Positions 1 to 64,000 of a stretch of 64,000 bases of DNA are shown piece by piece. The stretch covers positions 124,001 through 188,000 of the forward strand of contig JAJPKR010000027.1 of NCBI GenBank assembly GCA_021323595.1. The letters are read 5' to 3'. The translations under genes were made by a program, and so were the position numbers. The stretch comes from Terriglobia bacterium (GTDB lineage Bacteria; Acidobacteriota; Terriglobia; Terriglobales; SCQP01). The stretch's first letter is position 1; every line of letters begins with the position of its first letter. The notes beneath the pieces are model-generated. The model was not told the DNA's origin, searched no databases, and saw only the letters and a program-made list of their open reading frames with translations.

Positions 1-774
1 GGGCGAGACGCGGTGAACGAAGGGCGCGTCGAGAAAACCGTCATAGCCGAGCGAGCAGGGCAGCGCCGGCGTGCCCGCGGTGACGACTTCCGGCGGCGGG
101 TAGCCGGCTCGGGCGAGCGCGGCGGCAAATTCGACTAAGGCATCGTACCCCCGGCGCGCCGCGCTGGTGCGCTCGGCCAGCGGCAGGGCGCCGAGGTGGC
201 CGTCGTAGTAATGCAGACCGCGAAACTCGACGCCGTGCTCCCGCATGCGCGCCAGCGCCGGCAAGGCGCCCCCGGATGCGAGCGGCGCGCCGGTGCGGTC
301 CATGCCGGGATTCAGATCCCAAAACAGCCCAACCCCTGACCCAATCCATGGCGCCACGTCGTCTTCAACTTCGGCCAGCGCCGAGACGCGCGCTTCCGGA
401 TGCGCGCGCGCCAAGGCGCGAACGCGGTCCATATGGGGGCCGCGCAGGGGGTAGGCGATGAGCACGTCGGCGGCGCCGGCTTCGAGCGCGACGGCAAGTT
501 CGAGGGTGGTCGCGCACTTGCATTGCGTGATGCCCTGCGCCACGAGTTCGCGCACGGTGGCGGCGAGCTTCGCGGTCTTCACGTGCGGACGCCAGCGCGC
601 CGCGGCGGCACGCAAGCCGGCCGCGCCAACGAGGGGCGGCGCAGTCGTGACATCCCAACCGGCGGGCGCGGCCAGCAGCCGCAAAGTCGTCGCAATGTTT
701 TCCCGCACCGCCTCGGCGTAGATCGCCAGCGCCGGCGTGGCGATCATGCCGGCCTTCGGGAGCTCATAGCTCAT
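1..774 (-). CDS. D-threonine aldolase / D-serine dehydratase-like PLP enzyme (C-terminus outside window)
   Basis: The frame is open without a stop for 258 codons from ATG at 774 to the window edge, so the C-terminus is missing. It begins MSYELPKAGMIATPALAIYA, the usual opening of the alanine-racemase-fold D-threonine aldolase/D-serine dehydratase family. The PLP-lysine motif appears as RPHVKTAK (K about 66); most relatives have KTHK, so one residue differs. The barrel continues through DLNPGMDRTG and GLHYYDGHLG, motifs typical of the PLP-binding barrel. These enzymes cleave D-threonine or dehydrate D-serine using PLP and a metal. The metal site lies in the missing C-terminal domain, so the substrate cannot be decided here. 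Confidence 0.85.
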   Translation of the reverse strand, partial: MSYELPKAGMIATPALAIYAEAVRENIATTLRLLAAPAGWDVTTAPPLVGAAGLRAAAARWRPHVKTAKLAATVRELVAQGITQCKCATTLELAVALEAGAADVLIAYPLRGPHMDRVRALARAHPEARVSALAEVEDDVAPWIGSGVGLFWDLNPGMDRTGAPLASGGALPALARMREHGVEFRGLHYYDGHLGALPLAERTSAARRGYDALVEFAAALARAGYPPPEVVTAGTPALPCSLGYDGFLDAPFVHRVSP

Positions 775-951
775 GCGGTCAAGCGTAGCAAGGCGACGTT
801 TGCGGTTGGCAGTTGGCGGTTGCATAAGACCGAAGGCCAGGGCCAGAGCCGGAAGCAAGGCGGGGCGGATGGCAGAGGGCGCTTGTCAGCCTGCAGCCGA
901 ATGTCGCCATGTCTGCCAGGGCCGTCCGTTCGCCGCGATCTGCCGCCGGCC

Positions 952-2319
952 TCAGCGCACGAGGTCAATCACGCTCGCGTGCGGCGCCAGCGTCGTGTCG
1001 AAGCGGCCGGAAGCACCCGCCCAACGGTGTTGCCACAGATCGCGGACGCGATAGCGGCGCGCGGGCAATCCCAGAGCGCTCCAGGCATAGGCGACGTGCT
1101 GCGGCTGATCACTCAGGTTAAAGGCGGCGATGTAATGGCCGCCGCCGCGCGCAGGCCGCGCCGTCCAGATCGTCACCGCCGCATCGGGCACGGGCACATT
1201 GCGATTGCCGGTCGAATCTTGATCCACGGCAATAACTTCGGCGTTCGTCAACAGCGCCAGCGTGCTGGGATCGGCCAGCAGGAGATTGCCGCCCATCATC
1301 AGCGGCGAGCGAAACATGCACCACGCGGTGAACATCGTGCGGGCTTCTTCGGCGCTCAGCCGTGAGGCGCGGGGGCGACCCCAGCCCGGCCGCGGCCGCA
1401 AGGGGCCGAGCGGCAGCATGTCGGCATCGGGCCAATGGCCGGGGCCGGCGTAGCGCTCCCAGGCGGCCGCACGCGCGAATTGATTGGCGACGCCTTGGGG
1501 AAAGCCGGCGCCGGTGCGCCATAGATCCCAAACGTCGTTGGAGATGCGCCACATCTCAGCGTTGGCGCTTAGCTCGTGCGCCTCGGCCAGCGGCGCCGGC
1601 CCCGGCGATAGGCTCAGCACCATGGGCCGGCCCGCGTTCCGCAAAGCTTGGCTCAGGATGCGAATCTCGCCGCCTTTATAGGGGTGGCTGGCGATGCAAT
1701 CCGCCTTGACGAAGTCCACGCCCCAGCGCGCGTAAAGGCGCGCGAGCGAGCGGTAGTAGGCGCGGCCCGCAGCGCTGGCAGCCTTAATGCCGTAATTGAA
1801 ATCGTTCCAGGGACAAGTGTCGTTCGGGTCGGCGGCTTGAGCGGCGCGGTAGGGCGAATTCGCGATGGGCAGATTATTCGCCACCGCCTGCCGCGGGATG
1901 CCGCGCAGAATGTGAATACCGAAGCGCAAACCGAGCGAGTGAACGTAGGCGGCCAGCGGCCGCAGTCCCGCGCCTCCGACCGCGGACGGAAACCGATCCG
2001 GGTCGGGGACGTAGCGTCCCAAGGCATCGAGGTGGAGGCGTTCGCGACCCGCTTCGCCCTCTTGCGGACCGGAGGCATACCAGCCCTCATCGATCACCAC
2101 GTAGCGCCAGCCGTAGCCTCGTAAGTGGCGCGCCATGAAAAGCGCCTCGGCCCGCACCTGCGCTTCATCGATCGAGGTCGCAAACGAATCCCAACTGTTC
2201 CAACCCATGGGGGGCTTGAGCGCCAAAGCTTGTGCGCCGCGCCGATGCGGCGCTTGCTGCCCAAGGGCAGGCAGGCACAACCAGAGGCCAAACAAGGCGA
2301 GGGCGATGCGGCGTTGCAT
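952..2319 (-). CDS. secreted GH27 alpha-galactosidase
   Basis: This is a glycoside hydrolase family 27 enzyme that removes terminal alpha-galactosyl residues. The start is placed at ATG 2319 because MQRRIALALFGLWLCLPALG reads as a signal peptide; an in-frame upstream start at 2355 would bury it. The mature protein opens with KPPMGWNSWDSF, the family hallmark. The nucleophile is the Asp of FVKADCIA and the acid/base Asp probably lies in WRISNDVWD. Length (about 455 aa) is normal: barrel plus a C-terminal beta domain ending in IDLVR. A -10-like TACACT lies exactly six bases before the ATG, suggesting a leaderless mRNA. It is divergent from the rhodanese gene. With the downstream sugar isomerases it suggests use of plant oligosaccharides. 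Confidence 0.93.
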   Translation of the reverse strand: MQRRIALALFGLWLCLPALGQQAPHRRGAQALALKPPMGWNSWDSFATSIDEAQVRAEALFMARHLRGYGWRYVVIDEGWYASGPQEGEAGRERLHLDALGRYVPDPDRFPSAVGGAGLRPLAAYVHSLGLRFGIHILRGIPRQAVANNLPIANSPYRAAQAADPNDTCPWNDFNYGIKAASAAGRAYYRSLARLYARWGVDFVKADCIASHPYKGGEIRILSQALRNAGRPMVLSLSPGPAPLAEAHELSANAEMWRISNDVWDLWRTGAGFPQGVANQFARAAAWERYAGPGHWPDADMLPLGPLRPRPGWGRPRASRLSAEEARTMFTAWCMFRSPLMMGGNLLLADPSTLALLTNAEVIAVDQDSTGNRNVPVPDAAVTIWTARPARGGGHYIAAFNLSDQPQHVAYAWSALGLPARRYRVRDLWQHRWAGASGRFDTTLAPHASVIDLVR

Positions 2320-2411
2320 GACGGGAGTGTAAAACGACAAGCCGGTCGACGGCACAGATGGCAGCCGGCGGATGACAATCAGGCCGGCTCAGCCAGGCGT
2401 ACGATCAGCAT

Positions 2412-2780
2412 ATGAAGCGGCAACCGAAAGTCAGCGTGGAGCGGATCGGGTTGGACGAGCTCGGCCGCGATCTGAAGGATATCGTTTTCGTGGACGCGCG
2501 CAGCGCGACGGCGTTGGCCAGAAATCCTGCCGAGGTGCCCGGAGCCATTCATGTGCCGATCAAGGCGCTGGACGCGGCAGTCAAGAAACTGCCGCACAGA
2601 CGCCCCCTGGTTACGTATTGCACCTGAAGCCACGAAAAGACGAGCGCCCGGGTGGCGCGCGAATTGACGGAGCGTGGCTACAAAGACGTCCGCGTGCTGC
2701 GCGGAGGATTCAAGGCTTGGCAGAACGCCGCGTTGCCCACGCAGGCGACCGAAGGCAGCGGCAAGCGCCCGCGGAAATGA
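2412..2780 (+). CDS. rhodanese-like sulfurtransferase, probable selenoprotein (in-frame TGA = Sec72)
   Basis: Reading from ATG 2412, the frame encodes a single-domain rhodanese interrupted once, by TGA at 2625-2627, and then continues as clear rhodanese sequence to TGA 2778-2780 (122 codons). Before the TGA: FVDARSATAL and EVPGAIHVP. Around it: LVTYC-T-(TGA)-SHEKTSARVA. After it: RELTERGYKDVRVL and RGGFKAW. Related rhodaneses (from memory) have a YCxCPxE active-site loop, so the TGA sits at the second loop Cys, next to catalytic Cys70. The SECIS-like stem-loop starts at the base after TGA. Read as a normal stop, the product would be 71 aa and lack half the active-site loop. TACGAT six bases before ATG suggests a leaderless mRNA. 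No sel genes are in the window; a nonsense mutation is the alternative. Confidence 0.8.
2628..2679 (+). promoter_or_regulatory. bacterial SECIS-like stem-loop inside the rhodanese gene
   Basis: AGCCACG (2628-2634), directly after the TGA, is perfectly complementary to CGTGGCT (2673-2679). Nested inside, GCGCC (2644-2648) pairs with GGCGC (2654-2658) around the apical loop CGGGT (2649-2653). Two further pairs (2641-2642 with 2660-2661) extend the upper stem past an A/G mismatch. The apical loop begins 22 nt after the TGA and carries a GGGU, as expected for SelB-binding bacterial SECIS elements, whose loops usually lie about 16-37 nt downstream and contain conserved G/U bases. The element is inside coding sequence that stays rhodanese-like. 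Confidence 0.75.
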
Positions 2781-2836
2781 TTGCGCGGCACATTGCCCGG
2801 CCAGGAGCGTACCGGTAAACGAAGAACGCGGCGAAA

Positions 2837-3238
2837 TTACGCGTCAGCTTGCTGGAGAAGAGCGACAAGGCCCTCGAGCTTCGCCGCCGCGGCGGGGGGC
2901 AGCGCGTGACGCCGGGCGAGATATGCGGGCGCGTTATATGTCAGCCAAACGCGGCCGGCCTCATCCTGGCGCAACAGCACGCGAAAAGGTAAATCGAGGT
3001 CCAAGCTGGGAGCGGCCAGCATCATCGGCGTACCCACCGCCGGGTGGCCGAAGTACAACGCCAGCGTGGGCGGCATGGCTAGGCCGACCCGCGCGGCGGC
3101 GGCGGCGTGATCGATCTTGGCGAACAAGCGCAGGCCGTGTTGCTCAAGGAGCGCCTCCAGGCACGCAGCGGTTTGCGCGAGCGAGTGCCGGGAGGCGAAA
3201 GTCATCAAGCCGCTGGATTCGGTCTCGGCGGGCAACAT
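2837..3238 (-). CDS. DUF302 domain protein
   Basis: A protein of 133 aa (or 122 aa from the second Met, MTFASRHS) matching DUF302. The recognisable pattern is LALYFGHPAVGTPMMLAAP followed by LDLPFRVLLRQDE, then VWLTYNAPAYLARRH. No signal peptide or membrane segment is visible. DUF302 proteins are small alpha/beta proteins of unknown biochemical role, often near redox or sulfur genes. Here it converges on the rhodanese gene, ending 56 bp from that gene's stop, which is suggestive but no proof of a link. Confidence 0.8.
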   Translation of the reverse strand: MLPAETESSGLMTFASRHSLAQTAACLEALLEQHGLRLFAKIDHAAAAARVGLAMPPTLALYFGHPAVGTPMMLAAPSLDLDLPFRVLLRQDEAGRVWLTYNAPAYLARRHALPPAAAAKLEGLVALLQQADA

Positions 3239-3253
3239 CGGCGAAGCGCCGCC

Positions 3254-4762
3254 TCAACGGCAGCGCCGAGAGTAGTATGCCTCGTTCCAGCGCAGCGCCT
3301 GCTGGAAGCCGGCGAGGTGCGTGGCGCCGTCGATGATCACGCACTCAATGCCGGCGATTTCGGCGAAATCGGCAAGGTGTTGCGCGGTCAAGGCGGGGGC
3401 GAAGGCGGTGTGATGCGAGCCGCCGGCGTAGATCCATGCTCCGGCGGCGACTTTGAGGCTGGGCCGGGGCGTCCACAGCGCGCGGGCGACGGGCAAGCGC
3501 GGCAGCGGCTCGGGCGGCGCGGTCGCATCCACTTCGTTGACCAACAGCCGGAAACGGTGGCCCAGATCCACTAGGGACGCGGTCACGGCGGGGCCGGAGC
3601 GGGCGGTGAAGACGAGGCGCACGGGATCGGCCTTGCCGCCGATCGCGAGCGGATGGATTTCCAGCGACGGCTTGGCCGCGGCAATCGAGGGGCAGACTTC
3701 GAGCATGTGCGCCCCGAGAACTTGGCCGGGAGGGGTTAGGTCGTATGTATAGTCCTCCATGAAACTGACGCCGCCGGAGAGGCCCGCGCTCATCAACTTC
3801 ATAATTCTCACCAGAGCGGCGGTTTTCCAGTCGCCTTCGGCTCCGAAGCCATAGCCGCTCGCCATCAGGCGTTGTACGGCCACGCCGGGGAGCTGGACAA
3901 GTCCATGGAGGTCCTCGAAGGTATCGGTGAAGGCCTGAAAGCCGCCCTCGGCGAGAAACGCTTGCAGCCCCAATTCGATCTTGGCGGCCTCACGCAAGGC
4001 GGAACGGCGCTCGCCGCCGGCGCGCAGCGACGGCGCGACTTCGTATAGGTCGTCATATTCGGCGACGAGGCGGTCCACATCGGCACCGCCGACTTGGGCG
4101 ATGCGGGCGGCGAGGTCGCCGACCCCGTAGCCCTCGACGGCAAAGCCGAGGCGCATGCGCGCCTCCACCTTGTCGCCTTCTGTCACGGCGACGTTGCGCA
4201 TGTTGTCACCGAAACGGGCGACGCGCAGGCGGCGCGCTTCGCGCCACCCGGCCGCGGCGCGCGACCAGGCGGCGATCTCGGCAATCACGTCGCTGTCTTG
4301 CCAGAAGCCGGCAATCACCTTGCGCGCCAGTCCCATGCGCGCCGTCAGAAATCCGAACTCGCGATCGCCGTGCGCGGACTGGTTCAGGTTCATGAAATCC
4401 ATGTCCAGCGTGGCCCAGGGCAAGCGGCGATGAAACTGGGTATGAAGATGGGCGAAGGGCTTGTCCAGGGCATTCAGCCCGGCGATCCACATCTGCGCCG
4501 GCGAGAAGGTATGCATCCAGAGCAGCAGGCCGATGCAGCGGTCGTCGCGGCTGGCATCGGCGCAGAGCTCGCGGATGGCCTCAGCGGAGGCGAGCACGGG
4601 CTTGGGCACGATGCGGACCGGAATCTCCGGCGAATGCGCGAGCGCCTGCGCGATCTCGCGGACCCGCCCGTCGACTGTCTTCAGCACACTGTCGCCATAG
4701 AGATGCTGGCTGCCGGCGGCAAACCATATTTCGAGTTTGGAAAGTTCGGTCATGTTTTTCAC
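3254..4762 (-). CDS. araA: L-arabinose isomerase
   Basis: AraA converts L-arabinose to L-ribulose, with Mn2+ at the active site. The 502-aa length is the family norm. Diagnostic stretches are [14 protein letters not shown] at the N-terminus, [27 protein letters not shown] and [18 protein letters not shown]. The metal ligands correspond to the Glu of [13 protein letters not shown], the Glu of [10 protein letters not shown], the His of [17 protein letters not shown] and a C-terminal His near LTAQHLADF. Translation may start at Met1 or at Met4 (MTELSK). It lies 182 bp downstream of the xylose-isomerase-like gene on the same strand. No ribulokinase or epimerase is in the window, so the rest of the pathway must be elsewhere. 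Confidence 0.95.
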
Positions 4763-4944
4763 GGTTGGGCGGATGGATCAGCGACGACGTGCTGATCCGG
4801 ACTCCGGCGCGGGTTGGTGCAAGTGCCACAGTTTCGCATAGGGGCCAAGAATCAGGGATCGGACCACTGTCGTAAGCCGTCAACCGGGGACTCAAGTCGT
4901 AAATCAGCGGTCAGGCGGCTGCGCACTCCGGCGCATGGCGCCGC

Positions 4945-6195
4945 TCACGAGCCTAGGTCCAGCAATACGCGGCCGCGATGCAGGCCCAGCAAGATCTGCA
5001 CCAATCGGTGGGCGATCAACTCATGCAAGGTCCAGAGCTCTCGATTCGCTTCGAAGATCGCGCCGGCGTCACTCGCGTCGACCTCGCCGGCCCCGGCCTC
5101 GAGGGCACGAGTGGCCTCCGCAATCACGGGATCGGCAAGCGCCTCGCCGGCGATTTCCCACAAGGTGATGAAGCGATCCACGGCGGAGGGAAAGCTGACT
5201 TCAAAGACGCCGTAGTTGCTGGTGGTGCGGGGCGGCTTGTAATCGAGATTGAAGGGTCCGTCGTAACCATGCGAGCGCAGCAGGATCAAGACATTCAGCC
5301 AATCGAGCGGATTGACGAGAGCGACGCCCAAATCGACGTCGTGCTTGAGGCGATAGCCGTCATTGACGTCAAAATGCCAGAGCTTGCCGGCCAGCAGCGC
5401 GCGCGCCAAGGCCGCGCGCGGCGCGCCGCCCCACATCAGCTCGTGCAAGTATTCCGGGTTGACGCCGACCATTTCCGGATGCGAGAGCAAGCCGGAGTCG
5501 ATAAAAGCCAGCATGGCGTCGGTGGTCGGCAGCAGCAACTCGGCCTGGGGCTCGAAGGGTTTGGCTTCCAGGCAGTGGCGCAGCGGCGGGCGGCCCTCCG
5601 TCTGGGCGAGGGCCAGGTCCTTGTCGCATGCGGCATTGATGGCTTCCGCGTAGCGGCGCAGCATGCGCGGCTCGTCCACGACGCCCTGGAATTGGTAACC
5701 GAGCGTACCGGGCCAGTACACGGCGAACTCGGCGCCAAGCCGATGGCCGATTGCGACGACGTTCTCGAGGCGGCGGCGGGCATAGGCGCGCACCTCAGGC
5801 TGCTCGCCGGCGGGACTGGCGCTCCAAACCGGATGATGAAACGTTTCGCCGGTCACCATCGAGCATTTCACGCCGTTCTGCCGCAGGGCGCGGTCGATGA
5901 CGTCGAGAATCTCATCCTGCTTCGGTGTCATCAGGTCTTCGGTGGCGATGATGTCGGTGTCGTGCGTCGTCCATAAGCCGATACCGATGGCGGCGAAGCA
6001 CTCGATCACCCGAGCAGGCGGAACGGGCTCGCGCGTGGGCGCGTGAAAGAGCGCCTGCCCAGGGTACGCGGCGGCCCATTGCGGACCGCTGATACGGAAC
6101 TTGCGGCGGACTTCCGGGGAATAGCTGCCGCCGCAGGCCGCCATAAGGCGGGCGACCAAGGCGCGCTGCCGCGGTTGAGACTCGGTTTGGCTCAT
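4945..6195 (-). CDS. xylose isomerase-like TIM-barrel sugar isomerase
   Basis: A TIM-barrel protein of about 416 aa resembling class I xylose isomerases. Shared features in order: THDTDIIATEDL, the MVTGETFHHPVW strand with the catalytic His, CLEAKPFEPQAELLLPT with a metal-ligand Glu, VGVNPEYLHELMWGGAPRA, KLWHFDVNDGYRLKHDVDLG with the metal-binding Asp residues, and NLDYKPPRTTSNYGVF. The start is set at ATG 6195 (MSQTESQPRQ); 21 further in-frame codons exist upstream but show no family similarity. It probably interconverts xylose and xylulose, or a related aldose and ketose. A TATAAT box and a palindromic operator candidate lie upstream, and it is the first gene of the araA block. Confidence 0.88.
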   Translation of the reverse strand: MSQTESQPRQRALVARLMAACGGSYSPEVRRKFRISGPQWAAAYPGQALFHAPTREPVPPARVIECFAAIGIGLWTTHDTDIIATEDLMTPKQDEILDVIDRALRQNGVKCSMVTGETFHHPVWSASPAGEQPEVRAYARRRLENVVAIGHRLGAEFAVYWPGTLGYQFQGVVDEPRMLRRYAEAINAACDKDLALAQTEGRPPLRHCLEAKPFEPQAELLLPTTDAMLAFIDSGLLSHPEMVGVNPEYLHELMWGGAPRAALARALLAGKLWHFDVNDGYRLKHDVDLGVALVNPLDWLNVLILLRSHGYDGPFNLDYKPPRTTSNYGVFEVSFPSAVDRFITLWEIAGEALADPVIAEATRALEAGAGEVDASDAGAIFEANRELWTLHELIAHRLVQILLGLHRGRVLLDLGS

Positions 6196-6498
6196 TGTTT
6201 TTTCGAGTGACGGCACGGAATATCCTTGCCCGCAAACATTGGTGCACTTAGCGGTCAACGCCTACGTTGTTTGCGGCTCGAACATTATAGCGACGGCAGG
6301 GGGGCGGAGGCGTCAGGTGTCAAGTCCCAGGCCTCAGGCCGCCCGCCTGGGCGCTGGGCCGCCTCCGCTGTCCGGGTCCAAAGCTCAGGGCGGGCCGCCC
6401 ACCACTGCTATCACCGGATGCCCGCGCGAACGCGACGGAATCCGAAATTCGATCTCTCGCCTTAGCCCGGCCCTTCCCGTACCTGGCACGCAACGGGC
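6196..6498. other. divergent intergenic region with operator and nested palindromes
   Basis: This 303-bp gap separates the minus-strand isomerase gene from thrC. The left part holds the isomerase promoter and operator candidates. The middle holds nested inverted repeats: GCGGAGGC (6304-6311) with GCCTCCGC (6361-6368), enclosing CCCAGGC (6326-6332) with GCCTGGG (6345-6351). The right part holds the thrC promoter. No small gene is seen. Confidence 0.5.
6231..6289 (-). promoter_or_regulatory. promoter -10 and palindromic operator candidate for the sugar isomerase genes
   Basis: On the minus strand a perfect TATAAT (6289-6284) lies about 90 bp before the isomerase ATG; no good -35 is seen. Just downstream of the expected start point are two overlapping inverted repeats: CGCAAACA (6231-6238) with TGTTTGCG (6268-6275), and CAACG-CCTA-CGTTG (6256-6269). 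Their position would let a bound repressor block transcription, as LacI- or GntR-type sugar regulators do. No regulator gene is adjacent. Confidence 0.45.
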
Positions 6499-6511
6499 AT
6501 GCTTGTACAAT
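6483..6511 (+). promoter_or_regulatory. putative thrC promoter
   Basis: CTGGCA (6483-6488), a 17-bp spacer and TACAAT (6506-6511). The -10 lies just inside the first possible ATG of thrC (6499). If it is real, translation begins at the in-frame GTG 6523 on a nearly leaderless transcript. Confidence 0.4.
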
Positions 6512-7869
6512 CGAATTTTCTCGTGTCCCAGCCCAAAGCCATCGCCACCCGGTGCATTGCCTGCAGTGCCAGTGGGGCGGCAACCGGGCGGTTTCGTTGC
6601 GCCTCGTGCGGCGACCTCTTGGAGGTGGTCACGCAGCGACCGGCGCAAGCCGCGACATTGCCGGCGCTGTGGCGAGAACGGCGGCGCTCGGACACCGCAC
6701 TCGACCGCAGTGGTGTCTGGCGATTCCGCGAAGCGCTGCCGGGCTTAGTGGCGGCCGCGAGCGTGGTGACGTTGGAAGAGGGCAATACGCCTCTTTACGC
6801 GCTGCCGCGGCTAGCGGCGAAGCTGGGCCTAGAATCGCTGCTCGCCAAGCACCAGGGCATGAACCCGACCGGGTCTTTCAAGGACACCGGCATGACCGTG
6901 GCCGTGAGCCGAGCGCGCGAGGAAGGCTGCTGCTGGGTGGCATGCGCCTCGACCGGCAATACCTCCGCTTCCATGGCGGCTTACGCGGCGCGGGCCGGTC
7001 TGGGCGCGCTCGTGCTGGTGCCGGAGGGGCAGATCGCCTGGGGCAAGCTGGCCCAGGCGCTCGACTATGGCGCCCTGACCTTTCAAATCCACGCCGATTT
7101 CGACGGCTGCGTACGCGTGCTGGATGAGATCGTCGGCCGCGCGCCTGTCTATCTCGTCAATTCGGTCAATCCTTTGCGCCTGGAGGGGCAAAAGACCGCG
7201 GCGCTCGAGTTATGGGAGCAGTTGCAAGGCGACTTGCCTGATCATTTGCTCGTGCCCGGCGGCAACTTGGCCAACGGCTCGGCGTTGGGCAAAGGATTGC
7301 TGGAGCTGCAGGACTGGGGCTTGGCATCGCGACTGCCGAAGATCTCGGTGGTGCAAGCGGCCGGAGCCGACCCGCTGGCGCGGGCGTGGCGAAGCGACGG
7401 CGCCCCAACGATGGCGCCCCTGGCGCCGGAGTCGCTAGCGACGGCGATCCGCATCGGCAAGCCGGCGTCGTGGAAGAAGGCGGCGGCGGTCATCGCCGCG
7501 ACCCGCGGCACTTGTCTAGCGGTGAGCGAGGCCGAGATCGCACTGGCGAAGGCGGAGATCGGCGCCGAGGGACTCGGCTGCGAGCCCGCCTCGGCGGCGA
7601 CGCTCGCAGGGTTGAAACGGCTTCGGGCGCAAGGATTCGTGAAGCAGGGCGAGCGCGTCGCGCTCGTGCTCACCGGACACCTGCTCAAGGATGCCGATTA
7701 CGCCTTGCGCTTCCATCTGGGCACGCTGCCGCTCGGCGACTTCGCCGCGCAGGAGCGTCCGCCGGAGGTGGATGGGGCGCTGGCAGCGCGGCGCCGAGCG
7801 CCGATCTCGCTCGCAGCCGACGCCGACGCCGTCCTGCGGCGGCTGGAGCAAGAGAGCGCGCACGCATGA
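6499..7869 (+). CDS. thrC: threonine synthase
   Basis: ThrC is a fold-type II PLP enzyme that makes L-threonine from O-phospho-L-homoserine. The N-terminus carries a four-Cys zinc-ribbon-like segment (CIACSASG, then FRCASCGD). The PLP lysine is in MNPTGSFKDTGM and the phosphate-binding turn in CASTGNTSASMAAYA. At about 456 aa it is of normal size for the short, non-plant type. The start may instead be GTG 6523, which gives MSQPKAIATRC and fits a promoter placed at 6483-6511. It overlaps thrB by four bases (ATGA), so thrC, thrB and hom are translationally coupled. A second, divergent threonine synthase lies at 62285-63460. Confidence 0.93.
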   Translation: MLVQSNFLVSQPKAIATRCIACSASGAATGRFRCASCGDLLEVVTQRPAQAATLPALWRERRRSDTALDRSGVWRFREALPGLVAAASVVTLEEGNTPLYALPRLAAKLGLESLLAKHQGMNPTGSFKDTGMTVAVSRAREEGCCWVACASTGNTSASMAAYAARAGLGALVLVPEGQIAWGKLAQALDYGALTFQIHADFDGCVRVLDEIVGRAPVYLVNSVNPLRLEGQKTAALELWEQLQGDLPDHLLVPGGNLANGSALGKGLLELQDWGLASRLPKISVVQAAGADPLARAWRSDGAPTMAPLAPESLATAIRIGKPASWKKAAAVIAATRGTCLAVSEAEIALAKAEIGAEGLGCEPASAATLAGLKRLRAQGFVKQGERVALVLTGHLLKDADYALRFHLGTLPLGDFAAQERPPEVDGALAARRRAPISLAADADAVLRRLEQESAHA

Positions 7870-8822
7870 GGAAGCACCGCAATGCGACGACGGCGCGGAG
7901 CGCGCCGCTGCCTCTGCGGCTGCGCTTGCCGGCAACTTCGGCGAATCTCGGCGCCGGTTTTGACGCCGCCGCCTGCGCGCTCGAGCTGTGGCTGGAGATC
8001 GAAGCACGGGCGGCGCGGCGCCCCTCGTTGCTGGTCCGCGGACGCGATCGCGCGCGTTGCGCCAGCCCGCAACACAACTTGCTGCTCGAGACCTATTTCG
8101 ACGTGCTCGCCGAGGTTAACGCGCCGAAGGTGCCGCTCGCTTTGCGCGTGCGCAACGAAATCCCGATCGGCAAGGGCTGCGGCTCGTCGGCGGCGGCGCG
8201 GCTGGCGGGAATTCTATTGGCCGTCCATTTCGGCGGTCTGGGCTGGCGGGCGGAAGAAATCGTGGCCGAGGCGGCGCGGCGGGAGGGCCATGGCGACAAC
8301 GTCGCAGCCTGCTGGCAAGGCGGGTTTGCGGTGGCGGCGCCGGCGGGGGATGGCGAGCCTCGCTGGACCTTCGCCGGGGCGGCGCCGAGCTGGCCGCTGC
8401 TGCTGGCGGTGCCGCGCGAGCCGCTGGCGACGGAAGTGGCGCGCGCGCTGCTGCCGGCCAGCTATGCCCGGTCCGACGCCGTCGGCAACGTGCAGGCGGC
8501 AATGTTGCTGGCAGCGGCCTTCCTGCAGGACCGGCGCGAGTATCTGGAAGCGGGGATGCGCGATTGCCTGCACGAGCCCTATCGCCGCGAGCGCTGCCCC
8601 TTGCTGGCGGCGCTGAAGCCGCTGGCAGGCGGCCAGCCGATCGCCGGCGTCAGCCTCAGCGGCGCCGGACCCGCGGTATTGTTGGTGCCGGCGCGCGGGC
8701 GTGCGGCGGCGGCGCGGCGGCAGGCGGCCGCGACGCTGCGCGCGGCGGGACTACGCGCCGAGTTGATCGAGACGCGGCTGGCGGCGCGCGGCGCGCGCCA
8801 TAGCTGGAGAGGAAGATCATGA
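7866..8822 (+). CDS. thrB: homoserine kinase
   Basis: A GHMP-family kinase of 318 aa that phosphorylates L-homoserine with ATP, giving the substrate of ThrC. The N-terminal LPATSANLGAGFDAAACAL is the typical substrate-side motif. The ATP-binding GHMP motif is PIGKGCGSSAAARLAG, followed by EGHGDNVAACWQGG. The C-terminal motif GVSLSGAGPAVLLV closes the domain. The ATG at 7866 overlaps the thrC stop and the stop at 8820-8822 overlaps the hom start, each as ATGA. The Arg/Ala-rich N-terminal dozen residues vary in the family. Confidence 0.93.
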   Translation: MRKHRNATTARSAPLPLRLRLPATSANLGAGFDAAACALELWLEIEARAARRPSLLVRGRDRARCASPQHNLLLETYFDVLAEVNAPKVPLALRVRNEIPIGKGCGSSAAARLAGILLAVHFGGLGWRAEEIVAEAARREGHGDNVAACWQGGFAVAAPAGDGEPRWTFAGAAPSWPLLLAVPREPLATEVARALLPASYARSDAVGNVQAAMLLAAAFLQDRREYLEAGMRDCLHEPYRRERCPLLAALKPLAGGQPIAGVSLSGAGPAVLLVPARGRAAAARRQAAATLRAAGLRAELIETRLAARGARHSWRGRS

Positions 8823-10117
8823 GCGCTCCCTTGCGCGTCGGCATCGTCGGCTTCGGGGTCGTTGGGCAGAGCACGGCGCAGACTCTGGCCGAGCACGCGG
8901 AGGATATACACCGTCGCACCGGCCAGCGCCTGGCCGTAACGTGGGTCTGCCGGCGCACGCCGCTCGCTCCGGCGGCGATTCCGGCCGGGGCGTGCGCGAC
9001 GCAAGACTGGCGCGCGGTGGTGGCGGCAGCGGACGTGGATGTGGTGGTGGAGACGGTGGGCGGAGTGCAGGCCGCCGCCGAGATCGTCCGCGCCGCGCTT
9101 GAAGCCGGAAAGCCGGTGGTTACCGCCAACAAGAACTTGCTGGCCGCGCGCGGCGACGAGCTCTTCGCGCTGGCGCAGGCGCGGCATATCCCGCTGGGCT
9201 TCGAAGCCGCCGTCGCCGGCGGCGTGCCGGTGGTGCGCGCCATCGCCGAAGGCGCGGCGGGCGATCGCCTCATCGCCTTGCGCGGCATCCTCAACGGCAC
9301 GGCCAATTACATCCTCACGCGCATGGAGGAAGACGGGCTGGAGTTCGAGACGGCGCTAGGGGAAGCGCAGCGGGCCGGCTACGCGGAGGCGGATCCGACC
9401 TTGGACGTCGAGGGCATAGACGCGCGCGACAAGCTCGCCATTTTGGCGCGGCTGGCGTTCGGCGCGCGCGTCGAGCCGGAGCGCATTGCTCGTCAAGGCA
9501 TCCGCGGCGTGACTGCGGTGGACGCGCACTATGCGCGTGCGCTCGGCGGCAGCATTCGTCTGATCGCGGCGGCCGAGCGCGGGCCCGGCGGCGTGGATCT
9601 TTCCGTGCGGCCGTGGCTGCTGGCGCGCAACTCGATGCTGGCGCGCGTCACCGGCGTCAACAATGCCGTCTTGCTCACCGGAGCGCGCACCGGCACGCAG
9701 CTTTTCTCCGGTCCCGGCGCCGGCGGCCCCGCCACCAGCATTGCCGTGGTCAGCGACTTGATCGAGATCGCCGCCGCGCGCGCCGCCGGCCGGCTGGCAG
9801 CCAAGGCGCCGCCCGGCTTCGGCACCGTGCCCGAGATGGCGCTGTGCACGCAGCCGCCCGAGGCTCCTTGGTATATGCGGCTCACGGTCGCCGACCGCCC
9901 CGGCATCGTGGCCCGCGTAGCCGCCGCCCTGGCCGAGCAAGACATCAATATTGACGCCGTCGCCCAGGAGCCGGGGATGGAAAAAAGCCGCCTGTCCTGG
10001 GTCGTGACGACAGAGCCGGCGGCAGCGGCGAGCGTGCGCGCCGCGCAGGAGGAGATCGAGAAGTGCGACTTCATGCGCGCGCCGATCTTGTTGCTGCGCA
10101 GCGCCCTCAAAGAGTGA
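8819..10117 (+). CDS. hom: homoserine dehydrogenase with C-terminal ACT domain
   Basis: A monofunctional NAD(P)-dependent enzyme reducing aspartate semialdehyde to homoserine, the branch point to threonine and methionine. The Rossmann motif is VGIVGFGVVGQSTAQTL at the N-terminus. Catalytic-domain landmarks are VVTANKNLLA, FEAAVAGGVPVVRA, GILNGTANYILTRM and GYAEADPTLDVEGIDARDKL. The last 80 residues form an ACT domain (YMRLTVADRPGIVARVAAAL), which usually senses threonine. At 432 aa it is normal for the standalone type with no fused aspartokinase. No aspartokinase gene is in the window. A GC hairpin follows the stop. Confidence 0.95.
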   Translation: MSAPLRVGIVGFGVVGQSTAQTLAEHAEDIHRRTGQRLAVTWVCRRTPLAPAAIPAGACATQDWRAVVAAADVDVVVETVGGVQAAAEIVRAALEAGKPVVTANKNLLAARGDELFALAQARHIPLGFEAAVAGGVPVVRAIAEGAAGDRLIALRGILNGTANYILTRMEEDGLEFETALGEAQRAGYAEADPTLDVEGIDARDKLAILARLAFGARVEPERIARQGIRGVTAVDAHYARALGGSIRLIAAAERGPGGVDLSVRPWLLARNSMLARVTGVNNAVLLTGARTGTQLFSGPGAGGPATSIAVVSDLIEIAAARAAGRLAAKAPPGFGTVPEMALCTQPPEAPWYMRLTVADRPGIVARVAAALAEQDINIDAVAQEPGMEKSRLSWVVTTEPAAAASVRAAQEEIEKCDFMRAPILLLRSALKE

Positions 10118-10123
10118 CCCGCG

Positions 10124-10139
10124 GCCGGCTCTGGCCGGC
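10124..10139 (+). terminator. GC hairpin after hom
   Basis: GCCGGC (10124-10129), a TCTG loop and GCCGGC (10134-10139) form a perfect six-pair hairpin seven bases after the hom stop codon. There is no U-tract, so it may be a weak or factor-assisted terminator, or it may protect the mRNA 3' end. Confidence 0.4.
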
Positions 10140-10235
10140 GGGCGCTCTGCGCTGCGTTGCGCGCCCCGACGCATCACGCCGAGGCTGAGAACCAGCGAGC
10201 AACGCGAGCGGACCAAAGCACCATCTGCTGGTTTG

Positions 10236-10949
10236 ATGGCGATCTCGCTGCGCATCGAAACGCCCTGCGCCAACTGCTCCACGCCGCTGCCGCCGGAAAC
10301 CGCGCGCTGCCCGGCCTGCGGAGCCTGGCGGGAACCGCCCCCGCCGGCGCCGTTTTTGCACCGCCGCGGCGCGATCGCCGCGCTGGTGCTGGCAGCGTCG
10401 GGCCTAGGGGGCGGTGCGATTTACGGGCCGCTAGCGGCGCTGGGCCTGGCAGGAACGCTGTGGTGCTTGCACATCGTGGCGAACGGCCGGGGCACGGCAC
10501 GACTGGGGCGGCGACCGGCGCGCCTGCTGGCCATGGCGGCGGCGCTCGCCGGAGCGCTGGGCGTGGCGGCGGCGGGAAGCGCCGCCTATGGCGCGTGGAT
10601 CGCGCCGGAACTGCGCCAGGCTCGCGCGTCGGAGATCGCGCTGAGCGTCCGCAGCACGCTACGCATCCTCACCGCCGCGCAAATGACCTTCGCCGATCTG
10701 CATCCCCAGCAAGGCTTCGCGCCGCATCTTTCGGACCTGCGCGCGGGCAATGAGTCTCTGGGACTCGGCGCGCCGCTCCGAGTCAACGACGACAGCTTGC
10801 GTCACTTCGGCTATGTGTTCCACTATTTCCGCGCGAACCGCGATTCCTATCGCATTTCCGCCGTGCCGATCAGCCCCGCGGCCGGCCGCCTCTGTTACAG
10901 CATCGACCAGCGGGGGTTTCTGGCCGCGGGTCCGTGCCCGCACTCCTAA
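10236..10949 (+). CDS. zinc-ribbon membrane protein with pseudopilin-like C-terminal domain
   Basis: The start is ATG 10236, one codon after an in-frame TTG. The N-terminus is a zinc ribbon (CANCSTPLPPETARCPACG, residues about 11-30). Three or so hydrophobic segments follow (residues about 45-120). The C-terminal domain from about 125 (SVRSTLRILTAAQMTFAD, then GYVFHYFRANRDSYRISAVP and LCYSIDQRGFLAAG) resembles the globular domain of acidobacterial type IV pilin-like proteins, which have a TxxAQxTY-like helix and a final strand with F. It lacks an N-terminal prepilin peptidase site, so it is not an ordinary pilin. Function is unknown. It overlaps the VKOR-like gene tail to tail by four bases. 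Confidence 0.7.
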   Translation: MAISLRIETPCANCSTPLPPETARCPACGAWREPPPPAPFLHRRGAIAALVLAASGLGGGAIYGPLAALGLAGTLWCLHIVANGRGTARLGRRPARLLAMAAALAGALGVAAAGSAAYGAWIAPELRQARASEIALSVRSTLRILTAAQMTFADLHPQQGFAPHLSDLRAGNESLGLGAPLRVNDDSLRHFGYVFHYFRANRDSYRISAVPISPAAGRLCYSIDQRGFLAAGPCPHS

Positions 10950-11518
10950 TCCACCACGCCCATAGCACGCCAGGCGCGGCGGGCTTCTGGCAGCGTGAGC
11001 GGAAAGATCACAGCGGTAAGGACGGCGGAGATCAGACACCAAAAGCAAAACGTGCGGAAGCGGCGCAATTGCACCCAGGTCAAGATCGCGCTCACCCCGG
11101 CGGCGCCGGCGGCGAGAGCGCAAAGCGACAGCGGCAAGACGGGCTGCCAGCGGGCCCGCCCGGGCGACCCCAGGCGCGCCAGCCGGCCGAGCACGGCGTA
11201 TCCGAGCACGCCGGCGAGTGCGTCGGGGATGCCGGCAGGATTCGCAAGACGCGAGCCGCTGATGCGTTCGCAACCACGGCCGAAGAATGGGCACCAAAGA
11301 TGGCGGATCGTGCCGGCCTGATAGAGCAATAAATACGAGCTGTCGGCGACCCCGGCGAAGCTCAGAACGGTAATCGCGCGACGCAGGCGGGCAATCCGGC
11401 GATCTTCGGTGTTGGCGGAGGCGGCTGGGAACGATAGGACGGGAGCGCCCACGACACGCGGTTCACGTTTGCCGGTTCGGGCAGAAGGCTTGTCGGTAGA
11501 ATGGAATTCGCGGTCCAT
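10946..11518 (-). CDS. vitamin K epoxide reductase (VKOR) family membrane protein
   Basis: About 190 aa from ATG 11518 (MDREFHSTDKPS); an in-frame TTG at 11554 is less likely. After a polar N-terminus come four or five membrane segments. The first Cys pair is in LWCPFFGRGCERI and the active-site CXXC in FRTFCFWCLIS, the arrangement of bacterial VKOR homologues. These reoxidise a DsbA-like partner using quinone. The gene ends a long minus-strand run that begins with the ActA cytochrome genes; haem attachment needs handling of CXXCH thiols, so a link to cytochrome maturation is possible but inferred. No DsbA-like domain is fused here. Confidence 0.85.
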   Translation of the reverse strand: MDREFHSTDKPSARTGKREPRVVGAPVLSFPAASANTEDRRIARLRRAITVLSFAGVADSSYLLLYQAGTIRHLWCPFFGRGCERISGSRLANPAGIPDALAGVLGYAVLGRLARLGSPGRARWQPVLPLSLCALAAGAAGVSAILTWVQLRRFRTFCFWCLISAVLTAVIFPLTLPEARRAWRAMGVVD

Positions 11519-11580
11519 GGCCGGCGGCTTCTCGCGAAATCGATCCCAGTTCAAAGACCCGAGGCCGCATGGGGATCGGC

Positions 11581-12003
11581 CTAGGCGGCGAGCTTATTCT
11601 TGACCCATTGGGCGTCCTGCTTGACACGCTGGACCGTGAGACCGAAGCGGAGCGCGCCTTTCTGCACTGCATGCACCGCCGGCAAGAGCACGAGCGCGGC
11701 GATGATCGAATAACCGATGCCGACGATGAACGCCGCCCAGCCCCAGCTATTCAGGCCATAGGCAATGGCCGCGATCAAAGCCACGGTCAGAAAGAAGAAG
11801 CCCAGCGCGCCGAAAATGCCGGCGATGGCCACGGAGACGACCAGAGTGCCGATATGCCGTCCTTTTTCGCGCGCTTCGGCGCCAGCCAGCTTGCCCAAAT
11901 CGCGGGCGTATGCGACCGCATGGCGGGCCATGTCGCGCAAGAGCTCGGTCGTGCTTTGGCGCGGTGGAATCACATAGGATTCGGGGATCGGTTCGGGGGG
12001 CAT
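11581..12003 (-). CDS. phage-holin/holin-X-like membrane protein (PF07332-type)
   Basis: A 140-aa protein with an amphipathic N-terminal helix (about residues 18-45) followed by two strongly hydrophobic segments (LVVSVAIAGIFGALGFFFLT and AAFIVGIGYSIIAALVLL) and a basic C-terminal tail. The pattern matches the putative actinobacterial holin-X family, common in non-phage settings. There is no sign of prophage around it: it sits directly downstream of the oxidase genes on the same strand. Role unknown. Confidence 0.65.
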   Translation of the reverse strand: MPPEPIPESYVIPPRQSTTELLRDMARHAVAYARDLGKLAGAEAREKGRHIGTLVVSVAIAGIFGALGFFFLTVALIAAIAYGLNSWGWAAFIVGIGYSIIAALVLLPAVHAVQKGALRFGLTVQRVKQDAQWVKNKLAA

Positions 12004-12016
12004 TTGAGACTGGCTC

Positions 12017-12250
12017 CTATTGGCTCTGCTGGCCGGTACGATGGTTCACTTCGTTGTACGGCACGACCGAGGGCGTCGGGTCTGGGATGTAGTATTTGAA
12101 CTCTTCGATGGTCCGGTTGCCGATCGAAGCATAGGCGATGAGCGCCCAAACAATCAGCTCGGCGGAAAGTCCCAGGATGAAGCCCCAAACCACGTAATGG
12201 TCATGCAAGCGCTTCCGCCACGGGCGGTGGTCAATCCGGCGCACACGCAT
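12017..12250 (-). CDS. small membrane protein of the oxidase cluster, unknown
   Basis: About 77 aa from ATG 12250 (MRVRRIDHRPWRKRLHDHY), or 85 aa from ATG 12274, which would overlap the upstream gene. One transmembrane helix (VVWGFILGLSAELIVWALIA) follows a very basic N-terminus; the C-terminal third is polar with PDPTPSVVPYNEV. The topology suggests an inside N-terminus with a periplasmic tail. I do not recognise the family. Its place in the oxidase run suggests a small accessory subunit; this is inference from position only. Confidence 0.55.
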   Translation of the reverse strand: MRVRRIDHRPWRKRLHDHYVVWGFILGLSAELIVWALIAYASIGNRTIEEFKYYIPDPTPSVVPYNEVNHRTGQQSQ

Positions 12251-12257
12251 GCGGCGC

Positions 12258-12539
12258 TTAGTAGTAGTACCCATGCCAGATCACAATCGCGGTGAGGACA
12301 ATCGCCCAACTCGCAACCAGGATGATCCAGTACCACAGGAACAGCGGAATGGGCGCATGCCCTTCGCGCACCCAGCCGGCGTGATCCTCAATCGGCCCCC
12401 AAACGTGGTCGGCATCCGTATATGCATTGCGCTGGCGGCCGGCCAAGAACGCCATTGCGACCCACGCCACGGCGGCGAAGCCGAGGAAGACAGAGAGGGC
12501 CAGGCGGTGAATGTTCGTCAGCCAATCCCACATGCCCAT
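12258..12539 (-). CDS. small two-helix membrane protein of the oxidase cluster, unknown
   Basis: A 93-aa protein with two membrane helices (about residues 10-33 and 66-88) separated by a polar loop ending in GWVREGHAPIPLFLW. It closes with HGYYY. The loop and second helix recall the N-terminal membrane anchor of CcoP, where a short acidic stretch and P-rich turn precede the helix, but the match is weak. GAGGAG lies about 12 bases before the start. It could be a reduced oxidase subunit in place of CcoQ or the CcoP anchor. Confidence 0.55.
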   Translation of the reverse strand: MGMWDWLTNIHRLALSVFLGFAAVAWVAMAFLAGRQRNAYTDADHVWGPIEDHAGWVREGHAPIPLFLWYWIILVASWAIVLTAIVIWHGYYY

Positions 12540-12657
12540 GGCGCCACACTGCTCCTCGAGAAGCGGATGCCGATCTCGGGCGAGGGCGTTGTCCCTGCGC
12601 GTTTGGAAGCCGGAAGTCAGCAGACAGCGATCGGCGGCGGCGATCCAGAGTCCAAGG

Positions 12658-12924
12658 CTAGGGCTGCATCACGGTGGCTTCGATTAGCACTCCGCCGACC
12701 GCCCAAAGGCAGACCAACGCGACGGCAGCCAGCCCGAGCATGTAGATGGCCATGCGCACAGGATGCCGGCGGCGCGCATTCAGCGGCGAATCGGCAGGAC
12801 GCAACGGCAAAAAGCGGCCCCGTTCGACATTGTGAAATTGACCGTTGGCCAGCGCCCAAATTAGCGCCTCGCCGCTGACGGTGACGGACAAAATGAAAAG
12901 CATGATCCAGGCGCGCGGGCTCAT
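12658..12924 (-). CDS. CcoS-like small membrane protein
   Basis: 88 aa. The first helix and its exit, LFILSVTVSGEALIWALANGQFHNVERGRF, resemble CcoS (FixS), where the helix runs into a W-A-x-x-x-G-Q-F-D-D-L-E motif. A second helix (YMLGLAAVALVCLWAVGGVL) is extra. CcoS is needed to insert haem and CuB into cbb3 oxidases. AGGAGG lies eight bases before the ATG and overlaps the stop codon of the upstream CcoO gene, so the two are probably coupled. Assignment rests on a short motif and context. Confidence 0.55.
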   Translation of the reverse strand: MSPRAWIMLFILSVTVSGEALIWALANGQFHNVERGRFLPLRPADSPLNARRRHPVRMAIYMLGLAAVALVCLWAVGGVLIEATVMQP

Positions 12925-12935
12925 GGCGGGTCCTC

Positions 12936-13973
12936 CTAGGGCGGGTGGGGCGGCAGCGGAGGCTGCGGCGGCGGATAGGGCGAGGGCGCGACGGGATGCG
13001 GCTTGGCGCCGGGATAGGGCTCGTGTTCGGCGGGCGGCGCGCTCTCGCGCGAAACAGGAATGCCGTTGAGATCGTTGCCGGAATCGATGTTCTTGCCGAT
13101 GAAATGGACAGCGACGTAGTTGGCGACGTCCCAGATCTTGGCCGATTCAAGATCCTCTTTGAAATACGGCATGGCGCTGCCGGTGATGCCGTTCATCACT
13201 TGGTAGTAAATTAGGCCGCCCGACCAGCGGTGCCGCTTGAGCAGGGTGAAGTTGAACGGCTTGGGATCGAGCCATTCAGCGGCTGGGCCGTTGCCGTCGC
13301 CGAGCGGTCCGTGGCAGTTGATGCACATTTGCTCATAGACGAAGCGGCCTTGGGCGACCGCGACCTGCGTCGCCGGATACGGATTGGGCATCGTGGACCA
13401 TTGCGGTGGAACGAGGCTGCGCAGATAAGAGGCGTTGTAGTCCGCACCCCGGTGATAGGCGGCGACGAGCAGCTTGTGCCAATGCCGCTGGCGAGCCATG
13501 CGCTGGTCGGCCATCTTGCCGCCCAGCGATTGCACATAGGCCACGAGCGCGTCCATTTCGTTCGGCGACAGAAACGAAAAGCGGGGCATGATCGACGCCG
13601 GCCGCGGATAACGCGGATTTATGAAATGCGCGATCTGCCAGTCGTCCGTGTGCTGGCCGCCCTCTTGCGACAGGTCGGGGCCGGTGCGCTCGGAGCCGAG
13701 CAGGTGCGGGCGGTCGTAGATGTAGTCGCCGCGCTGGGAGACGCGCAGGCCGCTGTAGTCCCAATCGGTCGGGCGCACGTATTGGCTGTGGCAGGCGATG
13801 CAGCCATTCTTGATGTAGAGCACGCGGCCGAGGCGCTCTTTGGGCGTCAGCGGGCGGACGATGTCGGAGGGGGTGTTGGGCGCGGTAAGGCCGGGCAGGA
13901 AAAGGACCGTCCACGTGGCGAAAGTGGCGAGGATCGCCATCCCCAGCCCGACGCTGCGCGGGGTCATCGCCAT
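12936..13973 (-). CDS. ccoO: CcoO-type cytochrome c subunit fused to a second cytochrome c domain
   Basis: A 345-aa membrane-anchored dihaem protein. After an N-terminal helix (residues about 10-30), residues about 45-150 match CcoO/FixO: IKNGCIACHSQYVRPTDWD, GPDLSQEGG and the axial Met in PASIMPRF. A second haem domain (YEQMCINCHGPLGDGNGPAA, about residues 215-225) with GITGSAMPYFKE as axial Met resembles a cytochrome c of the CcoP type. The last 40 residues are Pro-rich. The fusion could do the work of CcoO and part of CcoP in delivering electrons to CcoN. It starts three bases after the ccoN stop. No separate ccoP or ccoQ is seen. Confidence 0.88.
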   Translation of the reverse strand: MAMTPRSVGLGMAILATFATWTVLFLPGLTAPNTPSDIVRPLTPKERLGRVLYIKNGCIACHSQYVRPTDWDYSGLRVSQRGDYIYDRPHLLGSERTGPDLSQEGGQHTDDWQIAHFINPRYPRPASIMPRFSFLSPNEMDALVAYVQSLGGKMADQRMARQRHWHKLLVAAYHRGADYNASYLRSLVPPQWSTMPNPYPATQVAVAQGRFVYEQMCINCHGPLGDGNGPAAEWLDPKPFNFTLLKRHRWSGGLIYYQVMNGITGSAMPYFKEDLESAKIWDVANYVAVHFIGKNIDSGNDLNGIPVSRESAPPAEHEPYPGAKPHPVAPSPYPPPQPPLPPHPP

Positions 13974-13975
13974 GG

Positions 13976-15415
13976 CTAATCTCCAGCCACCTCGGCCTCG
14001 CGCCGCAGCGCGATGGCCGTATCGTCAACGGCGTAGAGCGCGCGCTCGGAGCGTTGGCGATGCGCCTGCGCGGTGCGGACGTAGTTGTACACCTGGATGG
14101 CGGCGCCGGTGACGATGAAACAGCCGAGCGCGGCGCGTTCGATATAGAAAGGGAAGATTTCCGGGAGCACGCGATAAACGGTTTCGCCGTTGCGCCAGGC
14201 GCTGCCCTGCAGCAGGCCGACGGCGGTGAGCACGAACGTGAAGCCGCCGATGCCGATCAGCATGAGCCAGTACTGAAGGTGCGCCAAACGCTCGCTCCAA
14301 ATCTCGCCGTACATCTCGCGCAACACGCCATAACCGGCGCCGCAGGCGATGAAGCCGGAAAAACCCAGCAGCCCGAGGTGCGCGTGGCCGACGGTGACGT
14401 TCGTGAAATGGGCGATGCGCTGAAAACTCGGCAGCGCCTCGAGCGAACCTTCGGTCGAGGTGAAAAAGTACATGACCGTGCCGGCGAAGATGAACTTCAG
14501 CACCACCGAATCCGGCACTTTCCACCAGCGGCCGCGCAGCGTCAGCCATTGGTTGGTCAAGAACGCATAGACGGGAATCAGCAGACCGACGCTGTTGATC
14601 TCGGCGATCAGTTTGAGCCAGGGCTGCGCCGGAGCTTCGATGAGGTGATGCGTGCCGACTTGCAAGTAGAAGGCGAAGTAGGGCCAAAAGCCGAGCAGGC
14701 TCAACGCATGGCTGTAGAGGGGGTTGTCGGATTCGCGCGGAATCCAGAAATACGAAAGGCCGAGCGCCAACGGCGTGATCCAAGTGCCGAAGATGTTGTG
14801 GGCGTAAAACCAACTCCACTCGGCGTCGTTCATTCCGGTCAGCGCGCCGGTTTTGGCGTGCCACATGACGTTGCCGAGAAAGTACACGATCAGGGTGGCG
14901 ACGAAGGCGCCGACGGCGTACCAAGAAGTGACGTAGAGCAGATGCTCGGTGCGGCGCGCCAGCGTGCGAAACACAAGGTAGGTGAGCATCACCAGCGCCA
15001 CCACGATGGCGACGTCGATGGGGAAGACGTATTCGGCGTATTCGTGGCTTTGGGTGAAGCCCATCGGGATGGTGATCAAGCCGGCCAGAGTGGCGAAGTT
15101 CCAAATCCACATCGCCAGGTTGCCGAGCTTTTCGCTATAGAGCGGCGCGCGCGAAAGCCGGCAGACCGCATAGAGGATGCAACCCACCAACAGCATCGAC
15201 AAGAAGCCGAAAACGTTGGTGTTGACGTGGACCGGGCGAATGCGGGGAAAGAGCAAGCCGCGCGCGCCGACCAGATCAGGCGCCACCAATTCGGTGGCGG
15301 CCACCAAACCGACGACGGTGGCGACGAAGAACCAAATCGCTCCGGAGATGATGAAGCGGCGGGCGGTGCTGCCGGGGCTGTCGTCTAGGAAGCGGAAATG
15401 GGACACGGAGTTCAA
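13976..15415 (-). CDS. ccoN: cbb3-type cytochrome c oxidase subunit I
   Basis: The catalytic haem-copper subunit (479 aa, about 12 membrane helices) that reduces O2. The low-spin haem ligand lies in RIRPVHVNTNVFGF; the CuB histidines in FYAHNIFGTWITP and QVGTHHLIEAP; the high-spin haem His in NVTVGHAHLGLLGFSG. The start is uncertain: TTG at 15415 or GTG at 15406, both after the upstream stop at 15467. It follows the ACIII genes by 51 bp on the same strand, so quinol oxidation and O2 reduction appear co-expressed. cbb3 enzymes usually have high O2 affinity. The assembly genes ccoG, ccoH and ccoI are absent here. Confidence 0.93.
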   Translation of the reverse strand: MNSVSHFRFLDDSPGSTARRFIISGAIWFFVATVVGLVAATELVAPDLVGARGLLFPRIRPVHVNTNVFGFLSMLLVGCILYAVCRLSRAPLYSEKLGNLAMWIWNFATLAGLITIPMGFTQSHEYAEYVFPIDVAIVVALVMLTYLVFRTLARRTEHLLYVTSWYAVGAFVATLIVYFLGNVMWHAKTGALTGMNDAEWSWFYAHNIFGTWITPLALGLSYFWIPRESDNPLYSHALSLLGFWPYFAFYLQVGTHHLIEAPAQPWLKLIAEINSVGLLIPVYAFLTNQWLTLRGRWWKVPDSVVLKFIFAGTVMYFFTSTEGSLEALPSFQRIAHFTNVTVGHAHLGLLGFSGFIACGAGYGVLREMYGEIWSERLAHLQYWLMLIGIGGFTFVLTAVGLLQGSAWRNGETVYRVLPEIFPFYIERAALGCFIVTGAAIQVYNYVRTAQAHRQRSERALYAVDDTAIALRREAEVAGD

Positions 15416-15466
15416 CGCCGGCGCTACGTGGGTACCCGGGCCGCTCGGTTCTCCACCCGGGGCCGT

Positions 15467-16138
15467 TCAGTGCCGCGGTCGCTGAGGTGGCGCAGGCGGA
15501 TTGCCCACGATGTGGTACTCGGGATGTAAGATCGTCGTCGCCGCCGGCGGGGTTGCCGCCGATGGATGGCCGAATGTCGCGCGCAAGAAGGCCACGATCT
15601 GCCAGCGCTCATCGGGCTCGAGATAATAGCGAAAAGCGTGCCAGGCGCTGACGATCGGCGGCGAGGTATCGATGCCGGGGCCGCTGGCGATGCCGTTGCT
15701 GATGCGATCGAAAAGGGCGGCGTCGGCAAGCGCGGGTACGCGCGCGTTCAAGTCCGGCGGGCGCGGGTCGTACTCCAAGCCCACCGGCGCGTCGCCGCGG
15801 CCGTTCATGGCGTGGCAGAACGAGCAGTTGTCGTGATAAAGCCGGCGGCCCAGCGCTAAGTTGGGCTTGGGCGGCGGCGGCACGAGAGTTCCGGGAGCCG
15901 CGACGGCCGCCGGATCGAAGCCGAATCCGTTGCTGGGGACGGTGCCGACCGGCAGCGGAATATGCGGGCCGTTGCGCGCGGAATAGACATCTTGAAACGA
16001 CATCTCGTCCTTAAAGAAGCCGACGCCTTGGTAGAGCCACCAGGAGACGAACGTGACCATCGCCAAGATGCCCCACCAGGCGACGCGGGTCAGGAGCGTG
16101 AGGTTGCGCTCTTGGTCGCTGAGATAACGGCGCGGCAC
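15467..16138 (-). CDS. actE: ACIII monohaem cytochrome c subunit (ActE-like)
   Basis: About 223 aa from GTG 16138, the first start after the upstream gene that leaves the membrane anchor intact; no good ribosome site is seen, so the start is tentative. One membrane helix (TRVAWWGILAMVTFVSWWLY) is followed by a periplasmic segment with a single haem site, YHDNCSFCHAMNGRGDAPVG, and a C-terminal helix DERWQIVAFLRATFG. In alternative complex III, ActE is the membrane-anchored monohaem cytochrome that passes electrons on to the oxidase. Here it comes after the ActF-like gene, whereas many clusters have E before F. It directly precedes ccoN. Confidence 0.8.
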   Translation of the reverse strand: MPRRYLSDQERNLTLLTRVAWWGILAMVTFVSWWLYQGVGFFKDEMSFQDVYSARNGPHIPLPVGTVPSNGFGFDPAAVAAPGTLVPPPPKPNLALGRRLYHDNCSFCHAMNGRGDAPVGLEYDPRPPDLNARVPALADAALFDRISNGIASGPGIDTSPPIVSAWHAFRYYLEPDERWQIVAFLRATFGHPSAATPPAATTILHPEYHIVGNPPAPPQRPRH

Positions 16139-16152
16139 GGCAAGTGCGGCGT

Positions 16153-17454
16153 TTAGTGGCGCGGCAGGCTGACCACTAATGCCTCCTCCATCAGAGGATC
16201 GCGCACCGGAAACAACGGTGCTCTCCGCATCAACCACAGGTAGATCAGGCCGTAGAGCCCGAGAAACAAGCAGCCGATTCCGGCCGACGTCAGCAGCGGC
16301 GGAAAACCGCGCTTCCAGATCGATGCACTGACGATCAAATTCCGTTCCAGCCAAATGCCGGCCAACGTGAAACCGGAGATCACCGCCAGCGTCGGGCCGC
16401 GGCGCTTGAAGGCGCGGCTGAGGCCGAACGCGAAGGGCAGAAAGAAGCCAAGGGTGAGCACGAACCAGGCGATGGTTTCCCACGGCTGCGTGCGCGAAAT
16501 CAGCAAAAGCAAGTGAATATCGTCTTGGCGATTGGCGAACCACAGCACCATGAACTGCGCCCAGAACAGGTAGGTCCAAAAGATGCAGAACGCAAAGAGC
16601 ATTTCGCCGATGTCGTGCAGCACGTCGCGATTGATGACGTCGCGGACATTCATGCGGTCGCGCCAAGCCGTGGCGAGGACGGCGACGAGGGCGAGACCGG
16701 CGTACCAGTTGGCGATCCAGAAGTACCAGTTGTAGATGTAGTCGTACCAGGTGGGGTCGAGCGACATGTTCAGGTCGAGGCCGAGGATGCCCCAAAAATA
16801 GGCGTAAGCCAAGATGATCAGCACCCACAGCCGCTTCAGGCTGCGCTCGGCACGCAATTGCTCTTCTTGGGCGCCGCGCCATTTCCGCGACAACCAACGC
16901 TGGAGCCAGGGCGCGCGCGCCCGCTCCTCAGGCGTGGCGGCCTCCAGCAGAACTCCGATATCGCGGCGGCGGTTCCAATACCAGTACCGGCAGCTCAGCC
17001 ACGCCATGAAGATCAAAATGCCGAGATCGCGGCCCAGCAGGAACCCGTGATCGAGCCACGGAGACTTGCCATAGGGGATGTGATCCCACCAGGGGTAGAT
17101 ATAGCGGTGTGCCAGCATCAGCGGGATGAACAGCAATACGCTCACCGGCAGCACCACCGAGAGCGCCTCCGCGAGCGGCTGCACCGGGCGTGCCCACCGG
17201 CCATTGCAGCCGCGGGTGACGGCGCTGAAGAGCACCCCGTCTTGCGCCAGCCCCGTGAAGAAGATGAACTCGGCCAGATACCCGGTCCACAGGCGCATGG
17301 GGTCGGCGATCAAGAGCCAGATGAAGGTGCCGACGCCGATGGCGAGCAGAATCCAGAGCGCGCGCGCCACCCAAGGCGCGGCCGAACCGGGAGCGCGCGT
17401 CAGCATGAGCGGCGTCCCTGGCGGCGCGATCGGCGGAGCGGGCGCGCCAATCAT
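16153..17454 (-). CDS. actF: ACIII NrfD/PsrC-like membrane subunit 2 (ActF)
   Basis: A 433-aa polytopic protein with about ten membrane helices. Landmarks: LAEFIFFTGLAQDGVLFSAV, HRYIYPWWDH, WYFWIANWYAGLALVAV, DIGEMLFAFCIFWTYLFWAQ and IWLERNLIVSASIW. This is the second NrfD-type quinol-interacting subunit of alternative complex III. The start is ATG 17454, overlapping the ActD stop as ATGA. A conserved His/Asp-rich loop (DVLHDIGEMLF) lies in the C-terminal half. It is distinct from ActC upstream, as expected for the two-subunit arrangement. Confidence 0.9.
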   Translation of the reverse strand: MIGAPAPPIAPPGTPLMLTRAPGSAAPWVARALWILLAIGVGTFIWLLIADPMRLWTGYLAEFIFFTGLAQDGVLFSAVTRGCNGRWARPVQPLAEALSVVLPVSVLLFIPLMLAHRYIYPWWDHIPYGKSPWLDHGFLLGRDLGILIFMAWLSCRYWYWNRRRDIGVLLEAATPEERARAPWLQRWLSRKWRGAQEEQLRAERSLKRLWVLIILAYAYFWGILGLDLNMSLDPTWYDYIYNWYFWIANWYAGLALVAVLATAWRDRMNVRDVINRDVLHDIGEMLFAFCIFWTYLFWAQFMVLWFANRQDDIHLLLLISRTQPWETIAWFVLTLGFFLPFAFGLSRAFKRRGPTLAVISGFTLAGIWLERNLIVSASIWKRGFPPLLTSAGIGCLFLGLYGLIYLWLMRRAPLFPVRDPLMEEALVVSLPRH

Positions 17455-18038
17455 GACGGCGGCTCCACGGACGGCGGCGCCAGGCGGCCGAGCCCGCGAT
17501 CCCAGACGGTTTCGATCTTTTCCGCGCCGGCGCGCGCCAGCAGTGCCCGTGCCAGCGCTTCTTCCCCGCGGCTGCAAGGAAAGAACAAGCCGAAGCGGTC
17601 CACGTTGAATTCCGGCCGATAGGCGGGATGCAGATACAAGTTCGGCAAACCCGAGAGGATCAAGAAACCGGCCATGCACAGAAACGAGGCGAGCAGGACC
17701 GTCCATTCGAAGATCACTTGAATGAACGGCGGCCACGAGACGATGGGCTTGCCGCCGACGACCATCGGCCAATTGCGCATGGTCCAAATGGTCAGCGCCA
17801 TGGCGGCGACGCCGCCGCCGATGCCGCCGAAGAGCGTCCAAAAGCGCACGCCGGATTTCTCGGTCCGAAAGCGCAGCGCGCGCAGCAGATCTTCGTCGCC
17901 GGCCGGCAGGAACGCCTCGTAGCGCAGGCCGGCGGCGTCGGCGAGAACGCTGGCTCCGCGCAGTTCCTCCTCGTTTTGGAAGCCGCCCACCACGCCGCGA
18001 TACGCCGGCGGCGGCATCGGCGGATTCGCTGGCGTCAT
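17451..18038 (-). CDS. actD: ACIII subunit ActD (DUF3341)
   Basis: 195 aa. The N-terminal soluble part (GVVGGFQNEEELRGASVLAD) and two helices (TLFGGIGGGVAAMALTIWTM and IQVIFEWTVLLASFLCMAGF) separated by WPMVVGGKPIVSWPPF are the DUF3341 pattern. The C-terminal part ends with FGLFFPCSRGEEALARALL. ActD is a structural membrane subunit with no cofactor and is always next to the NrfD-like subunits. It lies 28 bp after actC and overlaps actF by four bases. Confidence 0.92.
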   Translation of the reverse strand: MTPANPPMPPPAYRGVVGGFQNEEELRGASVLADAAGLRYEAFLPAGDEDLLRALRFRTEKSGVRFWTLFGGIGGGVAAMALTIWTMRNWPMVVGGKPIVSWPPFIQVIFEWTVLLASFLCMAGFLILSGLPNLYLHPAYRPEFNVDRFGLFFPCSRGEEALARALLARAGAEKIETVWDRGLGRLAPPSVEPPS

Positions 18039-18066
18039 CCGAAAATCTCCTGCCGCGAGCGCCGGA

Positions 18067-19479
<1,413 letters not shown>

Positions 19480-19480
19480 T

Positions 19481-22400
19481 TCAGACCTGGTTGAGAACGT
19501 ACTTGGTGCGCTTGAGATAGGTGATCGAGGGAAATGTATTCTCCTCGGCGAACCAGCGATAGCCGCGGTACTGATCGTGCAGCTTCGAGACGCGGCTTTC
19601 AGGGTCTCTGAGGTCGCCGAAGATGATGGCCTCGGTGGGGCACGTTTGCATGCACGCGGTCTGAATCTCGCCGTCGCGGATCGGGCGATTTTCGGCTTTG
19701 GCCGCCAACTCCGCCGTTTCGATGCGCTGCACGCAGTAGGTGCACTTCTCCATCACGCCCTTGGCGCGCACCGTGACCGCAGGGTTGAGCTGCTGGTCGA
19801 GGGGCTTGGGCCATTGCGGGGTGTACCAGTTGAAGCGGCGCACCTTGTAAATACAGTTGTTCGAGCAGTAGCGCGTGCCGACGCAGCGGTTGTAAACCTG
19901 AGCGTTCAATCCCTCCTCGGTGTGATAGGCGGCGAATACGGGGCAGACGTATTCGCAGGGGGCGTTGCCGCACTGCTGGCAGGGTATCGGCATGAAGCGG
20001 ATGTCGGGGTTCATGGCCGTGGAAGGATGCCAGGAGTCGCCGCCATAGGTCTCAATGCGCAGCCACGTCATTTCGCGATGACTCAGGCAACTGGAACGAC
20101 CCATGATTGGGATGTTGTTTTCCGCGTAGCAGGCGGTTTGGCAGGCGTTGCAACCGATGCAGCTCGACAGATCGATGGCCATGCCCCAGCGATGCACGGG
20201 GTGGGGGTGAAAGGCGTAAAAGGTCGCGCGTACTTCTTTTTCGCGCGCCGCCGGCGTATCGGCCTCGGCAAGGGTGGTGGCCAGCGCGATCTTCTTGTCC
20301 CGCTGCCAATGGATCAATTGCAAGTTCGCGAGGTCGCGATGCTTGCCCACATGCCGCGCTTGCACGCGCACGCCCAAGCGCCTCGGCCCGCCAGCCGGGG
20401 TCAGGCGCGGGGAGGCCAAGATCTCGACCGCCATGCCGCGGCCGCTCGCGAACATGCCGAAGTCGCGATGACCCTGGCCGAGCGGAATCGCCAGCGTGTC
20501 CGGGCGGATGTAGGGGTCGACATGCACGGGGAACTCGGCATGGCCGTAAGGCGAATCGAGGCGCAGGATGTCGCCCTCGGCGACTTGCAGCTTCCAGCCG
20601 GTGTCCGGATGGACCTGCACCCAGTTATCCCAGACGAGCTTCGAAAGTGGATCGGCGATCTCCTGCATCCAGGCACGATTGGCCTGGCGGCCATCGAAGA
20701 ACTGCACGGTGGGATAGGGCCAAAGCACGTACTCGCCATCCCCTTCGAGTTCCGCGACCAGCGGCCAGGAGGGGGGCGGGGCTGGCGCGGGCGCCGGCAG
20801 CACATACGGCAACGCCGCCGGCGTCCGCACCGGCATCGGCGGCGGCGGCGGAGCGCGGCGCTCGGTGTCGAGCGGCGGACCCATGCGCTCCGGCATGTCG
20901 AGGCCGGCGACCATTTCCGCCGCCGGCGCCTCCAAATGCACGCCGCGCATCAACAAATTTCGCCAGGCGTCGGCCTGCTCGGCGGCGGAGCCGGCCGGCG
21001 CCAGCCGCAATTGCCAGCGGCGGCGGAGATAGGCATCGAAGGTGCGCACCTCGGCGGGCGGCGCGAAGTCGTCGGGATTCGGCGCCGGCCCCATCGGGCT
21101 CTGCCTCCAATTGCTGCCGGGCGGCGCGGTTTCGGCATCGAGCGGCGGCGCGGGCGCAACTGCCAGCGGCGCCAGCAGCGCGCGCTGGCGCGCTGCGCCC
21201 GCCTGCGCCGCCAGCCAAAGCAAAACGTCGGCGGCCGGGCGGGTGTCGAAGACCGGGCGCATGGCCGGCTGCATGAGGCCGGTCACGCCCGCCCAAGGCT
21301 CGTAATCGCCCCAGGACTCCAGCGGATAGTGGTCGGGCAGGACCAAATGCGCGTGCTTGCTGGTTTCATCGGGCCACCAGCCGAAGCTCACGATGAAGGG
21401 GATGCGCGCCAGGGCCGCCTCGACGTTGGCCGCGCCGGGAAAGTCATAGGCGGGATTGGCGTGATGCAGAAACAGCAGCCGCACTTGACCCGCCTGGGCG
21501 CGCGCGAACATGGCGGCGACTTGCTCGTGGCGGGCCGCCGAACTCAGCGCGTGCGGCGCGCCCGGCAAGACGGTGACGCCGACGTTGCCCAGAAGTTCGT
21601 TGAGCGCATGACAGATCGCGTGAGCCGTGAGCGCGGCAGAGCTTTCGTTGGCCTGCCCCGGCCCGAGCACCAGCGACGGCCGGCGCTCCACCAGGCGCGC
21701 TGCCGCGCGCTCCACGACGTCGGCAGGCACGGCGGTGGCTTGCTCGAGCTGCGCCGCATCCAGGCCGGTGCCGGCAGGCAGACCCGGCGGCAGGCGCAGC
21801 GGGCGGCCCAAGCGCGCCGCCACGCGCTCGGCCACCGCTAAGGCGAGCAGCGCCTCTGCACCGGGGCGGGCGCCCCAGTTTTCGTCGGCATTGGCCCCGG
21901 TCAAATCCACGCGCGGGCCCACGGCGATGAAATAGGCCGGATCATGGGTGTGGCCATAGCTGTGGGTGAGCGCGAAGTCCACCGCGAACTGGACGTTCGA
22001 CACCCAGGCCGCGAGAAACTCGGCGCCGAATGACAAGATCATCCGGGCGCGGTCGAATCGGTAGCCGGGCACGATCGGCTGGCCATAAGCCCAGCGGCTG
22101 GCCTCCCGCAGCGCCTCGTAGCCGAAGGGCTCGTAATATAGCGGTGGCGGAAAGCCGAAAGCGGCGAGCCAGTCGCGGATCAGCCGGTCGAGCGAGCCCG
22201 TCTCCAGGCGGCCGAGCCAGACCGCGTCGGCGCCGCGGGCTTCGCCCTCCACGCGCGCGAGTTCGTCTTGCAGGCGGCCCAGCGCCGTCTTCCAACTCAC
22301 CTCCTCCAGCTGCCCCCGCCGGTTGCGCAGCAAGGGCGCTTGCCAGCGGTCGGGGCTGTAGAGCCCTTGCACGGAAGACTGGCCGCGCATGCAGAGCTTG

Positions 22401-22651
22401 CCGCGGTTGACCGGATGCTGCGGGTTGCCTTCGGGCTTGGTCGCCCGCCCTTCGTTGACGCGGATACGCATGCCGCAGCCCGCCGGGCATTCGCGGCAGA
22501 CGGTCGCGAAGTACTCCGGAACGCCCTCGATGTACCGCTGATCCGGCACCACCAAGGGCAAGATGTGGCCGGTCGTGCGGCAACCGGCAACGGCGCCGCC
22601 CGCCGCTGCGATGCCCGCCGCTTTCATGAAATCCCGCCGTTCCATCGCCAT
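19481..22651 (-). CDS. actB: ACIII iron-sulfur/molybdopterin-fold subunit (ActB)
   Basis: About 1056 aa from ATG 22651; a purine-rich stretch precedes it. It begins with a twin-arginine signal (MERRDFMKAAGIAAAGG), so the folded protein is exported. The N-terminal two thirds have the molybdopterin-oxidoreductase fold (CRECPAGCGMRIRV, then GKLCMRGQSSVQGLYSPDRW). In known ActB proteins this domain binds no Mo. The C-terminal third is a ferredoxin-type domain with four Cys groups: CIGCNACQTACYAENN, CQQCGNAPCEYVCPV, CVGTRYCSNNC and CTYCVQRIETAE plus CMQTCPTEA. These fit several cubane clusters linking quinol oxidation to ActA. The middle is Pro/Ala-rich, probably a linker. Confidence 0.94.
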   Translation of the reverse strand: MAMERRDFMKAAGIAAAGGAVAGCRTTGHILPLVVPDQRYIEGVPEYFATVCRECPAGCGMRIRVNEGRATKPEGNPQHPVNRGKLCMRGQSSVQGLYSPDRWQAPLLRNRRGQLEEVSWKTALGRLQDELARVEGEARGADAVWLGRLETGSLDRLIRDWLAAFGFPPPLYYEPFGYEALREASRWAYGQPIVPGYRFDRARMILSFGAEFLAAWVSNVQFAVDFALTHSYGHTHDPAYFIAVGPRVDLTGANADENWGARPGAEALLALAVAERVAARLGRPLRLPPGLPAGTGLDAAQLEQATAVPADVVERAAARLVERRPSLVLGPGQANESSAALTAHAICHALNELLGNVGVTVLPGAPHALSSAARHEQVAAMFARAQAGQVRLLFLHHANPAYDFPGAANVEAALARIPFIVSFGWWPDETSKHAHLVLPDHYPLESWGDYEPWAGVTGLMQPAMRPVFDTRPAADVLLWLAAQAGAARQRALLAPLAVAPAPPLDAETAPPGSNWRQSPMGPAPNPDDFAPPAEVRTFDAYLRRRWQLRLAPAGSAAEQADAWRNLLMRGVHLEAPAAEMVAGLDMPERMGPPLDTERRAPPPPPMPVRTPAALPYVLPAPAPAPPPSWPLVAELEGDGEYVLWPYPTVQFFDGRQANRAWMQEIADPLSKLVWDNWVQVHPDTGWKLQVAEGDILRLDSPYGHAEFPVHVDPYIRPDTLAIPLGQGHRDFGMFASGRGMAVEILASPRLTPAGGPRRLGVRVQARHVGKHRDLANLQLIHWQRDKKIALATTLAEADTPAAREKEVRATFYAFHPHPVHRWGMAIDLSSCIGCNACQTACYAENNIPIMGRSSCLSHREMTWLRIETYGGDSWHPSTAMNPDIRFMPIPCQQCGNAPCEYVCPVFAAYHTEEGLNAQVYNRCVGTRYCSNNCIYKVRRFNWYTPQWPKPLDQQLNPAVTVRAKGVMEKCTYCVQRIETAELAAKAENRPIRDGEIQTACMQTCPTEAIIFGDLRDPESRVSKLHDQYRGYRWFAEENTFPSITYLKRTKYVLNQV

Positions 22652-22662
22652 CGCTCCGCGCC

Positions 22663-23172
22663 TCAGTGATGACAGGCCTGAAAACAATCGGTGCGCGCGC
22701 CGTGATTACGGTGGCAGGTGATACAGGTGCCCATGTTGAAGTTCACGACCTCCGAGACCCGCTCCTCATGACCCACATCACCGTGACAGGTGCCGCATTG
22801 AATGCCCGCCAGGATGTGCGGCTGATGCGGAAAATGCACGTACTGCGGCACCCAAAACACCCGCACCCAGGGAATGGGCTTCTGCTCGCTCCAGTAGCGA
22901 TGCAGAATCTGCACCTGCGGATAGTAAGGAATGACCACCCGATGGCAGCCCATGCACTTCATGACCGCGGGCATTCCCGCGTAATCGCTCTTGGCTACGT
23001 CGGCATGGCAGAAGATGCAGGCGATGCCACGCTCGAAATGCACCCGATGGCTGAACGCGATGGGCTGTTTGGGGGCGCTGCGATAGGGGAGATCTTGGAA
23101 GTAAAAGATCCAGAGAAAAACGCCCAGTACCGCTGCGGTCAGCGCGAACAAATGCCGCAGCGAAAAAAACAT
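22663..23172 (-). CDS. actA: ACIII multihaem cytochrome c subunit (ActA)
   Basis: 169 aa with an uncleaved N-terminal anchor (LFALTAAVLGVFLWIFYF). Haem sites in order: CIFCH, CMGCH, CGTCH, CITCH and a final CFQACHH. ActA normally carries five haems; the fifth site here is CX3CH, not CX2CH, and I checked this codon by codon. Extra histidines (SHRVHFERG, VHFPHQPH) are likely axial ligands. Electrons from ActB pass through ActA to ActE or a soluble carrier. The actB start lies 11 bases beyond its stop. A 263-bp gap lies upstream, likely holding the promoter. Confidence 0.92.
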   Translation of the reverse strand: MFFSLRHLFALTAAVLGVFLWIFYFQDLPYRSAPKQPIAFSHRVHFERGIACIFCHADVAKSDYAGMPAVMKCMGCHRVVIPYYPQVQILHRYWSEQKPIPWVRVFWVPQYVHFPHQPHILAGIQCGTCHGDVGHEERVSEVVNFNMGTCITCHRNHGARTDCFQACHH

Positions 23173-23435
23173 GAAGGGTCCGCCCCGTTAATTAAATGCA
23201 GCCGTGGCCGGAGCTGGTTGCCTAATGGCGGGGTGGGGAAGCGCTGCGTCATCGGCGTGCCCGACGACCGAGTCGCGACGGCTCATGGCTCGCGGCCATC
23301 GCCGGTTGACGATCCCTGGCCGCCGGATTTGGTTTCGGCCGCCGCCCAATCCGTTTTTGAAGCTCGAATTCTTACCGCTTGCCGCCCGATCGCGATCTGC
23401 GGCGCACCGCACCGCCGCCGTGGCAGGCCGGCGCG
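23173..23435. other. gap upstream of actA
   Basis: This 263-bp stretch separates actA from a membrane-protein gene on the same strand. I see no gene, terminator or convincing promoter hexamer pair in it. Confidence 0.4.
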
Positions 23436-23957
23436 TCAGCGCGCTTCCGGCTCCTCGCGATAACCGGGGCCGCGCGGCCGCATCTCCGGCGCAGGGCGGC
23501 GCAAATACTCCTGCGTCCAGCGGGTGGCGCGCGGCACGCCCCAGCCAAGGTCCACGCCACGCGCCTCCGCTTCCAGCCATTGCGCGGGACTGGGCTTGAC
23601 GCGCCACAACACCAACGTCAAGAAGCATGCCGCGGGAAAGTAGAAGTAGCCATCCCAGCTAAACCACATCCACAAGCTGCGCCAAAGGATAAAGGCGACG
23701 CCGGCGATCTCGAGCGCGCGCACCGGCAGCGGGATCATGCGGGGCGCATAGGCCCAAGGCAAGCGATGTTGCCGCGCCCAAGCGATTTCGATCAACAATC
23801 CGGCGAGGACAAAGACGCTGGCGATGATCGGACTATAGAGCAAGAAGCGCATGCCGAGGTCGGGGGTGCCGGCGAAATGGCGCACCAGCGTGGCGGAGGC
23901 CCAGCTGCAATAAATCAGCGCCAAAAAAGCGTAGGCAAGGCGATGGTTCGGCTTCAC
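23436..23957 (-). CDS. four-helix membrane protein upstream of ACIII, unknown
   Basis: 173 aa from GTG 23957 (VKPNHRLAYAFLALIYCSW), chosen because the GTG overlaps the upstream stop as GTGA. Four membrane helices lie within the first 120 residues (YAFLALIYCSWASATLV, FLLYSPIIASVFVLAGLLIE, VRALEIAGVAFILWRSLWMW, FYFPAACFLTLVLWRV). A polar C-terminal tail begins PSPAQWLEAEARG. No cofactor motif is visible and I do not recognise the family. Its coupling to the tiny gene upstream and its position before actA suggest a role with the respiratory complex. Confidence 0.6.
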   Translation of the reverse strand: MKPNHRLAYAFLALIYCSWASATLVRHFAGTPDLGMRFLLYSPIIASVFVLAGLLIEIAWARQHRLPWAYAPRMIPLPVRALEIAGVAFILWRSLWMWFSWDGYFYFPAACFLTLVLWRVKPSPAQWLEAEARGVDLGWGVPRATRWTQEYLRRPAPEMRPRGPGYREEPEAR

Positions 23958-24112
23958 ACGCCGTCCTCGGGAAAGCGATAGTGTGCGATCCAATTCATGA
24001 TGGCCACGCAGATGGCGGTGACCAAGAAGGCGTGCACCAAGCCGCCAGGGCGGCGCTCAACGGCGTAAAGACCAACCCAAAGCGCCAAAAAAACGCCGCA
24101 GACGATCCACAT
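23954..24112 (-). CDS. tiny two-helix membrane protein
   Basis: 52 aa from ATG 24112: two hydrophobic segments (MWIVCGVFLALWVGLYAVE and LVHAFLVTAICVAIMNWIA) joined by RRPGG. The layout is that of the very small bacterial proteins annotated as lmo0937/DUF5670-like, which have a glycine-rich turn between two helices. Its stop overlaps the GTG of the next gene. Function unknown. Confidence 0.5.
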   Translation of the reverse strand: MWIVCGVFLALWVGLYAVERRPGGLVHAFLVTAICVAIMNWIAHYRFPEDGV

Positions 24113-24234
24113 CACCGCGGAATACACACAACAGCGATGCCGGCCGCGGAGGCGCTCGTTGCCTGAATGCCGGGATCGGAGCAGACCGGTAGCGGCGACC
24201 GCCCTGGGGCCGGAGAACGGAGCCCCGAGCGCCT

Positions 24235-25041
24235 CTACCTCATGTCCAGGGGCGCGGTCGCGGCTTGCACTTCCGCCAGTTCGCTCTGCACGATCGCGAG
24301 AAAACACTGCGCTACGCGCGGATCGAACTGCGTGCCGGCCGCCGCCTCCACCCGCCGCATCGCCTCTTGTACCGGCAACCCGGCGCGGTAGGGACGGTTC
24401 GAGACCATGGCGTCGAAGCTATCCACGACTGCGACGATCCGGGCACCCAGCGGAATCTCCTCCTCCGCGAGACGCGCGGGATACCCGGTACCGTCGTAGT
24501 TCTCGTGATGGTGCAGCACGAACAGACTCGTGCGCTCCATCCCGGGAAAATTGCGCAAGATGGTCCAGCCGTACTCGGAGTGCTTTTGGATGATGGCCCG
24601 CTCTTCGGGCGTGAGCGGGCCATCCTTGTTGAGGATGTGGTCGGGGACCCCGATCTTGCCGATGTCATGCAGCAAGGCGGCGACCTCCAGGTCCCGCCGC
24701 CACTCCTCTTCCAACGCCTCGTCCTGCTGCGCAAGGTGACCGGCGACGCGCACCGCCCATTCCGCCAGCCGTGTGCTGTGCAAGCCGGTGCCGAGATCTT
24801 TCAGGTCGAGCAGTTGATTGAAGGCGCAGATCACTGCCGTGTGCTGCGCCGCTAGGCGCTCTTCGAGCCGCTTCACGCGCAAGGCGGCCTGCGGCGCGGC
24901 CGCCTGCGTGTTGGAAGACGCCTCAAGCAACGCCGGCCCGCTCCGTTGCGAACCTCTCGACGCCGCGATGGTCGACGCGGCGCGGCGAATTCTGCGCGCG
25001 CACGCCGTGCCGGTCTGGGCGGTAGGGACCATGGCTATCAT
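24235..25041 (-). CDS. HD-GYP domain phosphodiesterase
   Basis: 268 aa. A short N-terminal region and a likely coiled coil (RVKRLEERLAAQHTAVICAF) precede an HD-GYP domain from about residue 75. Motifs: HSTRLAEWAVRVA, the HD pair in AALLHDIGKIGVPD, the lid KDGPLTPEE, LHHHENYDGTGYP containing GYP, and VVDSFDAMVSNRPYR. HD-GYP proteins hydrolyse cyclic di-GMP with a two- or three-metal centre, so this is probably active. No receiver or membrane sensor is attached. It lies ten bases after the subtilase gene on the same strand. Confidence 0.92.
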   Translation of the reverse strand: MIAMVPTAQTGTACARRIRRAASTIAASRGSQRSGPALLEASSNTQAAAPQAALRVKRLEERLAAQHTAVICAFNQLLDLKDLGTGLHSTRLAEWAVRVAGHLAQQDEALEEEWRRDLEVAALLHDIGKIGVPDHILNKDGPLTPEERAIIQKHSEYGWTILRNFPGMERTSLFVLHHHENYDGTGYPARLAEEEIPLGARIVAVVDSFDAMVSNRPYRAGLPVQEAMRRVEAAAGTQFDPRVAQCFLAIVQSELAEVQAATAPLDMR

Positions 25042-25050
25042 GTCCGGGGC

Positions 25051-26361
25051 TTAGAACAGCTGCCAAGGATTCAACGCCGCCGGCACGTACAGCACGCCGT
25101 GGCCAAGATTGGCGCCGCTCGCCTGCGCGTGGGAAACGGCGTTGGCGGCCACAGTTTGCGTCGTCACGCCATCCATCTGACGGACCAAGTCCGCGGTGCC
25201 CGCGACAAACGGAGCGGCGAAGGAGGTCCCCCACCCGGCGGCCCAGGCGCCCCACGGATACGTGGTCACGATGCCTTCCCCCGGCGCGCCCAGCCAAACC
25301 ATCGTGCCGTAATTGGAGAAGGTCGAACGTTGATTCTGGTTGTTGCTCGAGCCCACGCCGATGACGTTGCTCAGCGCCGCCGGCCACACCTGGGTTTGAA
25401 TTCCGTCGTTGCCGACGGAGGCCACCGAGACCACGCCGTTGGTGGCCGCCCAATTGATGGCGCGCGCCATTTCACCCGAATACTGCGGAAAATCGAAGCT
25501 CATGCTCAGCACGTTGGCGTGATGCGCCACCGCGTAATAGATCGCCTGCAGCACGTCGGACAAGTTGCCGACGCCCTGGGCATTGAACGCTTTCAGGGGC
25601 AGAATTTCCGCGGTCGGCGCCACCAAGTGCACGATGCCCGCCGTCATGGTGCCGTGGCCGAACGCCGTGTAACCGCCGCCGTTGAGCACGCCCACGGTGG
25701 ATTGATTGAGTACGCCCACCGTGGATTGGCCCACCTGGCCGGTCTGCGCATCGTAGGTCGGGTCGCTCTGCTGCGGCACGTCTTGAGTTTCGTCCGCGCC
25801 GCTTTGATTGCTGATGAAGTTGTAGCCGGGCAGCAGCACGGATTGCAGCACCGGCTGGTTGGGATCGACGCCGGTGTCGATGATCGCGACGATCCCGCTG
25901 CCGGTCAGGCCGTAGTCTTGGCGCGCGGTATCGAGGCCGATGATCTGCGTCGCCGGCTGCTCGACGTAGCTCTCCCAAACGGTGGCGCCGTAGAAGTCCA
26001 CCGGCTTGCGGTTGTAGAGGCCGCTGGGATAATTGCCCGGCGGCGGCGCCGTCTGCTGGGCAGGAAATTGAAGCGGGTGGTCGAGCTCGACATCCACGAT
26101 GCCCGGTGCGTTCAGGAGCACGGTCACCGGGTTCAAAAGCGACGAAAGCAAACCGCCGCCGGGCAAAGGCACGGAAACCAAGAACAACTGGTTCAGGCTG
26201 CCGTCGAGGCCTTTCTGGATTTTGCAGTTCAGCAACCAGCAGACGGCGTTGATGGGGTTCGTGCCGCCGGTCGTGCGCACGATCAGCCGGGTCTGCGCGC
26301 TGGCGGGGGCAACCAGCACGCTGGCCAAAATCAACGTGACGAGGGCGATTTTGATTTTCAT
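25051..26361 (-). CDS. secreted subtilisin-like (S8) serine protease
   Basis: 436 aa from ATG 26361, preceded by GGGAGC. The signal peptide is MKIKIALVTLILASVLVAPA (cleaved near ASAQ). A short propeptide-like region follows. The catalytic triad is Asp162 (AIIDTGVDPNQP), His236 (AFGHGTMTAGI) and Ser380 (GWGTSFAAPFVAG), with the oxyanion Asn in SVGNDGIQ. Between Asp and His is a small duplication, QSTVGVLN twice in a row (about residues 212-227), also visible as near-identical 24-base DNA units. Nothing indicates an anchor, so the enzyme is probably released. It lies downstream of a zinc-finger regulator on the same strand. Confidence 0.93.
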   Translation of the reverse strand: MKIKIALVTLILASVLVAPASAQTRLIVRTTGGTNPINAVCWLLNCKIQKGLDGSLNQLFLVSVPLPGGGLLSSLLNPVTVLLNAPGIVDVELDHPLQFPAQQTAPPPGNYPSGLYNRKPVDFYGATVWESYVEQPATQIIGLDTARQDYGLTGSGIVAIIDTGVDPNQPVLQSVLLPGYNFISNQSGADETQDVPQQSDPTYDAQTGQVGQSTVGVLNQSTVGVLNGGGYTAFGHGTMTAGIVHLVAPTAEILPLKAFNAQGVGNLSDVLQAIYYAVAHHANVLSMSFDFPQYSGEMARAINWAATNGVVSVASVGNDGIQTQVWPAALSNVIGVGSSNNQNQRSTFSNYGTMVWLGAPGEGIVTTYPWGAWAAGWGTSFAAPFVAGTADLVRQMDGVTTQTVAANAVSHAQASGANLGHGVLYVPAALNPWQLF

Positions 26362-26402
26362 AAAAAAAGCTCCCAATTTCCTGCCAAGATGGCCGAGCCG
26401 GG

Positions 26403-27011
26403 TCAGTCCGGCAAGGCCACCTCGAAACCTTGCTCGCCGCCGAAGAGAAGCGTCAGGCCGCTGGCGGCATTGAACTCCAGTTGAAATTCGCCGAGATTGT
26501 TGGTCGTCGCCTCGCCGACGAGGCGGCGCCCGCGCATCACGCGCACGGAAGCGCCGGCGGGCGGCGACTCGGGTTTCGAGCGCCGCTGCACCTGGCCGAC
26601 GAGCGCCACTCGGCCCGGCACGGCGACGCCGATCACCGGTTCCAAACGCAGATCGAGCTGCAAGTCGCCGGAGAAAAACATCATCTGCCGGGGATGGCTC
26701 CAGGCGGGCCCGGCGGCCCGCGTGCCGATGGCCACCAGCGGCTGCGAATAGCTGTCGAAGACGAGATCCAAGCGCAGGCGGCGCTCGCGCCGTTTCGGCA
26801 GCCAGCGCGCTTCGCTCAATGCCGGCGCCTGTACCGGCGGCGGCGTCTCCACCATGCGCGCCGCCACCCCGCGCAAGCGCTCCCAAAAGCCGGCTTCACC
26901 GGAACACGCCACACAGCCGGTGACGAGGTGGTTCGTCATCGCCGCATTGCGCTCCGCCGAGCCCACTTGGCGGACATAGTCGAGCCAGTCTTCTTCGCTG
27001 AAATGGCGCAT
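26403..27011 (-). CDS. zinc-finger (anti-sigma-like) protein with beta-rich C-terminal domain
   Basis: 202 aa from ATG 27011 (MRHFSEEDWLDYVRQ). The first 60 residues resemble the zf-HC2 fold of anti-sigma factors, with the metal motif NHLVTGCVACSGE (HX4CX2C, one residue longer than the usual HX3CX2C). The C-terminal half (GRVALVGQVQRRS, ASVRVMRGRRLVGEATTNN, LGEFQLEF) looks like a carboxypeptidase-regulatory-like beta domain. No membrane helix separates the parts, so it is not a standard membrane anti-sigma factor. It precedes the subtilase by 41 bp and probably shares its transcript. Confidence 0.7.
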   Translation of the reverse strand: MRHFSEEDWLDYVRQVGSAERNAAMTNHLVTGCVACSGEAGFWERLRGVAARMVETPPPVQAPALSEARWLPKRRERRLRLDLVFDSYSQPLVAIGTRAAGPAWSHPRQMMFFSGDLQLDLRLEPVIGVAVPGRVALVGQVQRRSKPESPPAGASVRVMRGRRLVGEATTNNLGEFQLEFNAASGLTLLFGGEQGFEVALPD

Positions 27012-27365
27012 TGCAAGTTCCACGCTGCCAGAGAAGGGTAGACAGCATGAACAAAAATTGCAGGAAAATTTCCGGGCCAAATGCGCAAAACATTGCAATG
27101 TTAGTGGGACAGGTTACCGGGAAGTAACGAACGCGCCCCCGAATGGGGGACAGACGAAGAGGCCGCAAGTGGCGCTTCAAGGCGGCGTCGCGCACTGCAC
27201 TCGGCGGCCTCACTGCCCCCGACCCTTCCGAACCACTCCACGCGCCGCAAACGGCGGATGCCAAACGGCAGCCGGCGAGTGGGGAGGCCAGGCGCCGACG
27301 CCAACTCGCCGGTCAAAATGCTTAAAGGATTTTTATGAACCGTTAGGCGCGCCGGCGCCGGGCCG
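27012..27365. other. AT-richer regulatory gap with palindromes
   Basis: The 354-bp gap contains an AT-rich island around 27040-27110 with a perfect 14-base palindrome, AACATTGCAATGTT (27089-27102), about 80 bp before the zinc-finger gene: an operator candidate. Further in, CCCCC-GAAT-GGGGG (27136-27149) and CCGGCGAGT (27272-27280) with ACTCGCCGG (27304-27312) form hairpins that could end the sigma-factor operon. No gene is seen. Confidence 0.45.
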
Positions 27366-27803
27366 TCATCGATGGGAATCGATGCTGACAGGACAGGGGG
27401 TGGGAATACTGGCGGGACGCTGATCCACAGGGTATTCGCGGTCCACGCGCGCCACGATGGCGTCAAAAGCCATGCGTTGCTTGGGATCGAGGATCGCGCG
27501 CAGGCGTGCGCGCCCGGCGGCCCGCACCTGGTCGTAACGCGGTTCAACTTCGTTCTGCACCGCCTGATAGTCGCGGACGGTTTGCTGCAAGATCTGATCC
27601 ACTTGCCGCTGCTGATCGGCGCTCAGGTTGAGGCGCCGGCGCATTTCGGCGGCAATGCGCTGATGATCCCGGATGTCGTATTCCTCTCGCGGATGAGCGT
27701 GCAGCCAAAAATGCTCGGCCACGTTCATCAGCGTGCCTCCCACCAAAAGCCCGCTGACGAAGATCAGGCTGACGAAGAGAGTGGTTCGGTTCCCGGCGCT
27801 CAT
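27366..27803 (-). CDS. CpxP/Spy-like periplasmic stress protein
   Basis: 145 aa with an N-terminal membrane segment (TTLFVSLIFVSGLLVGGTLM) and a helical periplasmic part containing MRRRLNLSADQQRQVDQIL, RDYQAVQNEVEPRY and RARLRAILDPKQRMAFD. The L-x-L-s-x-x-Q-x-x-x-v/i pattern is that of Spy/CpxP and CnrX-type sensors, which bind misfolded proteins or metals and inform an ECF sigma system. Its ATG overlaps the anti-sigma stop (ATGA), making it the third gene of a sigma/anti-sigma/sensor operon. Confidence 0.78.
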   Translation of the reverse strand: MSAGNRTTLFVSLIFVSGLLVGGTLMNVAEHFWLHAHPREEYDIRDHQRIAAEMRRRLNLSADQQRQVDQILQQTVRDYQAVQNEVEPRYDQVRAAGRARLRAILDPKQRMAFDAIVARVDREYPVDQRPASIPTPCPVSIDSHR

Positions 27804-28294
27804 GGATTCAAGAGGCTCAAGAAGACGTCCGTCGCCCCGGCCTGATGATCATCGGATGGATGTTGCCAATGCACGTGCGGCACGTCAAGCGCTTCCGCTT
27901 CGCTGATATCAGGGGTTTCGGTGCGGCGCACGTTGTAAACGAACGACGCCAAAGTCAGCGCGAAGATGCCGCCCGCAACGGCAAGGTCCCGGCGCTTGAT
28001 CGGCCAGGATATCCAGGCGCTCTTTTCGCCGGCTCGCGCGATCTGGCGCCGCACGCCGGCAAGGAATCGGCCGGTGTCGTCTCCGGCGGCCACTGGCTCG
28101 CCGGGAGCGGCGGAGGCGGCGGGACGGAGGCAGAACAGGAGGGCGCGCGCAGCTTGCGCCTCGCGCAGACGGCCTGCGCAGCGGCGGCACCGCTCGGCGT
28201 GACCGGCCAGATCGCGTGGCAAGCGCGGAGCGACCTCGCCGGCATGGCGATCCCAATGCAGCTCAAGATCTCGGAGGAATTGCCGACAACTCAT
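27800..28294 (-). CDS. anti-sigma factor with N-terminal zinc finger
   Basis: 164 aa. The N-terminal motif HAERCRRCAGRLREAQAA (HX3CX2C) is the zinc-binding anti-sigma signature. One membrane helix (LAVAGGIFALTLASFVYNV, about residues 107-125) leads to a short periplasmic tail containing His residues (VPHVHWQHP), which could bind metal. It overlaps both neighbours by ATGA and would hold the ECF sigma factor at the membrane until a signal reaches it, perhaps through the CpxP-like partner. Confidence 0.85.
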   Translation of the reverse strand: MSCRQFLRDLELHWDRHAGEVAPRLPRDLAGHAERCRRCAGRLREAQAARALLFCLRPAASAAPGEPVAAGDDTGRFLAGVRRQIARAGEKSAWISWPIKRRDLAVAGGIFALTLASFVYNVRRTETPDISEAEALDVPHVHWQHPSDDHQAGATDVFLSLLNP

Positions 28295-29016
28295 AAGCGT
28301 TTCCTCTTGCTCGCGGCGATGAGTTTCTGCCGGGCGCGAAAGAGCTTGACCTTGACGGTATTTTCATTCAGCCCGACGATCTTCGCCACTTCCTCGATTG
28401 AATAGCCCTCAACTTCTTTCAACACCAAGAGAATTCGGTCCTCGGGCGAAACCATGGCCAAAAGTTTGTCCGCCAGCTCGCGGAGTTCTTCGCGCCGCGC
28501 CAATCCCGCGATGCCGGCCAGCCCGCCCACGTCCAGGTTCTCGACCCGCGCCGCTTCTTCTTCCGACAAGTCGGCGAGCAGCACCGCTTTGCGCACTTTT
28601 TGCTTGCGCAAGTAGTCGTAGCACTCGTTGACGGTGATCTTGTAGATCCAAGTGCCGACGGCGGAGCGGAAGTCGAACTTGTCCAAAGAAAAATAGACTT
28701 TGGCGAAGACCTGCTGGGCGATGTCTTCGGCGTCGTTGGAATTGCGCAAAATGCCGTGGACGACGGAACTGACGCGGGCTTGAAAGCGCTGGACGAGCTC
28801 CTCGAAGGCGCCCGGCTCGCCATGCTGGCAGCGGCGCATCAATTCGAATTGGGCCTGAGTGTCGGGGGTCAGTGCGACTTCTCGCACGGTGCCACCCCGC
28901 TCGAGGCCCAGATTGAGGCCGGGCATCACCGCTTCCATACCTCTCCAGACGTACCGCCCGGCCAGCCGGTTTCCGAAAGCCGCGGAGGCTGGGCTGGGTT
29001 CGTCCTTGACTGTCAT
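28291..29016 (-). CDS. RpoE-like ECF sigma factor
   Basis: 241 aa from ATG 29016; the first 50 residues are not conserved, so internal Met codons (MEAVMPGLN) are possible starts. Region 2 (FEELVQRFQARVSSVVHGIL, NDAEDIAQQVFAKVY, FRSAVGTWIYKITVNECYDY) and region 4 (LLVLKEVEGYSIEEVAKIVG, NENTVKVKLFRARQKL) are clear. It probably directs an envelope-stress regulon and its own operon. The anti-sigma gene overlaps its stop. Confidence 0.93.
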   Translation of the reverse strand: MTVKDEPSPASAAFGNRLAGRYVWRGMEAVMPGLNLGLERGGTVREVALTPDTQAQFELMRRCQHGEPGAFEELVQRFQARVSSVVHGILRNSNDAEDIAQQVFAKVYFSLDKFDFRSAVGTWIYKITVNECYDYLRKQKVRKAVLLADLSEEEAARVENLDVGGLAGIAGLARREELRELADKLLAMVSPEDRILLVLKEVEGYSIEEVAKIVGLNENTVKVKLFRARQKLIAASKRKRL

Positions 29017-29082
29017 CAGTTTACCTGGTCCGGCGTCCAGTTCGCCCCGTGCCGGCGCCGGACCATCCGCCAGGTGGCGGCC

Positions 29083-30615
29083 TCACTCCCACTCGATGGT
29101 GCCGGGAGGCTTGGAGGTTATGTCGAAGACCACGCGGTTGATGCCGGGAACCTCATTTACGATGCGGTTCGAGATCGTCGCCAGCAGGTCGGAGGGCAGG
29201 CGGGCCCAGTCGGCGGTCATGCCGTCTTCGCTCTCGACAGCTCGCAACGCGCAAGCCTGGCCATAGGTGCGCTGGTCGCCCATGACGCCCACGGTGCGCA
29301 CCGGCAGCAGCACGATGAACGATTGCCAGAGTGCATGGTAAAGGCCGGCGCGTTTGATCTCCTCGACGGCAATATCGTCGGCGTCTTGCAAGAGCCGAAT
29401 GCGCTCGGGCGTGATCTCGCCCAAGATGCGCACCGCCAAGCCCGGGCCGGGAAAGGGCTGGCGCAGCAAAAGGTCGTCGCCCAAGCCGAGATCGCGGCCG
29501 ACATGGCGGACTTCATCCTTGAACAAGTCGCGCAACGGTTCGACCAGCTTCAAACGCATCTTCTCGGGCAAGCCGCCGACATTGTGGTGGCTCTTGATCG
29601 TGGCGGAGGGACCTTGGACCGACACCGATTCGATGACGTCGGGATACAGCGTGCCCTGCACCAAGAATTCGACCGATCCCAGCTTCGCCGCTTGCTCCTC
29701 GAAAACTTCGATAAACAGACGCCCGATGATCTTGCGCTTCTGCTCGGGATCGGCGACGCCGCGCAACGCCTCCAAAAAGCGGCGGCTCTCGTCGAGCGCC
29801 AGCAGATGCAGGCCGAGCCGGTCGCGCAGCACGTGCTGCACCCTCTCGAACTCGTTCTTGCGCAGCAGCCCGTTGTTGACGAAAACGCAGGTAAGGCGGT
29901 CGCCGATGGCGCGATGGACGAGCGTCGCCGCCACCGCCGAATCCACGCCGCCGCTGAGCGCGCAAAGGGCGCGGCCGTGCGGGCCCACCTGACGGCGAAT
30001 GGCCTCGATCTGTTGCTCGATGAAGGCGCGCGGCGTCCAGTTCGGCTCGAGCCGGCAGACGTCGAAGAGAAAATTGGCGAGCAGTTCGCGGCCGTGCTCG
30101 GTATGGCGCACCTCGGGATGAAATTGCACGCCGTAAAAGCGGCGCTCGCGATCCTCGATGGCGGCGATGATTTCGCCGCTCCAGCCGGCGGCGCGAAACC
30201 CGGCGGGCAACGATAGTGCCTCGTCGCCATGACTCATCCAGACCGCTTCGCGCTCGCCCAAGCCGCGCAGCAACGGCGATGCCGGATCGAGCCGCGCCTC
30301 GGCGCGGCCAAATTCGCGGCGCGGCGCGTTGCGCACCCGGCCCCCCAACTGATGCACGAGCAATTGCAGGCCGTAGCAGATGCCGAGGACCGGCAACCCG
30401 GCGGAGTAGAGGGCCGCGTCGGGACGCGGGGCGGCTTCGTCATAGACGGAACCGGGACCGCCGGAGAGAATGATGCCCCCGGGTTCGAGCGCCGCAACAT
30501 CGCTCCAAGGAGCATCGCCGGGCAAGATGGCGCTGAAGACATGCAGCTCGCGAACACGGCGCGCGATTAGCTGCGTGTATTGGCCGCCGAAGTCGAGAAT
30601 GACGATGGAGGGCAT
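29083..30615 (-). CDS. guaA: GMP synthase (glutamine-hydrolysing)
   Basis: Makes GMP from XMP, ATP and glutamine. 510 aa, normal length. The N-terminal class I amidotransferase has Cys in [17 protein letters not shown] and the His-Glu pair in [13 protein letters not shown]. The ATP-pyrophosphatase motif is [16 protein letters not shown]. The C-terminal dimerisation domain has [12 protein letters not shown] and ends [18 protein letters not shown], typical of GuaA. It is on the same strand as the ECF sigma gene, 66 bp upstream of it, and is probably independent. Confidence 0.97.
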
Positions 30616-30674
30616 TTCCGAAATGGGCAGTCAACCGGTGGCCGCTGGCGCCTGGGTTGGCTGATCGAGACCAT

Positions 30675-33167
30675 TTAGACGACTACGTTGACGAGTTTGC
30701 CGGCGACCACGATCACTTGCCGCGGCGTGCGGCCGTTGAGCGCGGCGGCGATCTTCGGATCCTCCAGCGCGCGCCGGCGCAGTTCGCCGGAATCGAGCGC
30801 AGGGGGCACGACCAAACGCGCCCGCAGTTTGCCGTTGAGCTGCACGGGAATCTCGATCTCCTCCTCCCTGGCCAGTTCGGGATCGAACTCCGGCCAGCGT
30901 TCCAGCGCGATCTCGCCCGCGCCGCCCAGTTCACTCCACAACTCTTGCGCCAAAAAGGGGGCGAAGGGGGCCAGCAAGCGCAGGAAAATGCCGGCCACTT
31001 CGCCGAGCACCGCCGCGCCGACTTCGCCCGAAGCGATCGCGCCGTCGAGCAGATACCAGCGGTTCACCAAATCCATCGCGCCCGCGATGGAGGTATTGAA
31101 ATGCCACCGTTCCTCGAAATCGCGCGTGACGCGGGCGAGCAGCTGATGGGTGGCGCGCAGCAGGGCGGTCTCCGCCGCGGTGCGCGGCCGCGGGCGCTCC
31201 GGCGCCGCAAGCCGCCCGCGCAGGCGCTCGGCGTGCCGGGTGGCGAAGCGGAAAACCCGGCTCAGAAAGCGATGCAGGCCCTCGACGCCCTGATCGTTCC
31301 AGTCGAAATCCTTCTCCGGCGGGGCGGCGAAGAGGACGTACATGCGCGTGGCGTCGGCGCCGTAGCGCTCGATCATCTCCGCCGGATCCACAACGTTGCC
31401 CTTCGATTTCGACATCTTCGCCCCGCTGCGCGTGATCATCCCTTGGGTGAAGAGGCGGGTCACGGGCTCGTCGAATGCCACCATGCCCATGTCGCGCATC
31501 ACCTTGGTGAAGAAGCGCATGTAGATGAGGTGGAGGATGGCGTGCTCGATGCCGCCGATGTACTGATCCACCGGCAGCCAGCGCGCCACGGCAGCGCGAT
31601 CGAAGGGAGCGCTCTCTTCGCGTGGACTGGTGTAGCGGAAGAAGTACCAGGACGAATCCACGAAGGTATCCATCGTGTCGGTTTCGCGGCGCGCGGGGCC
31701 GCCGCAGCGCGGGCAGGCGGCGCGGAGAAAGGACGTTGCCTCGGCCAGCGGCGATTGCCCGGTGCCGGTGATCCGCACATCGTCGGGCAGCAGCACCGGC
31801 AACTGCGCGTCGGGCACGGGCACGATGCCGCAGCGTTCGCAGTAAACGACGGGGATGGGCGTGCCCCAATAACGCTGGCGGGAAATGCCCCAGTCTTGCA
31901 GGCGGTAGCTGACCTTGGCCTGGCCGAAGCCGCGGCGCTCCGCCTCCGCGGTCATGCGCACGATCGCGTCGCGATTGGGCAGCCCGCTGAACTCACCCGA
32001 ATCGATGAGCCAACCGTCGCCGGTGAAGGCCGCGTCCAGGGCGGCGGCCGGAGCCGCGCCTTGCTCCGGCACGACCACTTGCCGGATCGGCAAGCCGTAC
32101 TTGCGGCAAAACTCGAAGTCGCGCTCGTCGTGGCCCGGAACCGCCATCACCGCACCGGTGCCATACCCCATCAAGACGAAATTGGCAATCCAGATCGGCA
32201 GCTTCTCGCCGCTGAAAGGGTTGCGCGCCCAATGGCCGGTGAAGAAGCCGTGTTTTTCGGGCTCGGCGGCGGAATCAAAGCCGCCGTTGCGATCGGCGGC
32301 GAGGGCGCGCGCCGCCGCTTGTTGCTCGGGGGCGAGATGGGCGGCAAGCCAGGGATGCTCGGGCGCCAAGAGCAGCGCGCTGGCGCCGAAGATGGTGTCG
32401 ATGCGCGTCGTAAAGACGCGCAGCGCTTCGCCGCCGGGCCGGCCGGCGGCGTCGAGCACGGCGAAGTCCACCTCCGCGCCTTCGCTGCGCCCAATCCAGT
32501 TGCGCTGCATCGTGCGCACACGCTCGGGCCATTCCGGCAGCCGGTCGAGGTCGCGGAGCAGTTGGTCGGCGTAGGCGGTGATGCGCAGGTACCACTGTTC
32601 GAGTTCGCGCCGTTCGACCGGCGTGTCCTCATGGCGCCAGCAGACGCCCCCGGCCACTTGCTCATTGGCCAAAACGGTGGCGCACTTGGGGCACCAGTTC
32701 ACCCATCCCTTCTTGCGATAGGCCAGGTCGCGCTCGAGAAAGCGCAAGAAAAACCACTGGTTCCAGCGGTAAAACTCCGGCAGGCAGGTGGTCACCTCGC
32801 GCCGCCAATCGTAGGCGAAGCCGAAGCGCAGGTCCTGCTGCTTCATGTGGGCGATATTGGCGAGGGTCCACGTGCGGGGATGGGTGTTGTTCTTGATGGC
32901 GGCGTTTTCCGCGGGCAGGCCGAAGGAATCCCAGCCCATCGGGTGCAGCACGTCATAGCCGCGCATCCACATGAAGCGCGCCAGGGCGTCGCCGATGGCG
33001 TAGTTGCGCACGTGCCCCATGTGCAGGGTGCCGCTCGGGTAGGGCAACATCTCCAGCACGTAGTACTTGGCGCGGCCGGCGGGCAGCGCCGCGAACGGCC
33101 ACTGCTCCGCCCAGCGCCGGGCCCAGCGCGGCTCGAATTCTTGCGGCCGATATTCGTTTTCGCTCAT
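30675..33167 (-). CDS. leuS: leucyl-tRNA synthetase
   Basis: 830 aa from ATG 33167 (MSENEYRPQEFEPRWARRW), where homology begins; upstream in-frame codons are unrelated. Class I motifs: HIGH as PYPSGTLHMGHVRNYAIGD and KMSKS as SGAKMSKSKGNVVDP. The editing (CP1) domain is present (MGYGTGAVMAVPGHDERDFE, with the Thr/Asp editing residues), and zinc-like Cys pairs occur in CPKCATVLANEQV and CPRCGGPARRET. The anticodon-binding and C-terminal domains end in PRQVIVVAGKLVNVVV. It is upstream of guaA on the same strand with a 59-bp gap. Confidence 0.97.
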   Translation of the reverse strand: MSENEYRPQEFEPRWARRWAEQWPFAALPAGRAKYYVLEMLPYPSGTLHMGHVRNYAIGDALARFMWMRGYDVLHPMGWDSFGLPAENAAIKNNTHPRTWTLANIAHMKQQDLRFGFAYDWRREVTTCLPEFYRWNQWFFLRFLERDLAYRKKGWVNWCPKCATVLANEQVAGGVCWRHEDTPVERRELEQWYLRITAYADQLLRDLDRLPEWPERVRTMQRNWIGRSEGAEVDFAVLDAAGRPGGEALRVFTTRIDTIFGASALLLAPEHPWLAAHLAPEQQAAARALAADRNGGFDSAAEPEKHGFFTGHWARNPFSGEKLPIWIANFVLMGYGTGAVMAVPGHDERDFEFCRKYGLPIRQVVVPEQGAAPAAALDAAFTGDGWLIDSGEFSGLPNRDAIVRMTAEAERRGFGQAKVSYRLQDWGISRQRYWGTPIPVVYCERCGIVPVPDAQLPVLLPDDVRITGTGQSPLAEATSFLRAACPRCGGPARRETDTMDTFVDSSWYFFRYTSPREESAPFDRAAVARWLPVDQYIGGIEHAILHLIYMRFFTKVMRDMGMVAFDEPVTRLFTQGMITRSGAKMSKSKGNVVDPAEMIERYGADATRMYVLFAAPPEKDFDWNDQGVEGLHRFLSRVFRFATRHAERLRGRLAAPERPRPRTAAETALLRATHQLLARVTRDFEERWHFNTSIAGAMDLVNRWYLLDGAIASGEVGAAVLGEVAGIFLRLLAPFAPFLAQELWSELGGAGEIALERWPEFDPELAREEEIEIPVQLNGKLRARLVVPPALDSGELRRRALEDPKIAAALNGRTPRQVIVVAGKLVNVVV

Positions 33168-33267
33168 TGCGGCGGGATAAATTTCTATGATCCCATAGCC
33201 GTGCTGGCGCGCGTGGCGGGCGGATCGGCGTTGCCGGGAGGACGCAACAAGCGGCGGGTGTGGGAGC

Positions 33268-33714
33268 TCAAGCGCCGCAGTTGCGACCGGCGCATCCCAC
33301 CGGCGGCCTGGATGAATCGGACGGGCCGGCGAGCTGCGCGTCCGGGCGCGAGCGTGGCCGGAGGGCGGCCAGAAGCGCGTCCCGGGCATCGAGCACCAAG
33401 GCGGCGGCGTGGCGGGAAGCCGGTGGTAACGAACCCACGGCCGTTAGCAGATCGCGCTCGGAAAACGCCGCCAGACGCGCCAGCGGCTGGCCGGCGAGCA
33501 GTTCCGTAAACGCAGCGGCGCAACCCATCGCCGCCACGCAACCACGACAGAGATACCGCAATTCGGCCACCCCGCCGGCCGCGTCCAGCCGGGCGCTCAA
33601 GACCAGATGATCGCCGCAGACCGGATTCTCCCGCTCGATGCGGGCGGCCGGGGCCGGCACGGTTCCGGCGCAGGCGGCGCGTTCGAAGTAAGCTAGGAGT
33701 TGGGGCGAGAACAT
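33268..33714 (-). CDS. IscU/NifU-like iron-sulfur scaffold protein
   Basis: 148 aa from ATG 33714 (MFSPQLLAYFERA). Cluster-ligand motifs of the IscU/SufU fold are ENPVCGDHLVLS (first Cys and Asp) and YLCRGCVAAMGCAAAF (second and third Cys region). The Arg/Pro-rich C-terminal tail carries another Cys pair, which is unusual. No isc or suf partners are adjacent. It is divergent from tig with only 53 bp between start codons. Function as a scaffold is inferred from the motifs. Confidence 0.8.
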   Translation of the reverse strand: MFSPQLLAYFERAACAGTVPAPAARIERENPVCGDHLVLSARLDAAGGVAELRYLCRGCVAAMGCAAAFTELLAGQPLARLAAFSERDLLTAVGSLPPASRHAAALVLDARDALLAALRPRSRPDAQLAGPSDSSRPPVGCAGRNCGA

Positions 33715-33767
33715 CCGGCACCCGATTCGCGGCTCTTGGGCCGAATCCAAATGAAAGCGTAACGCAA

Positions 33768-35066
33768 GTGGCAGCGCTCGATTGCAAACGGGCCGTGGAC
33801 GTGGAAATCCCGGCCGAAGAAGTGGAACGTGAAGCCAGCCGCATTGCCCGCGACTTGCAGCGCCGGGCGCGCGTGCCGGGCTTTCGCCCCGGCAAGGCCC
33901 CCTTGTCGCTGGTGCGGCAGCGGTATGAAGCCAATATCCGCGAGCAGGTGCTGGAAAGCATGGTGCCGGCGTACTTGCGCACCGCCTTCGAGCGGGAAAA
34001 CTTGGAGCCGATTTCCCGGCCGGCCATCGAGAACCTGCATTTCAAGGCGGGGGAACCAATCCGCTTCAAGGCCAGCTTTGAAGTGATGCCGGAGATCCAG
34101 CTAGGCGACTACAAGAGCCTGAGCGTCCCCACGCCGGCGCCGCCGGAGAAGAGCGCGGAGACGGAGCTGGAGGAAACGCTGCAGCATCTGCGCGAGCAAG
34201 CCGCCGTGTACGAAGATCTCGGGCCGGACGCGCGGGCGGCGGAAGGGTTGACCGTGGAAGCCTCCTACGAACGGCGGAGCGAGGGCGAAAGCACCAGCCA
34301 GCGCGTGGAGAAACGGCTCATCGACGTGGGCGCCAGCGAGACGCTGCCGGAGTTTTCCCGCGCCCTGGAGGGCGCGGCAGCGGGCGAAACGCGCGAGTTC
34401 GACGTGCACTACCCGGAAGACTTTGGGCATCCCGAGGTCGCGGGCAAGACGGTGCATTTCACGCTTACCGTGCAGGGGGTCAAGCGCAAGGTGCTGCCGG
34501 AGCTGGACGAAGCCTTCGCCAAGCAGCACGGGGCCGAAAGCGTCGAGGCGTTGAAGGACGAAATCTTAAAATCGATCGCGGCGCGGCGGCGCGAGCGCTC
34601 GCGCAGCGAGGCGGAGCACGCGATCGCCGAGCGTCTGCTGGCGATGCACGATTTTCCGGTGCCGGAGGCGCTGATCGCGGAACAGGCGCGGAGCCGCATG
34701 GAACGCGAGGCCCGTTCGTTGGCGGATCAGGGCATCCAGCCGAAGGAACTCAACGTGGATTGGAAAGCCTGGCAAGCGCGGCACGAGGAGCGGGCGGCCC
34801 AGGACGTCAAGCTGGCGCTGATCCTCGAGCGCATCGCGGCTGCGGAAGGCATCAGCGTCGACGACGAGGAAGTGCGCAGGGAACTGGCCGGGCTCGCCGA
34901 GCGGCTGAAGCAGCCGACGGAGGCGTTTCTGCGGCGGATGGCGGAGACCGGCTTTCGCGACCGCACCAAGACGCGGCTGCGGAATGAGAAGACCATGGAT
35001 TTTCTGCTGCGGCAGAGCGGGGCGCTGGGCGCCGAAGCGCCTGAATCCCAAGCGCCTCCGGCATAA
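33768..35066 (+). CDS. tig: trigger factor
   Basis: A ribosome-bound chaperone and prolyl isomerase (432 aa). The ribosome-binding loop is [18 protein letters not shown]. The FKBP-like domain includes [19 protein letters not shown], and the C-terminal arms are long and charged. Translation appears to start at GTG 33768; related proteins often have about ten more residues before the CKR segment, but no ATG is available in frame. The stop is four bases before the clpP ATG, so tig and clpP form an operon. Confidence 0.95.
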
Positions 35067-35070
35067 TCTG

Positions 35071-35703
35071 ATGCTCATGAGACATTTCGATTCTGACGAC
35101 GCACCGCGCTCCACCGGGGCGCTGGTGCCGATGGTGGTGGAGCAGACCAGCCGCGGCGAGCGCGCCTACGACATCTACTCGCGTCTGTTGCGCGACAACA
35201 TCATCTTCATCGGCACGCCGATTGACGACGCCGTCGCCAACCTGGTCACCGCGCAGCTCTTGTTTTTAGCGGCCGAGGACCCGGAAAAGGACGTCTCGCT
35301 CTACATCAACAGTCCCGGCGGCTCGATCACCGCCGGTTTGGCCATTTACGACACCATGCAGTTCATCAAGCCGGACGTGACCACGATCTGCATCGGTCAG
35401 GCCGCCAGCATGGCGGCGCTGCTGCTGGCGGCGGGAGCGCCGAACAAGCGCTTCGCGCTGCCCAACTCGCGGATCTTGATCCACCAGCCCTCGATGGGCG
35501 GCCTCTCCGGCCAAGCGACGGACATCGACATTCACGCGCGGGAGATCCTGCGGATGCGCGAGATTACCAACGAGATGCTGGCCAAGCACACAGGGCAAGA
35601 GCTGAAGCGCATCGAGAAGGACGTGGAACGCGACTTCATTATGAATGCGCAGCAGGCTAAGGAGTACGGCATCGTTGACGATATTATCTACAAGCACAAA
35701 TGA
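35071..35703 (+). CDS. clpP: ATP-dependent Clp protease proteolytic subunit
   Basis: The serine peptidase that forms the tetradecameric chamber of ClpXP. Starts are ATG 35071 or 35077 (MRHFDSDD). Conserved motifs: [20 protein letters not shown], the oxyanion segment [18 protein letters not shown], the nucleophile Ser111 in [15 protein letters not shown] and His136 in [12 protein letters not shown] (numbered from 35077). At about 208 aa it is full length. A small hairpin ATGGCC-GCAG-GGCCAT overlaps its stop. Confidence 0.97.
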
Positions 35704-36000
35704 TGGCCGCAGGGCCATTGGCGAAAGCCTTGAGGAGTGCTAGAATCCCGCTATTCGGTTCGAAAACGAAGACGGGAACAACGAACGTCTCGCGAAAGAT
35801 TTTGCAAGCTGGTTGCTGCTATTTTCTTTCCAGGGCGCCACGATGCCCATGCCAGAATGAACGGGAGCAGAACCACAAGGACGGAATGAGGCCTCTTGCA
35901 GACCTGAGGCGCGCCGACCGGAGCGCGCGCCGGAACGGCGGCTGGGGGATTTCGGCCGCGGCTCGCAAAGGGTTGGCAAGAGGGGGAGAAATCATCCACC
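35704..36000 (+). other. clpP-clpX gap, probably the clpX 5' leader
   Basis: 297 bp separate clpP and clpX. A promoter at 35718-35746 would give a clpX transcript with a leader of about 250 nt. I find no leader ORF of quality and no intrinsic terminator in it. GGGGGAG about ten bases before the GTG is the likely ribosome site. Confidence 0.45.
35718..35746 (+). promoter_or_regulatory. putative clpX promoter
   Basis: TTGGCG (35718-35723), a 17-bp spacer and TAGAAT (35741-35746) with an extended -10 TGC immediately before it. It begins within 20 bases after the clpP stop, so clpX could be transcribed apart from tig-clpP. Confidence 0.5.
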
Positions 36001-37281
36001 GTGCGACCTAAAACTGGTCCCGACGAAGTTTTGCGCTGTTCGTTCTGCCACAAGACGCAGGACGCCGTTACCAAACTTATCTCCAGCCCGAGCGAATACC
36101 CGCGCGCATACATCTGCGACGAGTGCGTGGCCGTCTGCAACTCGATTCTCGAAGACGACCGCGCGGAACCCGCGCGCCAAGGGCTGCAACAGTTGCCGAA
36201 GCCGCACGAGGTCAAGGCCTTCCTGGACGACTACGTCATCGGCCAAGAGCACACCAAGAAGAAGCTGGCGGTAGCGGTGTACAACCACTACAAGCGGCTG
36301 CACATGAACCGCACTCGCGCGAGCAGCGAGGTGGAGCTGCAAAAGGCCAACATCCTGCTGATCGGCCCGACGGGAACGGGCAAGACGCTGCTGGCGCAAA
36401 CGCTGGCGAAGATGCTCGATGTGCCGTTCGCCATTGCCGACGCCACGACGCTCACCGAGGCCGGATACGTCGGCGAGGACGTGGAGAACATCATCCTTAA
36501 GCTGCTGCAAGCCGCCGACGGCGACGTGGCGCGAGCGCAGCAGGGGATCATTTATATCGATGAGATCGACAAGATCTCGAAGCGCGACGAGAACCCCTCG
36601 ATCACCCGCGACGTCAGCGGTGAGGGCGTGCAGCAAGCGCTGCTGAAGATCCTCGAGGGGACGGTGGCGCACGTGCCCCCGCAGGGCGGCCGCAAACATC
36701 CGCACCAAGAGTTCACGCCGGTCGATACCACGAATATCCTATTTATTTGCGGCGGCGCCTTCGTGGGGTTGGAAAAGACGATCGCGCGCCGCGTGGGGCG
36801 GCGCTCGCTGGGCTTTCGCTCCGAGGAAGACAAGGCGACGGCGGAGGGCCAGGTCGCCACGCACGGGCTGCGCGACACCGAACTGCTGTCGCAGGTGCAG
36901 CCGGGCGATCTGATCAAGTTCGGGCTGATTCCGGAGTTCGTGGGGCGCTTGCCGGTGATCGGCGTGCTCGACGACCTCGATCGGGCGGCGCTGATCCAGA
37001 TCTTGACGCGCCCGCGTAATTCGCTGGTGCGGCAGTACCAGAAGCTGTTCGAGTTCGAGAACGTGAAGCTGCGGTTCCAAGACGACGCGCTGGAAGCCAT
37101 CGCCGATGAGGCGCTGGCGCGCAAAGTGGGCGCGCGCGGGCTGCGCATGATTCTCGAGGAGCTGATGCTCGATCTGATGTACCACCTGCCGGCGCAGAAG
37201 CGGGTTCGCGAATTCGTCGTGACCAAGGAAATGGTCAAGAAGCGCGACCTGGCTCTGAGCACTCTCGAAAAAGCCGGGTAG
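36001..37281 (+). CDS. clpX: ATP-dependent Clp protease ATP-binding subunit ClpX
   Basis: The AAA+ unfoldase that feeds ClpP. 426 aa from GTG 36001. The N-terminal zinc-binding domain has CSFCHKTQD and ICDECVAVC. Walker A is [17 protein letters not shown] and Walker [15 protein letters not shown]. The pore region is [11 protein letters not shown], and the ClpP-binding IGF-type loop would lie near [19 protein letters not shown]. All family motifs are intact. A hairpin follows at 37304-37328. Confidence 0.97.
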
Positions 37282-37303
37282 AAACAGCGCCAGCAGCCCA
37301 GGA

Positions 37304-37328
37304 CCAGGCAAGACAGCGCATTGCCTGG
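37304..37328 (+). terminator. hairpin after clpX
   Basis: CCAGGCAA (37304-37311) and TTGCCTGG (37321-37328) form a perfect eight-pair stem around a nine-base loop, 22 bases after the clpX stop. There is no U-tract, as with the other GC hairpins in this window. Confidence 0.45.
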
Positions 37329-37484
37329 CCGGCAGGATTCCGCGCTTGCCGCCCGGACCGAGCCCGGGAGGGGGCTCTCGACCGTTCCCGCCCGATCCGA
37401 CCTGCTCATCCGAACATTGACGGAGTGGCTGCTCTGCCCGGCGCGGGGGCGAACGCCATCGTTTACCATGAGATGAGGACTGCT

Positions 37485-39887
<2,403 letters not shown>

Positions 39888-40086
39888 CGGCGGCGGCCCG
39901 CTCACGCTGCGAGTTCGCCCGCGCGAAGGTTCTCTCCTGTGCGCGTGCCGCGCCAAAGACGAGCACGGCCTTCCGGCTGGATCCGGAGCCGCTGTCGCGA
40001 CGCTCTTCCCCGCCCCGCCGGTTTCCCAATACCGGCGCCCTCTGTCTGGCGTCAGCGTCTGCAATTTGGCCTGAAAAGCGCGGCCG

Positions 40087-40092
40087 TACAAT
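40087..40092 (+). promoter_or_regulatory. -10-like box six bases before moaDE
   Basis: TACAAT lies exactly six bases before the ATG at 40099, which would place the transcript start at the initiation codon (leaderless). A weak TTGGCC lies upstream at 40066-40071 with a short spacer. Confidence 0.4.
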
Positions 40093-40098
40093 GAAGCC

Positions 40099-40836
40099 AT
40101 GCGCTTGCGCGTGCTATTTTTTGGGCCGCTGGCGGAACTGCTCGGCCGGCGCGAGGAAGTGTTGGAGCTTCCCGGCGCACCCCAGGCAGGCGACGTTTAC
40201 GCGCACTACCAGACAGAGCGGGAAGGATTGGGCCAACTGGGCCGGGACCTGCTGCTGGCCGTGAACGAGGAATTTTCCGGGCCGGAGCGAGTCTTGCGCG
40301 AGGGCGACGAAATCGCGCTGTTGCCGCCGATGAGCGGCGGGGCGCCGGCCAGCCTCGCCGTTGCGCTGACGCGCGCGCGTATCGATGCGGCGGAATGGCG
40401 CGATCGGGTCGCGCATCCCGAACACGGAGCGGTCGTGGTGTTCGAAGGCGTCGTGCGCAATCACCATCAAGGACGCAAGGTCGAAGCGCTCGACTACGAG
40501 GCCTACGAACCCATGGCGCGCAAGCGACTGGAAGCCATCGCGGCGCAAGTGCTGCGGCAGTGGCCGATCGGTGCAGTGGCCCTGGTGCATCGTTTGGGAC
40601 GACTGCAAGTCGGGGAGACCAGCGTTCTGGTCGCGATCGGAGCGGCACACCGCGCGCCCGCCTTTGAAGCCGCAGCCTTCGCTATTAGTGCTATCAAGAG
40701 GTCGGTGCCGATTTGGAAAAAGGAATGGTCGCCGGATGGCGCCAGTTGGACGGAGGGGGAGTTTCCGACGGCAGCCGACACCGAAACAGGGGCCGGCGCA
40801 GCACAGGCCGAGTCGTCGCCCGCCGCCAAGCGTTAA
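40099..40836 (+). CDS. MoaD-MoaE fusion, molybdopterin synthase (MoaX-like)
   Basis: 245 aa joining both subunits of molybdopterin synthase. Residues 1-81 are MoaD, a ubiquitin-like sulfur carrier ending in LLPPMSGG (Gly80-Gly81). Residues about 85-210 are MoaE, with EGVVRNHHQGRKVEALDYEA and the catalytic region ISAIKRSVPIWKKEW (Lys200, Lys207). Normally the MoaD Gly-Gly must be a free C-terminus to accept sulfur. In mycobacterial MoaX the fusion is cleaved after Gly82, so the same may happen here. The last 30 residues are an Ala-rich tail. No other Mo-cofactor genes are adjacent. Confidence 0.92.
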   Translation: MRLRVLFFGPLAELLGRREEVLELPGAPQAGDVYAHYQTEREGLGQLGRDLLLAVNEEFSGPERVLREGDEIALLPPMSGGAPASLAVALTRARIDAAEWRDRVAHPEHGAVVVFEGVVRNHHQGRKVEALDYEAYEPMARKRLEAIAAQVLRQWPIGAVALVHRLGRLQVGETSVLVAIGAAHRAPAFEAAAFAISAIKRSVPIWKKEWSPDGASWTEGEFPTAADTETGAGAAQAESSPAAKR

Positions 40837-40998
40837 GCGGCCCGAGCCGGGGATTTCGCCCTCGAGTCCGCTGCGAGGCACAGGCCGCGATGCGTAGCTC
40901 GCCGCGCCCGCCCGGCCGCCGGCGTTTGCCGTTACACTGAAAGAAAGCAGCCGCAAAATGGGCGGGACTCCTGGGTCCGATTTGCGGCGGAGACGCGA

Positions 40999-41859
40999 TT
41001 GGGCGCACACGAAGACTATTTACCTTTCATCGGCGGCCTGGCGCGCGAAGCCGGAGCCTTGTTGCTCAAGCACTTCGGCCGCGTACGCATCGAGTACAAA
41101 GGCGGCGTGGATTTGGTGACCGCGGCCGATCGCGCTTCGGAAGCCCTGATCGTGGAGCGGCTGCGGACACGCTATCCGCGGCACGACATCGTGGCGGAAG
41201 AGGGCGGCGGCAACGAAAGCGGCGCCGAATATCGCTGGTACGTCGATCCGCTGGACGGCACGACGAACTTCGCGCACGGCCTGCCTCTGTTCGCCGTGTC
41301 CATTGCGCTCGAGCGGCAGGGGCGGCTGGTGGCAGGAGTCGTGTACGAGCCGGTGCTGGACGAACTGTTTGCCGCGCAGGCGGGCCAGGGCGCGAGCTTG
41401 AACGGCAAGCGGATTCAGGTCTCCGGCGTGCAGAGCTTGCGGGAAGCGTTAGTGGCGACCGGGTTCCCCACGCACAAGCGCCACAAGAACCCGAACATCC
41501 ACTTCTATCACGCCATTACCCTGCGCAGCCACGGCGTGCGGCGGCTTGGGGCGGCGGCGCTCGACCTTTGCTACACCGCCTGCGGCCGATTCGAAGCGTT
41601 TTGGGAATTCAATTTGAAGCCGTGGGACACGGCAGCGGGCACGTTGATCGCGCGCGAGGCCGGCGGCCGAGTCAGCGATATGGTCGGCGGCGAGTATGAT
41701 CTCGCCAGTCCCGAAGTGCTCGCCAGCAACGGGTTGGTGCACGAAGAACTGCAAGAATTGTTTGAGGAGATTTTCGCGGGGCGCAATCCGCAATTGCCGT
41801 CGGCGGAAGAATACCGGCAGCACCGGCCGGATCTGGTACGGCCGCGCGCGATGAAGTAG
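40999..41859 (+). CDS. inositol monophosphatase family protein (SuhB-like)
   Basis: 286 aa from TTG 40999 (LGAHEDYLPFIGGLAREAGA). Metal-binding motifs are VAEEGGGNESG, YVDPLDGTTNFAHG and FNLKPWDTAAGTLIAREAGG, the complete Mg2+ site of the IMPase superfamily. It probably dephosphorylates inositol-1-phosphate or a related sugar phosphate; SuhB homologues also act in rRNA antitermination. The stop is two bases before the next ATG, so it forms an operon with the phosphoesterase. Confidence 0.9.
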   Translation: MGAHEDYLPFIGGLAREAGALLLKHFGRVRIEYKGGVDLVTAADRASEALIVERLRTRYPRHDIVAEEGGGNESGAEYRWYVDPLDGTTNFAHGLPLFAVSIALERQGRLVAGVVYEPVLDELFAAQAGQGASLNGKRIQVSGVQSLREALVATGFPTHKRHKNPNIHFYHAITLRSHGVRRLGAAALDLCYTACGRFEAFWEFNLKPWDTAAGTLIAREAGGRVSDMVGGEYDLASPEVLASNGLVHEELQELFEEIFAGRNPQLPSAEEYRQHRPDLVRPRAMK

Positions 41860-41861
41860 CC

Positions 41862-42668
41862 ATGTCGGCCTCCACCATTCCGCTGCGCCGCCGCTATCTG
41901 CGGCACGTCCACAGCATCATCCATCCGCCGCGGCGGGCGGTGCGCGACCCGCAGTTCACCCATCACGTGCTGCATTTGTCGCGCTGGCCGCGCGGCCTGT
42001 CGGGGTTGCGGATCGCGCAGCTTTCCGACATCCATTACAGCCTATACATGCCGGGCGGCTTGGCGGAAAGAGCGGTGGACATGATCAACCGCTGGCAGCC
42101 TCATCTCATCGCGTTAACCGGCGATTTCGTGACCTCGTCGCGGCAGTTCATCGAGCCGGTGAGCGAGTTGCTGGGGCGGCTGCGGGCGCCGCTGGGCGTT
42201 TACGCGGTGCTGGGCAATCATGACTTTCGCGTGGGCGCGGAGCGGGTGGCGCGGGGCCTGCGGCGGCAGCGCATCCACGTGTTGCGCAACAGCCACCGTG
42301 TGCTGCGCCTGCCCGGCGGCCACGTGAAGATCGCCGGCATCGACGATTCGCGCCAGCGACCGAACCTGGCCGCGGCGCTCGGGCCGAGCCAAGAGCAGCC
42401 GTTTACGCTGCTGCTGGCGCACAGCCCGGCGGCGCTGGAGGATGCGGCGGCGGCGAAGGTGGACTTGGTGCTTTCGGGCCATACTCACGGCGGGCAAATT
42501 CATCTGCGCTTCGCAGGCGCATTGTACGACCGCTATTGGCCCGTGGGATTCTTGCAGCGGGGTGAGACGCGGATGTACATCAGCCGTGGCTTGGGCAAGG
42601 TGATTCTGCCCTGGCGCCTGCATTGCCCTCCGGAGGTCACGGTTTTCACACTGCATCGCCGGGCTTAG
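41862..42668 (+). CDS. metallophosphoesterase (YkuE-like)
   Basis: 268 aa. Calcineurin-like motifs in order: LRIAQLSDIHYSLYM, LIALTGDFVTSSRQ, VYAVLGNHDFRVGAE, LLLAHSPAALEDA and LVLSGHTHGGQIHL. These give the two-metal centre. No signal peptide or anchor is present, although the N-terminus is basic (RRRYLRHVHSIIHPPRR). YkuE-type enzymes act on lipid or cell-wall phosphates; the substrate here is unknown. Confidence 0.9.
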   Translation: MSASTIPLRRRYLRHVHSIIHPPRRAVRDPQFTHHVLHLSRWPRGLSGLRIAQLSDIHYSLYMPGGLAERAVDMINRWQPHLIALTGDFVTSSRQFIEPVSELLGRLRAPLGVYAVLGNHDFRVGAERVARGLRRQRIHVLRNSHRVLRLPGGHVKIAGIDDSRQRPNLAAALGPSQEQPFTLLLAHSPAALEDAAAAKVDLVLSGHTHGGQIHLRFAGALYDRYWPVGFLQRGETRMYISRGLGKVILPWRLHCPPEVTVFTLHRRA

Positions 42669-42733
42669 AGAGCGGCGCTGGCGTCGCCTCGCCGGGAGCC
42701 GTCGCGGGGCGGGCTCTCCGGCCCGCCGCAATC

Positions 42734-42742
42734 TGCTACAAT
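42734..42742 (+). promoter_or_regulatory. extended -10 promoter element for the two-component genes
   Basis: TGC followed by TACAAT (42737-42742), 34 bases before the response-regulator ATG. The -35 region is poor, as expected for an extended -10 promoter. Confidence 0.4.
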
Positions 42743-42775
42743 CCACCCACACTGCCGCCTGCGCCTAAGCGGCCG

Positions 42776-43564
42776 ATGACGATCATGATTGCTCAAGAGA
42801 GGAATGCTCCGGGGGTCTCTTCTCAGGGAGAAGTGCCGGTATTGCTGGTCGAAGACGACCGTTATATCCAGCGCAGCATCAGCTTTCAGCTTTCGCGCCA
42901 GGGTTATCACGTCACCTGCTGCTCGGACGGCGAAGAGGGCTTGCAGCGCGCGCTGCGCGGGATCTATCAAGTAATCATCCTGGATATCATGTTGCCCCGG
43001 CTGGATGGTTTGACGGTCTGCAAGCGGGTGCGCGCGGCTTATCCGAAGTTGCCGATCATCATCACCTCGGCCCGCGGTTCGGAGATGGACCGTGTGGCGG
43101 GACTGGAATTCGGAGCCGATGATTATCTGGCGAAGCCGTTCAGCCCGACGGAACTGGAGGCTCGCATCCGTGCCGTGCGGAGGCGCGTCGCCGCCAGTGA
43201 AGACACGGACGCCGTGCTGCGCGCGGGACCGGTGGTGATGGATTGCGAGCGCCGCGAGCTTTGGGTGGACGGCGAGCTGACGCCGCTGGCCCGCCGGGAT
43301 TTCGAGGTGCTGGAACTGCTGCTGCGCCATCCCGGTCGCGTCTTCACGCGCGACGCGCTGCTCACGCGGATTTGGGGCCACGCCTACGACGGCTACAATC
43401 GCTCCATCGACAGTCACCTCTCGCGTTTGCGGCGCTTGTTCCGCGATCACGGCTTCGACTGCATCGAGACGATTCGCGGCATCGGTTACCGCTTCCGGGA
43501 TCCCAGTCGCGCGGCGGGGCCGCCGCCTGCGGCCACGGGTTCGGCTCCGCCGGGAACCGTGTGA
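42776..43564 (+). CDS. OmpR/PhoB-family response regulator
   Basis: 262 aa from ATG 42776 (Met4 also possible). The receiver domain has the acidic pair in VLLVEDDRYIQ, the phosphoacceptor Asp in VIILDIMLPRLDGL, Thr/Ser in IIITSARGS and Lys in DDYLAKPFSPTE. The C-terminal winged helix is recognisable by LTPLARRDFEVLELLLRHPG, VFTRDALLTRIWG and IETIRGIGYRFRDP. It is followed by its likely cognate kinase after 22 bp. The Pro/Ala-rich tail is not conserved. Confidence 0.95.
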   Translation: MTIMIAQERNAPGVSSQGEVPVLLVEDDRYIQRSISFQLSRQGYHVTCCSDGEEGLQRALRGIYQVIILDIMLPRLDGLTVCKRVRAAYPKLPIIITSARGSEMDRVAGLEFGADDYLAKPFSPTELEARIRAVRRRVAASEDTDAVLRAGPVVMDCERRELWVDGELTPLARRDFEVLELLLRHPGRVFTRDALLTRIWGHAYDGYNRSIDSHLSRLRRLFRDHGFDCIETIRGIGYRFRDPSRAAGPPPAATGSAPPGTV

Positions 43565-43586
43565 TAACCGGTGCGCCGGGGCGCTC

Positions 43587-45023
43587 ATGAATCTTTCACC
43601 GACCGCCGTGGAGCTGGACGACGCGCGAGCGCGGCTAGCCTATATCAACCAGCACCGGGAAGTGGCGCTGGCGGCGGCGCTGGCCGTGGCGGTCATCGCC
43701 CGTTTGGTGTGGCCGGCGGCGGTGCCGCTACTCGTGCCGGCGCTGCTGGCGGCCTGGTGGGTGTGCTCGGTGGGGTTCGTGCGCGCCAGCGCGCGGCTGC
43801 GGCGGGCCGAGTCGCTGCATCGCCTCGAGTTCGCCTATTTCCTGGTAGAGCTGCTGCTGTTGAGCGGCCTCGCCTGGACGCTGGGCGCGGCCGGCTGGCT
43901 GGCCGTTTTGTTCTATTGCTGCACGATCGTCTACGCCAATCTGGCGTTGCCTCATGGCGGGTGGATCACGGCGTTGGCTTGGAGCTGCTTCGCGCTCCTG
44001 ATGCTGGCGGGATGGCAGCCCGCGGGCGGTTGGCCCGATTTGGCGGCGGAGCTGGCGGGTGCGGCGGCGGCCTTCGCGGTGGTCGGCTACTCGAGCAGCC
44101 AGTTTGCGCGGATGCTTTCGGCGCGCTCCGCAGCGTTGGCGGCGGCCAATCGCGAATTGAAGGCGACGAGCCAGGAACTACGCCGGCATCAGGATACCCT
44201 CGAGGAATTGGTGCGGCAGCGGACCCGCGACCTGGCGGAAACCAGCGACGAACTGCGGCGCGCCAACGCGGAATTGCAGCGCTTGAACGAGGCCAAGTCG
44301 CATTTCCTCTCGAACGTCTCCCACGAACTCCGGACGCCGCTGACCTCGATCCGCTCCTTCTCCGAGCTGCTGCTGAGTTATCCCGATGAAGAGCCGCAGA
44401 CTCGGACGGAATTTCTGGAGATCATCAAAAACGAAAGCGACCGGCTGACGCGGCTGGTCGGCGACGTGCTCGATCTCGCCAAGATCGAGGCCGGGCGCAT
44501 GCCCTGGCGCGACCGGCTGCTGGCGCCGGCGGAAGTCGTACGCGCCGCGGCCGAGCCTCTGCGCGGCTGGGCCGAAGCGAAGGGGCTCGAGCTGATCCAA
44601 GATGTGGAGGAAAATCTGCCGCACGTCTTGGGCGACCTGGACCGGCTCGTGCAAGTGCTGACGAATCTCATCGGCAACGCACTGAAATTTACCGATGCCG
44701 GCACGGTGCGCGCGGGCGCCCGCCGGCACAACCGCGATGTCCTGTTCTTCGTGGCGGACACGGGGCCGGGCATTCCTCCCGACGATCTCGAAGTGATTTT
44801 CGAGAAATTTCGCCAGGGGGGCGACGCGCTGCTGGGCAAACCGCGCGGCACCGGCTTGGGGCTCTCCATTTGCCGCGAAATCGCCCAGCACTACAGCGGC
44901 GAGGTTTGGGCGGAAAGCGAACTCGGGCGCGGCAGCACGTTCTACTTCCGAATGAAAGCAGCAGAGCTCTTGGCGCCGGCCGACGGTCCTAAGACCCGGC
45001 GCGCGTCGGCGGGTGAAAACTAG
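43587..45023 (+). CDS. membrane sensor histidine kinase
   Basis: 478 aa. Five or six membrane helices occupy residues about 25-180, with almost no periplasmic loop, so the signal is probably sensed in the membrane. A coiled coil (about 190-240) leads to the HisKA domain (FLSNVSHELRTPLTSIRSFS) and HATPase (QVLTNLIGNALKFTDAG, FFVADTGPGIPPDDLEVIF, GTGLGLSICREIAQHY). The partner is the upstream response regulator. No PAS or HAMP domain is obvious. Confidence 0.94.
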   Translation: MNLSPTAVELDDARARLAYINQHREVALAAALAVAVIARLVWPAAVPLLVPALLAAWWVCSVGFVRASARLRRAESLHRLEFAYFLVELLLLSGLAWTLGAAGWLAVLFYCCTIVYANLALPHGGWITALAWSCFALLMLAGWQPAGGWPDLAAELAGAAAAFAVVGYSSSQFARMLSARSAALAAANRELKATSQELRRHQDTLEELVRQRTRDLAETSDELRRANAELQRLNEAKSHFLSNVSHELRTPLTSIRSFSELLLSYPDEEPQTRTEFLEIIKNESDRLTRLVGDVLDLAKIEAGRMPWRDRLLAPAEVVRAAAEPLRGWAEAKGLELIQDVEENLPHVLGDLDRLVQVLTNLIGNALKFTDAGTVRAGARRHNRDVLFFVADTGPGIPPDDLEVIFEKFRQGGDALLGKPRGTGLGLSICREIAQHYSGEVWAESELGRGSTFYFRMKAAELLAPADGPKTRRASAGEN

Positions 45024-45085
45024 GGCACGAGGCCGGGCAATTTTCGTCGACGGAGCGTGGACGCGCCGGCGCGCCACGTTCGCGG

Positions 45086-46075
45086 CTACGGCGAAACTGC
45101 CGCAGCGCCGCGGCCGCCAGCCTGGGCGGCAATTTCGCGGCGAAGCCGGCCCAGCACGACTTCGCGAACGGCGTCGAGCTCCCCGGCGTGGCTGAAGCCG
45201 CTGGCCTGCGCATGCCCGCCGCCCCCGAAGCTTTCGGCGATGGCCGCAACATCGAGCAAGCCCTTCGACCGCAGGCTGGCGCGCTGGCGGCCGGGACCGG
45301 CCGGGCGGAAAAAGGCCGCGACGGCGATTCCTTCCATGCCGAGGGCGTAATTGACCAAGCCTTCGGCGTCTTCCCAGCTCGCACCCAGGCGCTGCATTTC
45401 TTCGGCGGTCACCCACATCCACGCCAGCGGCGGCTCGATGCGCAAGTGGCTTAAGGCGCAGGCGAGGACGCGCATTTTGGTTTGCCGATAGGACATGAAC
45501 ATGGTCGCCGCGATGCCGTGCGGGTCCGCGCCCAGCCGCGCCAATTCCGCGCCCAGGGAAAGCGTACGGGCGGAGGTGTTCGAGTAGATGAAGCCGCCGG
45601 TATCCGCCAAAACGCCGGCGTAAAGGCAGGTTGCGATCTCCGGCGACAGCGCCACGGGCAGGGCGCGGATGAGCCAGTACACCATCTCCGCGGTCGCGCA
45701 GGCGGTCGGTTCGATCCAGTTCAGCGTGGCGAAGGAACGGCCGCTGGCGTGGTGGTCGATGTTGATCGAGGGCAACCGCTCCAGCCCGGCAAGATGGGAC
45801 CGAGCCAGGCTCGAGCACTCCAAAATCACGACGCTCTCATAATCGGCGGGAGCGCATGCGGCGGTTTGAATTTCTCCGGCTCCGGGCAAAAAACCGTAGG
45901 GATGCGGCAGAGAATCGCGCAAGAAAACGTCTACGCGCTTGTGCATGGCCAGAAGCGCCAAGCGCAAGCCCAGCATAGACCCGAGCGCGTCCCCATCGGG
46001 CCGGGCGTGGGTGACCAGGAGCAGGCGCGAGCACGCGCGCAAGGCCTCCAAGATCGCTGCAGGTGGAGTCAGCAT
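45086..46075 (-). CDS. nrnA: DHH/DHHA1 phosphoesterase (NrnA-like)
   Basis: 329 aa. DHH-family motifs are LVTHARPDGDALGSMLG, VVILECSSLARS, SINIDHHASGRSF and GVLADTGGFIYSNTSAR; the DHHA1 domain contains GLLDVAAIAESFGGGGHAQA. NrnA degrades short oligoribonucleotides and dephosphorylates pAp. It lies at the end of the rimP-nusA-infB-rbfA run, its usual place. The 207-bp gap upstream holds a TATAAT, so it can probably be transcribed alone. Confidence 0.92.
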   Translation of the reverse strand: MLTPPAAILEALRACSRLLLVTHARPDGDALGSMLGLRLALLAMHKRVDVFLRDSLPHPYGFLPGAGEIQTAACAPADYESVVILECSSLARSHLAGLERLPSINIDHHASGRSFATLNWIEPTACATAEMVYWLIRALPVALSPEIATCLYAGVLADTGGFIYSNTSARTLSLGAELARLGADPHGIAATMFMSYRQTKMRVLACALSHLRIEPPLAWMWVTAEEMQRLGASWEDAEGLVNYALGMEGIAVAAFFRPAGPGRQRASLRSKGLLDVAAIAESFGGGGHAQASGFSHAGELDAVREVVLGRLRREIAAQAGGRGAAAVSP

Positions 46076-46218
46076 CGTCGCAAGATATTCGCGGGCACCC
46101 CCAGCGCCGGGGAGAAACCAAACGCAACAAGAAGCCCCGGCGCATCGCGCGCATCTAGAGACGGGCGCGTCCGGCTTCGGCCTCCGCTACGGACATTCAA
46201 CTCAGCCGCAAACCCACC

Positions 46219-46224
46219 ATTATA
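46219..46224 (-). promoter_or_regulatory. -10 box in the rbfA-nrnA gap
   Basis: A perfect TATAAT on the minus strand, 144 bp before the nrnA start. No matching -35 is seen. The rest of the gap (46076-46282) shows no gene. Confidence 0.35.
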
Positions 46225-46282
46225 AGAACCGGCGTTGTTGCGTGGGCTGAAGCACCCGCGCGGCTGCCCCTGATCTCAGGGC

Positions 46283-46639
46283 TTACGGCTGCGAGGAGCG
46301 CTTCGCGGCCCGGCGCAGCAGCCGGTCCAAGCGTGAGCCCAGCTCGGCAGAACGGTCGATCTCAAAGCGCAATTCGGGGATCTGGCGAACGCTCAGGCGA
46401 TGCGCCAATTCCGCGCGCAGATACCCGCGCGCGGCCAACAGGCCTTCGAGGCTTGCGCGCTGCGCTTCGGCGCCACCCATGACCGAGACAAAGATGTGAG
46501 CGACTCGCATCTCCGGCGCCATCTTGACTTCGGTGACCTGCACCAAACCGACGCGAGGGTCGCGCAATTCGCCGGCGATGATTTCCCCAATTTCCTCCCG
46601 GATCATCTCGGAGAGCCGTTCAGGACGATGGCTGGTCAT
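46283..46639 (-). CDS. rbfA: ribosome-binding factor A
   Basis: 118 aa from ATG 46639 (MTSHRPERLSEMIREEIGEI); an in-frame TTG at 46651 would overlap the preceding gene. The KH-type fold pattern is complete: ELRDPRVGLVQVTEVKMAPE, MRVAHIFVSVMGG, LRAELAHRLSVRQIPELRFE and a C-terminal RLDRLL. RbfA binds the 30S subunit late in assembly. It follows ylxP by four bases. Confidence 0.95.
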   Translation of the reverse strand: MTSHRPERLSEMIREEIGEIIAGELRDPRVGLVQVTEVKMAPEMRVAHIFVSVMGGAEAQRASLEGLLAARGYLRAELAHRLSVRQIPELRFEIDRSAELGSRLDRLLRRAAKRSSQP

Positions 46640-46643
46640 GGTG

Positions 46644-46931
46644 TCACGCAATGATCTCGATCTCGCCGATCACCGCCACCTCGGCAGCGAGCACCCGCTC
46701 GGCCTCGGCTGCGGCACGCTCGAGCAAGCCGGTCAAATAGACCGAATCGGGACCGATGGCGGCCACCCCAATGGCGGCGCGCTGCCACTTGTCGAGATGA
46801 TCGATCTCCGCGATCGAGATATTGAAATCGTGGCGAAGGCGGTCTTTCAGGGCGCGCAGCACGGCGCGCTTATCTTTCAACGACTGCGCGCCGGGCAGGT
46901 GGATTTCGATCTGGAAGCGGCCGACAGGCAC
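46644..46931 (-). CDS. ylxP: YlxP/DUF503 family protein
   Basis: 95 aa from GTG 46931, four bases after the infB stop. DUF503 pattern: VGRFQIEIHLPGAQSLKDKR, LRALKDRLRHDFNISIAEI, KWQRAAIGVAAIG and a C-terminal helix. YlxP is found between infB and rbfA in many bacteria and is thought to be a 30S-associated assembly factor. The start rests on homology, as longer in-frame sequence upstream lies inside infB. Confidence 0.9.
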   Translation of the reverse strand: MPVGRFQIEIHLPGAQSLKDKRAVLRALKDRLRHDFNISIAEIDHLDKWQRAAIGVAAIGPDSVYLTGLLERAAAEAERVLAAEVAVIGEIEIIA

Positions 46932-46935
46932 GGCC

Positions 46936-49707
<2,772 letters not shown>

Positions 49708-49724
49708 GCCAAAAGACTCTTGCC

Positions 49725-51260
49725 TTACAGCGTGCCGCCCCCTTCCGGGTTCAGCGGCGGGCGCGGCGCCATATGCGCGTCGATATCGCCCTGATCGGCG
49801 GGGGCGGCCTCTTCCACGCCGCGCTGCTCTTCCGCTTCCAGATCCTGGGCGGTGCGCGTCAGCTCGTCGTCGGGAGCCGGCGCCAGGGGCGGCTCGCCGA
49901 GCTCTTCACTGCTATTGCGCTGGGCCAGCGAACTGGCATCCCCGCCATCGGCTTGCGGCGCGGCTACGCCCGCCACCGCCTCCTCGATGGAAGCTCCAAA
50001 GAAGCGGTTGACGGCGACGAAAATCTGCTCGACGCTCTCCGGACCGATGCCCGGAATTTCCTGTAACTGCTCCGGCGTCATCCCGCCCAACTGCTCGACA
50101 GTGCCGACGCCGGCGTTGGCCAGCGCCTCGCGCACGCTGTCATCCAAGCCGGTGAGGCTGGCCAAAGGCGTCTCGCCGCCGCCGCTCTCACCGACCAACG
50201 CGGCCATTTGCTGCTCGACTTCGCGGCGCTTCTCCTCTTCGCTCTTGATGTCGATCTTCCAGCCGAGCAGCTTGGCCGCCAGCCGCACGTTTTGGCCCTT
50301 CTTGCCGATGGCCAGGGAAAGCTGACTGTCATCCACCACCACCTCGAGCTGGCGGCCTTCGGGGTCGAGCACGGCGACGCGACTGATCTTGGCCGGGCTG
50401 AGGGCGTTGGCGGCGAACTGCACCGGGTCCTCGCTGTATTCGATGATGTCGATCTTTTCCCCGCGCAATTCGCGAATGATGCTTTGCACGCGCATGCCCT
50501 TCATGCCCACGCACGCGCCGACGCAATCCACGTCTTTGTCGCGGGAATACACGGCGATCTTGGTGCGCTCGCCCGGCTCGCGCGCCACCGCCTTGATCAC
50601 CACGGTTCCGTCGTAAATTTCCGGAACCTCGGCTTCGAAGAGTTTCTGCACCAGCGCGGGATCGGCGCGCGAAACCACCACCAGCGGGCCTTTCAGCGCC
50701 TTTTCCACGGCCTTGATGACGACGCGCACGCGCTCGCCCGGCGCAAATACTTCCAAGCGCGACTGCTCGCGCCGCGGCAAGCGCGCTTCCGCGCGGCCCA
50801 AGTCCACGATCACGTCCGAGCCCTCGGCGCGCTTGACGATCACGTTCACGACTTCACCGACGCGGTTGATATATTCGCCGTAGACGGTGTCCCGCTCGGC
50901 TTCGCGGACCTTCTGGAAGATGATCTGCTTGGCGGTTTGCACCGCGATCCGGCCCAGACCTTCGGTGGCCTTCTTGATCTTCAATTCCGCGCCCGGAACA
51001 ACCTTGGGATCGATACGGCGAGCCTCGGCGAGGGAAATCTCCCGCAATGGGTTGGCAACCTCGTCCACCACGAGACGCAAGGCATAGACGTTGATCTCGC
51101 CCGTGTCTTTGTCCAGTTCGGCCTGGAGCTCCTCGTGGGTCTTGTAGTACTTGCGTGTGGCCACCGACATGGCGTCTTCGACCGCGCTCACCACGACCTG
51201 AGGGTCGATCCCCTTGTCGCGGCTGAGTTGCTCGATCTGCTGGTACAGTTGGCTCGCCAT
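49725..51260 (-). CDS. nusA: transcription elongation factor NusA
   Basis: 511 aa. N-terminal RNAP-binding domain (QVVVSAVEDAMSVATRKYYK), S1 domain (YINRVGEVVNVIVKRAEG), two KH domains (DCVGACVGMKGMRVQSIIRE, SLAIGKKGQNVRLAAKLLG) and a helix-hairpin-helix region (TPEQLQEIPGIGPESVEQIF). The last 60 residues are acidic and Pro/Ala-rich. NusA enhances pausing and termination at hairpins; an intrinsic terminator precedes its operon, which allows autoregulation. Confidence 0.97.
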   Translation of the reverse strand: MASQLYQQIEQLSRDKGIDPQVVVSAVEDAMSVATRKYYKTHEELQAELDKDTGEINVYALRLVVDEVANPLREISLAEARRIDPKVVPGAELKIKKATEGLGRIAVQTAKQIIFQKVREAERDTVYGEYINRVGEVVNVIVKRAEGSDVIVDLGRAEARLPRREQSRLEVFAPGERVRVVIKAVEKALKGPLVVVSRADPALVQKLFEAEVPEIYDGTVVIKAVAREPGERTKIAVYSRDKDVDCVGACVGMKGMRVQSIIRELRGEKIDIIEYSEDPVQFAANALSPAKISRVAVLDPEGRQLEVVVDDSQLSLAIGKKGQNVRLAAKLLGWKIDIKSEEEKRREVEQQMAALVGESGGGETPLASLTGLDDSVREALANAGVGTVEQLGGMTPEQLQEIPGIGPESVEQIFVAVNRFFGASIEEAVAGVAAPQADGGDASSLAQRNSSEELGEPPLAPAPDDELTRTAQDLEAEEQRGVEEAAPADQGDIDAHMAPRPPLNPEGGGTL

Positions 51261-51297
51261 AAATCCTCAATCCTGCAAACGCTTCCGGGGCTTGCGC

Positions 51298-51810
51298 CTA
51301 CCAAGTGGGCGCCAAATTGGCGCGCTCGACCTCGTCCGGCGCGAAGTCCCAAACCTCACCGCTCTCCGGCTGGCGGATGCGAACGCGATCATCGAACCAG
51401 CCCTCCAGCACCCCGGTCACGCGGCGGCGCGGCCGTCCCGGAGCGGAGCGCAACTGCAGGCGCACCCGTTGCCCGGCAAAGCGCTGGAAGTCCTCGCGCT
51501 TGACCAAGCGCCGCTCTAAACCCGGAGAGGAAACCTCCAAGACATAGGAGATGTCTTCGGGGATGACCTCCTCCGCATCCAACACGGCGCTCAATTGCCG
51601 GCTCACGCTCTCGCAGTCGCCGTGGGTGATGCCGGCCGGCTTGTCCAGGAAGACGCGCAGCAGTCGCTGCCGCCCGCTGCCGACGAAATCCACGTCCACC
51701 ACATCCATGCCCGCAGCCGCCGCAATTTGCTCGGCCAAGCCACGGATGCGCTCCCGCACGGCAGAATCTGCGCCGCCACTCTTGGGGCCGCCGATTCTGG
51801 CCACACTCAT
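51298..51810 (-). CDS. rimP: ribosome maturation factor RimP
   Basis: 170 aa from ATG 51810 (MSVARIGGPKSGGADSAVRE), with GGAGG about ten bases before. A longer in-frame start at 51876 is rejected, because those codons are the leader terminator hairpin. RimP motifs: AGMDVVDVDFVGSGRQRLLR, DCESVSRQLSAVLDAEEVIP, YVLEVSSPGLERRLVK and the SH3-like C-terminal domain (VRIRQPESGEVWDFAPDEVE). It acts in 30S assembly and is first in the nusA-infB operon. Confidence 0.95.
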   Translation of the reverse strand: MSVARIGGPKSGGADSAVRERIRGLAEQIAAAAGMDVVDVDFVGSGRQRLLRVFLDKPAGITHGDCESVSRQLSAVLDAEEVIPEDISYVLEVSSPGLERRLVKREDFQRFAGQRVRLQLRSAPGRPRRRVTGVLEGWFDDRVRIRQPESGEVWDFAPDEVERANLAPTW

Positions 51811-51849
51811 TTCCCACGCCTCCGACGAGAGCGCCAATTCCCGCCCAAC

Positions 51850-51873
51850 AAAAAAGTGGGCTTGCGCCCACTT
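51850..51873 (-). terminator. intrinsic terminator in the rimP-nusA leader
   Basis: On the minus strand AAGTGGGC, a GCAA tetraloop and GCCCACTT form a perfect eight-pair stem that runs into six T residues. It lies 39 bases before the rimP ATG and after the promoter, so it can only act on the operon's own leader: an attenuator. It is the one textbook intrinsic terminator seen in this window. Confidence 0.75.
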
Positions 51874-51890
51874 CACGTTGCGCCAAACAT
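51873..51890 (-). other. five-codon leader ORF before the rimP attenuator
   Basis: ATG TTT GGC GCA ACG TGA encodes MFGAT and ends on the first base of the terminator stem. Its A falls at the expected transcription start, so it would be leaderless. Translation could influence hairpin formation. It may also be chance. Confidence 0.25.
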
Positions 51891-51897
51891 CTCTTCA

Positions 51898-51926
51898 ATC
51901 TTAACGCAGCGGTACATAGCTGGCAA
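51898..51926 (-). promoter_or_regulatory. rimP-nusA-infB operon promoter
   Basis: Minus strand: TTGCCA (51926-51921), a 17-bp spacer and TAAGAT (51903-51898). The start point would be near 51890, about 17 bases before the terminator stem. The -35 matches consensus at five of six bases. Confidence 0.6.
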
Positions 51927-51997
51927 CCACGGGGTGGCGGCGCGGCGGCCGCCCCGGCGCAGTTTTCGGGCCGCCACGCTGGTTTCCGGCGTGCGAC

Positions 51998-52003
51998 TAT
52001 ACT
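51998..52003 (+). promoter_or_regulatory. -10 box for the yacL-like gene
   Basis: TATACT on the plus strand, 51 bases before the GTG. It lies back to back with the rimP promoter; the intervening stretch is GC-rich. Confidence 0.35.
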
Positions 52004-52054
52004 GAGAGCACCGGGCAAGGCTCGGCCGGCGCGCCACGCGCCTGGAAAGGGATC

Positions 52055-53119
52055 GTGGCCGATATTTTTCTGATCCGCTCCATTCTGGTCGCGGTGGTGG
52101 CCGCTGTCACCGCCTACCTGCGCCCATTCGGCCTTTCGACGGAACTCTCCGCATTGCTGGGGGTCGGCGTGGCCGGGGCCATCATCCTCTTCGAGCTGCG
52201 GCTGAGCCGGGCGAGCTTGAAGCGGCTGATCGGCGCGGCCATAGGCTCAATTCTGGGCATCCTGGGGGCGTACCTGATCTCGCTGATCATTCGCGGCACG
52301 GGGTTCAATCCGCGCACCGGAGCGTTCCTGAGCGTCGCGACGCTGCTGGTCATGTTTTACGTCGGCTTGGTGGTGGGGGCGGAAAAGGGCGACTTGCTCA
52401 ATCTGGCCGCGCTCGGGGGCTTATTCGGGGGCGAGCGGACCCGGCGCAGCGCGAAGCTGCTCGACACGAGCGCCATCATTGATGCGCGCGTCGCCGATGT
52501 GGTGGAGGCGGGCTTTCTCGAGGGCTCGTTGTTGATTCCGCAATTCGTGCTGCGGGAGCTGCAGCTGATCGCGGATTCGTCGGATTCGAGCAAGCGCAAC
52601 CGCGGCCGGCGCGGGCTGGATGTGGTGCAACGGCTGCAAAAACTGCCGCGGGCGGACCTGATCATCATCGATGACGACATTCCGCAACTGCGGGAAGTGG
52701 ATCAGAAGATCATCGAGATCGCCAAGCGCTACGAATGCAAGATCGTCACCAACGACTTCAATCTCAACAAGCTGGCGCAAGTGCAGCGCCTCGAGGTGCT
52801 GAACGTCAACGACTTGGCGAATGCGCTCAAGCCGGCGGTCTTGCCGGGCGAGAGCATGCGCGTCTTCATTCTCAAGGAAGGCAAGGAATTCAACCAGGGC
52901 GTCGCCTATCTGGACGACGGCACGATGGTGGTCGTCGACCATGCCCGCAAGCACATCTCCAAGACGGTCAACGTCGTGGTGACCTCGGTGCTGCAAACGG
53001 CGGCCGGCAAGATGATTTTCGGCCGCTGCGACGAGCGGGCGGCGGAGGGCAAGGACGGGGAGGCCGAAGCCATGCCCAGCCGCGGGCCGCGACCGGCGTC
53101 GTCGAGCGCGGCCAACTAG
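52055..53119 (+). CDS. PIN and TRAM domain membrane protein (YacL-like)
   Basis: 354 aa from GTG 52055. Four N-terminal helices (residues about 5-110) precede a PIN nuclease domain with its acidic residues in KLLDTSAIIDARVADVV, LRELQLIADSSDS and CKIVTNDFNLNKLAQVQ. A TRAM domain follows (PGESMRVFILKEGKEFNQGV, YLDDGTMVVVDHARK, VVVTSVLQTAAGKMIFGR). This is the YacL family, a membrane-anchored putative RNase. It precedes ispD, a pairing common in other phyla. Confidence 0.93.
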   Translation: MADIFLIRSILVAVVAAVTAYLRPFGLSTELSALLGVGVAGAIILFELRLSRASLKRLIGAAIGSILGILGAYLISLIIRGTGFNPRTGAFLSVATLLVMFYVGLVVGAEKGDLLNLAALGGLFGGERTRRSAKLLDTSAIIDARVADVVEAGFLEGSLLIPQFVLRELQLIADSSDSSKRNRGRRGLDVVQRLQKLPRADLIIIDDDIPQLREVDQKIIEIAKRYECKIVTNDFNLNKLAQVQRLEVLNVNDLANALKPAVLPGESMRVFILKEGKEFNQGVAYLDDGTMVVVDHARKHISKTVNVVVTSVLQTAAGKMIFGRCDERAAEGKDGEAEAMPSRGPRPASSSAAN

Positions 53120-53151
53120 CCGCGCGTCCGGCCTGATCGGGAAAAATCCCC

Positions 53152-53883
53152 ATGTCCGTTTACGCCATTGTCCCCGCGGCCGGGCTCAGCACCCGCACCG
53201 GCTCGACCACGAGCGGCGGCGGCCGCAAGCAGATGATGATTTTCCAGGGCGCGCCGGTGGTGATCCACACCCTGCGCACGCTCCAGCGGTGCCCGGGCAT
53301 CGAGAAGATTCTGGTGGCGGCGCGCCCGGAAGACCGCGCCGGACTCGCGGCGCGCCTGGCGGCGGAGCCGATGATGCTGCCGATCGAAGTCGTGGAAGGC
53401 GGCGAGACCCGCCAAGACTCGGTGGCACGGGCGCTGCGCCAGGTTCCCGAAGCGGTGCCGTTCGTGCTGATTCATGACGCGGTCCGCCCGTTTCTGGACG
53501 TCGAGATCGCGGCGCGAGTGCTGGCGGCGGCGGAGCAACACGGCGCGGCCATCGCCGCCGTACCCGCGGTGGATACGATCAAGCAGGTCGAGCGCGTGGG
53601 CGGCGACCAGACGCGGGTGGTGGCCACGCTGCCGCGGGAAAAGCTGGTGATGGTGCAGACGCCGCAGGCGTTCCGCCACGATTGGCTGCGCGAGGCCATG
53701 GCGCGGGCCGAACGCGAGGGCTTCCACGCCAGCGATGAATCCGGCTTGCTCGAACACGCCGGCCACGAGGTGTACGTGATTTCAGGCTCGCCGCGCAACT
53801 GGAAGATCACCACCAGCGCCGACCTCGAGTTGGCGGAGATCTTCTTGGGCCGGCGCGAGGAAAAGACGGACGCCGGAGCCTAG
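53152..53883 (+). CDS. ispD: 2-C-methyl-D-erythritol 4-phosphate cytidylyltransferase
   Basis: 243 aa. IspD transfers CMP to methylerythritol phosphate in the non-mevalonate isoprenoid pathway. The nucleotide-binding motif is IVPAAGLSTRTGSTTSGGGR followed by KQMM. Other landmarks: VEGGETRQDSVARAL, FVLIHDAVRPFLD, AAVPAVDTIKQVE, VQTPQAFRHDWLREAM and SGSPRNWKITTSADLELAE. The glycine-rich loop is slightly longer than usual. It starts 32 bp after the YacL-like gene. IspF is not adjacent. Confidence 0.95.
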   Translation: MSVYAIVPAAGLSTRTGSTTSGGGRKQMMIFQGAPVVIHTLRTLQRCPGIEKILVAARPEDRAGLAARLAAEPMMLPIEVVEGGETRQDSVARALRQVPEAVPFVLIHDAVRPFLDVEIAARVLAAAEQHGAAIAAVPAVDTIKQVERVGGDQTRVVATLPREKLVMVQTPQAFRHDWLREAMARAEREGFHASDESGLLEHAGHEVYVISGSPRNWKITTSADLELAEIFLGRREEKTDAGA

Positions 53884-53896
53884 GGACCGGGCCGGC

Positions 53897-54232
53897 CTAG
53901 CTTCCCTTCTTCCACTTCGCGTCGACGCGCAGCGCGATGTGGTCCTTCACTCGATAGGTGATCTTGATCGGCTCCCCGTAGTCGAGGTGGAGATACGTCA
54001 GCTTCTGGCGGAGTTCGGGAGAAAGCGTGTAGGTCCGCAGCGCGTTGCGGTTGTGCGCGTCGCGCAGGGTGATGGCGGCGTGGCTGAAGACTTGGACGAA
54101 GCCCTTGTCCACCGCCGTGCCGGATTCGCGCTTGGCATGGAGCTTGACCGGAGGCACGCTGCGTTGCGCGGCGAGAGCCGCCACCGCCACGCTCAGCAAG
54201 AGCCAGGGAATGAGACGAAAAGGGCGGCGCAT
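53897..54232 (-). CDS. small secreted protein, unknown
   Basis: 111 aa from ATG 54232 (MRRPFRLIPWLLLSVAVAAL): a signal peptide cleaved after LAA, then a soluble domain with VKLHAKRESGTAVDKGFVQV, YTLSPELRQKLTYLHLDYGE and IKITYRVKDHIALRVDAKW. I do not recognise the family. It starts eight bases after the ferredoxin stop, so the two are probably co-transcribed. It converges with ispD, 13 bp apart. Confidence 0.65.
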   Translation of the reverse strand: MRRPFRLIPWLLLSVAVAALAAQRSVPPVKLHAKRESGTAVDKGFVQVFSHAAITLRDAHNRNALRTYTLSPELRQKLTYLHLDYGEPIKITYRVKDHIALRVDAKWKKGS

Positions 54233-54240
54233 GGCGGTGC

Positions 54241-54501
54241 TCAGCGACCGAAGTATTTGGCGTTCACGGCGGCAAAGCTCTGCCACTTTTCGGGCAGATC
54301 GTCGAGGGCGAAGATCGCAGCGACGGGACACACCGGAACGCAGGCGCCGCAGTCGATACACTCGACCGGATCGATGTAGAGTTGGTCGGCCTTGGCAAAG
54401 TCCGGCTCATCCTTCTTGGGATGGATGCAGTCGACCGGACAGGCGTCCACGCAGGCGGCGTCCTTGACACCGATGCAGGGTTCCGCAATCACGTATGCCA
54501 T
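54241..54501 (-). CDS. 7Fe-type ferredoxin
   Basis: 86 aa from ATG 54501 (MAYVIAEPC), with GGGAGGAG seven bases before. Cluster motifs: CIGVKDAACVDACPVDCIHP, as in the first site of [3Fe-4S][4Fe-4S] ferredoxins, then CIDCGACVPVCPVAAIF for the [4Fe-4S] site. The C-terminal WQSFAAVNAKYF is usual in this type. It is a soluble electron carrier. Confidence 0.93.
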   Translation of the reverse strand: MAYVIAEPCIGVKDAACVDACPVDCIHPKKDEPDFAKADQLYIDPVECIDCGACVPVCPVAAIFALDDLPEKWQSFAAVNAKYFGR

Positions 54502-54567
54502 CGTCGTCTCCTCCCACAAGGATACCCCGCCGCGGCGCGCCCGGCTCAGCGCGCGGCGGCCGCCGAT

Positions 54568-55614
54568 TCAGAACAAGTGCGGCTGGGCGGAAGACGCCGG
54601 GGCGCGGGGCTCGCGCTTGAAATGGCGATAGGCGAGCGGCGTGGCGATGCGGCCGCGGGGCGTGCGATTCAAGAAGCCGATTTGAATCAAGAAGGGCTCG
54701 TAGATCTCTTCGATGGCATCGGGATCCTCCGAGAGCGCGGCGGCGAGCGCATTGACGCCGGCCGGGCCGCCATCGTAGTTGTCGATCAGGGTGAGCATCA
54801 GGCGGCGATCGCCCTCGTCGAAGCCGTATTCATCGACCTCGAGCAAGGCGAGCGCGTCGCGCGCGACCGCGCCGGTGATGCAGCCCTGCGCGCGCACCTG
54901 GGCGAAGTCGCGAACGCGGCGCAAGAGGCGATTGGCGATGCGCGGGGTGCCGCGGCAACGCCGCGCAAGCGTGTCGATGCCCTCGTCATCGATCGCCACG
55001 CCTAAAATGCCCGCGGAGCGCTGAATGATGATGCCCAGCTCAGCCGGCTCGTAAAATTGCAGCCGCAGCAACAGCCCGAAGCGCGAGCGCAGCGGCGCGC
55101 TGAGCAGGCCGGGGCGGGTGGTGGCGGCGACGAAGGTGAACGGTTTCAACTCCAGGGTGTGGGTGCGGGCGGAGGGTCCTTGCCCGATCAAGATGTCGAG
55201 CTTGTAGTCCTCGAGCGCGGAGTAAAGAATCTCTTCGAGCTGCGGCTGCAAGCGATGCACTTCGTCGAAGAAGAGCACTTGCCGGGCCTGCAGATTGGTG
55301 AGGATGGCGGTGAGGTCGCCCTTGATCGCCAGCAGCGGGCCGGCCGTTTGCTGGAAGGGCACGCCCAATTCCCCGGCGATGATCGCAGCCAGCGTGGTCT
55401 TCCCCAGCCCCGGCGGGCCGTACAACAGAACATGGTCGAGCGCTTCCTGGCGGCTGCGCGCGGCGGCGATGGCCAGCGCCAACTGCTCCTTCACCTTGAC
55501 CTGGCCGACGAAATCACTTAAGCGCTGCGGACGCAGCCGCAACTCAAAATTGACCTCGTCATCTCCCGCCTCGGGGGCGACCAGCCGGGAGCGGGCGGGC
55601 GCCGGCTCAGACAT
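54568..55614 (-). CDS. ruvB: Holliday junction DNA helicase RuvB
   Basis: 348 aa from ATG 55614 ([20 protein letters not shown]). AAA+ motor for branch migration: [19 protein letters not shown], Walker [19 protein letters not shown], Walker [17 protein letters not shown], sensor [19 protein letters not shown] and the winged-helix end [26 protein letters not shown] lies six bases before the ATG, suggesting a leaderless message. ruvA and ruvC are not adjacent. Confidence 0.96.
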
Positions 55615-55802
55615 GGGAACAGGATACCGGAAAGCGGCCGCGCGCCCGTTCACGATCTCTCCACGACATAGCGGATGGAAGGTGCGCGGACTCAGACTCG
55701 CGCGCATAGCTTGCAAGTTCCGATCGAAGGCCGGCGGGCCGATACGGGAGCGAGCCTCTGATGGTTATAGTGCCTAGTGCCGGCATTCAAGTCCGCCAGG
55801 GG

Positions 55803-55913
55803 AGGAGACCACCGGGACGCGTGAGATCGCCGAGGCGATGACGATAAGCGCCGAAGATTCAGAGACTTGCGGGAGCCGACAGGGGTGTGAGCGGAGCTTA
55901 AAAATGGTCTCCT
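55803..55913. other. stem-closed element A, possible structured RNA
   Basis: AGGAGACCA (55803-55811) pairs perfectly with TGGTCTCCT (55905-55913), closing a domain of about 110 nt. Inside is a local hairpin, ATCGC-CGAG-GCGAT, near 55826-55839. I cannot tell the strand. It does not match 4.5S, tmRNA or RNase P landmarks that I know. Confidence 0.4.
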
Positions 55914-55924
55914 GGTCGAAGGTA

Positions 55925-56051
55925 CAGGTGAGACGCGGGGGCGTTCGGGAAGGGCGCCTAACCGATTGCAGCGCTTTCGCTTGTGGGTGGAATTCGGGTG
56001 CGGCGCGTGGTTGCGATTCCCGACGCCTGCAACGCCAACGCGCCTCACCTG
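55925..56051. other. rod-like element B, possible structured RNA
   Basis: CAGGTGAG-A-CGCG (55925-55937) pairs with CGCG-C-CTCACCTG (56039-56051), 12 pairs and one mismatch. Next, GGCGT-T-CGGGAA (55940-55951) pairs with TTCCCGACGCC (56017-56027), 11 pairs and one bulge. Then GCGCC (55954-55958) pairs with GGCGC (56002-56006), ending in AGCG-CTTT-CGCT (55970-55981). The extended, bulged rod resembles small regulatory RNAs such as 6S in shape, but no family is recognised. Confidence 0.45.
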
Positions 56052-56327
56052 CGGAGAAGGCAAACGCGTGCCACAGCGATTCCCTGCTTCCTGTCGCGCT
56101 GGATGAGAACGGGTCATGACCGGCTTCAGGCTGACAATCAGTCTCCCAGGCCGCGACCACGCGCCGGGCTGGCGGCGGCCTTGGGAGGCCATCCAAAGTA
56201 GGATTCAGCTCGGGCCGGCTGGGTTGGCTGAAGCAGGCGGGCAGGACGGACCGGCGCGGCTGCGCGGCCGCCTGCCCCGGCTGCCGGGAGGCTGCCCCCG
56301 ACGATTTACCGCCGGCCGGCGGCAAGG

Positions 56328-59051
56328 CTAATTGGCGGCGGAGGAATCGAGCGCGGCCAGGACATGGTCGAGCTGTTCGATTTGCGCGGTGTATTCGTCG
56401 CGCTTGCGTTCCTGTTCGGCGCGCACGTGCGCGGGCGCCCGCTCGGTGAAGCGGGGATCGGCCAGGCGGGCGACGATAGCGGCGAGCCGCGCACGCGCCT
56501 CCTCGCGCTGCTTGGCGAGGCGGACGCGCTCGGCTGACGGATCGAAGGTCTGTCCCAGATCCAGCACCAAGTTGAGGCGCTCGGTGGAGATGAGGCGCGG
56601 GTCGGCCGAATCAGCGACGGCCGCGAGACTCGTTTTCACGTTGGCCAGGCGCTCGATCAGTTCGAGATTCGCCGCCAACGGCGCATGTTCCTCCGGCCGC
56701 CGGGCTTCGAGGCGGAGTGAAAGGCGCTCCCGCGGCGAGATCTGCCGCGCGGCGCGGCGGGCGCGGACCGCGCTCACGGCCTCTTGCACGAGCTCGAGCT
56801 GGCACTCGGCGGCGGCATCGGCGAAACCGGCGTCCACCGGCCAGGCGGCCAAGGCCAGGGTGGGCGCGGGCGGCGCGGCGCCGGCGCCGGCGGCCAGCGT
56901 GCGCCACAGTTCCTCGGTGATGAAGGGCATGAAGGGATGCAGGAGGCGCAACACGACGTCGAAGGCGGCGAAGAGGTTCTCCGCAGCCTCGCCCGCCTGC
57001 GCGCCGCTCGCGCCGGGCGCGAGGCGCAACTTGATCAGTTCCAGGTACCAGTCGCAGAACTCGTGCCAGATGAAGTGATAGAGGGCGTCGGCGACGTCGT
57101 GGAAGCGAAACTCGGCGAGGCCGGCGGCGACGCGCCGAGCGACGGCATTGAGACGGGAAAACAGCCAGCGATCCACGGGATCGTTGCCCTGCGGGCGCAT
57201 CGGCGGCACCGCGGGGAGGGCATGGGGCGTCCACTGACCGGCAGCGGCGGCGCGATCGAGGGTCAGAAAGAGGAAACGGGCCGCGTTCCAGATTTTGTTG
57301 GCAAAGGCCTGGTAGCCCTCCATGCGGCCTTCCGATAATGCGATATCGCCGCCGGGCACGGCCATGGCCACCAGGGTGAAGCGGACGGCGTCGGTGCCGA
57401 AGCGCTCGGCGACGTTCATGGGATCGATGACGTTGCCCTTGGTCTTCGACATCTTTTGCCGTTCGGCGTCGCGCACGAGCCCGTGGATGTGCACCTGGCG
57501 AAAGGGCACGCTGTCGGCGAGAGAAAAGCCATCGCGGCGGCGGAAGTGCACGCCCATCATGATCATCCGCGCCACCCAGAAAAACAGGATGTCGAAGCCG
57601 GTGATCAACAGGCTCGTGGGATAAAACGTCGCCAAGTCCTGCGTCCGCTCCGGCCACCCCAGGGTGGAAAAAGGCCACAGGGCCGAACTGAACCAGGTGT
57701 CGAGCACATCCGGATCTTGCTCGAGCGGGCCCTGGCAGCGGGGACAAGCGGCGGGATCTTCGCGCAGCACCAGCGTCGCGCCGCAGCTGCGGCAATACCA
57801 AGCGGGAATGCGGTGGCCCCACCACAACTGGCGGGAAATGCACCAGTCGTGGATGTTGGCCATCCACTCGAGGTAAATACGCCGGTAATGGTCGGGCACG
57901 AAGCTGATGTGGCCCTCTTCGACCGCGCGCACGGCGTCGGCGGCGAGCGGCGCGATTTTTACGAACCACTGTTCGGAGAGCCGCGGCTCGACGATGGTCT
58001 GGCAGCGCTGGCAGCGGCCGAGGGCCAGCGGATGTTCGGCGGTGGCGCGCAACGCGCCCGCCGCCTCGAGGTCGGCGAGCACGCGTTCGCGGGCCGCGAA
58101 GCGGTCCAGGGCGGCATAGGCGCCGGCGGCCGCGGTCATGTGCCCGGTTTCGTCGATGACCTCGATCGCCGGCAGGCCATGGCGCTGGCCGGCAGCGAAG
58201 TCGTTGGCATCGTGCGCGGGCGTGACCTTGACGGCGCCGGTGCCGAACTCGGGCTGCGCGAGCTCATCGGCGATGACGGGAATCACGCGACCGGCCAGCG
58301 GCAGCCGCAGGCCGCGGCCGACGGCGGCGCGGTAGCGCTCGTCGCCCGGGTTCACGGCGACGGCCACGTCACCGAGCATCGTCTCCGGACGAGTGGTCGC
58401 GACATCGAGGCCCCGCGCGGGATCGTCGGCAAAGGGGTAGCGAATGGTAAACAGCCGGCCGACGGTCTCTTCGTGAACGACCTCGAGATCGCTCAGCGCC
58501 GTCTGGCAGCGCGGGCACCAATTGACCATGTAGCGGCCGCGGTAGATCAGGCCCTCTTCGTAGAGCGATACGAAGACTTCGCGAACGGCGCGGGAAAGGC
58601 CGGCATCCAAGGTGAAGCGCTCGCGCGACCAGTCGCAGGAAACGCCGAGGCGGACCATCTGCCGCCGGATGGTCCCGCCGCTTTGCCGCTTCCACTCCCA
58701 GACTTTTTCCACGAAGGCCTCGCGGCCCAAGCGACGGCGGTCGAGCCCTTGTTTCGCCAATTCCCGCTCGACCACCAACTGGGTGGCGATGCCGGCGTGA
58801 TCGGTGCCGGGCAGCCACAGGGTGTTGTCGCCGCTCATGCGCCGCCAGCGGACGATGGCGTCAATTTCCGCATGCTCAAGCATGTGGCCGAGATGCAGCG
58901 AGCCGGTAACGTTCGGCGGCGGGATGACCAGCGACCAGGCCGGCCGCGCGCTGGGGGCGACGGCGTGAAACCAATCGCTCTCAGCCCAGATTTGCGCCCA
59001 ACGGGGCTCAATCTCGCCGGGGTTATAGACCTTTTCCAGTGGCGGAAACAT
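56328..59051 (-). CDS. valS: valyl-tRNA synthetase
   Basis: 907 aa. Class I motifs: HIGH in PPPNVTGSLHLGHMLEHAE and KMSKS as KMSKTKGNVIDPMNVAE. The editing domain has RPETMLGDVAVAVNPGDER; zinc Cys pairs occur in CPRCQTALSDLEVV and CRSCGATLVLRED. The C-terminal coiled coil (RLAKQREEARARLAAIVARL, about residues 830-900) is typical of ValS. A -10-like TAGAAT lies at 59092-59087 on the minus strand, about 36 bases upstream. Confidence 0.97.
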   Translation of the reverse strand: MFPPLEKVYNPGEIEPRWAQIWAESDWFHAVAPSARPAWSLVIPPPNVTGSLHLGHMLEHAEIDAIVRWRRMSGDNTLWLPGTDHAGIATQLVVERELAKQGLDRRRLGREAFVEKVWEWKRQSGGTIRRQMVRLGVSCDWSRERFTLDAGLSRAVREVFVSLYEEGLIYRGRYMVNWCPRCQTALSDLEVVHEETVGRLFTIRYPFADDPARGLDVATTRPETMLGDVAVAVNPGDERYRAAVGRGLRLPLAGRVIPVIADELAQPEFGTGAVKVTPAHDANDFAAGQRHGLPAIEVIDETGHMTAAAGAYAALDRFAARERVLADLEAAGALRATAEHPLALGRCQRCQTIVEPRLSEQWFVKIAPLAADAVRAVEEGHISFVPDHYRRIYLEWMANIHDWCISRQLWWGHRIPAWYCRSCGATLVLREDPAACPRCQGPLEQDPDVLDTWFSSALWPFSTLGWPERTQDLATFYPTSLLITGFDILFFWVARMIMMGVHFRRRDGFSLADSVPFRQVHIHGLVRDAERQKMSKTKGNVIDPMNVAERFGTDAVRFTLVAMAVPGGDIALSEGRMEGYQAFANKIWNAARFLFLTLDRAAAAGQWTPHALPAVPPMRPQGNDPVDRWLFSRLNAVARRVAAGLAEFRFHDVADALYHFIWHEFCDWYLELIKLRLAPGASGAQAGEAAENLFAAFDVVLRLLHPFMPFITEELWRTLAAGAGAAPPAPTLALAAWPVDAGFADAAAECQLELVQEAVSAVRARRAARQISPRERLSLRLEARRPEEHAPLAANLELIERLANVKTSLAAVADSADPRLISTERLNLVLDLGQTFDPSAERVRLAKQREEARARLAAIVARLADPRFTERAPAHVRAEQERKRDEYTAQIEQLDHVLAALDSSAAN

Positions 59052-59240
59052 GAAGGCGGCGCGCGGACGGCGCCGCGCAAACTATGATTCTAACGGTTGG
59101 CGGGCGAACGCCGGAGGACGCGAACGCGATCCGGGCCGGCACAAGCCTGGCGTAGCGCAGCGACGCGAGCGGCAGATCGAGGATTGCGGCCCGCCAGCGC
59201 AGGTCGCCACCGACGCGCCCAAACTTCGGTTGAATTGGGG

Positions 59241-60380
59241 TCAGAGCAGAGCGGTGAGACGGCGCTCGAGATTCTCTTTGACCTCGTCGGCCAGCATCGG
59301 CGCCAAGTACTCGTTCAGCACTTCGCTGATTACGGCCAGCGCCGCGGCCAAATTCACGCGCGGGGGCTCGGGCGGGGCGGCCGGCGGCGTCACCGCTTCG
59401 CGCAGCGCATCCAGCAGAAGATCGTCACCCGCCGGTTCAGTGGGCGCGGTGAGCGCGGGCGCGGGCGGGGCCGGCGGCGGCTCGGGAGTTGCGACCGAGG
59501 AGGCGGCAGCGGATTCGGCAATCGCGGCGGGCGGCGCCGCAGTCTCCGGCGCCGGCGGCGGTGGCGCCTCTGGCGCGGGCGGCTGAGGCTCGAAGGCCGA
59601 CGGCGATACCGACGGGCTCACGGGCGGCGGCTCGCCCCAACCGGCCGAGGGCCAGTGCCAGGCCGGAAGCTCGGACTGCGACTCCGCCGGCGCCGGCGGG
59701 CTAAAGGTGGAGGGCGCAGCGGGCGCAGGCGAGGACGGCTGCCACGCCGGCTCCGCTTCTGCAGCCGGAGGCTGGTCAGCGGCGGCCGGCTCGGCCGACT
59801 CGGGGACCGAAGAGATAGCAACTTCCTCGATCTGCCAGCGCGGCTTGGCGGGCTCGAAGGGCTGCTGCGAGACCACCTCGGCGGGAGCAGCATCGGGGGC
59901 GGCATCTCCGGAACTCGCGGCGGCGGTGAGCGCCACCTCCGGCGGCGCCGACGGTTCCAGGCCGGCCGGTGGCGCCGCGACCTCGCGCGGCGGATTCGGC
60001 AACGTCTTGCCCGCTTTCAACAACAGGTCCGCCACCGCTTTTTCGAGCGCCGAGGGAATGAAGGGCTTTTGAATGACCCCGTCGGCACCGGCCCGGCGGC
60101 CCTGTTCGACATCGTAAAGTTCGAATGCGGCCAGCGCCAGCAACACCGGCGTCCGCGCCCACTGCGGCTGGCTCTTGATGCGCTCGCAGACCTCGAGGCC
60201 GCTTAGACCCGGCATGGAGGTGTCGGCGATCAGCAGATCGGGAAGGTCCTCTTCGAACCGCTTCAACGCCGCCGAGCCGTTACTGGCGGTCGCAACCTCG
60301 TAGCCGAGCTCGGAAAGAATGCGGCTGCCGTCGCGCTGCGCGTGCGGGCTGTCGTCGGCCAGGAGGATCTTGATGCTCAC
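59241..60380 (-). CDS. receiver-domain protein with long Pro/Ala-rich region
   Basis: 379 aa from GTG 60380. Residues 1-120 are a receiver domain: acidic pair in ILLADDSPHAQ, phosphoacceptor Asp in LLIADTSMPGLSG and Lys in DGVIQKPFIPS. The conserved Thr/Ser after strand 4 is absent (VLLALAAFELYD), so the output switch may differ. Residues about 125-330 are Pro/Ala/Glu-rich and probably disordered. The last 45 residues (NLAAALAVISEVLNEYLAPM) form a helical segment that might bind a partner. There is no DNA-binding domain and no kinase nearby. Confidence 0.82.
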   Translation of the reverse strand: MSIKILLADDSPHAQRDGSRILSELGYEVATASNGSAALKRFEEDLPDLLIADTSMPGLSGLEVCERIKSQPQWARTPVLLALAAFELYDVEQGRRAGADGVIQKPFIPSALEKAVADLLLKAGKTLPNPPREVAAPPAGLEPSAPPEVALTAAASSGDAAPDAAPAEVVSQQPFEPAKPRWQIEEVAISSVPESAEPAAADQPPAAEAEPAWQPSSPAPAAPSTFSPPAPAESQSELPAWHWPSAGWGEPPPVSPSVSPSAFEPQPPAPEAPPPPAPETAAPPAAIAESAAASSVATPEPPPAPPAPALTAPTEPAGDDLLLDALREAVTPPAAPPEPPRVNLAAALAVISEVLNEYLAPMLADEVKENLERRLTALL

Positions 60381-60608
60381 CGGATGCTGCCTCTCGGGAA
60401 ATCCGCGTGCCTGAAAGGTAACCGGTTTTTGCTGCGGTAATCAAGGGGCGTTCGCGCGCGGGTGTTGTCAGCGTATGTCCGACAGGCCGACCGGCCAGGT
60501 GCGGGCCTGCCCGGCCGCGCATCGGGCCGCGCGCCCAGGCGCTGCGGCGAGATCATCGCATGCCGGGCCGGCTCGCCGGTGGCTGGCCGCAGTCGCGGCT
60601 CATGGCCG

Positions 60609-60629
60609 TCGCGCGCGGCCCGCGCGCGA
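60609..60629 (-). terminator. GC hairpin abutting the VWFA stop codon
   Basis: TCGCGCGC (60609-60616), a GGCCC loop and GCGCGCGA (60622-60629) form an eight-pair stem directly against the stop codon of the minus-strand gene. There is no U-tract. The rest of the 249-bp gap (60381-60629) shows no gene. Confidence 0.45.
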
Positions 60630-61811
60630 TCAGGGCTGGCGCATGCCGACGTAGGTATGCCGATAGCTGGTGTTGGCCACGCCTGTGTTCTTGGCCACGC
60701 GCACGGTGATGACATGCACGGCGGGGCCCGCGGTCAGATCGTCGGGATGATAGTAGAGATGATAGGTGCTGCGCAGCAGATTGCCGACCTCGGATATATC
60801 GCGATCGAAATCGCCGCTATTGCCGGGATGAAAATCCTTGCCGCCGGTCGTGTACACGTAGCTGAATTGCTTGGAGCGCAGCATCGTATGCAGGCCTTGG
60901 GCGATCGCGCCGAGGTCCAGCAGTTGCGCCGGCTGCTCGGGCATTTGGCCATGCGCGTTCATCGGTTGCACGGAAGGCTGTTCGCGGCTGGAACCGACGC
61001 CGGTGCCATTGGCCGTGGGCGAGAGCGGATCGGGCGGCGGCGGCGTCGCCGGCGCCGAAGGGTACACGCGAAAGACCGGCATCGCCTCGTTCATTGCGCC
61101 TTCCAGCAGGGCGCTCTGGAACGTGCCTTCCTTCGTGTTTTGCCGCGTGATCACCAAGATCGCGCGCGCGCGACTCCGGGGACGGTGCCGCAGCCGCATG
61201 GCCGCCAACTCCAGCGGCGCGGTGATGTCGCTGCCGGAAGGGGTGAGCTTAAGGTGGCGCAGCGCGGAGACGATAGCGTCGCCGTTGGTGGTGAAGTCCT
61301 CGACCTCTTTCGGCTCCGGACCGGGAATGAACACCGCGCCTTCGCCGGTAGCGCCCATGACCATATCCACGATCACTTGCGCCGCGCGCTGCGCTTGCAG
61401 CAACGACGCGCGGTCGCTGGTATCCACGACGATGGCCAGCGAAACCGGGCGCGGGCGGCTGTCGAGAGCGATCAGCGTCTGCTTCTTGTAGTCATCGTGC
61501 AGGGTGAAATCGTCGAGCGTGAGGTTCTGGATGGGCTGGCCCTGGTGATCGAACACCATAATGGGCACGTCCACCACGGTGACCCCGCTGACAATCCGAG
61601 CCAGCGGCGGCGGCGGCTGCGCTTGCGGGGACGCCGCCTGCGCAGGCGAGGCGGACAGCGGCGCCGCGCCGCCGGGCGCTGCCGCCTGGGGCGCGTTCGG
61701 CGGCGGCTTGGCAGGCGTCGTTTGCTGGGCGGCGAAGACGCCGCACAGCGCGAGCGCGACGATCCCGATGCGCAGCCGGGACGCCGTTCCGCTGCTCAGT
61801 GGCCAAACCAT
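60630..61811 (-). CDS. secreted VWFA-related acidobacterial protein
   Basis: 393 aa with a signal peptide (RIGIVALALCGVFAAQQ), a Pro/Ala-rich linker and a von Willebrand A-like domain. The first part, VTVVDVPIMVFDHQGQPIQN and LTLDDFTLHDD, and the metal-site strand PVSLAIVVDTSDRAS are the pattern of the VWFA-related family abundant in Acidobacteria (TIGR03436-like). The MIDAS is DTSDR, in place of DxSxS, so metal binding may be altered. Its role is unknown. Confidence 0.82.
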   Translation of the reverse strand: MVWPLSSGTASRLRIGIVALALCGVFAAQQTTPAKPPPNAPQAAAPGGAAPLSASPAQAASPQAQPPPPLARIVSGVTVVDVPIMVFDHQGQPIQNLTLDDFTLHDDYKKQTLIALDSRPRPVSLAIVVDTSDRASLLQAQRAAQVIVDMVMGATGEGAVFIPGPEPKEVEDFTTNGDAIVSALRHLKLTPSGSDITAPLELAAMRLRHRPRSRARAILVITRQNTKEGTFQSALLEGAMNEAMPVFRVYPSAPATPPPPDPLSPTANGTGVGSSREQPSVQPMNAHGQMPEQPAQLLDLGAIAQGLHTMLRSKQFSYVYTTGGKDFHPGNSGDFDRDISEVGNLLRSTYHLYYHPDDLTAGPAVHVITVRVAKNTGVANTSYRHTYVGMRQP

Positions 61812-61957
61812 GATCAGGCCTTTCTTCTACCGTAGCGCAAAGCCGGGCGGCGCGACCGTGCATTTGAGATCGGTTCACCATCCCCGGCCGGCACGGAGCA
61901 TTTGCCGGAACTTGCGGGCGCAAGCAACGTATTAATCTACACGGAATCGAAACTGCC

Positions 61958-62278
61958 ATGTATTGCAACGCCTGCGGTACCCGGCTTCCCGAAGACGCCA
62001 ATGTTTGCCATCAATGCGGGCGGCCCGTCGGCGCCTCCCGGCGCGTACGACGCGTGCTGGAGCGGCCGCGACAAGGACGCAAGATCGCGGGCGTCTGCCT
62101 GGGCATTGCGCAGTATCTCGACCTGGATGTCACCCTGGTGCGCATTTTGGCGGTGCTCACCATTTTTCTCGGAGCCGGCGGGCTGATTGCCTACGTCGTG
62201 GGCTGGATCTTGATCCCGGAAGAGCAGTTTCCGCCGGTGACCGCCGCGCCCCCCGCGCCGCCGGGCACGAACGGCTAA
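61958..62278 (+). CDS. zinc-ribbon PspC domain membrane protein
   Basis: 106 aa. An N-terminal zinc ribbon (MYCNACGTRLPEDANVCHQC) is followed by a PspC domain: GRKIAGVCLGIAQYLDLDVT, LVRILAVLTIFLGAGGLIAY and VVGWILIPEE. One or two membrane helices lie in residues 60-90. PspC proteins act in envelope stress, but zinc-ribbon versions are common and mostly uncharacterised. It converges on the second threonine synthase gene, six bases apart. Confidence 0.88.
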   Translation: MYCNACGTRLPEDANVCHQCGRPVGASRRVRRVLERPRQGRKIAGVCLGIAQYLDLDVTLVRILAVLTIFLGAGGLIAYVVGWILIPEEQFPPVTAAPPAPPGTNG

Positions 62279-62284
62279 GGCGGC

Positions 62285-63460
62285 TCAGGCCGGCAGTCCG
62301 AGCTCCTCCAGATACTTCAAGCCGCCGCCGGTCAGGTAGAGAACGACCGTCTCCTTGGGCCTCAGCCAGCCGCCGGCGTAAAGCTGGCGCGCACCGGCGA
62401 CCGCCGCCGCCGCTTCCGGCGCGGCAAACACGCCTTCGGTTCGCGCCAAATCCCGCACCGCTTGCCGAACTTCGTCTTCGCTCACGGCCACGGCGGTGCC
62501 GTTGCTCTTGCGCAAGATTTCAAGAATGAGATCGTCGGCGTACGGCTTGGGCACGCGGAGGCCGGCCGCGACGGTCGCGGCGTTCTCCCAGGCGGTAGCG
62601 CGGCTGGCACCGGCGGCGAAGGCGCGCACGACCGGCGCGCAACCGGCCGCCTGCACCGCCACCATGCGCGGGCGCTCCGTGCCGATCCATCCCAGTTGCT
62701 CCATTTCCTCGAAGGCCTTCCACATGCCGATCAAGCCTACGCCGCCGCCCGTGGGATAAAAGATGACGTCGGGCACGCGCCAGCCTAACTGCTCGACCAC
62801 CTCCAACCCCATCGTCTTTTTGCCCTCGACGCGAAAGGGCTCCTTCATGGTGCTGACGTCGAACCAGCCCTTTTCCTTGACGGCTTGCTGCACCTGCCGC
62901 CCGCAGTCGCTGATCAGCCCGTTCACCAGCGTCACGTGCGCGCCGTAATAGCGATATTCGGCGAGATTGCTCTTGGGCACGTCGGCGGGCGCGTAGATGT
63001 GGGCCTCGAGGCCGGCGGCGGCGGCGTAGGCGGCGAGGGCGCTACCGGCGTTGCCGGCGGTGGGGATGGCGACCGCGCGCACGCCGAATTGGCGCAACAT
63101 CGTCACGGCGCAGCTCAGGCCGCGCGCCTTGAAGCTGGCGGTGGGATTCAGGCCTTCGTCCTTCAACCAGAGGTTTTCGCCTCCTAACGCGCGGCCGAGC
63201 CGCCGGGCCGGCAGCAGCGGCGTGAGCCCTTCGCCCAGGCTGACGGGCTGGTCGCTGGGCATGAGCTCGCGGTAACGCCACATGGAACGCGGCCGGGTCG
63301 CATCGCGGGCGAGGACCTCCGGACCCACCTGCCGCTTCACTGCGGCGAGGTCGTAGCGCGCGAAGAGGCAGCCCCCATCCTGGGGACAGACCGTTTGCGG
63401 CCGATCGGCGGGAAAACGCGCGCCGCAGCGCACGCATTCAAGATCGAGAAGATAACTCAT
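62285..63460 (-). CDS. second threonine synthase (plant/archaeal-like)
   Basis: 391 aa from ATG 63460 (MSYLLDLECVRCGARF). An N-terminal Cys-rich segment (ECVRCGARFPADRPQTVCPQ) precedes the PLP fold: Lys in LNPTASFKARGLSCAV, the phosphate loop in IPTAGNAGSALAAYAAAAG, and IFYPTGGGVGLIGMWKAF. The larger size and ASFKARG motif place it with plant/archaeal-type threonine synthases, though threonine-dehydratase-like activity cannot be excluded. It is unlike thrC at 6499 and has no thr neighbours. A small transporter gene lies just upstream on the same strand. Confidence 0.85.
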   Translation of the reverse strand: MSYLLDLECVRCGARFPADRPQTVCPQDGGCLFARYDLAAVKRQVGPEVLARDATRPRSMWRYRELMPSDQPVSLGEGLTPLLPARRLGRALGGENLWLKDEGLNPTASFKARGLSCAVTMLRQFGVRAVAIPTAGNAGSALAAYAAAAGLEAHIYAPADVPKSNLAEYRYYGAHVTLVNGLISDCGRQVQQAVKEKGWFDVSTMKEPFRVEGKKTMGLEVVEQLGWRVPDVIFYPTGGGVGLIGMWKAFEEMEQLGWIGTERPRMVAVQAAGCAPVVRAFAAGASRATAWENAATVAAGLRVPKPYADDLILEILRKSNGTAVAVSEDEVRQAVRDLARTEGVFAAPEAAAAVAGARQLYAGGWLRPKETVVLYLTGGGLKYLEELGLPA

Positions 63461-63471
63461 CTGACTGCCTT

Positions 63472-63903
63472 TCAATGCGGAACGGAACGGGTGATCAGGA
63501 AGACGCCGATCACGATCGTGATCGCGCCCAGCCAGCGCTCCCAGTTCACGTGCTCGTGCAGGATGAATCCCGCCACCGCCAGGAGCAAGACATAACTCAG
63601 GCTGGTCAGGGGGAAGGCATAGCTGACTTCGGCCTTCGAGAGCACAACCCACCAAAGCAGAACCTCGCCGGCATAGACGCCCAAGCCGGCGAGCACCCGC
63701 CAATTGCTCAAGGCGTGGCCGGCGAACGCCAGCAAGTTGGGGATCTCCAGCAGGCTTCCGGGGACAGGAGCGGCGCGATCGAGGCCGGCTTTGTACAGCA
63801 TCTGCCCGGCGACTTCGAGACACACCGCGACCAAAATCAAGGCCAAGACGGTCACGTTGATCTTTCTCCGCGTGGAATTTTCGGCTGGCGTCACTGCGGT
63901 CAT
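63472..63903 (-). CDS. small EamA/DMT-type membrane protein
   Basis: 143 aa with four membrane helices: VTVLALILVAVCLEVAGQML, VLAGLGVYAGEVLLWWVVLS, AFPLTSLSYVLLLAVAGFIL and WLGAITIVIGVFLITRSV. The E-V-A-G-Q and S-Y-A-F-P-L-T-S-L-S-Y motifs are those of half-size drug/metabolite transporters of the EamA/SMR group, which work as dimers. The substrate is unknown. It starts at ATG 63903 and ends 11 bases before the synthase start. Confidence 0.8.
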   Translation of the reverse strand: MTAVTPAENSTRRKINVTVLALILVAVCLEVAGQMLYKAGLDRAAPVPGSLLEIPNLLAFAGHALSNWRVLAGLGVYAGEVLLWWVVLSKAEVSYAFPLTSLSYVLLLAVAGFILHEHVNWERWLGAITIVIGVFLITRSVPH

Positions 63904-64000
63904 GAATGCGGAAGCGCCAGTGTATCAATGTGGGCGGAGGGATGGCCCGGCGGCGCCACGCTAGCGCCCACGGCGCGCGTCCCGGCCGCGGCCGCTCGGG

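Follow-up and report, generated by a model that had tools for sequence, protein, structure and literature searches.

The rhodanese reading frame at positions 2412 to 2780 of the window (the whole 64,000-nucleotide stretch of Terriglobia DNA that was analysed) contains an in-frame TGA, which raises the question of whether the gene is broken or encodes a selenoprotein. Comparison with related genes leaves little doubt that selenocysteine (Sec) would be inserted at UGA codon 72. The TGA is taken to be a Sec codon because relatives across the phylum keep both the TGA and a hairpin downstream of it, and because the genome has the decoding machinery. With the standard code the gene is seen as two fragments or as a pseudogene, and the same applies to its relatives across a large phylum. 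Recognition of such genes adds dozens of selenoproteins. The features of the locus are as follows.

2412–2780, + strand: predicted selenoprotein rhodanese gene, stop codon included (PF00581 match; fold by AlphaFold2/Foldseek)
2619–2621, + strand: codon 70 (TGC), encoding the presumed catalytic Cys in the rhodanese loop (the same residue in all 39 relatives aligned)
2625–2627, + strand: in-frame TGA, very likely read as Sec, residue 72 (67 TGA homologues; selABC and selD present)
2644–2658, + strand: putative SECIS hairpin with stem GCGCC/GGCGC and apical loop CGGGT at 2649–2653, the pairing conserved in TGA homologues
2628–2679, + strand: outer stem around the hairpin, 2628–2634 with 2673–2679, private to this gene and probably incidental

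The rhodanese frame and its product

The frame runs from an ATG at 2412–2414 to a terminator TGA at 2778–2780, and the TGA at 2625–2627 (codon 72) is its sole interruption. The start is a predicted one and lines up with that of the nearest relative. The product is 122 residues long, and its Sec would be residue 72, two past the putative catalytic Cys70; a +2 position from the rhodanese catalytic Cys is unusual for Sec. The read-through product matches the Pfam rhodanese family PF00581 over residues 21–106 (E 2.8e-14), at 53.8 bits against a gathering cut-off of 22.2. The first-pass annotation had described an intact rhodanese with one in-frame TGA beside Cys70, and the coordinates and the Pfam match agree with this description. 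An AlphaFold2 model built from the protein's own relatives shows the rhodanese fold with a mean pLDDT of 86. Foldseek aligns this model with solved rhodaneses at probability 1.00, GlpE among them, and the matches include the rhodanese domains of persulfide dioxygenase and persulfide reductase.

The gene stands alone, flanked by an alpha-galactosidase-like gene and a DUF302 gene, both on the opposite strand. A conserved gene neighbourhood was not found within 1.5 kb at 22 stand-alone loci.

Conservation of the TGA and the downstream hairpin

The search for homologues covered 397 genomes from the order and 396 from the phylum, and the DNA was then read at the codon. Among the distinct homologues collected from order and phylum, 67 have TGA at the codon 72 position and 28 have TGC or TGT; TAA or TAG was never seen there among the genes read. 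An in-frame UGA that is aligned with Cys in homologues, which is a criterion for a selenoprotein, is thus found here, and relatives with Cys at this position had been expected from the outset. The TGA set is made up of stand-alone rhodaneses (YCTU-PNEGSSASLAQKL...) and of rhodanese domains that end longer proteins. The Cys set consists mostly of fusions, plus one stand-alone gene (G574, YCTC-PHEHSSSKV). Residues invariant in 39 aligned members include Asp28, Arg30, Pro61, Tyr69, Cys70, Thr71, residue 72 and Glu75. On a tree of the domain, drawn from a short alignment and with many forks unresolved, the TGA/Cys label requires 3 changes, as compared with 24 when the labels are shuffled.

The nearest relative (G002) belongs to a different genus within the same family; it is 55% identical and has TGA at the same codon. 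A scan of named genomes gave distant relatives only, and a scan of viral contigs found no relatives. Relatives on plasmids all have less than 60% identity, and the one that was read (Burkholderia) has Cys.

The hairpin has a 5-bp stem and a 5-nt loop, with a spacing of 21 nt between TGA and loop. It fits the published bSECIS model, which calls for a loop of 3–9 nt with G in the first two positions, a stem of 4–16 bp and a distance of 16–37 nt from the UGA (PMC13188914). Taken by itself, the hairpin is no evidence, because the fold of this sequence is no better than that of shuffled sequences (z = −0.74; 44 of 200 shuffles equally stable) and, on the + strand of the window, 24% of the TGA triplets have a loosely SECIS-like hairpin after them. 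Neither Rfam RF00031 nor a search of the region against all of Rfam gave a SECIS match; RF00031 is likewise silent in all 14 control genomes, so that its silence here carries no weight.

What raises the hairpin above chance is that relatives keep the inner hairpin together with the TGA. All five stem pairs are present in 65 of 67 TGA genes (four pairs in the remaining two) and in none of the 28 Cys genes, and a G is found at loop position 1 or 2 in 67/67 TGA genes as against 0/28 Cys genes. Fisher's test gives p = 5e-22 for the contrast, a value that overstates its significance because the sequences are related and not independent; kinship notwithstanding, the contrast is complete. Loops among the TGA genes are CGGGU, CGUGU, AGUUU and close variants. 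Compensatory changes (C-G to U-A and G-C to A-U) occur in two of the five stem pairs, with 3 compensatory cells observed and 0.1 expected in shuffles. When synonymous codons are drawn for any single TGA sequence, a perfect stem appears in only 3–7% of draws.

The first-pass annotation had proposed two nested stems after the TGA. The inner one stands, as it is conserved in the TGA genes, but the outer one does not. The seven pairs of the outer stem are found together in none of 53 other TGA relatives tested, which mostly have 1–3 pairs, and for this reason it is not counted within the SECIS element. It is probably incidental.

Decoding of UGA in the host genome

The host genome, 97.6% complete, encodes a tRNA-Sec with anticodon TCA, a full-length SelB (346 bits), SelA (521 bits) and SelD (352 bits). 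The first-pass annotation had suggested a look-up of selA, selB, selC and selD as a check and had named a lack of selB or selC as a refutation; all four genes are present, which is a further criterion for a selenoprotein. Because all four components are there, UGA is very probably read as Sec in the host. In the order as a whole, SelA is found in 47 of the 49 genomes that have a TGA form among the matches listed; the two without it are incomplete drafts (82–83%). SelA is present in 12 of 94 genomes of the order with Cys only, again among the matches listed.

Two other observations concern this machinery. The SelD gene of the host (L052, G000:C5:39148-40068) itself has an in-frame TGA, SKAAG-U-ASKLS, and is a selenoprotein candidate. 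Adjoining the tRNA-Sec gene (L001, 1501–1596) is a gene at 1842–2474 on the − strand for a putative Tat-exported rhodanese-like protein (VVLYCGCCPWVKCPN), recognised by eye.

It might be argued that an ordinary rhodanese gene acquired the TGA by chance as a nonsense change, i.e. that the gene is a pseudogene or carries a sequencing error. The RNA fold of this sequence is by itself not significant, and the gene is missing from most genomes of the same family, where the TGA-bearing form is found in only 2 of 14; both points speak for this reading. Against them stand 67 distinct genes that have TGA at this very codon, a frame that is otherwise open, the conserved hairpin and the lack of TAA or TAG at codon 72. 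TGA is also kept in another genus at 55% identity, and TGA and inner stem are conserved together, so a random nonsense change beside an unconserved stem, which the first-pass annotation had set against a selenoprotein, is refuted in practice and is extremely improbable. Hardly more credible is that the UGA is recoded otherwise, for example by Trp suppression, or that a regulated short form ending at Thr71 is functional. No point in favour of this reading was found. Counterparts have Cys and not Trp at position 72, the Sec machinery is complete, a SECIS-like hairpin is in place, and the part of the rhodanese domain 3′ of the TGA, its second half, is strongly conserved.

Proposed chemistry and related families

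With Sec as residue 72, a mechanism can be put forward. SelB would bind the hairpin, which lies 21 nt downstream, and bring Sec-tRNA-Sec to UGA codon 72, and the active site of the product would be Cys70-Thr-Sec72 (CxU). Cys70, in the rhodanese cradle loop, would accept a sulfane sulfur or become oxidised. Sec72 could then attack Cys70 to form a Cys70-Sec72 selenenylsulfide with release of the sulfur, after which the active site would be restored by a cellular thiol reductant. The enzyme would thus be a sulfurtransferase with persulfide-reductase character. This chemistry, in which a Cys70 persulfide is resolved by Sec72, is proposed tentatively, as are the catalytic cycle and the substrate.

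A selenoprotein that is no sulfurtransferase has to be weighed against it. Here the CxU would be a plain thiol-selenol redox couple, acting for example on a disulfide or a peroxide. CxU and CxC are redox-pair motifs, and the loop C-T-U-[PS]-x-E is unlike the one usual in rhodaneses. Where the function of a selenoprotein is known, it is mostly that of an oxidoreductase (PMC2398784), which would also fit a redox role. Within 1.5 kb of the 22 stand-alone loci, no gene is conserved that would indicate sulfur metabolism or the substrate, which makes the plain redox role a strong competitor and a distinct possibility, if short of an even one. What speaks against it is that the rhodanese fold and the position of the catalytic Cys are kept. 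Resolution of a Cys70 persulfide by Sec72 also frames a broader and more doubtful proposal: that a phylum-wide radiation of CxU rhodaneses, lying outside the described equivalog and including DedA/VTT fusions with the same Sec, uses Sec72 as a dedicated resolver, so that these proteins might be selenium-dependent persulfide reductases and not classical rhodaneses.

The CxU rhodanese selenoprotein is as a kind known, not new. It is listed in reviews (PMC9312934; PMC13188914, as rhodanese form 3, NF041203), in keeping with the first-pass annotation, which mentions Sec-containing rhodanese-like proteins in metagenome surveys. The family that the window protein matches best is NCBIfam NF041203 (rhodanese_LYCAU, rhodanese-related (seleno)protein); the match covers almost the entire model (E 5e-24), and all 39 aligned relatives match this model. 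With NF041203 the protein shares a single rhodanese domain and CxU at the catalytic loop (C70-T71-U72). It differs in its motif, YCTU-SHE/PNE, compared with the LYCAU of the model's name. It scores 84.4 bits and its nearest relative 79.9; because 84.4 bits is less than the curated cut-off of 115, the protein is placed outside the curated equivalog. Although below this cut-off, it is predicted to function like an equivalog member.

Two other rhodaneses are useful for comparison. TsoB, a rhodanese/DsbD fusion (NF045694), is also a rhodanese-domain selenoprotein, but its motif (UxxxxU) and architecture are different, and the window protein reaches only 19 bits, where the cut-off is 805. Escherichia coli GlpE (1gmx), a classical single-domain thiosulfate sulfurtransferase, has the same fold with the catalytic Cys in the same place but is without Sec, and it is not known to have a second chalcogen residue at +2.

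Fusions of DedA/VTT with rhodanese (COG0586 with PF00581) are noted in a passage of PMC10127716, which mentions them without Sec. They have the same rhodanese domain and Cys70-Thr-X72, where X72 in the phylum is either Cys or, in genes with the TGA and the hairpin, Sec. These fusions are membrane-anchored by the DedA domain, whereas the window gene stands alone. The same TGA and SECIS hairpin are seen in DedA/VTT-rhodanese fusions and similar longer proteins with the rhodanese domain near the C-terminus (L069, L074, L087, L089, L091, L094–L111, L130, L133 and L151). The DedA/VTT domain was confirmed by Pfam for one TGA fusion and one Cys fusion. No description of Sec in DedA-rhodanese fusions was found in the open-access papers searched, which is weak evidence that such proteins are new. 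The natural Sec/Cys pairs, DedA fusions included, can be used to probe what selenium contributes to persulfide chemistry.

Less noticed so far are the phylum-wide spread, Sec in the DedA-rhodanese fusions and the presence in this genome of a second likely Sec-rhodanese (CWGHDU). The latter is a PF00581 rhodanese at L035 1501–1782, − strand (G000:C22:34497-34778), with an in-frame TGA in VTYCWGHD-U-QLSAKAALQLAERGF, and is probably another Sec-rhodanese, with a CxxxxU motif. It is conserved at 59% identity in another genus (L024 1501–1785, − strand; G007:C340). Downstream of its TGA is a hairpin, UCUGC-AGUUG-GCAGA, which is common to the two loci.

Follow-up and report, generated by a model that had tools for sequence, protein, structure and literature searches.

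The leader of the rimP-nusA-infB operon

The window analyzed here is a 64,000-nt stretch of a contig from a Terriglobia bacterium (Acidobacteriota). Its minus strand carries, consecutively, rimP (51298..51810), nusA (49725..51260) and infB, the gene for IF-2 (46936..49707). The last two were assigned with the NCBIfam models TIGR01953 and TIGR00487, respectively; rimP matched the NCBIfam RimP models with scores below the curated cut-offs and Pfam RimP_N with a score above its cut-off. The ATG of rimP is at 51810, and a Shine-Dalgarno-like GGAGG lies upstream of it on the same strand (51819..51823).

A consensus scan placed a sigma-70-type promoter on the minus strand at 51898..51926, with the -35 box TTGCCA at 51926-51921, a spacer of 17 nt and the -10 box TAAGAT at 51903-51898. 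This is the promoter named in an earlier sequence-only reading of the locus. It matches the consensus at 9 of 12 positions, and the 3 kb scanned contained two promoter-like sites compared to 0.3 expected from shuffled sequence. The other site, GTGACA-17-CAGAAT (52110-52082, minus strand), is farther upstream, within the start of a divergent gene, and could add a longer leader.

Between the promoter and rimP is the hairpin GAAGTGGGC-GCAA-GCCCACTTT (51853..51874, minus strand), which was recognized by terminator scan, RNA folding and conservation. It has nine pairs around an AGTGGGC/GCCCACT core, a GCAA loop and a run of six T (51855-51850). The T-run is followed by GTTG, and this U-tract region (51846..51855, minus strand) was delimited from the sequence and from the tail pattern in relatives. 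The stem, loop and six T of the terminator described in the sequence-only reading are all present, but its count of eight pairs plus six T used some T twice, as the first two or three T of the tract also pair with GAA/AA. The spacing of about 17 nt given there between promoter and terminator holds when counted from a transcription start inferred at 51891; from the -10 box the distance is 23 nt. About 40 nt separate the hairpin from the rimP ATG.

The predicted RNA fold of the hairpin has a free energy of -14.8 kcal/mol (z -5.6), and none of 200 shuffled sequences folded as well. Folding the 81-nt leader retained the hairpin, with a possible enclosing helix that is statistically weak. The hairpin is the sole terminator-like site in the 3 kb scanned, yet the crude scan is not significant by itself (1 found, 2.5 expected from shuffles). 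We regard the terminator as more than a chance occurrence because it is conserved in relatives, as described below; the scan alone would be insufficient. A search of the window against Rfam release 15 gave no match at the gathering score and no relevant match up to an E value of 10.

Conservation and specificity of the hairpin

Alignment of the leader across related genomes had been suggested as a check in the sequence-only reading, and comparison with relatives showed the terminator to be conserved. From an even sample of 149 genomes of the phylum Acidobacteriota, 126 had a RimP match, and the 330 nt before the Pfam match was scanned in each. An intrinsic terminator was found upstream of rimP in 117 of the 126. 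Scanning the reverse strand of these regions gave 22, five shuffled sets gave 6, 6, 8, 10 and 12, and a background set of 349 windows gave 18. The scan found no terminator in the remaining 9 of the 126 regions. The stem was of the type GTGGG..CCCAC or a one-base variant of it in 107 of the 117, and 70 of the 117 had the strict form GTGGGC..GCCCAC. Other stems, such as GCGGCC..GGCCGC and GTGAGG..CCTCAC, were present in ten, with the T-run retained; one of the ten (G157) is a weak match that may be due to chance. Stem types that differ while the T-run is retained are the pattern expected of a hairpin under constraint. Two genomes of the sample (G101 and G111; loci L254 and L255) retain a GGTGGGC..GCCCACC hairpin and have TTGATTT in place of the T-run.

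Promoter-like sites (at least 8 of 12 matches) were sought in the 108 leaders, of the 117 with a terminator, that had at least 60 nt of sequence upstream. In 79 of them such a site was present in the 110 nt preceding the hairpin, where the mean for shuffled sequence was 13.4. Just downstream of the hairpin, none of 102 stretches contained such a site. The hairpin therefore lies between promoter and gene in most genomes, as it does in the window. A promoter downstream of the hairpin, which the sequence-only reading had named in advance as an observation that would refute attenuation, thus found no support in the sample.

Several features suggest that selection acts on the RNA. The stem is kept through paired base changes, both in the phylum sample and in the Chloroflexota-centered nusA leaders described below. 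In the phylum sample the loop ranges from 3 to 8 nt in length. The bases that flank the GTGGG core form an A-T, G-C, G-T or C-G pair in 106 of 106 cases. The loop sequence differs between groups. GNRA loops were present at 39 of 40 Acidobacteria loci, 0 of 27 Nitrospira loci and 0 of 8 Deltaproteobacteria loci, lists that were picked by the taxon of the record from the first 80 loci listed; in the phylum-wide sample 10 of 48 tetraloops were GNRA. In most leaders the T-run is interrupted, with T resuming after one other base. Breaks of this kind in the distal part of the U-tract characterize terminators that depend on NusA; here they were recorded for these leaders only.

Comparison of the Acidobacteria leaders drew attention to other elements near the hairpin. 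Many of them (loci L036-L114) contain an element resembling GGYCGMAC 10-13 nt before the hairpin, of which GGCGCAAC (51877..51884, minus strand) is the copy in the window. In the 40-locus Acidobacteria list there were 28 matches to GGYCGMAC at 10-13 nt, and the rest of the 60-nt stretch scanned yielded 4. The element was considered as a NusA site; it was not consistently present in 16 rRNA leaders from 15 related genomes, and we assign it no such role. The upstream element could also pair with GTTGG after the U-tract to form an outer helix around the terminator (L114, L106, L069, L019 and the window, 51884-51840, minus strand). Single folds had looked favorable. When real partners were compared to mismatched ones, 481 of 2000 permutations were as good in the Acidobacteria set, which is not significant; 8 of 2000 were as good in the phylum sample and 6 of 2000 for L116-L155, both modest results. 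The composition control for the outer helix was weak, and a few rows of these folds, permutations and controls were misoriented, the motif being palindromic. At 6 of 9 loci tested (L082, L104, L110, L117, L063 and L096), ARAGORN predicted a tRNA-Gly(CCC) gene immediately before the hairpin and in the same orientation, so that at these loci transcription of the tRNA may also terminate at the hairpin.

The motif is specific to its position. In the genome of the window, the only exact match to GTGGGCN4GCCCACTTT is the site in the rimP leader, where the opposite strand of the palindrome also matches with one mismatch. Sixty related genomes contained the strict motif at 58 places, two palindromic duplicates having been set aside. 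Fifty-three of these, in 53 of the 60 genomes, were within 800 bases of rimP, and the five found elsewhere equal the five obtained with a reversed-pattern control, that is, chance level. A longer pattern, AGTGGGCN4GCCCACTTTTTTG, was scanned over a collection of 84,980 species and matched at least 120 loci, including Acidobacteria, Nitrospira, Nitrospinae, Deltaproteobacteria, Alphaproteobacteria and one gammaproteobacterium among those listed. Among the matches listed, 113 of 120 were followed by a RimP ORF within 200 nt. Of the other seven, three are cut off no more than 163 nt from the motif (L068, L093 and L150), one has RimP 271 nt past it (L138), one has nusA (L119) and two have neither (L048 and L083). 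A plain terminator sequence used genome-wide is ruled out by this specificity for rimP or nusA.

Placement before nusA in genomes without rimP

At L119, from a member of the Dehalococcoidia (Chloroflexota), the promoter and hairpin are followed directly by nusA, and the genome has no RimP match. We drew a sample of 101 genomes around this genome (G192) from its phylum. RimP was matched in 12 of the 101 and NusA in 95, and the upstream region of nusA was read in 90 of the 95 (85 without rimP and 5 with RimP). Among the 85 rimP-less genomes, GTGGG..CCCAC followed by T preceded nusA in 72, and 71 of the upstream regions scored as terminators, compared to 16 on the reverse strand. A tighter pattern was found in 45 of the 101 genomes, with all but 5 places at nusA (control, 3). 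None of the five RimP-bearing genomes had the GTGGG..CCCAC core before rimP; in two of them another GC-rich hairpin with a T-run was seen by eye.

With a hairpin directly before nusA in genomes that lack rimP, NusA (or IF2) becomes a better candidate than RimP for the controlled product. The Chloroflexota sample argues that the hairpin can do without RimP and that control would be exerted on nusA or, with infB, on the operon. This placement is new here; in a search that covered few subscription papers, titles and abstract openings on the leader, on NusA autoregulation and on Chloroflexi nusA leaders contained no report of it.

The rimP-less Acidobacteriota gave a different result. There were 23 genomes without a RimP_N match among the 149. 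Eighteen genomes without RimP had NusA, and 14 were read; one was left out with nusA at a contig end (G077) and three with masked sequence (L297, L301 and L310). In the 14, nusA had other surroundings. The hairpin preceded nusA in 0 of the 14 and a generic terminator in 1 of 14, and the motif occurred genome-wide at 7 places, chance level compared to a control of at most 8. So nusA is not always preceded by a GTGGG..CCCAC hairpin, and there is no universal rule. These lineages seem to have lost rimP and the hairpin together.

Across the groups, the hairpin precedes rimP-nusA in Acidobacteriota, Nitrospira and Deltaproteobacteria, whereas most genomes of the Chloroflexota sample have it before nusA without rimP. 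We tentatively raise the possibility, without favoring it, that it is an ancient control element of nusA and not of rimP, placed before whichever gene opens the nusA operon, and that NusA, perhaps with the GGYCGMAC element in Acidobacteria, would read its sequence and not only its shape.

Models for the hairpin and known leaders

We consider it likely that the hairpin acts as an intrinsic terminator early in the 5' leader of rimP-nusA-infB and that NusA-stimulated termination there provides negative feedback. RNA polymerase would start near 51891 and make roughly 42 nt, whereupon the GTGGGC/GCCCAC hairpin would form and a fraction of the polymerases would terminate at the U-tract, with the remainder reading through into rimP. 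If NusA stimulates termination at this hairpin, more NusA would give less transcription of the operon, a negative feedback that would require neither an antiterminator nor a leader peptide. An attenuator with possible NusA feedback had been the central proposal of the sequence-only reading. The proposal is supported by family membership, by the conserved position and motif, and by published work on Bacillus subtilis and Streptococcus agalactiae; termination in the Terriglobia source organism and the role of NusA as its sensor are both what we infer. A terminator of such stability might work without NusA.

The hairpin could instead stop a constant share of transcripts without regulation and so simply reduce expression of the operon, NusA having no special part. 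The short leader has no evident alternative structure or sensor domain, the hairpin is stable by itself and some lineages substitute other stems, as this explanation would allow. We think it unlikely, however, for a plain terminator would not usually have its stem letters conserved, or be found almost exclusively before rimP or nusA in different phyla, and there is evidence for NusA feedback in B. subtilis (PMC12288461). The near-invariant stem letters exceed the needs of termination alone, and generic NusA action does not explain them. Both arms hardly change from phylum to phylum whereas the loop is variable, a second conserved element lies just upstream in Acidobacteria, and in two genomes the stem persists beside a poor U-tract, so that the GTGGGC/GCCCAC hairpin might be the site of a sequence-specific protein (RimP, IF2, the KH domains of NusA or another), with termination only part of its role. 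Against this are the lineages in which the stem letters are replaced (GCGGCC/GGCCGC and GTGAGG/CCTCAC) and, for RimP as the reader, the rimP-less sample, and we rate a protein site of this kind as quite improbable.

At the DNA level, AAGTGGGC-N4-GCCCACTT is a palindrome adjoining the promoter and might bind a repressor, as an operator that overlaps the beginning of the transcribed region. A spacer that varies from 3 to 8 nt, a one-sided T-run, GNRA loops, paired changes and a varying distance to the -10 box all argue against an operator, which we consider very improbable. Little can be said for control of hairpin formation by translation. A five-codon ORF, MFGAT (ATG TTT GGC GCA ACG TGA; 51873..51890, minus strand), does exist, with its ATG near the position inferred for the transcription start, as the sequence-only reading had noted in suggesting that ribosome occupancy might modulate the hairpin. 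The proposed ribosome or leader-peptide role found no support: 0 of 12 other members of the same family and 0 of 40 Acidobacteria leaders had an ATG ORF that ended at the hairpin, and neither a regulatory codon run nor an alternative hairpin was evident. The ORF is probably fortuitous, a leader-peptide attenuator of the trp/his type is ruled out by the failure of the leader ORF to be conserved, and regulation through its translation is scarcely credible.

NusA-responsive termination, the reading we prefer, has a simple rationale. The amount of NusA, a general transcription factor, has to stay in range, and a terminator that NusA strengthens would be a very simple self-setting device. Autoregulation of B. 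subtilis nusA, with no antiterminator, was reportedly described by Mondal et al. in 2016. According to a 2025 review, B. subtilis NusA autoregulates through stimulated termination in its own leader (PMC12288461). As here, the leader of that nusA operon contains an intrinsic terminator; NusA dependence was shown there by experiment, whereas for the Terriglobia window we infer it (PMC12288461). In S. agalactiae, RNA-seq of the gbs0413-0418 leader identified a terminated short RNA ending 31 nt from the start (PMC4448216). That leader terminator also belongs to a rimP-nusA-infB operon, and the likeness to the window is one of operon and terminator position (PMC4448216). Escherichia coli NusA regulates its own operon (PMC6511841), and when we read the E. 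coli sequence we found a CTGGGC-TTTA-GGCCC hairpin with seven T just before rimP. Unlike the window, the E. coli metY-rimP region has two tandem terminators, t1 and t2, and an upstream tRNA gene, metY (PMC6511841).

The closest likeness is to the rimP-leader named by Naville and Gautheret in 2010, in whose survey no gene had a predicted attenuator ahead of it more often than rimP (PMC2965389). They described it in a majority of species, naming Firmicutes and Gammaproteobacteria, gave its stem as GGGc..gCCC and proposed that it is probably read by NusA (PMC2965389). The window shares the rimP-nusA-infB operon, the stem (here GTGGGC-GCAA-GCCCAC) and the U-stretch, and the distance of its hairpin from the gene, about 40 nt, is inside the published 4-130 nt (PMC2965389). 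The published leader has no visible antiterminator (PMC2965389); in the window the one candidate for a larger structure is the statistically weak enclosing helix. The rimP-leader section of that paper makes no mention of placement before nusA in rimP-less genomes or of the GGYCGMAC element seen here (PMC2965389). Whether RimP or NusA reads the stem was left open in 2010 (PMC2965389); the rimP-less Chloroflexota sample is a natural experiment that argues against RimP and makes the question testable. By its sequence, the element in the window is a typical rimP-leader terminator and so of a known kind.
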